Shown piece by piece: positions 1-39,421 of a DNA stretch of 39,421 bases. The translations under genes and the position numbers were made by a program. Source of the stretch: a virus. Within the stretch, counting starts at the first letter, position 1. Every line of letters begins with the position of its first letter. Under the pieces are notes generated by a model. That model made no database searches, was not told the origin of the DNA, and saw only the letters and a list, made by a program, of their open reading frames with translations. The stretch is taken from positions 1 through 39,421 of the IMG/VR virus record IMGVR_UViG_3300043398_000186; one strand, 5' to 3'.

Positions 1-127
1 TGCGTCCCCGCTAGTAGCCGCGCACGTCCATAAAATACGAAGATTAACAGGTGAGCCCGTGACGTAACTTTGCGGTACTCTCACCGACACGTATAGTGCC
101 TGACTGAGCGCCGGTTCGTACTCGTAT
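1..127. repeat. Terminal direct repeat, left copy (circular overlap)
   Basis: These 127 bases are identical to positions 39295-39421. A tail-fibre reading frame crosses the junction without a break when the copies are merged. The odd, exact length of 127 matches a common assembler k-mer size, so the repeat is most simply an assembly overlap of a circular or circularly permuted genome of 39,294 bp. A true short terminal repeat cannot be excluded from sequence alone. Confidence 0.95.
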
Positions 128-1164
128 ATTTCTATTTCATTTTCAAAAGTTTTAACCGGTGAGTTGGCGCCTTCGATAAAACGCAACGACCCGCCTCCCC
201 CGCCTCCGCTACCTGACGTGCCCATCTCTAGTTTAGCCCACGCGTCCGGAGCCTGGTCTGTGTCCGCAATTAAGAACACCCCAGCGCCTTGTGTGTCTAA
301 CGTGTCAGAAGTAGCGCCTTCAATTGTGTCCGACCCGGCTCTTGTGTAGGTAACTTTATTTACGCTAGAGTCGGATTTTTTAAGTATTAATACCGGGGCT
401 TCGGCAGTCATTGCCGCGATAGAAGGCAGCGTGACGGCTACTGCTCCACTTGTGCAATCGATACTTATTAATTTCCCCGTGTCCGCCGTTGTTAAAGTTA
501 TTGGGCTATCCGAAAAAGTTTTATATACAACGTCTGTAAAAGGAAGTGCCGCTATTACCGCCGCCGCACTTGCTGCCGCAGCGCTTGCGCTCGAAGCCGC
601 AGCACTTGCGCTTGCCGCCGCTGCCGTCGCATTCGTTTCCGCATTCGCTAAATCTGTAGTAGTGGGCCAGTCTGCGGCGTCCGCCCATCCTTCGCCCGTT
701 GCATCTGTTACCGGCACTGCGTCGGCAACGCCAGACAAATCACTAGGTAATGTCGTATCAAAAGTCCCAACGAAACCATTTGAAAGTTTAACGACGTTTG
801 TGATTAAAGTAGAAAGCCTTTGCGCTATCATGGTTAGTCGATCTAGCGCTTCTTCTACTGCTTCCGCAGGCAAAGAATCATTTTCCCGAAGATCAACTTC
901 TTGTATCTGGTCCGGGTCGTTATAAATAGTAAGCGTAGTTCCACTTGCAGGCGCAGTTAACATCGTGACTGATCCGCCCGCAGGCTCGCCTTCCCCTGTA
1001 ACCGTGTAATGCGTGGTCAAAGTTTTTGTTGTTTCTACTCCGTCCGCTGCGGTAGATATTACAACCAAATCCCCTTCGGCTAAAAAATAATATGGAAAAG
1101 AGAAAACGGTAGTCACTCCGTTCCCCGAAAATTGAACTCTATTTGTAGTTGTACTTATCGCCAT
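1..1164 (-). CDS. Tail fibre protein, N-terminal 388 residues (gene continues at the right edge)
   Basis: The gene starts at an ATG at 1164, seven bases after the stop of the 1260-residue virion gene, with a weak GTGAG upstream. It reads open to base 1 and continues at 39294-39016, giving 480 residues in all. The N-terminal ~120 residues (start MAISTTTNRVQFSGNGVTT) look like the T7 tail-fibre head domain that docks the fibre to the tail tube. An alanine/serine-rich stretch at about residues 175-205 is likely a trimeric coiled rod. A glycine-rich hinge near residue 325 precedes the C-terminal part. Position at the end of the tail operon fits a receptor-binding fibre. The N-terminal assignment is firm by pattern; the receptor is unknown. 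Confidence 0.85.
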   Translation of the reverse strand, partial: MAISTTTNRVQFSGNGVTTVFSFPYYFLAEGDLVVISTAADGVETTKTLTTHYTVTGEGEPAGGSVTMLTAPASGTTLTIYNDPDQIQEVDLRENDSLPAEAVEEALDRLTMIAQRLSTLITNVVKLSNGFVGTFDTTLPSDLSGVADAVPVTDATGEGWADAADWPTTTDLANAETNATAAAASASAAASSASAAAASAAAVIAALPFTDVVYKTFSDSPITLTTADTGKLISIDCTSGAVAVTLPSIAAMTAEAPVLILKKSDSSVNKVTYTRAGSDTIEGATSDTLDTQGAGVFLIADTDQAPDAWAKLEMGTSGSGGGGGGSLRFIEGANSPVKTFENEIEIYEYEPALSQALYVSVRVPQSYVTGSPVNLRILWTCAATSGDA

Positions 1165-1170
1165 ACTATT

Positions 1171-4100
1171 TTACTCACTTTCAAGTTTGTTATCTTTTTC
1201 AAATTGCCTCAACTGATTTAAGGTCTCTTCGGCCATCTGCATCATTAGCATGTACGTTCGGTCTATTTGGTCTCGTTTTTCGTCCGGCGTCATGTCGCTT
1301 AAATGTATGTTTCTAATTAAATTACTTTGCGCGGCTAGCCCCCGCTTCACACCTGTCGCAATTTTTCCCATTATGAATTCCGTGTATCTTTCGTTCATTA
1401 ATTTTTCAGCCCCAGCCACGTCCCCGGTTTTCATTCGCCGCTCTACTGAGTTAGACACTTGCTCGACTCTTTCGGCAGTATCATAAAAATCTTGCATAAC
1501 CTGATTAGCTTGCGGATATCTAACTACGAAAGCTTTTATAAAAGGAATGTCGGATAAAGTTTTAGCCGGGTCTACTGGACCGTCTGCAATGCCCGCAATT
1601 TTAAGGGCCTCGTCAGATACTTGCACTGCGTATTTACCTAAAGACCCTCCCCAGGATTGTATATAATTATCGATAATCATAGGTGAGCTAAGTCCGGTTC
1701 TAGTATCAAGTAGAGAATGGTCTAGGTTAGCTATTACTTTTCCAATCATTTTAGCGGTTTCAGAAGTGTACTCTACGTGTTGATCTTCGGGCAAAGTTCC
1801 TTCTAGATACGCCGGGATTATGTCATTTCCCGTAAAAAAACTTTTATTAACTGATTGCTCAACGACTGGCACTATTGCGTCCGGAACATAATTAACCCCG
1901 GCTGTTCTAAATAAAGTTTCACTGAAATGAGAGAAGGCTTCTTCTTTGTCCTTGAAAAAAGCATCAAGCGTTCTTTCTACAGACGAGCCAAACACTAGCC
2001 CTAAGACTCCGGGTTTAGGTATTCGGTAAATAGTCCCCTTATTTACATAAGTTTTCCCGTCTTCTTGCTTAACTAAATATTCAGGCACCCCGCCCGCGTC
2101 CTGCGTCTCTACCCATTTGTCGGTCGGGATAATCCAAAATAAGTCTTTTTGCCACTGGCTGATTCTTTTATATCTTTCGTCATCTTTGACCGCCGCCCAA
2201 AGTAAAACTGAGGGTACAGAAATTAAAGCAACCGCTTTAGCACTTGTCTCGCCCGGCGCTTCCTTAAATGCTTTTACTATTCTATCTGAGCCTTGAACGC
2301 CTACATTCATAAAAGAAGTGATTGCGTTAAGTGCCGACATTTTAGCGCCAGTTCTAGAAAAATCTAAGGTAATGTCGCGTGCGGCAATTGCCGACTCTGT
2401 GACAGATTTTCCAGCGGTCCTTGATTTTTTATACTGCGCTATCCGCATTGATTGCTCCGATAACTCTTGCGCTACCGCCATAAACTCAATTGGTTTTTTT
2501 AAAACATTTCTAGCTGAATTAAAAAATCCGGTTTCCTTGTTTAAATCAAATACGTTTTTTTCTACATATAGTTTATGTAAATCTAAAAATGCGCCATTAG
2601 CGCCGCCCGACATATTAAATTTGTAATAATCGTCTGACTTTTTAACTATATCGCCCATGGCCGAAATAACTTCTAAGGGCGTTATGAATTTTTTGCCGGG
2701 GCCTTGTACCCCGCCAGTCACATAATCTCTTATAAAATTTCTAGCTACGAACTCTGGCGTGAAAGTTATTCCTAATTTTTTAGCAGTAGTAATACCTCTC
2801 ATTATTTTAAACGTAAGACTCTGCGCTCCGGGGTTTCCGTTTAAGGAATTAATAGCCGTCGCTAATTCTGGCGTCGTCTCATACACTTCCATTTTTCCTT
2901 CTCTAAAAAGAGAGAATTGATTATCTTGAAGTGGCCGCCTCGCTGCGCGATAGGTTTCAATCGCTTTGGCTTCTGTAATATCTATGTCTAATTGTCTTGC
3001 TACTTCTTGCGCTGAAACTTCTATTTTTTGCATAGGACTTTTAACCCGTTTTACCAAGTCTTGATCTTTCGTAGTCTCTACAAGTTCTATGAATTTAACT
3101 TTTGCTTTATTTATTTCTGACACTTTTATAAGTTCAGCCGTGTTTTCGACTATGGTCTTTAATGGATTTTGAATGTCTCTTAAACTTCCTTTAAATTCTT
3201 TTAACGACCCCGCTTTTCCGCCGCCTTTTTTAGCGCCTACCGCGTCGTCTATTTCAAAAATTCTTTTGTACGGGACATAGGCTTCCGCTTCTTTTAGTTT
3301 AGCCACGTCTTCTTTTGATTTAAGACCCGACTTCTCTACATAGTCCAATACTCTATTTGAGTAATCATTTAAGCGTTTAGCTAAGGGGTCGTACTCCGCT
3401 TTATAAGTATCAACTACCTTTTGCGCGGCTTCCATATCCAGGCCCGATTCTTTGCCAGCTTTTTTTAAATCCGTTACTGCGCGCTTTGTCGCGGCGTACG
3501 CATTTAAAATGTTTTTGTTGGGCGCTTCTTTTATAATGGCGTCAAAACTTTCCCCCGTAAATTTCAGTTTCCCGCCCGATTGCGCGACTTCCGGGTCGGC
3601 GAAAGTTCCCTTTTCCAAAAACACGCGAGCCTTGGCATTCGCATCAACAACCGTTCTCGCATGTAGATAAGGACTCGCTTCCGGCGAAATATCTTTTCCT
3701 TCCGCTAATAGTTTTTCTGCATTCTTTAGCGGATTTAATTTATCTACGAAATCCGTATACGTTTTATCAAAGGTTTCTTTTGCTAATTCTTTTAACGGAG
3801 TTTTTGGCTCTTCTAACTTATCTACTATTTTATCAAGAATCTTATTTACATTTTCATCTTCAATTTTTACTTCGGGCTTAGCTTCTACTTTTGGTTTTTT
3901 AGCCTCTACTCTTTTATTAGACTCCGCTACTACTTCCGCCGTTATACCTAATTCGCCCGACATAGGTATGTCTTGGTTTAATGCTCTTAGCTCTTGCGCA
4001 AGTTTCGGATCTGCTTTTGCTGCGTCTACTATCTCAGTCGGACGTTTTCCAAATCTTGCGTACATGTTGCGAAGTTTGGGGGCTACGTGCGCGACCCCAT

Positions 4101-4953
4101 GCAGGCCCCCTATTAAAATCGCTGCGTCTAAAAATTCTTGTGGTTCCGGCACTCGCCCTTCAAGCGCTGACCCAACTGTGGTCATAGTGACTACTTCGGA
4201 GGCTAGTTGGGTAGACGTTTTTGCTAAAGCCGGCGCCGCAGATTTAGCAAGTACTTTTCCTACTGCCCCTCCTACCCCAGCCGTAGCCGCCCCGATAACT
4301 CCGCCTTTGGCTGCGCTTATTGTTATCGCCGCCGTTCTCTCCCAAAAGTCAGAAAAACTTTCTATGTCCCCTTTTTCATAATGTTCCATTAGTGCCGTGC
4401 GAAGCCCTTCCGGTAAGGCCATGGCTCCCGCGCCTGCGCCTAATACCGCTCCCGCTGCGGCTCCCGCTACGGTTCCCACTACCGGTACAGCACTTCCTAC
4501 CGCGCCCCCCGCTGCGGCTCCCGCCGGGCCGCCCGCCATAAATCCTGCGACCATGGCCGGCGCATCTCCCGCTAAAGTCCCTATCTGTGAGGCTATCCGC
4601 ATGTACATCGGCGCATTCTCCGGAAGTAGTGTGTCGGGTTTTCCCGTTAACACTAGCCCCGATACCGACATTTCTAGCCCGGCTTCAATTGCAGTGATTA
4701 AATCATTAGCGTCTTGCGGATTAGTTTTTTCCGCTTGTTCAGTTTTGAATTTAGATAAATTTTCTTTTAAATAAGTCTCTGTGCTCGCCATGTCGGGGTT
4801 TTTGACCCCGAAATATTCGTCTATTTCTTTATTAGAAAATCCGCCCCCGCGAAGAGTCTCTTCTGTCTCAGCTTGCCACGCAGAAATCTCGTCCGGGCTA
4901 AAACCGCCAGCTTCTAATTGCTGTAATTCTTGAATGCCAGGCGCCAGGTCCAT
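1171..4953 (-). CDS. Large internal virion protein, T7 gp16-like position, with LPD38-type domain
   Basis: This 1260-residue protein is the largest in the genome. It has an ATG start with GGGGGC six bases upstream, and the preceding gene ends four bases before it. The N-terminal ~50 residues carry the repeated GFS-x-x-E-I motif seen at the start of many giant phage virion proteins. Residues ~125-235 are glycine/alanine-rich and hydrophobic and could insert in a membrane. The region around residues 730-790 (GITFTPEFVARNFIRDYVT) matches the large polyvalent protein domain LPD38. The C-terminus is a charged helix. By position it should form part of the ejected core that helps DNA cross the cell envelope. 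No lytic transglycosylase motif is visible, unlike T7 gp16. Role inferred from order and size. Confidence 0.8.
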   Translation of the reverse strand: MDLAPGIQELQQLEAGGFSPDEISAWQAETEETLRGGGFSNKEIDEYFGVKNPDMASTETYLKENLSKFKTEQAEKTNPQDANDLITAIEAGLEMSVSGLVLTGKPDTLLPENAPMYMRIASQIGTLAGDAPAMVAGFMAGGPAGAAAGGAVGSAVPVVGTVAGAAAGAVLGAGAGAMALPEGLRTALMEHYEKGDIESFSDFWERTAAITISAAKGGVIGAATAGVGGAVGKVLAKSAAPALAKTSTQLASEVVTMTTVGSALEGRVPEPQEFLDAAILIGGLHGVAHVAPKLRNMYARFGKRPTEIVDAAKADPKLAQELRALNQDIPMSGELGITAEVVAESNKRVEAKKPKVEAKPEVKIEDENVNKILDKIVDKLEEPKTPLKELAKETFDKTYTDFVDKLNPLKNAEKLLAEGKDISPEASPYLHARTVVDANAKARVFLEKGTFADPEVAQSGGKLKFTGESFDAIIKEAPNKNILNAYAATKRAVTDLKKAGKESGLDMEAAQKVVDTYKAEYDPLAKRLNDYSNRVLDYVEKSGLKSKEDVAKLKEAEAYVPYKRIFEIDDAVGAKKGGGKAGSLKEFKGSLRDIQNPLKTIVENTAELIKVSEINKAKVKFIELVETTKDQDLVKRVKSPMQKIEVSAQEVARQLDIDITEAKAIETYRAARRPLQDNQFSLFREGKMEVYETTPELATAINSLNGNPGAQSLTFKIMRGITTAKKLGITFTPEFVARNFIRDYVTGGVQGPGKKFITPLEVISAMGDIVKKSDDYYKFNMSGGANGAFLDLHKLYVEKNVFDLNKETGFFNSARNVLKKPIEFMAVAQELSEQSMRIAQYKKSRTAGKSVTESAIAARDITLDFSRTGAKMSALNAITSFMNVGVQGSDRIVKAFKEAPGETSAKAVALISVPSVLLWAAVKDDERYKRISQWQKDLFWIIPTDKWVETQDAGGVPEYLVKQEDGKTYVNKGTIYRIPKPGVLGLVFGSSVERTLDAFFKDKEEAFSHFSETLFRTAGVNYVPDAIVPVVEQSVNKSFFTGNDIIPAYLEGTLPEDQHVEYTSETAKMIGKVIANLDHSLLDTRTGLSSPMIIDNYIQSWGGSLGKYAVQVSDEALKIAGIADGPVDPAKTLSDIPFIKAFVVRYPQANQVMQDFYDTAERVEQVSNSVERRMKTGDVAGAEKLMNERYTEFIMGKIATGVKRGLAAQSNLIRNIHLSDMTPDEKRDQIDRTYMLMMQMAEETLNQLRQFEKDNKLESE

Positions 4954-4956
4954 TAC

Positions 4957-6480
4957 TTAGCCCCCGCCTTTAATTCGTTTTAAATAGTCCGCCGCAGACT
5001 CGCCCGCCCCTCTAGGCGACTGTGCTTTTTTCTCCGCACTCGCTCCGCTAATGGGCAGAGGTGTTACCGTCTTTCGCCGCATAGATGAATTTAAAATTTC
5101 TTGAGGGGTCTTCGCAAAATTATGAACATACTTACCCAAATAATCGGGGCTTTCCGGATTCAAAAGTTTAGACGCCGGCACCCCTTGTTTTCTTTGCTCC
5201 GCGTATTCTTGATAAAAAAAGTTCATATAATTAAGCACATTTTCTTCCCCCTCCGGGTCTCTTAAACCGAGAAGCGGATTTGCTTTAGAAAGCTTTGATC
5301 TTGCAAAATCGAAGACTTGCTTCTTCATAGTGGCTTCCACTTTCCCCGCTTCCGTATTTAGCCCCTGCATTTCATCTCTTAACCTATTTAAATCGGTAAA
5401 AGATAATCCCCGCCCGACATATTCGTTTAAAGCATTTTCATCTAAAATTTTATCGGGGTCCCCGTCAGGCAAATGTATTTTCCTAAACAAGCTCATCATT
5501 ACGTTAGGATTAGTCTGCAAAGCTTTCCCCGATGAGTTAGCTCTTTCTAACATCCCTATGAATTGATCTTTACTGCCAGACCCAAACGGCTCCAGATTAG
5601 AATTTAAAATATCTTTTTCATTTAAAGTATTATCCACAAATTTCTTAAGTAATCCATTTTGAGTAGACCTTTGGGCAAGTTCTCTTTCTCTTTCTTGAAG
5701 TCTAATCATTCTTTCTTGTTCGGCAAGTCGCGCTCTAACGGCTTGATCTACTTCGCCATACATTTGAGCTTTGCCGTCTGCACCTAAATCCGCATCGTAT
5801 TCCCCGGAATCTAATTTCTGTTTAGCATATTCCGGATTTAATTGCGTCCAACCCCTAACAGAAGCTTTGACTAATTTATTGTCGCCGTCGGCTTGTAATT
5901 CTCTCGCTTTAGCCACGGGTAACAGACCGCTTTGCACTAAATTCTCTACCGCAGCCGAATGCAAATCTCTTTGCAATTGCAAAGAACTCGGGTCCGCCAT
6001 GACCGTACTAGATAAATTATTAAACGTGTCTGTGTAATCGGTTTCCGCTTTAACGCCGGCAAGGTCCGCTTGCCCCGCATCCGCCGACCGGAACAACTGA
6101 CCTTTTATCCGTTCCGACGCCTCTGCAAAAAATCTCCGCGCCGGCCCAGTAGTGGCGTTTTCCCCTACTTTTCCTAACGTACCCTCTACTCTTTTATTGT
6201 ATTCTTCAAAAGCGGTTTTATCCCCCGGCTCCGCTGTACGCATGACTTGCTGAAAATCGAGCGCTAGGTCCGCATTCGCTTTTGCCGTTTTCGCCGTTAT
6301 ATCACTTAAGTTTTCTTGCTCTTCTCTTTGAGAAAGAATACTTCCAACTTGAGATACGGCTTGCCCCAAAGCTTGCAGTCCTTGCGCCGACGCCGCCCCG
6401 AATTGTGCAGGCGTCGCATAGTTTTTTTCCGACGGTCCTGGCGCCCTTACTTGCTGCCCGTACTCTCTTATAATTGGCAC
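4957..6480 (-). CDS. Internal virion protein, T7 gp15-like position
   Basis: This 507-residue protein starts at a GTG (6480) with TTAAGGTGA upstream. It is mostly charged helix, with an alanine/glutamine-rich N-terminus and a long coiled-coil-prone stretch rich in E, R and Q at about residues 245-275. No enzyme motif is visible. It lies between the 146-residue gp14-like gene and the 1260-residue gp16-like gene, the usual place of the second ejected core protein in T7-like virions. It probably forms the periplasmic channel with its neighbours. The assignment rests on gene order, length and composition. Confidence 0.7.
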   Translation of the reverse strand: MPIIREYGQQVRAPGPSEKNYATPAQFGAASAQGLQALGQAVSQVGSILSQREEQENLSDITAKTAKANADLALDFQQVMRTAEPGDKTAFEEYNKRVEGTLGKVGENATTGPARRFFAEASERIKGQLFRSADAGQADLAGVKAETDYTDTFNNLSSTVMADPSSLQLQRDLHSAAVENLVQSGLLPVAKARELQADGDNKLVKASVRGWTQLNPEYAKQKLDSGEYDADLGADGKAQMYGEVDQAVRARLAEQERMIRLQERERELAQRSTQNGLLKKFVDNTLNEKDILNSNLEPFGSGSKDQFIGMLERANSSGKALQTNPNVMMSLFRKIHLPDGDPDKILDENALNEYVGRGLSFTDLNRLRDEMQGLNTEAGKVEATMKKQVFDFARSKLSKANPLLGLRDPEGEENVLNYMNFFYQEYAEQRKQGVPASKLLNPESPDYLGKYVHNFAKTPQEILNSSMRRKTVTPLPISGASAEKKAQSPRGAGESAADYLKRIKGGG

Positions 6481-6489
6481 AAAATCACC

Positions 6490-6930
6490 TTAATCCTTCA
6501 TAAAGCCGCCGGCGCCCATAAGTAGCGTCGCGGCCCCTTGAAATTTTCCTGCTTTTTTTGCGTCCTTTGCCGAACGTCTAAACCCCTGCGCTTGTCGTAA
6601 ATAAGAGCTTCGCTCAAGCTCCCCTGCACGTCTAATATTTTGCGCATCTTTTTCCGCATTCGCTGCGTTATCCCTTAAAACTTCAAGTGGCGAACCTTCA
6701 AGTTTAACCCCGCTTGCGGCGACTGCGGTCACGTTGCGAGCTTCTTCCCTTTTGAAAGAAAGTCGAAATTGTCGTTCATCCTCTACCGCACGCTCACGGG
6801 AAAGCCTGGCGTTTATTTCCGCTTCTCTCGCATTTGCTTTTGCTGCGCGAACATTCGCCCGCGTTTCTTCTTGCCCCCCGATAAAAGAAGCAATCGTTCC
6901 TACTCCCATCAATAATGCTGGCAAAGCCAT
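6490..6930 (-). CDS. Internal virion protein, T7 gp14-like
   Basis: This 146-residue protein has an ATG start with a strong AGGGGG six bases upstream. A short hydrophobic N-terminus (ALPALLMGVGTIASFIGG) is followed by a long alanine-, arginine- and glutamate-rich helix, then a glycine/alanine-rich hydrophobic C-terminus (about residues 130-142). This hydrophobic-helix-hydrophobic build is typical of the small ejection protein that seats in the outer membrane in T7-like phages. It sits directly between the tail-tube gene and the two large core genes, which supports the role. Confidence 0.75.
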   Translation of the reverse strand: MALPALLMGVGTIASFIGGQEETRANVRAAKANAREAEINARLSRERAVEDERQFRLSFKREEARNVTAVAASGVKLEGSPLEVLRDNAANAEKDAQNIRRAGELERSSYLRQAQGFRRSAKDAKKAGKFQGAATLLMGAGGFMKD

Positions 6931-6941
6931 AATAATCCCCC

Positions 6942-9464
6942 TTACCTATCCTGCGTATGTAATTGCGGCATAATCGCAAGTACCATACTCGGTAGCGGCT
7001 GATCTTGCTCAAAACAAAATTGATTCTCAAAATCATAATCCGCTTCTATAGTCTCTGATATTATTCCAGAAAACAAAGGCACCGCTCTGCTTAACGCGTC
7101 CGACGCTTTTCTAAAAGTAAGCCTAGTTAAATCGCTAAAGCTCATTCCTATTTTCAACCCTAAAGACCTATGCAGTAAAATTCCTACTCTGTGCGTCCTT
7201 TGTGTTTTCCCTAACGCAGTCCCGTCCGCCGCGCCAACATTTAATCTTAACATTTTTCCACGGCTTAAATATCCAAGGCCTACTTGCACAGTAGTCGCAG
7301 GCGTAGCTAATGTTATGCTGCCAGACGCAACGGTTTTACTCGGCTGAACTGCGCCGTCCCCTAGTACGTCTACGGTCTGCCCCTCTAAATGAGTGAGCCC
7401 CGTAATAGTAGATACATACTTCCTCGCATATCCGCCCGACACATACGCCGTGTCATAAGCCGACGTGTCAATGTTATTACCCTCTAAATCAGTTAAAGCA
7501 AAAGTATTAGCCGCAGCACTCGCTACGAGAAAACTTTCTCCGTTTAAATCCGAAGTTTCATCCTCCGAATCATTTAAAATTCCTAAAATATCTGAAAGTA
7601 AAACCTTATCCCCATTACTAAATCCATGCGACGTACTTGTCACAACTGCGGGATTCGCCCTCGTAATCGAGGTTATCGTTTTAGGCGCGTCATATGTTAG
7701 TCCGCTATCTACAAAGAAAGCGTCTTTCTGCTCAATACTATCTTCAAACATTGGCGTCATGTATTCCACATATCTATTAACTGAACCGTCGATGTATCTT
7801 TTTACAATTAACCATAACTCGTAAGAAGTGCCAGTAGAGTTTGGAATGACTGCGACACTCTCAACTTCCGCGTCTGTTCCCGCCGCATCACTTGCACCGC
7901 CTACTATGTGTCTATGCCATCCTACCTTAAACGATTCTACGTCTCTCTCGTAAGTAAGCCCTACTAATTGGCCGTCGTCTCTCACACACCACAAAATAGG
8001 TTGTGGCTCTTTTTGCACAGCCATCTCAACTATTCCGCCTTCTGTTACGTGCTCTGCGAGCATGGTCATGTCAGAAGCTTTAAACCCGTCCGCATCAAAA
8101 AAATACATTAACTCTCTTATTTTTCTTCCAGCTTTTTGTAAAAACAAAATAGATTTTCCAAAGGCTACCGCTTGCACGTTAGCACTTCCATACGACGTGC
8201 TTTTTTTAGCTGATATATTTGTAGGCGTAAGTGCTTCCCCGCTTGAAGACGGGCGAATAAGCCACTCGCCCCCTGCGGTTCCCGCGAACAAACCTTTTTC
8301 GTCTGAAAGCACCCATCTGACTACGTTCACGTCATTAGCGTTAAAGGTAAAACTTAGCGCCGACGTTGCAATCACGGTTCCGTCTGTCCCCGACGGCGCA
8401 AAGTTGTAATAATCCGATGTTACGCTGCCATCCATTCTTTGCGGATAATTCGTGGCGCCCGCTAAAAAAAGGCGGTCTTCGTGGAAAGTAACAACTGCCG
8501 GATATCCCGTCGTCGCCGACCACACGCCTAGTCGCCAAAAAGTTTTAGCACTAGTATTGGTAAGCGTTGACTGAATATCTATCGTTATACTTCCGTAATG
8601 CACAAAGCTTGCTACTCGCGCCCATCCCCACACTGAGCCTTCTCTCAAACGAATAAGTCTACCTACATCAGTTGAAACAAACACACCTGGGTGCGCTGTT
8701 CCGCCGGCGGTGTACGCATTCACAAAAGTGGACCCTTGTAAATCAAAAGTATTCGCTGTGATAACCGTAACAGTCCAAGAGCCATTCGCTTCCGTCGTCC
8801 CGCCTACAGATTCTATCCCGACACTTTGCCCCGTTGAAAATCCATGCGTAGCTGCCGTTATTCTTATTAATCCAGACCCGTTATTGGCGGCGCCCGTTAT
8901 ATTAATCGCAGTCCCCGATTTTAACGTAACTCCGCTTCCCGTCGCCGCTCCCGGCGTTAATGAATACGCAGTTGTGTTGGTCGGTAAATAAGGCCCGTCT
9001 GAAAAAGAAATAGCCGCCAATGTCCATGTAGTATGTCCGGTACGAGATAAAGTTCTCGGCGCGTAGCTTGGATGACATATGTATAAAACGTCAGCGCTTT
9101 GAGTAAATCTCAATTGAAAAAGGTCAGCCGCTAAATACGGACTGGCTACTTCATAAGGGCTTCCGCCACTTTCGATCTGTCCGTTATTTCTGTAAAACCT
9201 TATGTATTGGTCGCCGAATTCTAATATGTACGCTTGTGTAGTTGAAAACTCAAACGACATAAGCCTCGAAACCGAGCTACTTGTTTTCGTTTCCGCCACA
9301 TACTTTGTGCCGGACCTTCTTACTAACCCGCCCTGTAAAGACGGAATGTAGTTTTCACACGTAGCTAGCGCCTGCTTATATCGGTCTAACTCTACTCCAC
9401 CGTATAGTAACGGACTAAACTCACCCGCACCGAAACTTGTTTGTATTGGTGAGACTTTAGGCAT
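6942..9464 (-). CDS. Tail tubular protein B-like / tail nozzle (T7 gp12-like)
   Basis: This 840-residue protein starts MPKVSPIQTSFGAGEFSPLL, the signature opening of the nozzle-type tail protein of BPP-1-like and T7-like podophages, followed by RYKQAL and a GGLVRRSGTKYV segment. Two inserted copies of a small beta domain are visible, at about residues 195-250 and 610-690. Both contain the pattern HGFS-x-G-x-x-V, then a NTF motif, then an Y-x-SGG or TAGG end, resembling E1_FCCH-type domains. The ATG at 9464 is preceded by AAGGGATTAAG. The product should form the lower tail tube, binding the adaptor encoded just upstream and the fibre N-terminus. Confidence 0.85.
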   Translation of the reverse strand: MPKVSPIQTSFGAGEFSPLLYGGVELDRYKQALATCENYIPSLQGGLVRRSGTKYVAETKTSSSVSRLMSFEFSTTQAYILEFGDQYIRFYRNNGQIESGGSPYEVASPYLAADLFQLRFTQSADVLYICHPSYAPRTLSRTGHTTWTLAAISFSDGPYLPTNTTAYSLTPGAATGSGVTLKSGTAINITGAANNGSGLIRITAATHGFSTGQSVGIESVGGTTEANGSWTVTVITANTFDLQGSTFVNAYTAGGTAHPGVFVSTDVGRLIRLREGSVWGWARVASFVHYGSITIDIQSTLTNTSAKTFWRLGVWSATTGYPAVVTFHEDRLFLAGATNYPQRMDGSVTSDYYNFAPSGTDGTVIATSALSFTFNANDVNVVRWVLSDEKGLFAGTAGGEWLIRPSSSGEALTPTNISAKKSTSYGSANVQAVAFGKSILFLQKAGRKIRELMYFFDADGFKASDMTMLAEHVTEGGIVEMAVQKEPQPILWCVRDDGQLVGLTYERDVESFKVGWHRHIVGGASDAAGTDAEVESVAVIPNSTGTSYELWLIVKRYIDGSVNRYVEYMTPMFEDSIEQKDAFFVDSGLTYDAPKTITSITRANPAVVTSTSHGFSNGDKVLLSDILGILNDSEDETSDLNGESFLVASAAANTFALTDLEGNNIDTSAYDTAYVSGGYARKYVSTITGLTHLEGQTVDVLGDGAVQPSKTVASGSITLATPATTVQVGLGYLSRGKMLRLNVGAADGTALGKTQRTHRVGILLHRSLGLKIGMSFSDLTRLTFRKASDALSRAVPLFSGIISETIEADYDFENQFCFEQDQPLPSMVLAIMPQLHTQDR

Positions 9465-9468
9465 TTAC

Positions 9469-10041
9469 TTAATCCCTTATTGTTATCCATTCATCTTCGG
9501 GCGGACGTTCCGCCACTTTTTCAATGGCATTCGCTTTTTTAGCTTGTGCTAAAATTTCATCGTACATAGCTTTTGCGTCTGCTTTTTTAGAATTAGACTG
9601 CGTTATTTCTTCACATAATTCCATCGCGAGTTTCGAAGATAATAACTCCCTAAACAAAACATCCATTTCGTTAGGGTCTGTTACATCGTAAATATATCTA
9701 ACGTCTAGCGGATCATCCCAATCCGTAATTATGTTCCGCCCCTCTATCTGCCAATCTAAATCATTGAAATTTACTTCCGGATCTGGAGATAAAAGTCGGA
9801 CGCAATCACTCGGCAAAGGAAAGCTGTTTTCCCTATTAAAAAGTGGCTCCGTCGTGCTTGCCGCTAATTGTGCCCTTTTTATCGCAAAATTCCACGGGTG
9901 TTTTCTCAGTTCGGCCAACTTGACCGGCTCATACGCCAAATTTATCGACCTGGCATTTCGAGAATCTTCAGTCAAAGAAGTAATACTCTTAGCGCCTAAA
10001 AGTTGTAACGCTCTATTCGCAATTTCAACTTTACTCGCCAC
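9469..10041 (-). CDS. Tail tubular protein A-like / head-tail adaptor (T7 gp11-like)
   Basis: This 190-residue protein has a GTG start at 10041 with GAGGTAAGG upstream. The N-terminus (VEIANRALQLLGAKSITSL) and the RKHPWNFAIKRAQLA segment are the hallmarks of the gp11/tail tubular A family, which forms the ring joining portal and nozzle. Length matches the family (about 190-200). It is placed immediately before the nozzle gene, as in T7-like phages. Confidence 0.88.
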   Translation of the reverse strand: MASKVEIANRALQLLGAKSITSLTEDSRNARSINLAYEPVKLAELRKHPWNFAIKRAQLAASTTEPLFNRENSFPLPSDCVRLLSPDPEVNFNDLDWQIEGRNIITDWDDPLDVRYIYDVTDPNEMDVLFRELLSSKLAMELCEEITQSNSKKADAKAMYDEILAQAKKANAIEKVAERPPEDEWITIRD

Positions 10042-10049
10042 GCCTTACC

Positions 10050-10334
10050 TCAATGTGCTGAATTTAAATATGCATACACCGCCGTTGCCGTGGCGATATT
10101 CGCTCGGTACTGCCCTTGCGGAAGCCATAACACTGCTGTCATTCCCGCTGCGGTCAAAGACCCTCCGGCTACATCTACCCAAGTAGACCCATCCGGAAGC
10201 AAAACTTGTAGTTTTACTGTACCGCCGCCAAACGTAGCCGTCGCCGAAAACGTAGAAGGCCCGCCTTTATAAAGCTTGGCGCTTCCCGTAGCCGACGCAT
10301 TTTCCACAAGATTAACTCTCTGTGCGTTAGCCAT
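10050..10334 (-). CDS. Small putative virion protein
   Basis: This 94-residue protein has an ATG start preceded by a clear AAGGAG. It is rich in small residues, threonine and valine in alternating beta-like patterns, with no cysteine, no membrane segment and no known catalytic motif. The central part (KLQVLLPDGSTWVDVAGG) looks like a beta-sandwich decoration domain. It lies in the capsid-to-tail stretch of the late operon, so a head decoration or minor structural role is likely. No family was recognised with certainty. Confidence 0.65.
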   Translation of the reverse strand: MANAQRVNLVENASATGSAKLYKGGPSTFSATATFGGGTVKLQVLLPDGSTWVDVAGGSLTAAGMTAVLWLPQGQYRANIATATAVYAYLNSAH

Positions 10335-10344
10335 CTAAGACTCC

Positions 10345-10569
10345 TTATGCTGGCGGCCAATTGCCTTTTATAATATGATTTTTAATTTTATCAATCGCGT
10401 CGATTACTTCTTGTTTCTCTACCCCGCGCGTGCTCCCACGCCAATTGACTGCCGTAGTCGCTAACTCAACGGTCAATTCAACTTTATCAGAGGACACCGC
10501 TGCGCCAGCCGCTTCTGTGATAGAAAACTCACCTTCGCCGATAGAAATACCATAACGTCTAGTTGCCAT
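10345..10569 (-). CDS. Small protein in the capsid-tail interval, unknown role
   Basis: This 74-residue protein has an ATG start at 10569 with TTAAGGAG upstream. It shows short beta-like stretches followed by a C-terminal helix (about residues 55-68), and no recognised motif. It is the first gene after a stem-loop at 10592-10613 and sits between two probable virion genes. It could be a minor head protein or an assembly factor. The strong start site and tight spacing argue that it is real. Confidence 0.65.
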   Translation of the reverse strand: MATRRYGISIGEGEFSITEAAGAAVSSDKVELTVELATTAVNWRGSTRGVEKQEVIDAIDKIKNHIIKGNWPPA

Positions 10570-10591
10570 CTATAACTCCTTAAAATTTTAA

Positions 10592-10613
10592 AGGCGGGAT
10601 TTTCGCCCCGCCT
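10592..10613 (-). terminator. Stem-loop terminator or attenuator after the capsid pair
   Basis: The minus strand reads AGGCGGG, an 8-base loop GCGAAAAT, then CCCGCCT, a perfect 7-bp stem, followed by TTAAAATTTT. It lies in the 51-base gap after the 166-residue gene. A partial terminator here would give the capsid gene and its neighbour more transcript than the tail genes downstream. The trailing T run is broken by adenines, so termination is probably incomplete. Confidence 0.6.
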
Positions 10614-10620
10614 AAAGTTT

Positions 10621-11121
10621 TTAGATTGCGTATATTACTTGCAAAGATAGCGTTCCGCCGCCGACTGTCGCTTGTGTAAGCGTCAATACAACGTCGTAAT
10701 CAATCTTTGGGTCCGCTGAAAGACCAAGTGCTTCCCACAATGGTTTTTCAATGTCTTCCACCCCATAAACGCCTGACTCAAAAGTAACATCGGAATTTTT
10801 AAGCGCCGTTGTTAAAGCTTGAGCACTCGCGAAATGGTCCGCATCTACAACCGCGCTACCGTTTTTAGTAGTTTGGTAAATCCCAATATCTGCCGTGCCG
10901 GTTGTGCCGACACTATCGCAAGATAAAAGAACTTGCATGACGCGTGCGTTAGACGGAAGCGAACACATATAATACTTCGATCCGATATCGTCAGCCGCCC
11001 CCGCTTCTGCGATACCCGCAGAAACTTGCATTGCGCCCTTCGAAATTCTCGCGTTGTTCAATACGCGAGGCGAAGCATCTCTATTTGTAATCTGTGTAGA
11101 GTACACCGATACTGTAGCCAT
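10621..11121 (-). CDS. Putative capsid-associated (decoration) protein
   Basis: This 166-residue protein has an ATG start with AAGGGGG upstream, 11 bases after the major capsid gene. It is beta-rich (VMQVLLSCDSVGTTGTADIGIYQTT), with a C-terminal strand region. It has two cysteines and no membrane segment. In short-tailed phages of this type a gene of this size right after the capsid gene usually encodes an abundant virion protein. It shares the expression unit bounded by the structured leader at 12018-12215 and the stem-loop at 10592-10613, which suggests high output. Family not identified. Confidence 0.65.
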   Translation of the reverse strand: MATVSVYSTQITNRDASPRVLNNARISKGAMQVSAGIAEAGAADDIGSKYYMCSLPSNARVMQVLLSCDSVGTTGTADIGIYQTTKNGSAVVDADHFASAQALTTALKNSDVTFESGVYGVEDIEKPLWEALGLSADPKIDYDVVLTLTQATVGGGTLSLQVIYAI

Positions 11122-11132
11122 TAGTTACCCCC

Positions 11133-12017
11133 TTATTCCGCACACTTAATTTCAACAACTTTTTCTTCCTCAAGTCGAGTAGCCCCAACCGTCATGTAAA
11201 CATACGACTGCCAAGGTAATCCCTTGATATCTTTTCGTTGTGAAATATCAGTAGTTATATCATTCCATAAACCTAGATGCATACCTGATTTAGCAAATAC
11301 CGGCACGCGTCTGTAACTTGACCCGTCGGTGTCAAGACGTTCGCAATGAACGAATTGAATGCCTAAGAACGACTTAAGTTTACCGTCAACTAGTACGGGC
11401 TTGTCGTTAAAATCTAGGCTGATTACTTGCGCTTCCGCAAGTAGGTTGTCTTCTTGTTTTGCCGTAACTACGCAAGTAATTGGCTCCGTATCTAGATCAA
11501 CTTCAGCCGCACGTAACAACCGACGCGCTTCGCGAAGTTTTGCTACCGTTAGACCTGTGTTGCCGCTCGCCCCGTGGTTAACAGCTACTTGTTGCCCCGA
11601 TGGGAAAGTCGTACTAGTAGAACCTGTCTTACCAGTTTTTGACGTTCCAAAAAAAGCATCAATGATAACGTCATCCATTTTTCGGCCCGCTGCATGTACG
11701 GCGTTTTGCACGTAAATAGACTGTGGGTCTGTCAAAAGACGAAGTTTATCGAAATTATCAATCATCTGTGGAAGGTCGAAATCAAGTGGCAAAACCCATC
11801 TACGATCCGTGTCCGCATCTACGCGGCCCATCGCTTCGAAACGGCCTGTTACTTCTTGCATTTCTACTTTGTCAATCTGATCGACCGGAGATGCTTGCTC
11901 CCCGATGTACGAACCCGAGCTAACTAAACCACGAAGTTTCGAACCTTTTTGTTGTAACAAAAGTTCAATGTTCGTCGCGTATTGCTGGGCATAGTGATTT
12001 GGTAAATTTAAAGACAT
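11133..12017 (-). CDS. Major capsid protein
   Basis: This 294-residue protein has an ATG start at 12017 with AGGGGG seven bases upstream. It begins LPNHYAQQYATNIELLLQQ, followed by RFEAMGRVDADTDRRWVLP, a segment typical of the HK97-fold capsid proteins of BPP-1-like podophages. The length suits an unprocessed capsid protein with a separate scaffold, which is encoded just upstream. A glycine/serine/threonine-rich loop at about residues 130-150 may be the surface loop. A 198-base hairpin-rich leader precedes it, and a stem-loop follows the next gene, pointing to separate control of its expression. Confidence 0.85.
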   Translation of the reverse strand: MSLNLPNHYAQQYATNIELLLQQKGSKLRGLVSSGSYIGEQASPVDQIDKVEMQEVTGRFEAMGRVDADTDRRWVLPLDFDLPQMIDNFDKLRLLTDPQSIYVQNAVHAAGRKMDDVIIDAFFGTSKTGKTGSTSTTFPSGQQVAVNHGASGNTGLTVAKLREARRLLRAAEVDLDTEPITCVVTAKQEDNLLAEAQVISLDFNDKPVLVDGKLKSFLGIQFVHCERLDTDGSSYRRVPVFAKSGMHLGLWNDITTDISQRKDIKGLPWQSYVYMTVGATRLEEEKVVEIKCAE

Positions 12018-12215
12018 TTTGTGCCCCCTAAAAAGTGTTTATCTTAAAAACTGTACTCTTATCGAAGGGCTTGTCTGCGAAGCAGGGCCTAACTTCATGC
12101 CGAGGGAAAGCCCCTCGGTCAGGCTACCGACTTTATCCGGCGGTCAAAATCGGCCCACAATAGAATTGCGGGTTATCGACTATATGGCTAAAGCATAACC
12201 TTAGCCACGCAATAG
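12018..12215 (-). ncRNA. Multi-hairpin leader upstream of the capsid gene (candidate structured RNA)
   Basis: This is the longest non-coding gap inside the virion operon and it is densely structured on the minus strand. In transcript order the elements are as follows. A two-tier hairpin has arms at 12212-12217/12178-12183 (GACTAT/ATAGTC) and 12201-12207/12185-12191 (TGGCTAA/TTAGCCA). A hairpin at 12172-12154 pairs CCCGCAAT with ATTGTGGG. A perfect 7-bp stem lies at 12118-12100 (CCGAGGG/CCCTCGG). A short CTG/CAG hairpin lies at 12085-12075. ATTGCG at 12213-12208 can pair instead with CGCAAT at 12170-12165, so two folds compete. No gene was seen within it. It could act as a leader regulator, a processing site or a transcription-control element. 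Structure is seen; function is inferred. Confidence 0.6.
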
Positions 12216-13115
12216 TCAATCGGAAGCTGCGGCCATTTCATGTAGTCTAGACATTTCGGAACGCGCTTTAACGTCGCCTTTTATGTATCTGCTTGTAAAT
12301 TCTGGATCAGACTTTAGTGCCTGAATTCTGGATTTAGCTTGCGAAGGCGTTAGTATAACCCCGTCCCCGAAACCTTGCCCGCTTTGACCGCTAACAAAAC
12401 CATGCTCGCCTATACGCGAACCGATATTGTGCATGAACTTCATTACCCCATCGAAACCCATAGCGCCTTCTAATGCTTTGAGCGCGCTATCTGGTAATCC
12501 GAAAGACCTGTACGCGGCTTGCGCTCTTGCAATGTTTTGCTGATACGCGGCGCCCCATTCTTTTTGCAAAGCCTTGGTTTGCTCTTGTACTTCTATCGCG
12601 TATTTTTCTTGCTCATGGACCGTCTGTACTGAATCAAATTCTTTTAGCTGTTCTATTAAACTCTGCGCTTGAGTTGTCGAAAGATTAAGTTGATGAAATG
12701 TATTTTTCGCCCAGTCCGCAAAAGTTTTGTCCGCGCCTTCATTTACAATAAATCCATATCCTTCCGGCGTAGGCGGTTTTCCTAACTTAGAATAAACGTC
12801 ATTCCACTCCGGCGCATCCGCACTATCCGGCAATTTTAAAAGTCTTTCCTGCGGAACCCCTCTTAATTTTTCTAAATTAACGTAACTCTCTAAAAGCATT
12901 TTAGGATCTTGAAAGCCTTTGTTAGTTACGTAGTCTTTAAGCCCCGGATCAAAGCTATCTGTCCAGTGCGCCGCCACTGGTTTACTCTCTTGCGCGCCTT
13001 TAACCCCGGCGCCGGAAGCTCCCTCTACTACGGCACCCGCCGCGCCCGCTTGCCCTGATACTTCGGCATTTCCTCCGCTAGCGCCCGCTGATACCGCCCC
13101 CGCTGCTTCACTCAT
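12216..13115 (-). CDS. Capsid scaffolding / assembly protein
   Basis: This 299-residue protein starts at an ATG (13115) with AAAGGAC upstream and overlaps the end of the Bbp19-like gene by 8 bases. It opens with an alanine/glycine/valine-rich disordered stretch (residues 1-45), followed by a conserved core with DSFDPGLKDYVTNKGFQDP and KLGKPPTPEGYGF, which are recurrent in podophage scaffolds. The middle is helical (about residues 140-200) and the C-terminus is charged. It should template procapsid assembly and leave the head during maturation. It lies directly before the capsid gene, as expected. Confidence 0.85.
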   Translation of the reverse strand: MSEAAGAVSAGASGGNAEVSGQAGAAGAVVEGASGAGVKGAQESKPVAAHWTDSFDPGLKDYVTNKGFQDPKMLLESYVNLEKLRGVPQERLLKLPDSADAPEWNDVYSKLGKPPTPEGYGFIVNEGADKTFADWAKNTFHQLNLSTTQAQSLIEQLKEFDSVQTVHEQEKYAIEVQEQTKALQKEWGAAYQQNIARAQAAYRSFGLPDSALKALEGAMGFDGVMKFMHNIGSRIGEHGFVSGQSGQGFGDGVILTPSQAKSRIQALKSDPEFTSRYIKGDVKARSEMSRLHEMAAASD

Positions 13116-13377
13116 AAGTGTCCTTTCTGCTTAACTCCCATAACTCGTCTGGAGTTAAATTTAAATGTTTTTGTATACGTAGCCAAACTTCTCTGCGCCC
13201 TTCAAGCACTGCATGTAATCTTGCATCTTGCTTAAAAGTAGTTTCATTCGCCCTGCAAAATTTAGCTAAATCTTTAAGTACAATCTGTGTGTCCGCGTCT
13301 ATGCCCCCGAATAAAGTGGCGTAAGCTTTTTTCCTAGAAAATAAAATGTTTTTTGCTTTTGCTAAAATATCGTCCAT
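13108..13377 (-). CDS. Bbp19-like small phage protein
   Basis: This 89-residue protein starts at an ATG (13377). No convincing ribosome site is visible, so translation may follow from the portal gene 14 bases upstream. The pattern FGGIDADTQIVLKDLAKFC, followed by TTF, then EGRREVWLRIQKHLNL, matches the Bbp19 family first seen in Bordetella phage BPP-1. The family lies between portal and scaffold genes in many short-tailed phages. Its role is unknown. Identification is by sequence pattern and synteny. Confidence 0.8.
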   Translation of the reverse strand: MDDILAKAKNILFSRKKAYATLFGGIDADTQIVLKDLAKFCRANETTFKQDARLHAVLEGRREVWLRIQKHLNLTPDELWELSRKDTYE

Positions 13378-13391
13378 TTATAAAAGGAAGC

Positions 13392-15005
13392 TTATTTCTT
13401 TTGCGCCTTTTGTAAAGCTGCAACGCTAGGCGCAGCTTGAATCAGTTGTTGCTCTTGCGCCTGCTCTTCTCTGCCCTGCCGTATTGCTTGTATTTGTTCT
13501 AAACTATTTCGCCAACGGACAGGCACCGCATTAATATCAGATATGTCCGGAATTATAGTGTCCCAATTAAAATGATCTAATGGCGCCATATTTCCCGTAA
13601 CATTAACTACATTAAGCGCAGTCTCTACCGTTCGCATCAATCCGGAAGCTTCTTCCGCTCTTTGCGCTCTAGATAACGGTGAGTCATATTCTACTTTAAA
13701 TTGCGCGCCAGCTTCTTTTAATATTTCTGGCATCGGCGGCAAAAGACCTTGCTGAGATAAAACATCTATCTCCCGCTCAATTTGAGGGCCTAGTCTTTCC
13801 GATTGCTGCCTGCCAAAAGTAGGCGCCAACAATATTCCCTTTTCCCGTGTCCGCTCCATTACTTCAGTCGCCGTCATTTGCGGAGTTTCAAGTAATATCT
13901 GAAATAGTGTGACTAAGAAATTATCCTTAATGACATTTCTTTCTTCGTCCATCATATCTTTGCCCGCAGCTATGTTGCCCACAGGTAACGCGTGCACTAA
14001 AGGACGCCCGTCTTTACTCACCCCGCCCGCATTAGCCGCTCCCGGTTTTAAAGAAAAAGTATCCAATATGCCGTCATCATGAACCAAAAGAACTGGATCT
14101 ACGGCCCTATGCCCTTGCTTTAAATAAGTTTTCTTTTGTTCGTTTAAAGTCTTAATCGCAGGCAAAACATCCATTGCCGGACTTCGCCCGTAAACTTCGT
14201 TAGGACTCTGCTCATACCTTGACGGCGTGTAAGGAAAAGTGTTGTACCCACCTTCTTCGATGTGCATTTTCCCTTGAAGCGAAATGTAATGCGACTCATA
14301 TGCCATGCCTTTAAAATCTGCTCTGCTCGGGTCTATATCTAATCGAGGCCCCACGTAATGAATAAACTTGTATTCGCGCCCCGGAAAAGTCGCCGCCGCT
14401 TCTCTTATCATCACGGGACATTTTTCTTTAAATTTTTGAGTAGCTTGCTTCGCAGTTAAAGTAAAACACCTTAAAACTTCGTCAATTATCCCTTGATGAT
14501 TTTCTATAAAAAACATCTCGCCTAAATGACAAGTCTTGTATCTAAGCCCGGGCTCAGACCCCGCCGCATCTACGTACATAGCTGCCGATCCAAACGCCCC
14601 TAATGATTTATTAAACATCATGTTTTGCGAAGCGAAATTTGCGATAGTTGAATATCTATATTTAAACAAAAGCCGCGTTACGTCTTCATAATAAACTCTG
14701 ACCGCGCGGTCTCTATTTAACTCATCTACGCTTGACATAACTCGGTGCCATGTCTGATTTCTTGGCGTTAAATACGAATCTAAAATAGCTGCAAATCGAT
14801 TTAGCGCCGTAGCCGCCGTAGAATCAAAAACTTCCTGATTTCTCTTAGACCCCGGAGTCGTTTCCCTATTTGTGAAATCAGCCGTGGCCGGATAAATTCT
14901 GTCCTTAATTTCCTGCCAATGCGACTCCCAAGTTCCGCGCATACCGGACTCTTGCTCGTAAAGCCTGCAAATTTCAAAAGCTTTTTCTTCTAAAGGACTA
15001 TTCAT
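13392..15005 (-). CDS. Portal protein (head-to-tail connector)
   Basis: This 537-residue protein starts at an ATG (15005), six bases after the preceding stop. The N-terminus (ESHWQEIKDRIYPATADFT, then EVFDSTAATALNRFAAILDS) is diagnostic of the podophage head-tail connecting protein family (Head-tail_con). Length is normal for the family. The C-terminus is glutamine/glutamate-rich and probably forms the helical barrel. It should form the dodecameric ring through which DNA is packaged by TerL and to which the gp11-like adaptor binds. Confidence 0.92.
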   Translation of the reverse strand: MNSPLEEKAFEICRLYEQESGMRGTWESHWQEIKDRIYPATADFTNRETTPGSKRNQEVFDSTAATALNRFAAILDSYLTPRNQTWHRVMSSVDELNRDRAVRVYYEDVTRLLFKYRYSTIANFASQNMMFNKSLGAFGSAAMYVDAAGSEPGLRYKTCHLGEMFFIENHQGIIDEVLRCFTLTAKQATQKFKEKCPVMIREAAATFPGREYKFIHYVGPRLDIDPSRADFKGMAYESHYISLQGKMHIEEGGYNTFPYTPSRYEQSPNEVYGRSPAMDVLPAIKTLNEQKKTYLKQGHRAVDPVLLVHDDGILDTFSLKPGAANAGGVSKDGRPLVHALPVGNIAAGKDMMDEERNVIKDNFLVTLFQILLETPQMTATEVMERTREKGILLAPTFGRQQSERLGPQIEREIDVLSQQGLLPPMPEILKEAGAQFKVEYDSPLSRAQRAEEASGLMRTVETALNVVNVTGNMAPLDHFNWDTIIPDISDINAVPVRWRNSLEQIQAIRQGREEQAQEQQLIQAAPSVAALQKAQKK

Positions 15006-15011
15006 TTTTAA

Positions 15012-15446
15012 TTAAAATCCCATCAAGGCTTTTTTAGAAATAGAATCCTCATCGCCGTCCAGTCCCATCGCACTCGTTAGAAGCGTTTTGGATTTACTCC
15101 CTACTGCCATGCGCTCCGCTTCGATTCTTTGATTCTCGGCAAAAGCTTGTTTTTTAGACTGTTCAATGCTTGCGGCTTTCTCGGACGCCATACGTCTTTC
15201 TTCGCCTTGCTGGATACCTTCTTGGATTCGTTTATCTCGGCCAGAGGCTTTGTCTATTAGGCCGCCGCTAAAGTCGTTAACTGCCTTTGACGCTTTGTCC
15301 CCAAATTCAACTATCCCTTTTTGGCCAGTCGCCCGCGCTATTTCGCGTACGGGTTTAAGGGTAAAGTCCCCTACCCCCTGTACAAGTTCTTTGTACGGGT
15401 TCCCCCCTTTAGAAAAAGCCTTTCTCACTCGACTAAAAAGACCCAC
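15012..15446 (-). CDS. Hypothetical protein upstream of the portal
   Basis: This 144-residue protein has a GTG start with GGGGAGGG eight bases upstream. It is strongly charged and helical, with a basic N-terminus (FSRVRKAFSKGG) and a long E/K/Q-rich region at about residues 70-115 that could form a coiled coil. There are no cysteines and no membrane segment. Small helical genes between TerL and portal are common in BPP-1-like phages and may be minor head proteins. No function is assigned. Confidence 0.65.
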   Translation of the reverse strand: MGLFSRVRKAFSKGGNPYKELVQGVGDFTLKPVREIARATGQKGIVEFGDKASKAVNDFSGGLIDKASGRDKRIQEGIQQGEERRMASEKAASIEQSKKQAFAENQRIEAERMAVGSKSKTLLTSAMGLDGDEDSISKKALMGF

Positions 15447-15527
15447 GCTAACCCTCCCCGGAAAGAAAATGTAAAAAACAAAAACCTAATCGGATACTCT
15501 TAAACTTTAAATTAGATAAAACAAATA

Positions 15528-17075
15528 TCAACCAAAAATGTCGTAATTGGTGCCTTTAACACTTTGCCCGTGCCTATTTTCTTTATTACGGCTTACCCTA
15601 ATGTCGCGTCTAGCTACTTTTACCGCAAAAGTTACCGCAAGTGCGTCCGCGCAGTCCGGACTCGCAACCCCGCGTTTTTTCATTTTCTCCTTTGCTTCAA
15701 GCTTAATTCTTTCAAATTTATCAAACCCATACTCCGGCCCCAAGATATCGTCTTTCAAATCTGAATCATTAGGAATACATCCGCCGGGTAGCCACTCCCG
15801 CATTTTAGCCCAAAGCTCAGTCCTTAAATCTGCCCACTCTTCGCCTTCGGCTTTCGACCCAAACCATATCTCATTTACCTTATACCCCAACTCCCGAAGT
15901 CTATCTATAACTCCCGTCCCGTTTCCCGCATCTACACAAATAGCGTCCGGTCTATACTCTTCAATGTACGCCATGCATTCGTTGGCCACGGCCATATTAT
16001 CGAGACCTTTAAGTTTAATTGGTAAAATACTTCTCGCATCGCGCCCCCTTCTAAAATAAATAACAGTCGTGTCGTCCCCAAACCTAGCAACGTCCACCCC
16101 CATTATGAGGCCTGCAAAATTATCCTTTTCTGTCTCTCTGTCAACTGCGCCCTCCACAACTTCTCTTGAAATAAATTGCTTATCACCTTGGTTAGGAAAC
16201 AGCCCTTTTACTTCAATGCGCGCCTCGTCCGAATCTTCCCCGTGTTTCTCTACGATTTGTCCAAGTAGTTTTTTATCTGTCCCTTCTACTTTTCTAGAAT
16301 CTAAATTGCGCCTCTGCCAATATTCCCGCATCCGGTGAAAACATTCGTAAAATTCCCCCGTGTTACGACGTGGGTTTGAAAAACAAAACCAGTACCTATG
16401 AAGTACAGGCTCCGTAAAGAACCCCTCCGATACCGTCCAAATAGGTTTTGGAATACCCGACGCCTCGTCGAATATTAAAAGAACTCCGTTATGATTATGA
16501 ACCCCGGCGAACGCATCCGGATTTTCTTCACTCCATAACTGCGCCTGTGCATAATAATATCCCGTATCAATCTTTAACTGATTCTTAAGCGCCGTCTCAA
16601 ACCACGGGTTGGGCCTTAACGTTAAAGCCGTTCTCTCAAACCAATGGCTATTAATCATTAACGTATGCCACTTCCCCAACTCCGCCCACGTTCTACTCTG
16701 AAGCTGCGGCCCCGTATTCGCAGTCGTAATCGCGGTACTACCTAACACGCAGCTAAGCATCCATAAATTTAGCCACGCCGTTAGCGCCGACTTCCCCACT
16801 CCACGGCCCGATGCGGTAGCACTCTGATATATCTCCGGGTCCAGCCCTTTTTTAATTCTCTCTTTGTTTTTTATAATGTGGTCTTTGATTCTAGTTAACT
16901 CTTCTTTTTGCCACGCCCTCGGCCCGTCCTTAAACCTCTCAAGCGGCGCGCCCTCTTTCCCCCACGGGAAAACAAACATCACAAACGCTAGCGGATCTTC
17001 CGCAATCTTCGGCGACCATAACTCTGTCATTAATTTCTGATCATCCTGCGGAGAATACGGACTCGAAACAGACAC
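15528..17075 (-). CDS. Terminase large subunit (TerL)
   Basis: This 515-residue DNA-packaging motor starts at a GTG (17075) inside TAGTG, overlapping the upstream stop by one base, with GGGAG six bases before it. Residues 88-97 (ASGRGVGKSA) are the Walker A loop, residues 198-205 (VLLIFDEA) are Walker B, and SNPRRNTG (~233-240) is the coupling motif. The C-terminal RNase H-like nuclease has acidic residues at GVDVARFGDD (~326-335), VDAGNGTG (~381-388) and PDCADALA (~473-480). All expected motifs are present, so it should be active. It works with TerS and the portal at the procapsid. Confidence 0.95.
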   Translation of the reverse strand: MSVSSPYSPQDDQKLMTELWSPKIAEDPLAFVMFVFPWGKEGAPLERFKDGPRAWQKEELTRIKDHIIKNKERIKKGLDPEIYQSATASGRGVGKSALTAWLNLWMLSCVLGSTAITTANTGPQLQSRTWAELGKWHTLMINSHWFERTALTLRPNPWFETALKNQLKIDTGYYYAQAQLWSEENPDAFAGVHNHNGVLLIFDEASGIPKPIWTVSEGFFTEPVLHRYWFCFSNPRRNTGEFYECFHRMREYWQRRNLDSRKVEGTDKKLLGQIVEKHGEDSDEARIEVKGLFPNQGDKQFISREVVEGAVDRETEKDNFAGLIMGVDVARFGDDTTVIYFRRGRDARSILPIKLKGLDNMAVANECMAYIEEYRPDAICVDAGNGTGVIDRLRELGYKVNEIWFGSKAEGEEWADLRTELWAKMREWLPGGCIPNDSDLKDDILGPEYGFDKFERIKLEAKEKMKKRGVASPDCADALAVTFAVKVARRDIRVSRNKENRHGQSVKGTNYDIFG

Positions 17076-17323
17076 TAAAAACTCCCGGAGCCTGGACGAA
17101 TAATGCGCGAATCTTCCGCATCCGGGCAAACCTTCTTCGCCAAAGCATGGAGTGCATACGCAAGCATCTGCCCCATTGAACCGCACTTCTTTGTCGAAAT
17201 ATAATCCTCCACGTTACCCGCCGCATACGCCTTCACAAAACTACCAGACGGGAACTTTACATCTTCAAATTCTTTTCTTCTTACCGCCCCATACACAATA
17301 ACTATCTCGTCACCTTTTTTCAT
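17075..17323 (-). CDS. Small hypothetical protein between methyltransferase and TerL
   Basis: This 82-residue protein starts at the ATG at 17323, which overlaps the methyltransferase stop (ATGA) and is preceded by GGGGGAT. A longer GTG-started reading is possible but less likely. It shows an N-terminal beta-rich half (MKKGDEIVIVYGAVRRKEFED) truncated here by rule after 20 residues, and a C-terminal helix with MGQMLAYALHALAKKV and a single CP motif. It has no known domain. Overlaps at both ends show translational coupling with its neighbours. Confidence 0.6.
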   Translation of the reverse strand: MKKGDEIVIVYGAVRRKEFEDVKFPSGSFVKAYAAGNVEDYISTKKCGSMGQMLAYALHALAKKVCPDAEDSRIIRPGSGSF

Positions 17324-17877
17324 TCTATCCCCCACGCTGGCTTAACTATCTTTTCTAAAACCAAAACAATCGAATAATTCCCCTTAGAATGTAATTCTCT
17401 CCCAAGGCTGTAATCAAACTTATAATCAAAATCCATTAAACACCGCACCCTATAGCTGTTCGGCTCTAGCGATTCTTCCACTTCCCGCATCAAACTCGCC
17501 GGCGTATAAAATCGCTTGTGATCTTTGTTGTACACACTCGGGATGCATTCTTTTTTCTCGTACAAAAATTTGTGCGGTAGTATTAAAACCAAGTGCCCTC
17601 GCGTTTTAAGAATTCGAAACCACTCCGATATACTTAACTTATAATCGTCTATGTGCTCCAGGCAATGCGAGGAAAAAACACACTCAAAACTTTCGTTCTT
17701 AAACGGCATGTGCGACGGGGCGAACCCCCTTGTATCCTTGTCATATCCAAGAAAATCTAGTATTGGCGTACTTCCTCTGCCGCCGTATCCAATATCAATT
17801 CCGTTTTTTAAAACGCTCTTGATGTTAAACGGAACTTCTGAATCTAAATAATTTAAGAATTTATGCGACTCATTCAC
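17320..17877 (-). CDS. SAM-dependent methyltransferase (class I, Methyltransf_11-like)
   Basis: This 185-residue protein overlaps the end of the GT9 gene by 8 bases. Motif I is IDIGYGGRGST (~27-37), an acidic motif II is in FLGYDKD (~42-48), and the FECVFSSHCLEHIDD stretch (~64-78) is the motif IV region. RGHLVLILPHK (~93-103) is the following strand. This is the fold of small-molecule or glycan methyltransferases rather than DNA methylases; no NPPY or DPPY motif is present. Coupling to a glycosyltransferase suggests the two act on the same substrate, for example capping a sugar on a virion or cell-surface glycan. Substrate is inference. Confidence 0.8.
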   Translation of the reverse strand: MNESHKFLNYLDSEVPFNIKSVLKNGIDIGYGGRGSTPILDFLGYDKDTRGFAPSHMPFKNESFECVFSSHCLEHIDDYKLSISEWFRILKTRGHLVLILPHKFLYEKKECIPSVYNKDHKRFYTPASLMREVEESLEPNSYRVRCLMDFDYKFDYSLGRELHSKGNYSIVLVLEKIVKPAWGIE

Positions 17878-18841
17878 TCGAAGATTCCTTTATCGCTAAA
17901 TCAATCGTAGAAATCCAACTCTCTGAATTTAATTCTCTTATACACGCGGGCGTGTTTTCTTGGTACATACACGTCGTAAAACTATGCCCGCCTTTTTCAC
18001 TAAAATGAAATCTCATCTTCTCTTGGCAAAACAGGCATTTTACTTTTTCTTTATCTCCGTAAAGCTCATAAGTAATTCCGTGCGGCCTAGGGATTCTTCT
18101 CTGTTTTGGCCCGGCGATTGTATACCCATACAAAATAGTGGCATCTGTCATTCCCGCTAAATGAAGTAGCCCATTGTCAATCCCCAGCACCATTTCCGCT
18201 TGCTGCATAATCTTAGCCGCCACTAATAAACTCGTCCGGTTTGTTAAGTCCAACCCCTTAGATAAATCCGCCCCCTCCGGCAAACTTATCTCCCGCTTCC
18301 CCATTTGCGTTTTACCTAAATAAACCGGAACCCGCCCAATACTTAAAAGATAATCCGAAACTTCGTTAATAACTTTTCCGGGCATTTTTCTTGTTAACGC
18401 TTCCGCATACGGAGTTATGACCACGTACCGACTCCCACTTAATTCTCCGGGCACCACTCCAACTTCGGCGTCTGATAAATCAAGCTGCAAATACTCTTTA
18501 TCCTTTTCGTCGTCGGGGATAATTCCGTTAAATAGCAAAAAACCTAAATCGACTAAAGACATCATCGTCGCATTCGGATAAAGCATTTGCTCGCGCAGAG
18601 GTACGCAGTCTAATAATCTATCGGGTATCGTGTTCTTGTGTATTCTCCAGTGCGGATACTGTCTCATCACATTGGTCGCTATCTCTACTAAGTATTCCGG
18701 AATAATTAAATGCCCCCTGACCCACGGGTAATTCTCCGCCACATACCTAATCGCAGGAAGCCACGCTATTGCATCTCCTAAAGCGCAGGTAGTCCAGCCG
18801 GGGAGTGAAAATTTAAATACCACTTCTATCGGCTGGATCAT
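17870..18841 (-). CDS. Glycosyltransferase family 9, heptosyltransferase-like
   Basis: With the ATG at 18841 this is 323 residues; a GTG at 18898 would add 19. Neither start has a clear ribosome site. TTCALGDAIAWLP (~17-29) is the N-terminal nucleotide-sugar loop, RYVVITPYA (~138-146) opens the second Rossmann half, and GIDNGLLHLAGMT (~220-232) is the GT9 donor-binding signature. Near the C-terminus four cysteines (269, 272, 291, 300; C-x2-C-x18-C-x8-C) form a finger like the iron-binding finger of autotransporter heptosyltransferases such as TibC and Aah. The donor could be ADP-heptose from a Gram-negative host. The target could be a virion protein or a host surface glycan; that part is inference. 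Confidence 0.85.
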   Translation of the reverse strand: MIQPIEVVFKFSLPGWTTCALGDAIAWLPAIRYVAENYPWVRGHLIIPEYLVEIATNVMRQYPHWRIHKNTIPDRLLDCVPLREQMLYPNATMMSLVDLGFLLFNGIIPDDEKDKEYLQLDLSDAEVGVVPGELSGSRYVVITPYAEALTRKMPGKVINEVSDYLLSIGRVPVYLGKTQMGKREISLPEGADLSKGLDLTNRTSLLVAAKIMQQAEMVLGIDNGLLHLAGMTDATILYGYTIAGPKQRRIPRPHGITYELYGDKEKVKCLFCQEKMRFHFSEKGGHSFTTCMYQENTPACIRELNSESWISTIDLAIKESSSE

Positions 18842-18902
18842 AGACCCGTTACGGTAATTGGGATTTGTTACTAAAATCCGCCCACTTTTGTTTTCCACTA
18901 AA

Positions 18903-19166
18903 TTACATTTCGTCGTGAATAGCTTCGAAGTCCTCGGCACCCGCACGCACTAGATCCGATACTTGTTTTCTCAATTTAATAATTTCATCCTTAAGACGAA
19001 TGTTTTCTTCTTGCGCTTGCTTTAAAAGAAGATCAGTTCGTTTTAATCCGTCAAAACCCGGAACCCATACGTGTCTACACTTAGAACAATAACGCTTACT
19101 AGAGGCGTCTTCCGCCTTAGCGAAAATCTCGCTCGTACATTTCGGACACGCTTCTTTTTTTGCCAC
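18903..19166 (-). CDS. Zinc-ribbon coiled-coil small protein
   Basis: This 87-residue protein starts at a GTG (19166) with a perfect GGAGG eight bases upstream. Cys7, Cys10, Cys27 and Cys30 (CPKC and CSKC) form a zinc ribbon. Residues ~43-75 are a K/E/L/Q-rich coiled coil, so the protein is probably a dimer or oligomer. It is the first gene after the 361-base non-coding gap below TerS. It could bind DNA or a partner during packaging or late transcription; no specific family was recognised. Confidence 0.75.
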   Translation of the reverse strand: MAKKEACPKCTSEIFAKAEDASSKRYCSKCRHVWVPGFDGLKRTDLLLKQAQEENIRLKDEIIKLRKQVSDLVRAGAEDFEAIHDEM

Positions 19167-19331
19167 CCTAACCTCCGCTGCTAAAGGGGCGACCCTCGCA
19201 AAAAGGCCAGCCCCCGAGTAAAAACTTTAACTAAAACGTAATCGTTCTTTGCGATACGTGCAATATTTTCAGAAAAATAAAAAAATTTTTAACGGAAATA
19301 TAAAATTGGACGCGCGTAGGTACCGTTGAAA

Positions 19332-19480
19332 ACAGATTTCAAACGAATTTCCTCCCCCACCCCCGTCCACACCCCCCGGGTCTAAGGCTAAAGCCCAACA
19401 CTTTGTCTAGGTCTAGAGGCATTTTTTTAACGGCATTCCTTAGTTATATCACGCATTTAGATGTTGTTTTTGAAATCTGT
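19332..19480. repeat. 12-bp inverted repeat flanking the G-rich tract
   Basis: The left arm at 19332-19343 reads ACAGATTTCAAA and the right arm at 19469-19480 reads TTTGAAATCTGT, a perfect inverted match 125 bases apart in a non-coding region. Between them lies the G-rich tract at 19351-19380. The arms could be binding sites for a regulator or for TerS. This is an observation only. Confidence 0.5.
19351..19380 (-). other. G-rich tract on the late strand
   Basis: The minus strand carries runs of six, five and five guanines within 30 bases, with the complementary strand almost pure pyrimidine. This composition is unlike its surroundings and could form a two-layer quadruplex or a distinctive terminase site. 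It is non-coding and lies about 150 bases downstream of TerS on the late strand. Confidence 0.5.
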
Positions 19481-19527
19481 GTAACATAATGCAACTTATC
19501 GGATGAAAGTCTAGTAACCCATTGATA

Positions 19528-20040
19528 CTACTCATCTTCGTTATCTTGCCACACTTTCTTGGGTGTTACATCTATAAGGCCAGCTAATGGCATTTCCGAA
19601 TTCTCGTACTCTTTTGAAAGTCTGGGTGTTTCAATCCTAGACCGCGCTTCTTTAATGGCGCCACTCAAATCAATCGTTTGACTCACATGAATGTCCACTT
19701 TGTCGCCATAAGTAGTCGGTTTACGTTTCGACAATAACCACTTGTGATTATCAGACTTTAGCCGCGCTCTTTGAACATCAATGTAATCATCTGCCATTGT
19801 TATTAATGCATCCGCTAAATGCTCTAATCCCTCTTGCCGCGCAGAGTCGAAACTCTTTTGAAAGTTTGGGTTATCTTGTCTGTATCTCCAGAAGTGTATT
19901 TCGCTTGTAAGTATGCTATTTATAATGGTTTTTAGCGATTCACCTTTAGCTGCAAGCTCTATCGCCAAATCCAACTGCTCATTGGTGTATTCAATCGGCG
20001 GCGCTTTTGGCCGTCCTATCTTATTATTTTGATCGCTCAT
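19528..20040 (-). CDS. Terminase small subunit (TerS)
   Basis: This 170-residue protein starts at an ATG (20040); a GGGG lies about 15 bases upstream, so the ribosome site is poor. The N-terminal half holds a helix-turn-helix-like segment (LDLAIELAAKGESLKTIIN, ~23-41), followed by FWRYRQDNPNFQKSFDSAR. The conserved HKWLLSKRKPTTYGDKV segment (~98-114) is a strong TerS hallmark. The C-terminus is acidic and probably contacts TerL. Unusually it is separated from TerL by four genes and a 361-base gap. It is the first late gene from the divergent control region. Confidence 0.85.
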   Translation of the reverse strand: MSDQNNKIGRPKAPPIEYTNEQLDLAIELAAKGESLKTIINSILTSEIHFWRYRQDNPNFQKSFDSARQEGLEHLADALITMADDYIDVQRARLKSDNHKWLLSKRKPTTYGDKVDIHVSQTIDLSGAIKEARSRIETPRLSKEYENSEMPLAGLIDVTPKKVWQDNEDE

Positions 20041-20285
20041 TAAAATATAAGGCCCCTATTTGTCTCAAAATGGTATGTCGAACTAAACCAAAATGTCTAT
20101 AAGTTATTCAATTTGAGAAATACCCGATTTTTTGAGGTTTTTTAGATTTTATCTGTTTTTGATACATTTTGTGTATAAAAGTTCTACAGCCCTGAAGCCT
20201 ACAGGCCTCAGTTGATCCGGCTAGTTAGCGCTGGCACGCCCAGTGCAATACCTGAATGTAACAAACGCTTAAAAAGGAGATAGTT
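20041..20285. promoter_or_regulatory. Divergent early/late control region with two palindromes
   Basis: These 245 bases separate the minus-strand late arm from the plus-strand early arm. A 15-bp palindrome, ATACA-TTTTG-TGTAT (20162-20176), runs into AAAA so that TATAAA (20174-20179) could serve as a plus-strand -10 box. No good -35 precedes it, so an activator may be needed. A second palindrome (20192-20211) pairs CTGA-A-GCCT with AGGC-C-TCAG across two bases. The first palindrome recurs at 24039-24053. An AGGAG for the first early gene ends the region. These look like operators for a phage or host regulator. Confidence 0.55.
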
Positions 20286-20444
20286 ATGAGCAAGATATTA
20301 AGTATTTCAATGGCAATAGTTATAGCTTTGGTAGTTCTAACGGGCATCAAAGCTGTTCACGACCTTAATGATGGCCGAATCAAAAGAGTAGTTATTCAAA
20401 TGAGTGGCGTTGGTATCAAAAACGCACAAGCTAATAATCAGTAA
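20286..20444 (+). CDS. Small early membrane protein (52 residues)
   Basis: The ATG is preceded by AAAAAGGAGATAGTT, an excellent ribosome site that recurs in similar form before other early genes here. The N-terminal ~20 residues (KILSISMAIVIALVVLTGI) form one hydrophobic segment, either a signal anchor or an uncleaved membrane helix. The rest is a short polar tail with a basic patch (GRIKRV). As the first early gene it may act on the host envelope or in immunity against other phages. No family recognised. Confidence 0.7.
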   Translation: MSKILSISMAIVIALVVLTGIKAVHDLNDGRIKRVVIQMSGVGIKNAQANNQ

Positions 20445-20495
20445 CTTAAGTAAACCCATGTAAGGGGTTAGTTAAACACGAAATAGGAGATAATT

Positions 20496-20900
20496 ATGAG
20501 CACACGCAGTCAGATTAAGTTAAAAAATAGTAGCGATAATATTCACATTTATAAACATTGGGACGGCTATCCAGAGGACGTATTGCCTGTACTGGTGCCC
20601 TTCGTTCAAGATTTTATGGCATCACGCGGTTACGACGAATGCTATATGCTCGCCCAAATAGTGCGCGCGTTCGCCGTTGCTGACCATAAATATAACGAAG
20701 AGCAAGCCAAAAAAAAAAATCCAGAGCTATTCAGCGGTGACGATAAAAGTCCATACAGATTCCTTGGCTGGGGCTTGGATCTCGAACATCACGGCGACAT
20801 TGAGTATCTATACGAGATCGACGAAAATGGCGCCATTTTTGTTAATGGTAAAAAGCTGACAACGGCGCAAATACGTAAATACACAAAACAGGGAGGTTGA
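20496..20900 (+). CDS. Conserved phage protein of unknown function (STRSQI-type)
   Basis: This 134-residue protein has TAGGAGATAATT before its ATG. It begins MSTRSQIKLKN and contains IYKHWDGYPEDVLPVLVPF (~18-36). This pair of motifs marks a widespread, uncharacterised family of small phage and bacterial proteins. A later GDIEYLYEIDENG segment (~100-112) is also typical. It is soluble, with no membrane segment. It lies in the early block among envelope-directed genes. Function unknown. Confidence 0.75.
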   Translation: MSTRSQIKLKNSSDNIHIYKHWDGYPEDVLPVLVPFVQDFMASRGYDECYMLAQIVRAFAVADHKYNEEQAKKKNPELFSGDDKSPYRFLGWGLDLEHHGDIEYLYEIDENGAIFVNGKKLTTAQIRKYTKQGG

Positions 20901-20902
20901 AC

Positions 20903-21013
20903 ATGAATAACCTCATAAAACTACAACTTTTATACATATCGCTCGACCCTCAATACAATTGGTATTTGAGGGAAATAATCAAAAACATAATCCTTAAAGG
21001 GGGTTTAAAATGA
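20903..21013 (+). CDS. Very small early protein (36 residues), coupled to the lipoprotein gene
   Basis: The ATG follows GGGAGG by six bases. The stop overlaps the lipoprotein start as ATGA (21010-21013), and the lipoprotein's own AAAGGGGG ribosome site lies within this ORF. The product is amphipathic, with a mix of leucine, isoleucine and lysine, and no domain. Bases 20947-20972 inside it can form a hairpin (CCCTCAA with TTGAGGG). It may serve as a leader peptide that couples or tunes lipoprotein translation. Confidence 0.5.
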   Translation: MNNLIKLQLLYISLDPQYNWYLREIIKNIILKGGLK

Positions 21014-21375
21014 AAAACTTAATACTATTAGCCTTATTGTTATCCGCCTGCGCATCTAAAAAAGACGCGGGTGCAACCGGCGGCCCATCTTGTCAAACTT
21101 TGGCGGGCCACTACATATCAAACCAAAATGCCGCCGATACTCTAGACATAGCTAGTAACTGTACATTCACAGACTCACTATGTGGCTACAACGCGGCCTA
21201 CACAGTACCCGCAAGTGATTGGGCAACCACGATCACAGTATTTGGGACCAATGGGACACCGGCATGTCTAGCCAATACCGCGCACACCTGTGAATTAGAG
21301 TATGACAGTGTATCGGGCGGTCTAGCTATTGAATGCGACGGCGGGGCATATTTAATGCTTTTTTGGAAACAATAG
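21010..21375 (+). CDS. Early exported lipoprotein
   Basis: This 121-residue protein has AAAGGGGG seven bases before its ATG. Residues 1-14 are a lipoprotein signal (MKNLILLALLLSAC) with Cys14 as the lipidation site; Ala at +2 predicts the outer membrane by the E. coli rule. The mature part holds six more cysteines, likely disulfide-bonded in the periplasm, and the pattern LAGHYISNQNAADTLDI of a small beta-barrel-like domain. Lipoproteins made early by phages, such as T5 Llp, often block the receptor against further infection. That role is inferred from position and export signal. Confidence 0.8.
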   Translation: MKNLILLALLLSACASKKDAGATGGPSCQTLAGHYISNQNAADTLDIASNCTFTDSLCGYNAAYTVPASDWATTITVFGTNGTPACLANTAHTCELEYDSVSGGLAIECDGGAYLMLFWKQ

Positions 21376-21405
21376 CCCGCTAAAGCAGATAGGCCCCTCG
21401 CAATT

Positions 21406-21434
21406 TTGGCTAAGATTTCGGATTTTGCTACACT
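21406..21434 (+). promoter_or_regulatory. Candidate sigma-70 promoter with extended -10
   Basis: TTGGCT (21406-21411) is followed by a 17-base spacer and TACACT (21429-21434), with TGC directly before the -10 giving an extended -10. Each hexamer matches consensus at four of six positions with ideal spacing. It lies in the gap between the lipoprotein gene and the next plus-strand gene and would start transcription about 28 bases before that gene's ATG. Confidence 0.45.
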
Positions 21435-21468
21435 CTAAAATAAGAGTTTTACTGGAAAGGACGTATTT

Positions 21469-21927
21469 ATGGCACAAAAAGAAAAAGATGAATTAAACGA
21501 AGCACTTTTTACGGCGGGCATACTTTTATTTGCGGCGTTTCTTGTCTTCGCCCTTAAACCAGGCGGCTTGGTTTGGTTTTTCTTCGGCGTCGATTCTAGC
21601 TCTACTGCCAAACCAACCGGCGTCTCTTGCTTTCGCCGCAAAACTTTTTATAACGTCTACCGTACTTTTAGACTCTTCTTGCTTACGTTTTTTAGGTTCG
21701 TCTGGTTTAGGCATAGAAAAGCACTCCTTTTATCTACGGTTGTATTTACTTTTTTATTCTTTCATCCCGATCGTATATTAGCAAACCTTTTCGATGAGCG
21801 AACCCTTTGTCCAGATGGGTACGCCTACCAGCTTGGAAATGGGCACTACATCCGTTGCGAGGATTTCGACGAATTTCATGAAGGTCTCTCTAGGGGCATT
21901 TTCCGTAAAGAATTGTATTTAAAATAG
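21469..21927 (+). CDS. Putative early membrane protein (152 residues), with an antisense ORF
   Basis: The ATG at 21469 has GGAAAGGA eight bases upstream and a candidate promoter before that. A charged N-terminus (AQKEKDELNEA) is followed by a membrane helix (~15-40), then an arginine- and phenylalanine-rich middle with two more hydrophobic stretches (~67-78, ~86-97). The soluble C-terminus contains LCPDGYAYQLGNGHYIRCE, with two cysteines. The two ends look like real protein, but the middle is the reverse complement of a lysine/glutamate-rich ORF (21526-21714), so its odd composition may reflect that. Function unknown. Confidence 0.55.
   Translation: MAQKEKDELNEALFTAGILLFAAFLVFALKPGGLVWFFFGVDSSSTAKPTGVSCFRRKTFYNVYRTFRLFLLTFFRFVWFRHRKALLLSTVVFTFLFFHPDRILANLFDERTLCPDGYAYQLGNGHYIRCEDFDEFHEGLSRGIFRKELYLK
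21526..21714 (-). CDS. Possible antisense small protein (62 residues)
   Basis: The ATG at 21714 is preceded by AAAAGGAG with a nine-base spacer, as good as any ribosome site here. The product is highly charged and lysine-rich, with two related turns, DAGWFGS and QAAWFKG. The underlying DNA has a 9-bp inverted repeat, TTGGTTTGG (21569-21577) and CCAAACCAA (21608-21616). It lies wholly within a plus-strand ORF, so at least one of the two may be chance. No promoter was found for it. It may be a real nested gene or an inverted insertion. Confidence 0.4.
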   Translation of the reverse strand: MPKPDEPKKRKQEESKSTVDVIKSFAAKARDAGWFGSRARIDAEEKPNQAAWFKGEDKKRRK

Positions 21928-21949
21928 GCACAGAAAGGTAACTTTGAAA

Positions 21950-22132
21950 ATGGAAACAAAAGTTTTAGAACTACAAGTTCGCCACACTTACGGTCTTGAA
22001 CGAATATATCCAATAAACCCGCCTGCCGTACTTTTAGCCAAGCTTCTAAAAAAGAAGACCTTTGATCGGGAAGACCTAAAACTTCTAGCCGAGCTTGGCT
22101 ACACCTTTTCTTGGGTTGCGGCTTCAATTTAG
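21950..22132 (+). CDS. Small hypothetical early protein (60 residues)
   Basis: The ATG at 21950 has AAAGG 11 bases upstream; a TTG at 21944 is closer to that site and would add two residues. The protein begins METKVLELQVRHTYGLERI and has two short helices with a mix of hydrophobic and charged residues, ending LAELGYTFSWVAASI. Small proteins of this build are frequent in phage early regions, but no function is known. It is the last gene before the repeat-rich non-coding segment. Confidence 0.6.
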   Translation: METKVLELQVRHTYGLERIYPINPPAVLLAKLLKKKTFDREDLKLLAELGYTFSWVAASI

Positions 22133-22205
22133 GGAAAACACCCGAGCAGTTAGCCAAAAACGCCTTTTCTAGCCACCGATAGAGGACCCGTTCTAATCCC
22201 GGTTA

Positions 22206-22522
<317 letters not shown>

Positions 22523-22609
22523 GGCCCTATTTAGCCCCCCGGTATTCGTGCCGCGCCGTGCTGGGGCTTTTGCTTTTAAAGTCTCACAAACCTTAGTAGT
22601 TTTTTAGCC

Positions 22610-23062
22610 ATGTACTTTACGACAAAGATAAAAAGAAGACTTGAGCAGAAGCGCAAACTTGAATTAAAGCTTGAGGCGTTAAAGCGCCAAGAGTCCGAGA
22701 CCAAAAAAATAGCGGTAAAAGAGAAGCTTGTTCATGGTAGGCGTAGGCCTGAAATTACTGGCATAGGCAGGGCCCGGATTTCCAAGGTATTACACCGGGA
22801 ATTAATGGCCACCCAGGCGGGGCGTATTATCAGTTTGTTTGGAACGGCGTATGCTTTATGTCGTGCGGTTAACCGGATTTTGCCTGAAGGCGAGAAGAAG
22901 TGGCATCCTTCTACTGTATATAGATGGGCATATCCGAAGGAAGTAAACCGTGGAACTGGCGGCGAGATACCGACTAGAAAGATTAAGACTGTACTTAGGG
23001 CGGCGAGGTATGAAGGAATTTTGATTACAATAGATGATCTTTACCCTAACCTTTTTGATTAG
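22610..23062 (+). CDS. Probable DNA-binding regulator (Cro/YdaS-like helix-turn-helix)
   Basis: This 150-residue protein has an ATG at 22610 without a clear ribosome site. Residues 1-45 are a lysine/glutamate-rich basic coiled coil. Residues ~72-130 (IISLFGTAYALCRAVNRI, then HPSTVYRWAYPKE, GTGGEIP and an R-K-I-K-T-V-L helix) match the layout of Cro- or YdaS-like domains, in which STVYRW is the recognition helix and GTGG-x-IP follows. It ends in DDLYPNLFD. It directly follows the repeat cluster, so it may bind those repeats as repressor or replication initiator. This is inferred from the motif layout. Confidence 0.65.
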   Translation: MYFTTKIKRRLEQKRKLELKLEALKRQESETKKIAVKEKLVHGRRRPEITGIGRARISKVLHRELMATQAGRIISLFGTAYALCRAVNRILPEGEKKWHPSTVYRWAYPKEVNRGTGGEIPTRKIKTVLRAARYEGILITIDDLYPNLFD

Positions 23063-23079
23063 AACTGGCGGTAAAAAGC

Positions 23080-23361
23080 GTGGGCGCGTTTAAGGAAATG
23101 GAACTGGCGTTGGAAGACCATTTAAGCGTAAAATTAGCTGATTTTTTTAGAGACAAGGAAGGTCAATCGCTGGACCTCATACCTGACGAGGACGAAAAGC
23201 CGCACGCCGATATTTCGACGCACGGGATGATCCCTCCGAAAGACCCGAATAAGCGAAGAAATTTCTTATATTATGAGCATCCGTGCTGGTGTTCGCCGGA
23301 TTTGATATATAGGGATGAGCATAAAAAGAACGATGCGTGGGTGCATAAGCGAGTACAGTAG
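23080..23361 (+). CDS. Hypothetical early protein (93 residues)
   Basis: It starts at a GTG at 23080 with GGCGG about eight bases upstream; an ATG at 23098 is an alternative. It is acidic in the N-terminal half and carries a short tract YYEHPCWCSPDLIYRDEH with two cysteines near residues 69-71. No domain was recognised. It lies 17 bases after the regulator gene on the same strand, and coding in the opposite frames is poor, which supports it as real. Confidence 0.5.
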   Translation: MGAFKEMELALEDHLSVKLADFFRDKEGQSLDLIPDEDEKPHADISTHGMIPPKDPNKRRNFLYYEHPCWCSPDLIYRDEHKKNDAWVHKRVQ

Positions 23362-23413
23362 CGTTTTATGTATTTCTGTACTTAAATTTAGCCAAAAAAG
23401 GAGTTGAATTGTC

Positions 23414-23560
23414 TTGTTTTTAGTTATCTGTTTAGTGTGGACAGCACTTGTAGTGGGGTTACTTTGGCCGATAAAAGCGGAAAACGAAATATCATTTTGG
23501 GTGTTGATCCCGGTATTCGCGGCGCTATCTGTGTATTTGATGTTTCTTCTGATAAAATAA
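23414..23560 (+). CDS. Candidate two-helix membrane protein overlapping the resolvase gene
   Basis: A TTG at 23414 lies ten bases after a strong AAAGGAG (23397-23403). The frame encodes 48 residues with a clean hairpin layout. Helix one is LFLVICLVWTALVVGLLW, then a polar loop PIKAENE, then helix two from ISFWVLIPVF to YLMFLLI, ending in lysine. The strong ribosome site has no spacer to the resolvase frame's TTG at 23404, but suits this frame. The last 97 bases overlap the resolvase gene in another frame. It resembles a small holin or envelope protein by topology only. Chance hydrophobicity cannot be excluded. Confidence 0.45.
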   Translation: MFLVICLVWTALVVGLLWPIKAENEISFWVLIPVFAALSVYLMFLLIK

Positions 23561-24000
23561 TCGATATCCACGACATTCCGACTTATAAAAAAGCGACTAA
23601 TGCCCGTGCGCAGGGTTTTTTCGAGTATGTGGACGCACATTTATTGGTAACTTTGGTGGAAAAATACGCAAAATCGGTAGCCATGGCTGTATTAGAAGAG
23701 CCTGGCGCTATGCCGAAGCAGGGGTTATCTAGTACATTTAATTTTGGCCATACATGCGGGATTATTCACGGAGCACTTGCTGGGTGTTATCTGCCCGTGG
23801 TTCCGGTAAAGCCGCAGGTTTGGAAATTAGCGATGGGATTAAGTAGCGACAAAGAAGATACTAGACGCCGGGCGAGTCTGGAATTTCCTAATGAGAAGGT
23901 GTTTTGGCCGCTTAAGAAGCATCATGACCGCGCGGAAGCGGCGCTTTTAGCTTTATATGGGGTTAAATATCTCAGTAAATTGATAGAACAAGCTCAATAA
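23464..24000 (+). CDS. RuvC-like Holliday junction resolvase
   Basis: With the TTG at 23464 (GGGG six bases upstream) the protein is 178 residues; the frame is open back to 23404. RNIILGVDPGIRGA (~8-21) carries the first catalytic aspartate (Asp15), VLEEPGAMPKQG (~77-88) the glutamate, and HHDRAEAALLALYG (~153-166) the final aspartate of the RNase H-like fold. This is the phage or crossover-junction RuvC type. It should resolve branched DNA made by replication and recombination before packaging. All key residues are present. The N-terminal part overlaps a membrane-protein-like ORF in another frame. Confidence 0.85.
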   Translation: MADKSGKRNIILGVDPGIRGAICVFDVSSDKIIDIHDIPTYKKATNARAQGFFEYVDAHLLVTLVEKYAKSVAMAVLEEPGAMPKQGLSSTFNFGHTCGIIHGALAGCYLPVVPVKPQVWKLAMGLSSDKEDTRRRASLEFPNEKVFWPLKKHHDRAEAALLALYGVKYLSKLIEQAQ

Positions 24001-24038
24001 TTTTTTAGTTTTTCACGATAATATTACTGGAAATTGTT

Positions 24039-24053
24039 ATACATTCCTTGTAT
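24039..24053 (+). promoter_or_regulatory. Second ATACA-N5-TGTAT palindrome with promoter-like context
   Basis: ATACA-TTCCT-TGTAT is followed by AAA, as in the divergent control region at 20162-20176. TATAAA (24051-24056) could be a -10 box, and TGGAAA (24028-24033) a -35 with 17-base spacing and four of six matches. It lies 39 bases after the resolvase gene. A regulator binding here would cover the core promoter. Confidence 0.5.
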
Positions 24054-24062
24054 AAAGCGATT

Positions 24063-24133
24063 GTCCAACTCATTCAAGTCCTATAAGGGGCTTCAAGGTT
24101 TAAGTTTGTTGAGCTTTGAAGCCCTTCCTTTTT
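24063..24133 (+). ncRNA. Candidate small RNA between a promoter-like site and a terminator
   Basis: A transcript starting about seven bases after the TATAAA at 24051 would run into the terminator hairpin ending at 24133, giving an RNA of about 70 bases. The 5' part (24063-24084) is unstructured by eye and could pair with a target. No target was found by eye. It overlaps the 3' end of a minus-strand ORF (24074-24319). Confidence 0.3.
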
Positions 24134-24319
24134 AAGTCTTCTTAGTTTTATAAATTTAGTTAGTGCGGCGCTTTTCTTTTTATTTTTTGATGCTCTATCG
24201 AGTCTCTCGTCTATGTAGTGGTGAAAGCGGCATTCGGCGCAAGTTGTTTTAATTATGTGGTTAGTAAATTGTTTCTTTGTGTAAGTATAGACGCCGCAAA
24301 GTTCGCATGTGCTTTTCAT
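24074..24319 (-). CDS. Possible zinc-finger small protein on the opposite strand
   Basis: This 81-residue ORF has an ATG at 24319 but no clear ribosome site. It contains CELC (~5-8), then NH (~20-21), then CAEC-RFHH (~28-35). This C-x2-C...C-x2-C-x2-HH arrangement could bind zinc and is reminiscent of an HNH fold. A lysine-rich helix follows. Its last ~15 codons are the terminator hairpin of the other strand. No competing plus-strand ORF exists here, which favours it, yet it runs against the early transcription direction. Confidence 0.45.
   Translation of the reverse strand: MKSTCELCGVYTYTKKQFTNHIIKTTCAECRFHHYIDERLDRASKNKKKSAALTKFIKLRRLKKEGLQSSTNLNLEAPYRT
24085..24133 (+). terminator. Rho-independent terminator after the resolvase gene
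   Basis: AAGGGGCTTCAA (24085-24096) pairs with TTGAAGCCCTT (24116-24126), with one extra G, and is followed by CC and TTTTT (24129-24133). It would end transcription from the resolvase gene and from the promoter-like site at 24028-24056. Confidence 0.65.
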
Positions 24320-24426
24320 GGCGGGATTAATATATTAAGAATTACATACGCGCAAGAAATAAGATGACGGGTTATGGCGGATATGCCTAAATATGAAAAA
24401 CCTAAACCAAGTAAAAGGAGATAAGT

Positions 24427-24636
24427 ATGCCATTACCAGCACTAGTACACGTAGAAGGAAAAGTTGGAGCTATTCGCGCAGTCGTAGGCGACCAAGCCGT
24501 GAGTGAGCTTGAAATTCAAATTACCGAAGGCGGCGTTGCTAAGACTTTCCGCGCACCCTTGGGCTCAGTGAGCATCTTAAAAACAGAAGGCCAACCGGAT
24601 AAAGTTCTTTTCTCGTCAGACGACGGGATTGAGTAA
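24427..24636 (+). CDS. Small early protein (69 residues), beta-rich
   Basis: The ATG is preceded by AAAAGGAGATAAGT, the same type of ribosome site as the genes at 20286 and 20496. The sequence (VHVEGKVGAIRAVVGDQAV, later FRAPLGSVSIL) suggests a small beta-barrel with no cysteines. A 16-codon ORF starting at 24374 ends within the ribosome site and could be a leader. It ends five bases before the convergent beta-helix gene. Function unknown. Confidence 0.65.
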   Translation: MPLPALVHVEGKVGAIRAVVGDQAVSELEIQITEGGVAKTFRAPLGSVSILKTEGQPDKVLFSSDDGIE

Positions 24637-24641
24637 TCTGA

Positions 24642-26549
24642 TTACTTAAGACCTAGGAATTTAGCGACCGTTAGGAGCTTTTGAACAAAGGCTCCGAAGG
24701 TCCCCGCCGTCGTGTGGCTCGTAAGGTTCGCGTCCCAGACGCTTGAGCCTCCCCCAAGAAGAGAGCCAGTTCTGTTATTCGTGGTCGAATTAGCCTTGTA
24801 TGCAAGTCCCGATAAAACTTCGACTGCGGCAAGATCCGTCCAACGGTCTGATCCGTCATACGTTCCCGTCTTAGTTGAATTATCAAAACTAACTCCCGTT
24901 TTTGTATTCGCCTCACTCGGGAGATCGAGTGTTCCGGTCAACTCACTGTTTGAATAAATAACTCCCGAGCGTACGTCAGTTACGGCTGGACAGTTTTCAT
25001 TTCGCTGAATTGCGCCGATATCCCGGTAATTTGTAGTGAGTGCGCCGGGGAAGAGTCCAGGGGCGGCAGTCGCTTTAAGTGCCGAGCCCACGGAGAAATT
25101 TCGCCCAATTGTAATCTGATAAACGTGATCCGCGACGCCACTGTTTCCAGGGGGCGAGTCAAATGTTAACGTGGTCGCAGTGAGTCCAGTGATTGTGTAA
25201 TTACCAAATGTTGGTCCCGCAGTTCCGCTCACGATATAACATACGTCGCCGACTACGACACCGGCTGTGATGAATGAGGCAGAAAGACTAGTTAAAACAC
25301 TACCTGATATCGTGGCGTCTGATCCTGTCACTTGCGTTACACTTGTGAAGCTCGGATTAAGTGCAACGTCTGTCGCCCCTTTAACCCAGACTGAAACGTC
25401 AGTGTCGTTATTATGAAAAGTGTTCGTGTCACTGAAATTTGTTCGGGCAGTCGCGTGGACAATACCTGTGGTAAAGCCACTTATAATATTATTAAAGACC
25501 CGATGCAAAGTACAGCCTGCGGCCATGTTAATTCCTACACTTGTCGTATTCGCCGCGCCGTAGAGGGTATTTCCTGCAATAATACAATGCTCAGTGTGAG
25601 ACGCAGACGAGTTAATCGCATACGTCGTGCATCCTTCGATAATATTATCCGTAATCGTGCAAGGATTTCCTGTCGAGGAATTTCGAATGCCTTCGACACT
25701 CCCCCGGATATAACTCTGCGTTACCATGGCGCCCGAGCCGTTGACTAAGATTCCATAACCCTTCGAGCAGATGGCCTCACATTGGTAGGCTATACTATTA
25801 TGACTCGCAAGGGAGAGGGCATTACGTCCTGCCGTCGTGCTCGGGTTCGAAAACTTACAGTACCCGATAACGCTTCCGATATTAACGGAGCAGGCACTAT
25901 TACCCTCGCCCGTAACATCCATACAGTACATGTCCCAGTAGTTCCACAGTGCGACCGTAGTTCCGGCACCGTAGACAAACTTAGGCCGAGTACTTCCCTT
26001 CGGACGGTCCCCTCGCGTAGTCTGATATCCTTCGATTATGTGGTGACTGACTGCGGTCCCTGCGTCAGCGAGAAGTAACACGGCACCTAAGTTATAGGTT
26101 CCAGACTTAACCCAGAATTTAATCCCCGGATTCGTTGAAAGTGCATTATTAAATACGGCAAGATCCGTACTGTGGCCAAGCGAAATCGCGCCGCCAATAT
26201 TCATCACGCCATTTGATCCGACACCCGTACAAATTGAAGTGCCCGCCTGGTTCGTCGAGCAGGTAATTGAAACGCCTGCGACAACGGAAGTAATTTCAAA
26301 CCATGAATTGTTGGTAAAGTTCGTGCCCGAGACGGTTCGAATTCCATTTCCGACCATGTCCGCTGCGGCACTTGCTGTGAGTATTGTATTCCCGGCACCG
26401 GCGCTCGTAACCCCGGTAAGAGCATACTGAGCCGCGTTTTGCTGTGAGTAATCCGTACCCGAGGCACCCGTTACGAAGAAACCTCCGTTAACATTTCCTG
26501 AGGTCGCACTCGCTCTTATCTCAAACACGGAATTAGCTGAAATAGGCAC
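24642..26549 (-). CDS. Beta-helix virion protein (tail spike or fibre type)
   Basis: This 635-residue protein starts at a GTG (26549) with TTAAGGAG upstream. The N-terminus (ISANSVFEIRASATSGNVNG, then GGFFVTGASGTDYSQQ) is a hallmark of phage structural proteins that carry a right-handed beta-helix. Residues ~200-370 show repeated N- and G-rich turns (for example ITDNIIEGCTTYAINSS and IIAGNTLYGAAN) typical of pectate-lyase-like coils. The C-terminal ~100 residues resemble a trimerisation or binding head. There is no signal peptide. It is a late-type gene on the late strand inside the early block, paired with the gene upstream. Receptor binding or glycan degradation is plausible, but no catalytic residues were identified. 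Confidence 0.8.
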   Translation of the reverse strand: MPISANSVFEIRASATSGNVNGGFFVTGASGTDYSQQNAAQYALTGVTSAGAGNTILTASAAADMVGNGIRTVSGTNFTNNSWFEITSVVAGVSITCSTNQAGTSICTGVGSNGVMNIGGAISLGHSTDLAVFNNALSTNPGIKFWVKSGTYNLGAVLLLADAGTAVSHHIIEGYQTTRGDRPKGSTRPKFVYGAGTTVALWNYWDMYCMDVTGEGNSACSVNIGSVIGYCKFSNPSTTAGRNALSLASHNSIAYQCEAICSKGYGILVNGSGAMVTQSYIRGSVEGIRNSSTGNPCTITDNIIEGCTTYAINSSASHTEHCIIAGNTLYGAANTTSVGINMAAGCTLHRVFNNIISGFTTGIVHATARTNFSDTNTFHNNDTDVSVWVKGATDVALNPSFTSVTQVTGSDATISGSVLTSLSASFITAGVVVGDVCYIVSGTAGPTFGNYTITGLTATTLTFDSPPGNSGVADHVYQITIGRNFSVGSALKATAAPGLFPGALTTNYRDIGAIQRNENCPAVTDVRSGVIYSNSELTGTLDLPSEANTKTGVSFDNSTKTGTYDGSDRWTDLAAVEVLSGLAYKANSTTNNRTGSLLGGGSSVWDANLTSHTTAGTFGAFVQKLLTVAKFLGLK

Positions 26550-26560
26550 TTAATTTCTCC

Positions 26561-26902
26561 TTAAGAGTAAGAAAGGGAGGCGCGATTATCCCATATATTG
26601 TCAAACGAATCATTTGCATCTGCCCACGTAATAGAAGTTACTGTGCCGGAAACTGTTATTTTTTTAATCTGCCAACTAGCGGCACTCGTAGCGGTTCCCA
26701 TTACGGCTTGTCCGATGTAAGTTACCGAGCTTGAAGGCTCGTCGATAGAAATAGCTAACCCGGCGCTGCCTAAATTAACGGTATGTAGCCCGCGTTTAGT
26801 CCCGGCGGACTGCGCGGTAATATCGCCGTATAAGTTTGTGGCGTCGTTAGGGTCATTTACTAACCCGGTAGTTTTGCTTGGCGCTAATATTTTACCTGAC
26901 AT
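26561..26902 (-). CDS. Small structural protein paired with the beta-helix protein
   Basis: With the ATG at 26902 this is 113 residues (SGKILAPSKTTGLVNDPND at the start). The C-terminal pattern SWQIKKITVSG, then TWADANDSFDNIWDNRASL, belongs to a small virion-associated domain found next to, or fused to, phage fibre and beta-helix proteins. It lies 11 bases upstream of the beta-helix gene. Its ATG overlaps the possible start of the divergent helicase gene (CATG at 26900-26903). No ribosome site is obvious. It probably forms a joint or base for the spike. Confidence 0.7.
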   Translation of the reverse strand: MSGKILAPSKTTGLVNDPNDATNLYGDITAQSAGTKRGLHTVNLGSAGLAISIDEPSSSVTYIGQAVMGTATSAASWQIKKITVSGTVTSITWADANDSFDNIWDNRASLSYS

Positions 26903-28292
26903 GATTTTTAGGATATGCGATAGCAAAGGTATGCACAAGCTTTTCCCCTACCAAGAACAAGGGATTAAATACCTATCTGGCAGAAAACACGCGCTTTTAG
27001 CGGATGAAATGGGCCTCGGTAAAACAGTCCAGGCCATCCGTGGCCTTGATGCTATCCTAGCAAAGACTGCCATTGTTATTTGTCCAAGTGTGGCGAGAAT
27101 AAATTGGCTCCGCGAGTTTGAAATGTGGGGCCAAATATCAAGGAATATAGTTATAATGGAGCAGCTTTCCGACATGCCGCCGCAAGATAGCGTAATCATA
27201 TGTTCTTTTGATTATGCCACGAGAAATTTTGAAAAACTAAAAAAGATAGGGGCCGAAGCGTTAATTTTAGATGAAGCGCAATATGTAAAAACGGTTGGCG
27301 CCAAAAGAACAACAGCCATAATGGGAAAAAACGGGGTGTTGCATTCGGTTAAAAGAGCGTGGTTTCTGTCAGGTACCCCCGCGCCCAATCACCCCGGCGA
27401 ATTGTGGGTTTTGCTATTTACTTTTGGCGTGACAAAAATGGCACACGATGCTTTTATAGAAAAGTATTGTACTTATCGTAAAACCACTTACGGGGTACAA
27501 ATTACCGGCGCAAACCGAGCAAAAATCCCCGAGTTAAAACTTTTATTAAAAGATGTAATGCTTAGACGTTTAAAAAAGGACGTTATGAAAGAGCTTCCTC
27601 ATATATCGTATACATACGAGCACGTACTTCCGGGTAGAGTAGCAATAGAAGATCAGGCTAGTTTCATGGATTATTTTGTGCCCACAGACAGACGCGCGGA
27701 GCTAAAAGAAAAATTACAAAAAGAAGCTGAACTTTTGCGGATGGTATTCGATGCGTCGGGGGATAACGCCGACGCTAAGTTCAAAACATTAGAAGGTGTT
27801 CAGCAAAGCGTGTCAACTCTCAGAAGATTTATAGGATTACAAAAAGTAGAGCCGGTAGTTGAATTAGTGAGAAGTGCTTTTCAAAACCATTCCTATAAAA
27901 AGGTAGTTTTGTTTGCAGTACATCGCGATGTAATTGAAGGTCTAAGAGTAGGTCTACAAGAGTTTCACCCAGTAGTTATTTATGGCGGTACGGACCCGAA
28001 AAAAAGGCAAAGAAATATAGATAGATTTCAAAAGTACGATAAGTACAAAATATTTATTGGTAACATTCAGGCCGCAGGTACAGCTATCACATTGACGGCA
28101 GCGCACCACGTTTTATTTGTAGAACAAGATTGGGTTCCGGGGAATAACGCGCAAGCTGTTATGCGAGTACACCGAATTGGGCAGGAAAATAACGTGTCGG
28201 TGCGGTTCGTCACAATAGATAAAACCCTAGATACTAGAATAGCTTATCTACTTCGTAAGAAAACAGAAGAGCTAACCGAAATTTTTGACTAG
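26901..28292 (+). CDS. SNF2-family DEAD/DEAH-like helicase
   Basis: This is 463 residues from the ATG at 26901, or 453 from 26931, where AAAGG lies very close. LLADEMGLGKTVQ (~32-44) is the Walker A motif I, LILDEAQYVK (~120-129) is the DEAQ-type motif II, WFLSGTPAPN is motif III, and VMRVHRIGQ (~419-427) is motif VI with its arginines. The order and spacing match SNF2-type translocases carried by many phages with DUF2800/DUF2815 replication modules. It should remodel or unwind DNA at forks or recombination intermediates. The upstream region lies within the divergent structural gene, so its promoter would sit in coding DNA. Confidence 0.88.
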   Translation: MIFRICDSKGMHKLFPYQEQGIKYLSGRKHALLADEMGLGKTVQAIRGLDAILAKTAIVICPSVARINWLREFEMWGQISRNIVIMEQLSDMPPQDSVIICSFDYATRNFEKLKKIGAEALILDEAQYVKTVGAKRTTAIMGKNGVLHSVKRAWFLSGTPAPNHPGELWVLLFTFGVTKMAHDAFIEKYCTYRKTTYGVQITGANRAKIPELKLLLKDVMLRRLKKDVMKELPHISYTYEHVLPGRVAIEDQASFMDYFVPTDRRAELKEKLQKEAELLRMVFDASGDNADAKFKTLEGVQQSVSTLRRFIGLQKVEPVVELVRSAFQNHSYKKVVLFAVHRDVIEGLRVGLQEFHPVVIYGGTDPKKRQRNIDRFQKYDKYKIFIGNIQAAGTAITLTAAHHVLFVEQDWVPGNNAQAVMRVHRIGQENNVSVRFVTIDKTLDTRIAYLLRKKTEELTEIFD

Positions 28293-28314
28293 ACATTATT
28301 TTATTTTTTAATCT
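28285..28314 (+). promoter_or_regulatory. Weak promoter-like pair at the helicase gene end
   Basis: TTGACT (28285-28290, five of six to consensus) is followed 18 bases later by TAATCT (28309-28314, three of six). The stretch to 28357 is very AT-rich. It could start transcription of the genes from 28358 on. The -10 match is poor, so this is tentative. Confidence 0.25.
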
Positions 28315-28357
28315 ATATTCTTTTTACAAATTAATTCACTTTTTTTCAGGGGGAAAA

Positions 28358-28750
28358 ATGGTAACAGTCACATTCGCTTGCGAATCTATTCCGCAATTGT
28401 GTAGTGAAATAGGAAAATTTTTAAAAGAGTTTGATCAAACAGTTACGGAGGATCAGCTTAGTTTTACAGAAGAGCAAATAGCTCACGCAGTGGACGCGGT
28501 AAAAAGTAAAAAGCCGGAAAAGAAAAAAGAAGAAAAGCAAGACGAACCTGCAAATAAAATACCTACGAAAGTTGTAGGAGTGGTGAATAAAGAGCAAGTG
28601 TATGCCGCACTTCAGGGCGTAAATTCAACGCTAGGATTGCCTACGGCCAGAAATATCTTAAAAGAATTTGGCGCGGAAAAAATGTCGGACTTGAAAGAAG
28701 AATTCTACGCAGCGTTTGTTGAAAAATGTGCAGAAGTAACTCCGGTGTAA
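28358..28750 (+). CDS. Hypothetical protein of the replication module (130 residues)
   Basis: It has GGGGG five bases before the ATG. The N-terminal part is helical, the middle (~50-65) is a lysine/glutamate linker, and the C-terminal part (~75-128) is a small helical domain with KEQVYAALQGVNSTLGLPTA and ILKEFGAEKMSDL. Proteins with this C-terminal domain occur beside DUF2800 and DUF2815 genes in phage replication blocks. A role in single-strand handling or recombination is a guess from context. Confidence 0.65.
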   Translation: MVTVTFACESIPQLCSEIGKFLKEFDQTVTEDQLSFTEEQIAHAVDAVKSKKPEKKKEEKQDEPANKIPTKVVGVVNKEQVYAALQGVNSTLGLPTARNILKEFGAEKMSDLKEEFYAAFVEKCAEVTPV

Positions 28751-28751
28751 T

Positions 28752-29921
28752 GTGGCGACTCATTCTAAGATAGGCGCGTCTTCGTATTACCGTTGGTCTG
28801 AAACTTACGGGGGTTGCCCGGGTTCGGTGTCTCGGAGTGAAGGGCTAAGCTCACCGGAAAGTGAATACGCCAAAGAAGGAAGTCTGGCGCATGAAATTGC
28901 TGCGGGTTTTTTAGAAAATAAATTTTTTACTCTTGGCGAACGGCTGACTATTCCGCAAGGAGTTAGTCAAGAAATGCTAGAAGCGGTAAGAGTGTACGTA
29001 GATTTTGTGGCAAAAGAAGCTTCTAATTTATGTAGCGAATTAGATAAAGGACATGTTTTAATCGAACATAAATTTGATCTAGAATCAGTGCACCCCGGAT
29101 TGTTCGGAACGGCGGACGCGGTTTTGTACGGGCCGCGCGAGAAAAAACTTGTCGTAATCGACTATAAGCACGGCGCAGGTATATCGGTCGAAGTGGAAAA
29201 TAATTTACAACTTAAATATTATGGCCTTGGCGCGCTATTATCTACGGCATTTCCTTGTGAAACAGTTGAATTAATAATAGTTCAGCCGCGTTGTGGGGAT
29301 ACTCCTATTAAAAGATGGGCGTTTCCAAGTGTCGAGCTTTTAGATTTCGCGGCGGATTTAGCTCATGACGCCAAGAGAACTGAAGATAAAAACGCGCCAT
29401 TAAATCCGGGGAAGCATTGTAGATTTTGTCCCGCCGCTGCCACTAATTGTGAAGCGCTAAGACAAGAAGCGCAGGCGATGGCTAAATTAGAGTTTAGAAA
29501 AGAAATCTCATACGACGAAGATCAACTGACTCGCGCATTAAAATTTTTACCGGCGTTTGAAGCCTGGATAAAAAGAGTCAGAGAGTTTTCGTATAACGAA
29601 GCCATCCAAGGTAGAACCCCGAAAGGGTGGAAATTAGTTGAGAAAAGAGCTACGCGAAAGTGGGCGGCGTCTGAAGAAGAAATAGTGAAATATATGCGAG
29701 ACGCTACTAAAAAAGACATTAATGATTTCTACGAAAAAAGTTTGAAAAGCCCGGCTCAAATGGAAAAGCTAGCTTCCAAACAAATAAATGCTGGTCTTAG
29801 AAACATGATGGTAACCGTGTCGTCAGGATACAATTTAGTGGAAGAGTCCGACGTTAGACCTGCGGTTAAATTTGATCCGAAAAATGATTTTGCAAAAATA
29901 GAAGGAGATACAAATGATTAA
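28752..29921 (+). CDS. DUF2800 Cas4/AddB-like PD-(D/E)XK nuclease
   Basis: This 389-residue protein starts at a GTG one base after the previous stop, so translation is probably coupled. It opens HSKIGASSYYRWSETYGGC, typical of DUF2800. LFGTADAVLYG (~113-123) and KLVVIDYKHGAG (~129-140) give the D...D-x-K nuclease core. Cys22 plus three cysteines in CRFCPAAATNC (~223-233) form the four-cysteine iron-sulfur set of Cas4/AddB-type exonucleases. It should resect DNA ends for recombination with the DUF2815 protein. Confidence 0.85.
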   Translation: MATHSKIGASSYYRWSETYGGCPGSVSRSEGLSSPESEYAKEGSLAHEIAAGFLENKFFTLGERLTIPQGVSQEMLEAVRVYVDFVAKEASNLCSELDKGHVLIEHKFDLESVHPGLFGTADAVLYGPREKKLVVIDYKHGAGISVEVENNLQLKYYGLGALLSTAFPCETVELIIVQPRCGDTPIKRWAFPSVELLDFAADLAHDAKRTEDKNAPLNPGKHCRFCPAAATNCEALRQEAQAMAKLEFRKEISYDEDQLTRALKFLPAFEAWIKRVREFSYNEAIQGRTPKGWKLVEKRATRKWAASEEEIVKYMRDATKKDINDFYEKSLKSPAQMEKLASKQINAGLRNMMVTVSSGYNLVEESDVRPAVKFDPKNDFAKIEGDTND

Positions 29922-30111
29922 ACGAAGAAGAGCGTCAGAGAAAGAAGTAGTAATTAAGCGAGAAACTTCGCCGAATAAAGGAACAGTAGCAAAAATTACT
30001 ACTGAAAATACAAAAGCGGCGCAGTCGGAACCAATTAATAAAAGCACACAAGCCAAAGCTAGATTCACTAGACCAGGCACAAACAACCAAAAGCGCGTTG
30101 AACACAACTAA
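29914..30111 (+). CDS. Small basic protein (65 residues)
   Basis: The ATG has GAAGGAGATACAA upstream and overlaps the nuclease gene by eight bases. The product is rich in lysine, arginine, threonine and asparagine with little hydrophobic content, so it is probably disordered and nucleic-acid-binding. No domain is recognised. Its tight position between the nuclease and ssDNA-binding genes suggests an accessory role in the same process. Confidence 0.6.
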   Translation: MIKRRRASEKEVVIKRETSPNKGTVAKITTENTKAAQSEPINKSTQAKARFTRPGTNNQKRVEHN

Positions 30112-30145
30112 AAAGTAAAACCGCTAAAACGAAAGGAAAACGCAA

Positions 30146-30715
30146 ATGGCAAAAGTAAACACGCCAGCATTCAGAGTAGGATATCCAAATGTTTTTAAAC
30201 CTAAAAAAAATGAGTTAAACGGGCAGAACGAGTTTTCTGTCGTAGCTCTTTTTAAAAAAGGCGAAAACTTAGACAAGCTAAAGGCAGTTGCGCAAGAAGC
30301 TATTGTGGCGAAATGGGGCAAAGACAAAAACCAATGGCCTACTAATTTACGTTCTCCGTTTCGCGACCAAGCGGACCGGGCTAAAACGATAGAAGGCAAA
30401 AGGGTTTTGCCGCAAGGATACGAAGACGGAGCTATCTATTTAAATCTTAAATCGCGCCAAGCCCCCGGCGTAGTTAATGGAAATCTTGATGCTATTATAG
30501 AAGAGTCTGAATTCTACGCTGGATGTTTTGCAATTGCATCAGTGAATGCCTACGCTTACGACAACAAAGGAAACCGAGGCGTTTCTTTTGGGCTAATTAA
30601 CTTACAAAAAGTTAAGGAAGGTGACCCCCTCGGAAATCGAACACGTCCGACGGATGATTTTGTGGCAGTAGCTACAGAAGAAAGCACACAAGCGGCGACT
30701 GATTTATTTAACTAA
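30146..30715 (+). CDS. DUF2815 single-stranded DNA-binding protein
   Basis: This 189-residue protein has AAAGGA about ten bases before the ATG. The pattern NVFKPKKNELNGQNEFSVV, then KWGKDKNQWPTNLRSPFRD, then FYAGCFAIASVNAYAYDNKG (~120-139) and GVSFGLINLQKVKEGDPLG is the DUF2815 family, known as an OB-fold ssDNA-binding protein of phage replication modules. The acidic C-terminus is modest. It should coat single strands for the polymerase and for annealing. A terminator-like structure follows it. Confidence 0.88.
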   Translation: MAKVNTPAFRVGYPNVFKPKKNELNGQNEFSVVALFKKGENLDKLKAVAQEAIVAKWGKDKNQWPTNLRSPFRDQADRAKTIEGKRVLPQGYEDGAIYLNLKSRQAPGVVNGNLDAIIEESEFYAGCFAIASVNAYAYDNKGNRGVSFGLINLQKVKEGDPLGNRTRPTDDFVAVATEESTQAATDLFN

Positions 30716-30721
30716 ACTTTT

Positions 30722-30801
30722 GGCCGAGTAGTATAGAACAATATCTATTTTCGCATTTTAGATATCCCGTCCCCTGACTGGCTTTACTATTCGGCCTTTT
30801 T
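30722..30801 (+). terminator. Structured terminator or attenuator before the polymerase gene
   Basis: GGCCGAGTAGTA (30722-30733) pairs with TACTATTCGGCC (30785-30796), one G-T wobble, and is followed by TTTTTATTTT. Inside the long loop, ATATCTA (30741-30747) pairs exactly with TAGATAT (30759-30765). The nested fold plus T run looks like a terminator with an internal hairpin that could switch states, letting some transcripts reach the polymerase gene 20 bases on. Confidence 0.6.
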
Positions 30802-30819
30802 ATTTTCTGAGTGGCAAAA

Positions 30820-32790
30820 ATGAAGGATAGAGTTTTTATAGATTTTGAAACTAGGTCGCGAGTGGACCTACCGCTACGCGGATCGGACGTGTACGCGGAG
30901 GATGAATCTACAGAAATTTTATGTCTTTGTTTTTCTTTTAACGACGAGGAAGAAGTCTTTTTGTGGAGGCCGGGGGAGCCCTTGCCCGGTAGACTTATGC
31001 GCCACGTAAAAGAAGGCCTAGAAGTAATAGGTCATAATATACTGGGGTTTGAATTTTTAATATGGAATAATATTTTAGTAAATTTTGGCGCGCCAAAATT
31101 AAAACTCGAACAATGCACGGATACCATGGCGCTAGGGTATGCTATGGCACTTCCTGGATCTTTAGAAGCAGCGAGTGCGGCGGTAGGAATAAAAGAAGGT
31201 AAAGACTTAAAAGGTCATCGGGTTATGCTTCAATTAAGCAAGCCTAGAACTAACGGAAAATTTTACGAATACGAAGACGCTCCCGACAAGTTTAAAACGC
31301 TTTATGTGTATTGCGCGCAAGATGTTAGGGTAGAGCGTGAACTTTTTAAAAGAGTCTTGCCTCTGTCTAAAGAAGAGAAGGAAATCCTAGAACTTGATTT
31401 TAAAATAAACAGACGTGGTGTGGAAGTAGATATTTTTTCAGCTTTATGCGCGATTGAATTAGCGGAATTAGAAAAGAAAAGATTAGACGAAAAAATAAAT
31501 AAACTAACTAACGGCGCGGTATGTATGTGTTCCGCCGTGGCGCAAATAACGGATTGGGTTAAATCAAAAGGGGTAGAGGTTCCCAGCCTGGCAAAAGCCG
31601 ACGTAGTGGAGTTATTAGAGAATGAGTCTTTACCTTCTGACGTAAAAAACATTTTACTTTTAAGACAAGAAGCGGCCAAAACATCTACCGCTAAAATAAA
31701 AGCTTTTATCCTGGGCTCCGGGAGCGACGGACGCATCCGGGGCCTTTTTCAATTTTGCGGGGCGAGCACGGGGCGCTGGGCTGGGCGAAGAGCGCAGTTA
31801 CAAAATCTTCCACGGGCAGAGATTTCGCAAGAAGAAATAGCACAAATATTTCTAGACATTGACGAGAACTTGGGCGACGCGAAACTAATAGGAGCTGCGA
31901 TTAGGCAAAAACATTCAAGGATACTTAGCGCTTTAAGTAGCACTGTGCGCGGGTATCTACGCGCGGGAACGAGAAAAGATTTTGTAGCGTGCGATTTTTC
32001 TTCTATCGAAGCGCGAGTTTTAGCGTGGTTAGCTGGCGAGAAAAAAGTTTTAGAAATATTTAAAACGCACGGGAAAATATACGAAAGTGCTGCAAGCGAC
32101 ATATATAAAACTTCTTTAGACGAAGTTACAAAAGAGCAAAGACAAACCGGAAAGGTCGCGGTTTTAGCGTTGGGTTTCGGGGGCGGGGTTAAAGCTTTTC
32201 AGAAAATGGCGAAAGTTTATAACGTCGAAATTCCGGATGACCAAGCGGAAAGCGTTAAGCTTGCGTGGCGTGAAGCGAATCCTAATATTGTAAGTTTTTG
32301 GTACGCATTAGAAGACGCAGCCATACAAGCGGTTATAAACCCAGGCAAGAAGACTTACGCGGGGAGCATATCTTATTTGTGCAAGGGTTCTTTTCTAATG
32401 TGTCAGCTTCCAAGTAAGCGCGTTATTTTCTATCCGTACCCGAAAGTTGAGCAAGTTAATACGCCGTGGGGAGCTATTAAAAGTGCGGTGACTTACATGG
32501 GTATGGATACATACACCCATAAGTGGGAAAGGCAGACGGGGTATGGCGGACTTTTTGCGGAGAATGTAACGCAAGCGGTAGCTCGCTGTTTACTAGCGGA
32601 CGCAATGCTGCGTCTAGAAAAAAATAATTATCCTGTCGTGATGCATATACACGATGAAATTGTTTGTGAAGTTCCTAAGAACTTTGGTTCAATAAATGAA
32701 ATGGAAAACTTAATGAGTGAGTTACCAGTTTGGGCGCAAGGTCTTCCGATAAAAGCGGAAGGCTGGAGAGGGGAAAGGTTTAGAAAATGA
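30820..32790 (+). CDS. Family A DNA polymerase with 3'-5' exonuclease domain
   Basis: This is 656 residues from the ATG at 30820 (GAGTGG upstream); a GTG at 30811 would add three. FIDFETRS (~6-13, Asp8 and Glu10) is exonuclease motif I, HNILGFEFLIWN is motif II, and YVYCAQDVR is motif III. The polymerase domain has VACDFSSIEARVLAWLAG (motif A), QTGKVAVLALGFGGG (motif B, O-helix) and MHIHDE (motif C, ~608-613). It is the phage replicative enzyme. It overlaps the primase-helicase gene by four bases (ATGA). Confidence 0.93.
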   Translation: MKDRVFIDFETRSRVDLPLRGSDVYAEDESTEILCLCFSFNDEEEVFLWRPGEPLPGRLMRHVKEGLEVIGHNILGFEFLIWNNILVNFGAPKLKLEQCTDTMALGYAMALPGSLEAASAAVGIKEGKDLKGHRVMLQLSKPRTNGKFYEYEDAPDKFKTLYVYCAQDVRVERELFKRVLPLSKEEKEILELDFKINRRGVEVDIFSALCAIELAELEKKRLDEKINKLTNGAVCMCSAVAQITDWVKSKGVEVPSLAKADVVELLENESLPSDVKNILLLRQEAAKTSTAKIKAFILGSGSDGRIRGLFQFCGASTGRWAGRRAQLQNLPRAEISQEEIAQIFLDIDENLGDAKLIGAAIRQKHSRILSALSSTVRGYLRAGTRKDFVACDFSSIEARVLAWLAGEKKVLEIFKTHGKIYESAASDIYKTSLDEVTKEQRQTGKVAVLALGFGGGVKAFQKMAKVYNVEIPDDQAESVKLAWREANPNIVSFWYALEDAAIQAVINPGKKTYAGSISYLCKGSFLMCQLPSKRVIFYPYPKVEQVNTPWGAIKSAVTYMGMDTYTHKWERQTGYGGLFAENVTQAVARCLLADAMLRLEKNNYPVVMHIHDEIVCEVPKNFGSINEMENLMSELPVWAQGLPIKAEGWRGERFRK

Positions 32791-34988
32791 GTTTTTTAAA
32801 TAAAGCTTTAGAGTTAGCGACAAAAGGTTTTTATGTGTTTCCAGTACAGCCGGGGGGTAAACTTCCGGCCATAGATGATTTCCCGAACCGCGCAACCCGC
32901 GACCCCGATCAAATAAAAAAGTTTTGGATAGATCCGGTTATGGGGTTCGAACAACCCTACAACATTGGTATATCTACAACTAAATTTAACGGAAGCCAGG
33001 CCCTCGTGGTAGTGGACGTTGATAACAAAGGAAAGAAAAAAGGCAGCGCGGAGTTAGAGAAATTAATCGCGAAGGGATATATTTTAAAATCTACGCGTAC
33101 ACAAAAGACTCCGAGCGGAGGGCGGCATTTAATTTATAGAAGTAAAGCCCCGGTAAAACAAGGCGCCGACGTTCTTGGCGTAGGGTTAGATATCAGAAGT
33201 AAAGGGGGCTACATACTAGCGGAAGGAAGTGTCATAGACGGAAAATACTATGAAACTGAAGCCGATAGCCCAACGGAAGAGTGCCCGGAGTGGGTATTGG
33301 CTGAGTGCGGGAAAGCTTTTACAAAAGAGCTAGCTACCGAATACAAAATAGCTAGAGAAATTAATGGGGACTTAGCTAAAAAACGAGCGGAATATTATCT
33401 AAGAACGGAAGCTCCGCTATCCATAGAAGGCGAGTCCGGGGACCAAACGGCGTACAAAGTGGCGGCTACGATAAAAGATTATGGAGTGACTGCGACGCAA
33501 GCGGTAGAGCTTATGCTTGATTTGTGGAATGACAGGTGTGAACCGCCTTGGCCTGCGGATGAAATAGAGAAGAAAGTAAGAAATGCTTTTTCCTACGGAG
33601 TGAATCAAAAAGGAAGTGCGTCCCCTGAAAAATCTTTTTCTCCGGTAGAAAATAAAATAGAGGGCGGGGAAGAGAAATCTTTTCTAGAAAAAATGAATGA
33701 CAAATATGCTCTTGTTTTTAGCGAGGGAGGCTACTCTGTTTTGTTCGAGACAATAGACGAGAAGGGATGCGCGAAAAGAGATTTTTTGCAAGAGTCCACT
33801 TTTAAAAGAAAATTTTCTCCCTATCTGGTGCAGCAAGGAAAAGGTCAAGCGAAGTCGCAAGCGGAATTGTGGCTCGATTGGTCCGGGCGTAGAGAGTACA
33901 ACGGACTGTGTTTTAGACCCGAACAAAAAGCGAAAAATGGATATTATAATTTATGGCGAGGGTTTAATTTCAAATCGAAGGCGTACGCGGAAGCAAGTGC
34001 GGAGGCAAAACGCGGGTTCGACATGTATGTTTCGCACATAAAAGAAAATGTGTGCGGGAGTAATGATTCTTTGTACACGTGGCTTATGGGATATTTCGCG
34101 CATATGATTCAAAAGCCCTATGAAAGGCCGCTTACTACTTTAGTTTTCCGAGGCCGAAAGGGAGTAGGAAAAAACGTAGTAATGGATCGACTGGGAAAAC
34201 TTTTAGGGTCAGGCCACTATTTAGTGGCTCATGACGGTAGATACTTAACTTCTAATTTCAACGGGCATCTTGACTCGTGCCTGTGCTTAGTTTTAGACGA
34301 AGCTTTTTGGTCAGGTGATAAACATGCGGAAGGGAAATTAAAGGGGATAACAACTTCCGAAACAATAATGATAGAAAGAAAAGGGCGCGAGCCGTACGTC
34401 GTAGACAATTTAGTTAGATTAGTCGTTATAGGGAACGAAGACTGGCTTGTACCTGCAAGTTCGGATGAAAGAAGATACTCAGTGTTTGACGTAGGCTCCG
34501 GGAAAAAACAGGACCGCGTGTTTTTTAATACGATGAAAACTTTAATGGATCAAAAAGGTGGAGCCGAAGTTTTGATGCATTACTTAAAGAATTTTGATTT
34601 AGAAAAAGTAGACGTAAACGACGCGCCAAACACGATAGGTTTAATAGAACAAAAACTAGAATCAATGGGATTGATAGAACAATTTTGGCTTCAATGCTTG
34701 CAAGAAGGGCGCATTGTTAACACAGCACTTCCTACGTGGCCTGATAAGCTTGGAAAAAGCGAACTTCGCGATGCATTCTCATTGTATTGCAGACAAAGAA
34801 ATATTAAATCGTGGGTGCCTTCCGATAGAGTTTTTGGCCGAGAAATAAAAAAGATGAATCCGTCTATAGTTAGTAATAAGAAAGTAAAAATGGACGACGC
34901 GTGGCACTGGGCTTACGAGTTTAAGAGTTTAGAGTTTATGCGAGATGAGTGGTGTAAAAGTTTTGGTATAGACTATGACTGGGGTTAA
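32787..34988 (+). CDS. Primase-polymerase fused to a superfamily 3-like helicase
   Basis: This is a 733-residue fusion. The N-terminal prim-pol domain has LVVVDVDN (~73-80, Asp77 and Asp79) and SGGRHLIYRS (~110-119) as catalytic motifs. A PriCT-like helical linker spans ~195-275. The C-terminal ATPase has RGRKGVGKN as Walker A (~455-463), CLVLDEAFW as Walker B (~500-508) and a distal SSDERRYSVF with likely arginine finger. It resembles the DUF5906/virulence-E type helicases of phage replication modules. It should make primers and unwind DNA for the polymerase encoded immediately upstream. Its stop abuts the convergent gene. Confidence 0.88.
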   Translation: MSFLNKALELATKGFYVFPVQPGGKLPAIDDFPNRATRDPDQIKKFWIDPVMGFEQPYNIGISTTKFNGSQALVVVDVDNKGKKKGSAELEKLIAKGYILKSTRTQKTPSGGRHLIYRSKAPVKQGADVLGVGLDIRSKGGYILAEGSVIDGKYYETEADSPTEECPEWVLAECGKAFTKELATEYKIAREINGDLAKKRAEYYLRTEAPLSIEGESGDQTAYKVAATIKDYGVTATQAVELMLDLWNDRCEPPWPADEIEKKVRNAFSYGVNQKGSASPEKSFSPVENKIEGGEEKSFLEKMNDKYALVFSEGGYSVLFETIDEKGCAKRDFLQESTFKRKFSPYLVQQGKGQAKSQAELWLDWSGRREYNGLCFRPEQKAKNGYYNLWRGFNFKSKAYAEASAEAKRGFDMYVSHIKENVCGSNDSLYTWLMGYFAHMIQKPYERPLTTLVFRGRKGVGKNVVMDRLGKLLGSGHYLVAHDGRYLTSNFNGHLDSCLCLVLDEAFWSGDKHAEGKLKGITTSETIMIERKGREPYVVDNLVRLVVIGNEDWLVPASSDERRYSVFDVGSGKKQDRVFFNTMKTLMDQKGGAEVLMHYLKNFDLEKVDVNDAPNTIGLIEQKLESMGLIEQFWLQCLQEGRIVNTALPTWPDKLGKSELRDAFSLYCRQRNIKSWVPSDRVFGREIKKMNPSIVSNKKVKMDDAWHWAYEFKSLEFMRDEWCKSFGIDYDWG

Positions 34989-35204
34989 TCAATCCTCTCT
35001 TATCGTCTGCTCAACGTCACTGATAATTTTAGTAATTTCTTTTTTAATAGGTGAGCTTCCTAGACGGATGTAGCATTTTCCTAGCGCATCGCACATAGGA
35101 GATATTAACTTAACAAGTGCTGTGATTTTATCAGTCTTGCCGTCTTTGATTAGCTGCTCTATCTCTGTTTCGAGATAGCTTTTCGCGCCGCTTCTGTAGC
35201 TCAT
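34989..35204 (-). CDS. Small hypothetical protein (71 residues)
   Basis: It starts at an ATG overlapping the upstream stop (ATGA at 35201-35204). It is helical and charged, with two cysteines in CDALGKCYIRLG and no membrane segment. It is the last gene of the late arm, with its stop touching the primase-helicase stop. Coupled translation supports it as a gene. Function unknown. Confidence 0.6.
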   Translation of the reverse strand: MSYRSGAKSYLETEIEQLIKDGKTDKITALVKLISPMCDALGKCYIRLGSSPIKKEITKIISDVEQTIRED

Positions 35205-35752
35205 ATGTCTCCGTGTTCCGATTTGATTTTGGCGAGCTCATCTAAAACATACCCGCGCCAGACAAAACCTTTCGCATCTAATTCAAGAGCATAATCCAAA
35301 GCCTCAACCGCCTCTTTCAACGACTCGCGGAGGGAGGTGATTTCCTTCGCTAATTTATCTCTTTCATTACCATAAAGTTCTACTGTTTTGGCCATGTCCA
35401 CAATTCCACAACTATGTTCTCCGATGTGCCATTTCAACTCGTACGTAGCAGCGTAAGTAGCAGCGCGAGTAGCAGCGTCAACACTAAGTTTCCCAGGATT
35501 TGATCTTAACCACCAAATAGCCGATGCAAACCCAGCGGCGAAACGCATAATAAAAGGTGAGGACACAAATACAATTCTTTCATCAGGCGGAGGAATGAGA
35601 TTTGCGGATTCATAGAGGCCCCTGATGGCCCTTCTCATCACCGCTCGGTCATTGTCGTCCATAGCTTTCGTGCCCATGCCGTTAGCAATCCACTTATCAG
35701 CCCATGACTTAAGCTGCGCCCTGTGTTCTTCTGTTAGTTTATATTTTTTCAT
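35201..35752 (-). CDS. Conserved protein of unknown function with AAT repeats (183 residues)
   Basis: The start at 35752 (KKYKLTEEHRAQLKSWADK) is chosen because it forms ATGA with the small membrane ORF upstream; the frame is open for 22 more codons. ANGMGTKAMDDNDRAVMR, then GLYESANLIPPPDERIVFV, recall an uncharacterised family shared by phages and actinobacteria whose longer members carry a C-terminal repeat region. Three 12-base DNA repeats (35445-35480) encode DAAT-RAAT-YAAT. The C-terminal half is a charged helix. Placement after the endolysin gives no clear role. Confidence 0.65.
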   Translation of the reverse strand: MKKYKLTEEHRAQLKSWADKWIANGMGTKAMDDNDRAVMRRAIRGLYESANLIPPPDERIVFVSSPFIMRFAAGFASAIWWLRSNPGKLSVDAATRAATYAATYELKWHIGEHSCGIVDMAKTVELYGNERDKLAKEITSLRESLKEAVEALDYALELDAKGFVWRGYVLDELAKIKSEHGDI

Positions 35753-35868
35753 AATATCCCAATCAACCCGAATAAAAATATCCATACCCATACGCAGAAA
35801 GCCATAGTCACGAGCCATACAATAACAATCATAACACGATCTAAAATGGGTTCTTTTGCAATACGCAT
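35749..35868 (-). CDS. Single-helix membrane peptide (39 residues)
   Basis: It runs from an ATG at 35868 to a TGA that overlaps the next start (ATGA). A 12-residue polar N-terminus (MRIAKEPILDRV) precedes a long, tryptophan- and phenylalanine-rich hydrophobic segment of about 27 residues, ending without a polar tail. No ribosome site is clear; TATAAT lies about 45 bases upstream. It follows the lysis genes and could be a small holin or antiholin, or a membrane anchor. The start-stop overlap is the best evidence that it is translated. Confidence 0.5.
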   Translation of the reverse strand: MRIAKEPILDRVMIVIVWLVTMAFCVWVWIFLFGLIGIL

Positions 35869-35934
35869 AGACAAATAGATACTACAAAGGGCTGGCGAAT
35901 AAAACAAAATATTATATACGCCTAATGCACGTAA

Positions 35935-36381
35935 TTACATCGGCCACAAGTATGCGATTAGTTTAGATTTAGGAAACTTTGTAATAGTTATAGCGTTGGA
36001 TTGATTTCCGCCTATCACCGTAATTATTTTATCATCTTCAGCTAAAGCTACTGCAACGTGGCCAGAAATACTGTTAGGGTCCCCACGTTCAAACACGCAG
36101 ATAGCTCCCAACTTAAATTCTTTTAACCGCAGGCCAAAGCCAAGCCAGCTTCTAGCGGCGGCGCTCTTGGGGCTCCCAATTCCTAACTCTTCAAAGCAGC
36201 AACACATAGCCGCGCTACACCACGGAATTTCATCTGCGGTAACTTTTAGTTTAGTGTAGCTATGATAGTGTAAGATACGGTCATTGTGCCCGGTGCCTGG
36301 AATTTCTTTTACATTTTTTGAATATTCAACTATCCACCACGCAAGCCAAGGGGGGAAATTCAGCATAAAATCTTTTATCAT
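35935..36381 (-). CDS. Endolysin, TIGR02594/NlpC-P60-like peptidoglycan hydrolase
   Basis: This 148-residue protein starts at an ATG overlapping the spanin-like gene stop (ATGA). It contains KEIPGTGHNDRILHYH (~25-40), IPWCSAAMCCCFEELG (~52-67) with catalytic Cys55, AAARSWLGFG (~74-83), and SGHVAVALAED (~106-116) with His108. VIGGNQSNAI (~122-131) follows. This is the TIGR02594 family, a papain-like cysteine hydrolase used as lysis enzyme by Gram-negative phages. There is no signal peptide, so it depends on the holin. All expected residues are present. Confidence 0.85.
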   Translation of the reverse strand: MIKDFMLNFPPWLAWWIVEYSKNVKEIPGTGHNDRILHYHSYTKLKVTADEIPWCSAAMCCCFEELGIGSPKSAAARSWLGFGLRLKEFKLGAICVFERGDPNSISGHVAVALAEDDKIITVIGGNQSNAITITKFPKSKLIAYLWPM

Positions 36382-36587
36382 TTATACCCTCCACAACTAT
36401 TTAAAATAAGTTTTAGCCTCGCAACATCGTCTTGCTTAAGGCAGGCCCATGGCTCTTCTAACGGGGAGGCCTCATAAAAAAACCAGTCCCCGTCAAAGCT
36501 CGTCGTCGGAGTTGACGAACACGCGTTTAAGTTTATCAGCGTCCCTATTACGAAAAGCTTCTTTAACTTTTTTAGTGTCGTCCGCAT
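36378..36587 (-). CDS. Outer-membrane spanin-like lipoprotein (Rz1-like)
   Basis: This is 69 residues, with a basic N-terminus and hydrophobic segment (KKLFVIGTLINLNACSS) that fits a lipoprotein signal with Cys23 as the lipidation site; the -2 residue is Asn, slightly unusual. The mature part is short and contains a tryptophan and two more cysteines, not proline-rich like lambda Rz1. It overlaps the inner-membrane gene by 95 bases in another frame, the classic Rz/Rz1 arrangement, and overlaps the endolysin start. Confidence 0.65.
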   Translation of the reverse strand: MRTTLKKLKKLFVIGTLINLNACSSTPTTSFDGDWFFYEASPLEEPWACLKQDDVARLKLILNSCGGYK

Positions 36588-36699
36588 TTTTCTCCTTAAG
36601 CTCTTTGTCGTCTTTATATTTTCGCGCGTCGTTTACTAGCCGGATTAAATCTGGCAAAACTAAAATAACCGCGTAGATAAATTTAAAGACTGTAATCAT
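36493..36699 (-). CDS. Inner-membrane spanin-like protein (Rz-like)
   Basis: This is 68 residues: an N-terminal membrane helix (FKFIYAVILVLPDLIRLV, ~5-22) followed by a highly charged K/D/E-rich helix (~24-68) suited to a periplasmic coiled coil. It is shorter than typical i-spanins (about 100 residues or more). It overlaps the holin-like gene by four bases and the lipoprotein gene by 95. The pair should fuse inner and outer membranes at the end of lysis. The assignment rests on topology and overlap. Confidence 0.6.
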   Translation of the reverse strand: MITVFKFIYAVILVLPDLIRLVNDARKYKDDKELKEKNADDTKKVKEAFRNRDADKLKRVFVNSDDEL

Positions 36700-36938
36700 T
36701 TTTTAGCTGGCAGCTTAATGCTTGATAAGTAATCTATCCCCCAAGAGAGACGCTTATAAAAATTACTCGACATAAATTTGTTAAGTTTCTGGTCGTCTTC
36801 TTGTGACGGCGTAGCTTTTACATAAGCTTCCGCTAGTGAAAAGATAGGTTTAAAAACTGCGCGAAGTATACCTACCACTAGAAATATGCTCGCCGTGACC
36901 GGGTACTTGCTTACAAGTTCTATTATAATTTGTTCCAT
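36696..36938 (-). CDS. Holin-like membrane protein (80 residues)
   Basis: It starts at an ATG with GGGAGAAATAAAA upstream (AAAGGGAG). A hydrophobic segment at ~14-35 (VTASIFLVVGILRAVFKPIF) is followed by a polar region with TPSQEDDQK and a C-terminal amphipathic stretch (YLSSIKLP). Proteins of this pattern sit next to lysis genes in several phage groups. It is followed by the spanin-like pair. Either it or the 70-residue neighbour could be the holin. Confidence 0.6.
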   Translation of the reverse strand: MEQIIIELVSKYPVTASIFLVVGILRAVFKPIFSLAEAYVKATPSQEDDQKLNKFMSSNFYKRLSWGIDYLSSIKLPAKK

Positions 36939-36952
36939 TTTTATTTCTCCCT

Positions 36953-37165
36953 TTAAAGTGTTTTTTGTTCTAAATCTCTTATCTTTTGAAACGCAGAGTT
37001 AATGTCTTTTGTGTGCTCTTTCTCTACTGACCCTAGCCTTGAATCTAGTTTACTTAGCCACCAGACAAGCTTTCCAATTCCGTAAAATACAGAAACCACA
37101 GTCCCAAGGTTAGCCAGGATTAAGGTTCCTATTATTACGTAAACGCTTGAAGGTATCTGCTCCAT
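36953..37165 (-). CDS. Holin-like or holin-accessory membrane protein (70 residues)
   Basis: It starts directly after the secreted protein's stop. It has one hydrophobic segment (YVIIGTLILANLGTVVSVFY, ~9-28), a GKLVWWLSKLDSRLG linker and a charged helix that could be a coiled coil (~45-68). This layout (one membrane helix, then coiled coil) resembles XhlA-type or pinholin-partner proteins. It and the next gene both begin MEQI, possibly by chance. Confidence 0.6.
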   Translation of the reverse strand: MEQIPSSVYVIIGTLILANLGTVVSVFYGIGKLVWWLSKLDSRLGSVEKEHTKDINSAFQKIRDLEQKTL

Positions 37166-39019
37166 TTATTTAGGCCCTATGCATATTAAAGAAAAACTTT
37201 CGTCGGACGCGGCCCCCGCATCAGTAGACATTTGAATTCTAACTGTGGTCGAAGACGTTGCCGTTGTAGCATCTATCTCGCAATTTCTTGAATTTCCATT
37301 CTCAGCCGTACATATACAATTAGGTGTGCTCGAAAAAGTTCCGGTAGCGAAAGTTAGCGTCGTATCCCCAGTGCCGTTATCTACTAAAGAAGCTAAACAG
37401 TTCCCGTCTGATCTTGTTATAGTCGTAGATCCTCCGCCGGTTATAAATCCTGAGCAAATTCTAGTTACACCTTCTCTTGGAGATACAACGCTATTAACTA
37501 ATAAAGGTGCGGGGATTGAATTATCAATTGAGAAAATAGACCACTCTATAGATGAGTTCGACGCTGTCGCGCTTATTGTCGCGGACCCGGATGATGATTT
37601 TGTTTGTACAGATAGAGTCACCGCCGACACAGAGCTTGCAGAATATATTCCGCAAAGAGGACCCTGCGTGCGAATTGTATTGGTAGAGCCGCCCTGTTCA
37701 GCTTCCGAAATTACAGTTGTCCCGTCCCATAATCGCATTGCCGGGAACACGCCATTTGTCCCCGCAGTTAGCTGGGCGTTAGCGCAAACATAATACCTTT
37801 GCTTCTTCGACGGCGTGAATGTAATGGCCGGTAGCACTGAGCCGCTTGTCGACACCGTACCAAAATTGGCGTTTGTTCTTTCCACTAACGCACACGAAGC
37901 GTCCGCAGTAGGGTCCCCGTATGCGGTGTTTGTTCTAGCCCAAGAACAGGTTGAATCGTGATAACCGCTCCAAGAGTTTGCCATTTTGTCGGGAGTATAG
38001 GCTGTTTCAGACGCTAACGGATATCGCACAAGGGTGAATTTAACATTTCCGGCTGGCGACGTTACGTCGTTTGACACGTTAATTGTGCTTGATGCGCTAG
38101 CGGCATATAATTCAAAAGCCCGATTTCCGGCATTAGTATATGTGAAAGAACACGTAACTGTCAAAGCTGATACGGAGGTGTCGGACGTTCCCCTGACGCC
38201 GGCACACGTCGTGCTTCCGTCATAAATAGCAAAAACTGAGTTAGATGTCGCCGTTGAATAATTTGGAAGTTGAAATGTAGCGATATATACACCTGGAGGC
38301 AAATTTGTAATCGTCTGTCTCGGCAAATCTGAGTCAGTGGTTGCCCACGAGCCGAGTTGAGATGTTACAATTGTTGGCCCTGGGCAATCTGCATCTGTGC
38401 CAAGGGCGCCAATTGTTGCAGAGGCTCTTGTCCAGCCGGTGCAGCTGGCTGTTCCAGCAAAATAAGATTCTCCAGCCAAAGCCGCCTGGCTTATTCCTCC
38501 GAGATTAATTCCTTCCGCTGGCCCTACAAAACAACTGTCTATCGCGACACTTGGCTCATCTGCATTTGCATAAATTCTTAATTGAATATTTCCGCTAGAT
38601 GGGAAAATAAAATTAGCACTCGCTCTTGTGGGCGTCGTGCTAGACACAATACTTACTTCCGATAAAACATTAGACCCATCGTAAGCTTGAATTTCGTGTG
38701 TCGCGGTACCACTCGCCGTTGTAAATAAGCAAGTTACAGCGCCGTTTCGTCCATACATCCCGGCAGGGATTGCAACCGCCGTTGTCGTTAATGTATTTCC
38801 CGAAGCCGCTGCATCCCACGTTGAATGATATAATCCTTCCATTGGGCTTGAACTAGTAACTGCAAAGGTTCCGGCTGAGGCCGTCCACTTGGCTTTACCG
38901 TTTTCAAAACCGCCATTAACTAAAAGATTCTTGTTAAAGAGTTGAGCCTTATCTACTTCGTTAAGTGCTAAAGCCTGTAAAGACAAAAACGTGTACAGAA
39001 AAAATATTAAATATCTCAT
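37166..39019 (-). CDS. Sec-exported, cysteine-rich repeat protein coupled to the tail fibre
   Basis: This is 617 residues. It starts at an ATG overlapping the fibre stop (ATGA at 39016-39019). Residues 1-18 are a clear Sec signal (MRYLIFFLYTFLSLQALA) with likely cleavage before Leu19 and no lipobox. The mature part has jelly-roll-like domains, beginning NLLVNGGFENGKAKWTASAG as in carbohydrate-binding modules of the CBM4/9 type. Two similar domains follow, then a C-terminal domain with RICSGFITGGGS. Sixteen cysteines suggest disulfides formed outside the cytoplasm. Export of a large protein from the virion operon is unusual; it may be a surface-acting adhesin or released decoy, or be acquired by virions in the periplasm at lysis. 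Confidence 0.8.
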   Translation of the reverse strand: MRYLIFFLYTFLSLQALALNEVDKAQLFNKNLLVNGGFENGKAKWTASAGTFAVTSSSPMEGLYHSTWDAAASGNTLTTTAVAIPAGMYGRNGAVTCLFTTASGTATHEIQAYDGSNVLSEVSIVSSTTPTRASANFIFPSSGNIQLRIYANADEPSVAIDSCFVGPAEGINLGGISQAALAGESYFAGTASCTGWTRASATIGALGTDADCPGPTIVTSQLGSWATTDSDLPRQTITNLPPGVYIATFQLPNYSTATSNSVFAIYDGSTTCAGVRGTSDTSVSALTVTCSFTYTNAGNRAFELYAASASSTINVSNDVTSPAGNVKFTLVRYPLASETAYTPDKMANSWSGYHDSTCSWARTNTAYGDPTADASCALVERTNANFGTVSTSGSVLPAITFTPSKKQRYYVCANAQLTAGTNGVFPAMRLWDGTTVISEAEQGGSTNTIRTQGPLCGIYSASSVSAVTLSVQTKSSSGSATISATASNSSIEWSIFSIDNSIPAPLLVNSVVSPREGVTRICSGFITGGGSTTITRSDGNCLASLVDNGTGDTTLTFATGTFSSTPNCICTAENGNSRNCEIDATTATSSTTVRIQMSTDAGAASDESFSLICIGPK

Positions 39020-39421
39020 GAGAAAGTTACCTCGCTTGCGTCTGCTATTAATTTAATTACTGACCCTACCGTAGAACTAGATTCTTGAACTTTCACTTTT
39101 ATTAAATCGCCTGCGCTAATAGACACCCCATTAATTTGACCCGTGCTACTTGAAATATCTAGAACTGCTTTTTGTGGCTCTAGATCATTGGCCGCAGATA
39201 AAGTTACCGCTGCGTTCGTAGTCGTTCTTTGATTCGTAGTTGAAGTTATTTCGTCAACTTCTGACCTAATCAAAGTGGCTACGGCGTTTATTAATGCGTC
39301 CCCGCTAGTAGCCGCGCACGTCCATAAAATACGAAGATTAACAGGTGAGCCCGTGACGTAACTTTGCGGTACTCTCACCGACACGTATAGTGCCTGACTG
39401 AGCGCCGGTTCGTACTCGTAT
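39016..39421 (-). CDS. Tail fibre protein, C-terminal part (continues from the left edge)
   Basis: This is the 3' end of the 480-residue fibre gene whose start is at 1164. Bases 39295-39421 duplicate 1-127. The C-terminal ~150 residues (VSVRVPQSYVTGSPVNLRI onward) look like a beta-sandwich tip, ending in SEVTFS. The TGA at 39016-39018 overlaps the start of the exported protein gene, so the two are translationally coupled. Confidence 0.85.
   Translation of the reverse strand, partial: YEYEPALSQALYVSVRVPQSYVTGSPVNLRILWTCAATSGDALINAVATLIRSEVDEITSTTNQRTTTNAAVTLSAANDLEPQKAVLDISSSTGQINGVSISAGDLIKVKVQESSSTVGSVIKLIADASEVTFS
39295..39421. repeat. Terminal direct repeat, right copy (circular overlap)
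   Basis: This is identical to positions 1-127. Removing one copy gives a 39,294-bp circle in which the fibre gene is intact. Confidence 0.95.

Follow-up and report, generated by a model that had tools for sequence, protein, structure and literature searches.

We show, by comparison of related loci, that the capsid leader of podophages with a PF19821 major capsid protein encodes a conserved RNA of predicted structure, and that the same short motif recurs in many of these phages in the first codons of the scaffold-like gene. The reading to which we incline, at slightly better than even chances, is that the motif is a translational operator common to the scaffold and capsid genes and is probably bound by a phage capsid-assembly protein.

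Genomic context of the capsid leader

The window analysed here is the whole 39,421-nt stretch of viral record IMGVR_UViG_3300043398_000186, a 39-kb phage contig. The capsid operon lies on the minus strand, with the scaffold-like gene directly before the coat gene on the same strand and a gap of 198 nt between them; the gene order is the same in the relatives (Table 1). In cultured relatives the scaffold-like gene is annotated as a capsid assembly protein or a putative protease. None of the neighbouring genes was recognised as encoding a protein with an RNA-binding domain. The small ORF between the portal and scaffold genes, with the motif YAYRxxF...VLxDLAKFCRAxxTTFHPDxRxHAxxEGRREVWLRI, is kept in nearly all relatives, whether or not they have the RNA motif, and it was rejected as a candidate regulator since it also occurs in phages lacking the motif.

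Past the gene downstream of the capsid gene there is a GC-rich stem-loop (10592–10613) with a strong T run on the plus strand. It had been proposed to frame a capsid expression unit together with the leader; it is terminator-like on the opposite strand only, and we see no clear framing.

Table 1. Features of the capsid region of the window. In the RNA motifs, internal-loop bases are in square brackets and terminal loops in lower case.
Feature	Position	Strand	Description
Portal gene	13392–15005	minus	first of the listed operon genes
Small ORF phrog_4437	13108–13377	minus	between portal and scaffold genes
Scaffold-like / capsid-assembly gene, 299 aa	12216–13115	minus	phrog_3742; weaker match to phrog_458 'protease'
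Sigma70-like promoter	12192–12219	minus	TTGACT-16-TATGCT; -35 box overlaps scaffold stop codon
Two-tier hairpin	12178–12217	minus	GACTAT 12217–12212 with ATAGTC 12183–12178; inner TGGCTAAG/CTTTAGCCA
Copy B	12150–12179	minus	UCG-[AUAA]-CCCGCAAU ucu AUUGUGGG-[C]-CGA; from sequence and descriptor
Hairpin C	12126–12141	minus	GCCG gauaaagu CGGU; AAAG-containing loop
Hairpin D	12100–12118	minus	CCGAGGG gcuuu CCCUCGG (arms 12118–12112 and 12106–12100); directly 5' of copy A
Copy A	12064–12096	minus	outer GAAG/CUUC, then GGC-[C]-CUGC uuc GCAG-[ACAA]-GCC; core 12068–12089
Shine-Dalgarno-like site	12024–12029	minus	AGGGGG, from sequence; 6 nt before capsid ATG
Major capsid protein gene, 294 aa	11133–12017	minus	Pfam PF19821, E 1.5e-79; PHROG 3437 major head protein

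Structure of the leader in the window

The coding (minus) strand of 12018–12215 folds at -71 kcal/mol (z -3.58), and none of 200 shuffled sequences was as stable; on the plus strand the fold is ordinary, with z only -1.15. When the leader was compared with 199 adjacent 198-nt windows on the same strand, the sole more extreme one overlapped the leader itself, and no other non-overlapping stretch in the genome is as structured as this region on its minus strand (z -3.6 to -4.2). The hairpins from which the original prediction had concluded that there is a dense multi-hairpin leader are thus real, among them a perfect 7-bp stem (hairpin D), but the prediction had missed the conserved part, copies A and B. 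No intrinsic terminator was called on the coding strand of the leader, and a coding explanation was rejected, as there is no conserved ORF in it.

In the single-sequence fold of the window, a different pairing is preferred, which occupies the GGC arm of copy A and also the outer one of copy B (pair probabilities of about 0 for the corresponding helices), and the support for these two predicted arms comes from comparison with the relatives. The pairing GCCUGA/UUAGGC, an alternative in the minimum-free-energy fold of the window, is not seen in the relatives and was rejected. The place of hairpin D is taken in the relatives, by inspection, by a hairpin of different bases.

The two-tier hairpin is also present and, as had been described, begins in the scaffold stop codon (TGA, 12218–12216); it lies outside the widespread element. 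It forms an inverted repeat around the -10 box of the sigma70-like site, inverted repeats are found at the same place in the relatives L003 and L006, and it is possibly a DNA-level inverted repeat. As the hairpin overlaps the sigma70-like site, a transcript starting there would be without the 5' arm of the hairpin, and the role assigned to it earlier is unsupported. Similarly, the alternative pairing of 12208–12213 with 12165–12170 (ATTGCG/CGCAAT), proposed as incompatible with the first two hairpins, exists in the window, but the next relatives L003, L005 and L006 do not have it. These three near relatives have TTGACA at the promoter-like position, and sigma70-like sites were observed in the 5' part of 14 of 103 leaders, compared to 3.6 expected.

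A conserved internal loop in capsid leaders

In the motif, a fixed asymmetric internal loop separates two helices, H1 and H2, whose sequences vary. In the first loop class a single C lies opposite A[C/U]A[A/C]; in the second class U lies opposite G-N-A-N (GCAA, GAAG, GUAG, GACA). C-A and U-G wobble pairs are isosteric in RNA, and the change from C/A to U/G would presumably keep a wobble-type pair beside a three-base bulge. The helices vary freely (GGC/GCC, GAC/GUC, GGG/CCC, CGG/CCG, ACG/CGU), as do the terminal loops, and the internal loop is the conserved part. It comes in both circular permutations. In the window as in the relatives, copy A is closed at H2; in the relatives it is situated 40–85 nt before the capsid start codon. 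Copy B has the internal loop of copy A in permuted order; in the relatives it closes on the H1 side and usually lies approximately 110–160 nt before the start. Between the two, 53 of 103 leaders have an AAAG-loop hairpin at about -95 to -120, compared to 8.7 expected from shuffles.

The capsid loci were gathered by the capsid protein only, with the addition of named phages, and the RNA was not used in the selection. The leaders are mostly unalignable as sequence, yet the motif is common to them. In 103 non-redundant leaders we observed 89 strict motifs, compared to 10.45 in dinucleotide shuffles, and the number of leaders with at least one motif was 65 (9.85 in shuffles). The density per kb was 2.58 in the capsid leader and 3.69 at the scaffold start, compared to 0.02 in the scaffold body and 0.00–0.07 elsewhere; the opposite strand of the leader and scaffold-start zones had no motif. 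A relaxed search (A-N-A-N with C, G-N-R-N with U) retrieved mostly ACAA, AUAA, ACAC, GAAG and AUAC from the leaders and, from equal stretches of the capsid body, eight mixed loops.

In an alignment of 33 sequences, 10 of 11 pairs were double-changed, with 72 double-changed cells compared to 25.7 in shuffled alignments and 16–31 in slid structures; the compensated pairs include G-U. As these sequences were picked by a pairing descriptor, the percentage of paired positions is biased, while this choice explains neither the variety of pairs nor the fixed loop. The original prediction had named a covariance search in related phages as its check; the compensatory changes were found, and the contrary case, related phages with the same gene order and no such changes in the stems, did not occur.

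The covariance model R1 has a single match in the window, to copy A (12059–12099, 31.7 bits, E 7e-6), and across 94 related loci (563 kb) every match below E 0.04 is in the capsid leader and on the plus strand. In a viral collection, the copy A DNA pattern occurs at 108 places, 74 of them directly before a capsid ORF as identified by BLAST. Chance matching was rejected, since a reversed control pattern occurs at 14 places, none before a capsid ORF. The copy B pattern alone has 60 matches, of which 27 are approximately 100 nt before a capsid ORF.

Cultured carriers include HTVC010P, HTVC203P, Skadi, YeP5, Vibrio 1.182.O and ZP6, and the carriers as a whole come from phages or MAGs of Alpha-, Beta- and Gammaproteobacteria, Planctomycetota and Chloroflexi. 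The motif was absent from some phages with the same capsid protein, namely rumen alphaproteobacterial elements, Piluca and TPWB-05. Variants also occur: L201 and L217 have three tandem copies in the A orientation, at about -50 to -160 from the capsid start, and the leaders of Alteromonas phage ZP6 (L242) and L010 have the divergent GUAG/U loop class with inner helices of just 2 bp. In ZP6 the leader has two GUAG/U copies; in L010 the GUAG type is found at the scaffold start too.

Some of these observations bear on the level at which the element acts. A DNA-level element (an operator, packaging or recombination site) with merely RNA-like symmetry would fit the window's first hairpin, whose inverted repeat encloses a -10 box. 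It is a most improbable explanation, given the fixed orientation of the motif to the genes and its absence from the other strand; the G-U pairs among the compensated ones and the C/A to U/G change likewise point to RNA.

A second site at the scaffold start

Weak covariance-model matches cluster approximately 1,050 nt upstream of the capsid start, which corresponds to the first codons of the scaffold-like gene. With the strict descriptor, the motif was found within the first 15 or so codons in 27 of 69 relatives, cultured SAR11 phages among them. If the synonymous codons are redrawn from each gene's own usage, 1.03 of 69 genes are expected to have it, compared to 24 observed, some of which are close relatives. 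A coding explanation of the scaffold copies was rejected, as they vanish upon this redraw. The peptides encoded at the hairpin are unrelated between groups (GSAPAGNP, NAPxxGGQG, AAALLGDNGG) and the loop falls in different reading phases; thus, it is the RNA and not the protein that is conserved at the scaffold start. Covariation within one subgroup of scaffold hairpins is weak (one pair, four cells), hence the case for this site relies on the codon control and on the unrelated subgroups. The SAR11 phages HTVC010P and HTVC203P differ at the scaffold start by a compensated pair, CACAG/CUGUG vs. CGCAG/CUGCG.

The window carries the leader RNA on the coding strand before the capsid gene, with the internal loop of the family (C/AYA[A,C] or U/GNAN) between two covarying helices; the second site, in the first scaffold codons of 24–27 of the 69 relatives, is absent from the window's own scaffold start. 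Thus, the window has only the capsid-leader half of the system. The role in setting the capsid-to-scaffold ratio, as originally proposed, becomes more plausible with the motif at the scaffold starts of relatives, but the window's own start does not contribute to it. The same motif at both genes suggests that one factor could set the amounts of the shell and scaffold proteins.

Whole-genome scans of ten relatives (two of them in part) and the window did not reveal a third recurrent site, and the remaining matches are on both strands and mostly inside ORFs. In L029, a copy-A-like match at about 9057 on the reverse strand lies before an ORF of 723 aa without similarity to the capsid protein. This ORF looks tail-fibre-like, and the match may be due to chance or represent a third kind of target.

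Co-evolution of loop types

In 30 of the 38 non-redundant leaders with two copies, both have the same loop type, compared to 16.0 in shuffled data, the observed figure being inflated by kinship. On the labelled capsid tree, which is a quick one (FastTree only, labels by inspection, unclear leaders such as L190, L191 and L197 excluded), the loop type has changed at least 22 times. In the close relatives L008 (ACAA twice) and L009 (ACAC twice), both copies have switched together. Joint switching suggests a common binding partner or copying between sites, and concordant loop types despite many switches would be expected if the loops follow a common partner.

The loop and its second location are informative about several alternatives. 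The hairpins could act without any regulator, as a constitutive translation enhancer or mRNA stabiliser that protects the capsid mRNA or presents the ribosome site. No product is more abundant than the capsid protein, in some phages a promoter-like site precedes the leader, and the Shine-Dalgarno-like site adjoins the structured part. Still, a stabiliser needs neither a fixed unpaired loop, nor loop concordance between copies, nor a copy inside the scaffold coding start, and we consider this variant unlikely.

It is rather unlikely, too, that both genes exploit the site of a conserved host factor, such as a ribosomal protein, an RNase or an RNA chaperone. The carriers span many bacterial groups, hence the partner should be either common to many hosts or phage-borne; the switching of the loop type between close relatives, in both copies together, is easier to explain with a phage-encoded one. 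As for particular host factors, a CsrA/RsmA site was rejected, as the GGA at the core of such sites, which normally lies in a hairpin loop, is absent from many copies, both of class 2 (GGGCAACCC) and of the B type (UCGAUAACCC), and an RNase III site was rejected because helices of approximately 7–8 bp are too short.

Conserved unpaired bases and two similar domains, with no known protein partner, might also indicate a small-molecule riboswitch or a tandem aptamer before the capsid gene. On the other hand, in the scaffold coding sequence the same loop is carried by just one short hairpin, some five fixed bases are few for an aptamer, and no metabolic ligand readily suggests itself for capsid synthesis, all of which makes a riboswitch very improbable.

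Proposed function

In the operator model, both sites would be bound by a single RNA-binding factor, most likely a capsid-assembly protein of the phage, such as scaffold or coat protein not yet assembled. At the scaffold start, the bound hairpin, 10–45 nt past the start codon, would be near the initiating ribosome and would repress or hinder initiation, while the two copies in the capsid leader would serve as nucleation points for binding and adjust the translation of the capsid gene. As a result, scaffold and coat synthesis would follow assembly. An argument against an operator is that the capsid-leader copies, 40–160 nt upstream of the start, are too far away for a direct block of the ribosome; this distance would favour nucleation or remodelling over a direct block, as in the T4 gene 32 leader (PMC3014915).

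A broader possibility, to which we assign somewhat less than an even chance, is a phage-wide post-transcriptional regulon of virion assembly, in which a phage protein reads the loop, set in several normal and permuted copies at the scaffold start and in the capsid leader, and balances translation of the two proteins against assembly. If so, it would concern a large group of podophages, the abundant SAR11 phages included. The balance of scaffold and coat in tailed phages has been an open question since the P22 work, and a defined, short and mutable RNA signal is now available at both genes. As the carriers HTVC010P, Skadi, YeP5 and Vibrio 1.182.O are cultured, the question can be addressed by reporter fusions and binding assays. 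If the partner is found, the loop could become a new orthogonal RNA–protein tag.

The original prediction is thus partly supported. It was right about a structured leader coupled to scaffold supply and probably regulatory, and wrong about the pieces that matter.

Comparison with known systems

At the gathering threshold, Rfam 15 had no matches in the window or in 12 related loci; at E up to 10, a plant-virus pseudoknot was the sole match, at 11.3 bits (E 2.7) and on the other strand. No description of the motif was found in the open-access literature searched, a 2017 list of 224 candidate RNAs being outside the searched text; most such lists are in Rfam. The claim of a new cis-acting capsid-leader RNA, made in the original prediction, is strongly supported because of the conserved position, covariation, strand specificity and lack of an Rfam match. 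Such an RNA family would be widespread and without an entry in Rfam, and its internal loop recurs in both circular permutations.

The nearest biological precedent is phage P22, with the same order of the portal, scaffold and coat genes. According to King, Casjens and Wyckoff, the unassembled P22 scaffold gp8 reportedly lowers its own synthesis post-transcriptionally, coupling it to assembly. We know of no defined RNA operator for gp8, whereas here an operator-like motif is defined, at both the scaffold and coat genes, and in podophages other than P22.

The coat protein operator of the ssRNA phages MS2 and R17 is a hairpin with a bulged A and an ANYA tetraloop around the replicase start, bound by the capsid protein. 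Like this operator, the motif is a short hairpin at a translation start, in which unpaired bases are fixed and the helices free. However, the combination of a bulged A, an ANYA tetraloop and the start codon was not found in the leader motif, which has a 1x4 internal loop, a free terminal loop, several copies, a dsDNA phage as its carrier and a putative partner.

Leaders of the S15 type are also short RNA structures through which one protein controls translation of its own operon (PMC5100602), but they belong to host ribosomal protein genes, mimic rRNA, and none was matched in our Rfam search. The manA and wcaG RNAs of cyanophages are, like this motif, conserved structures carried by phages and found by comparative genomics (PMC2864571); they differ in being located by metabolic genes, in their structures and in their presence in Rfam, where they were unmatched here. 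Finally, the autogenous leader of gene 32, in T4 and its relatives, contains a pseudoknot operator bound by the ssDNA-binding protein (PMC3014915). Although it has no sequence or fold in common with the motif and concerns one gene, it likewise provides a structured upstream nucleation site, away from the Shine-Dalgarno sequence, in the leader of a highly expressed phage gene (PMC3014915).
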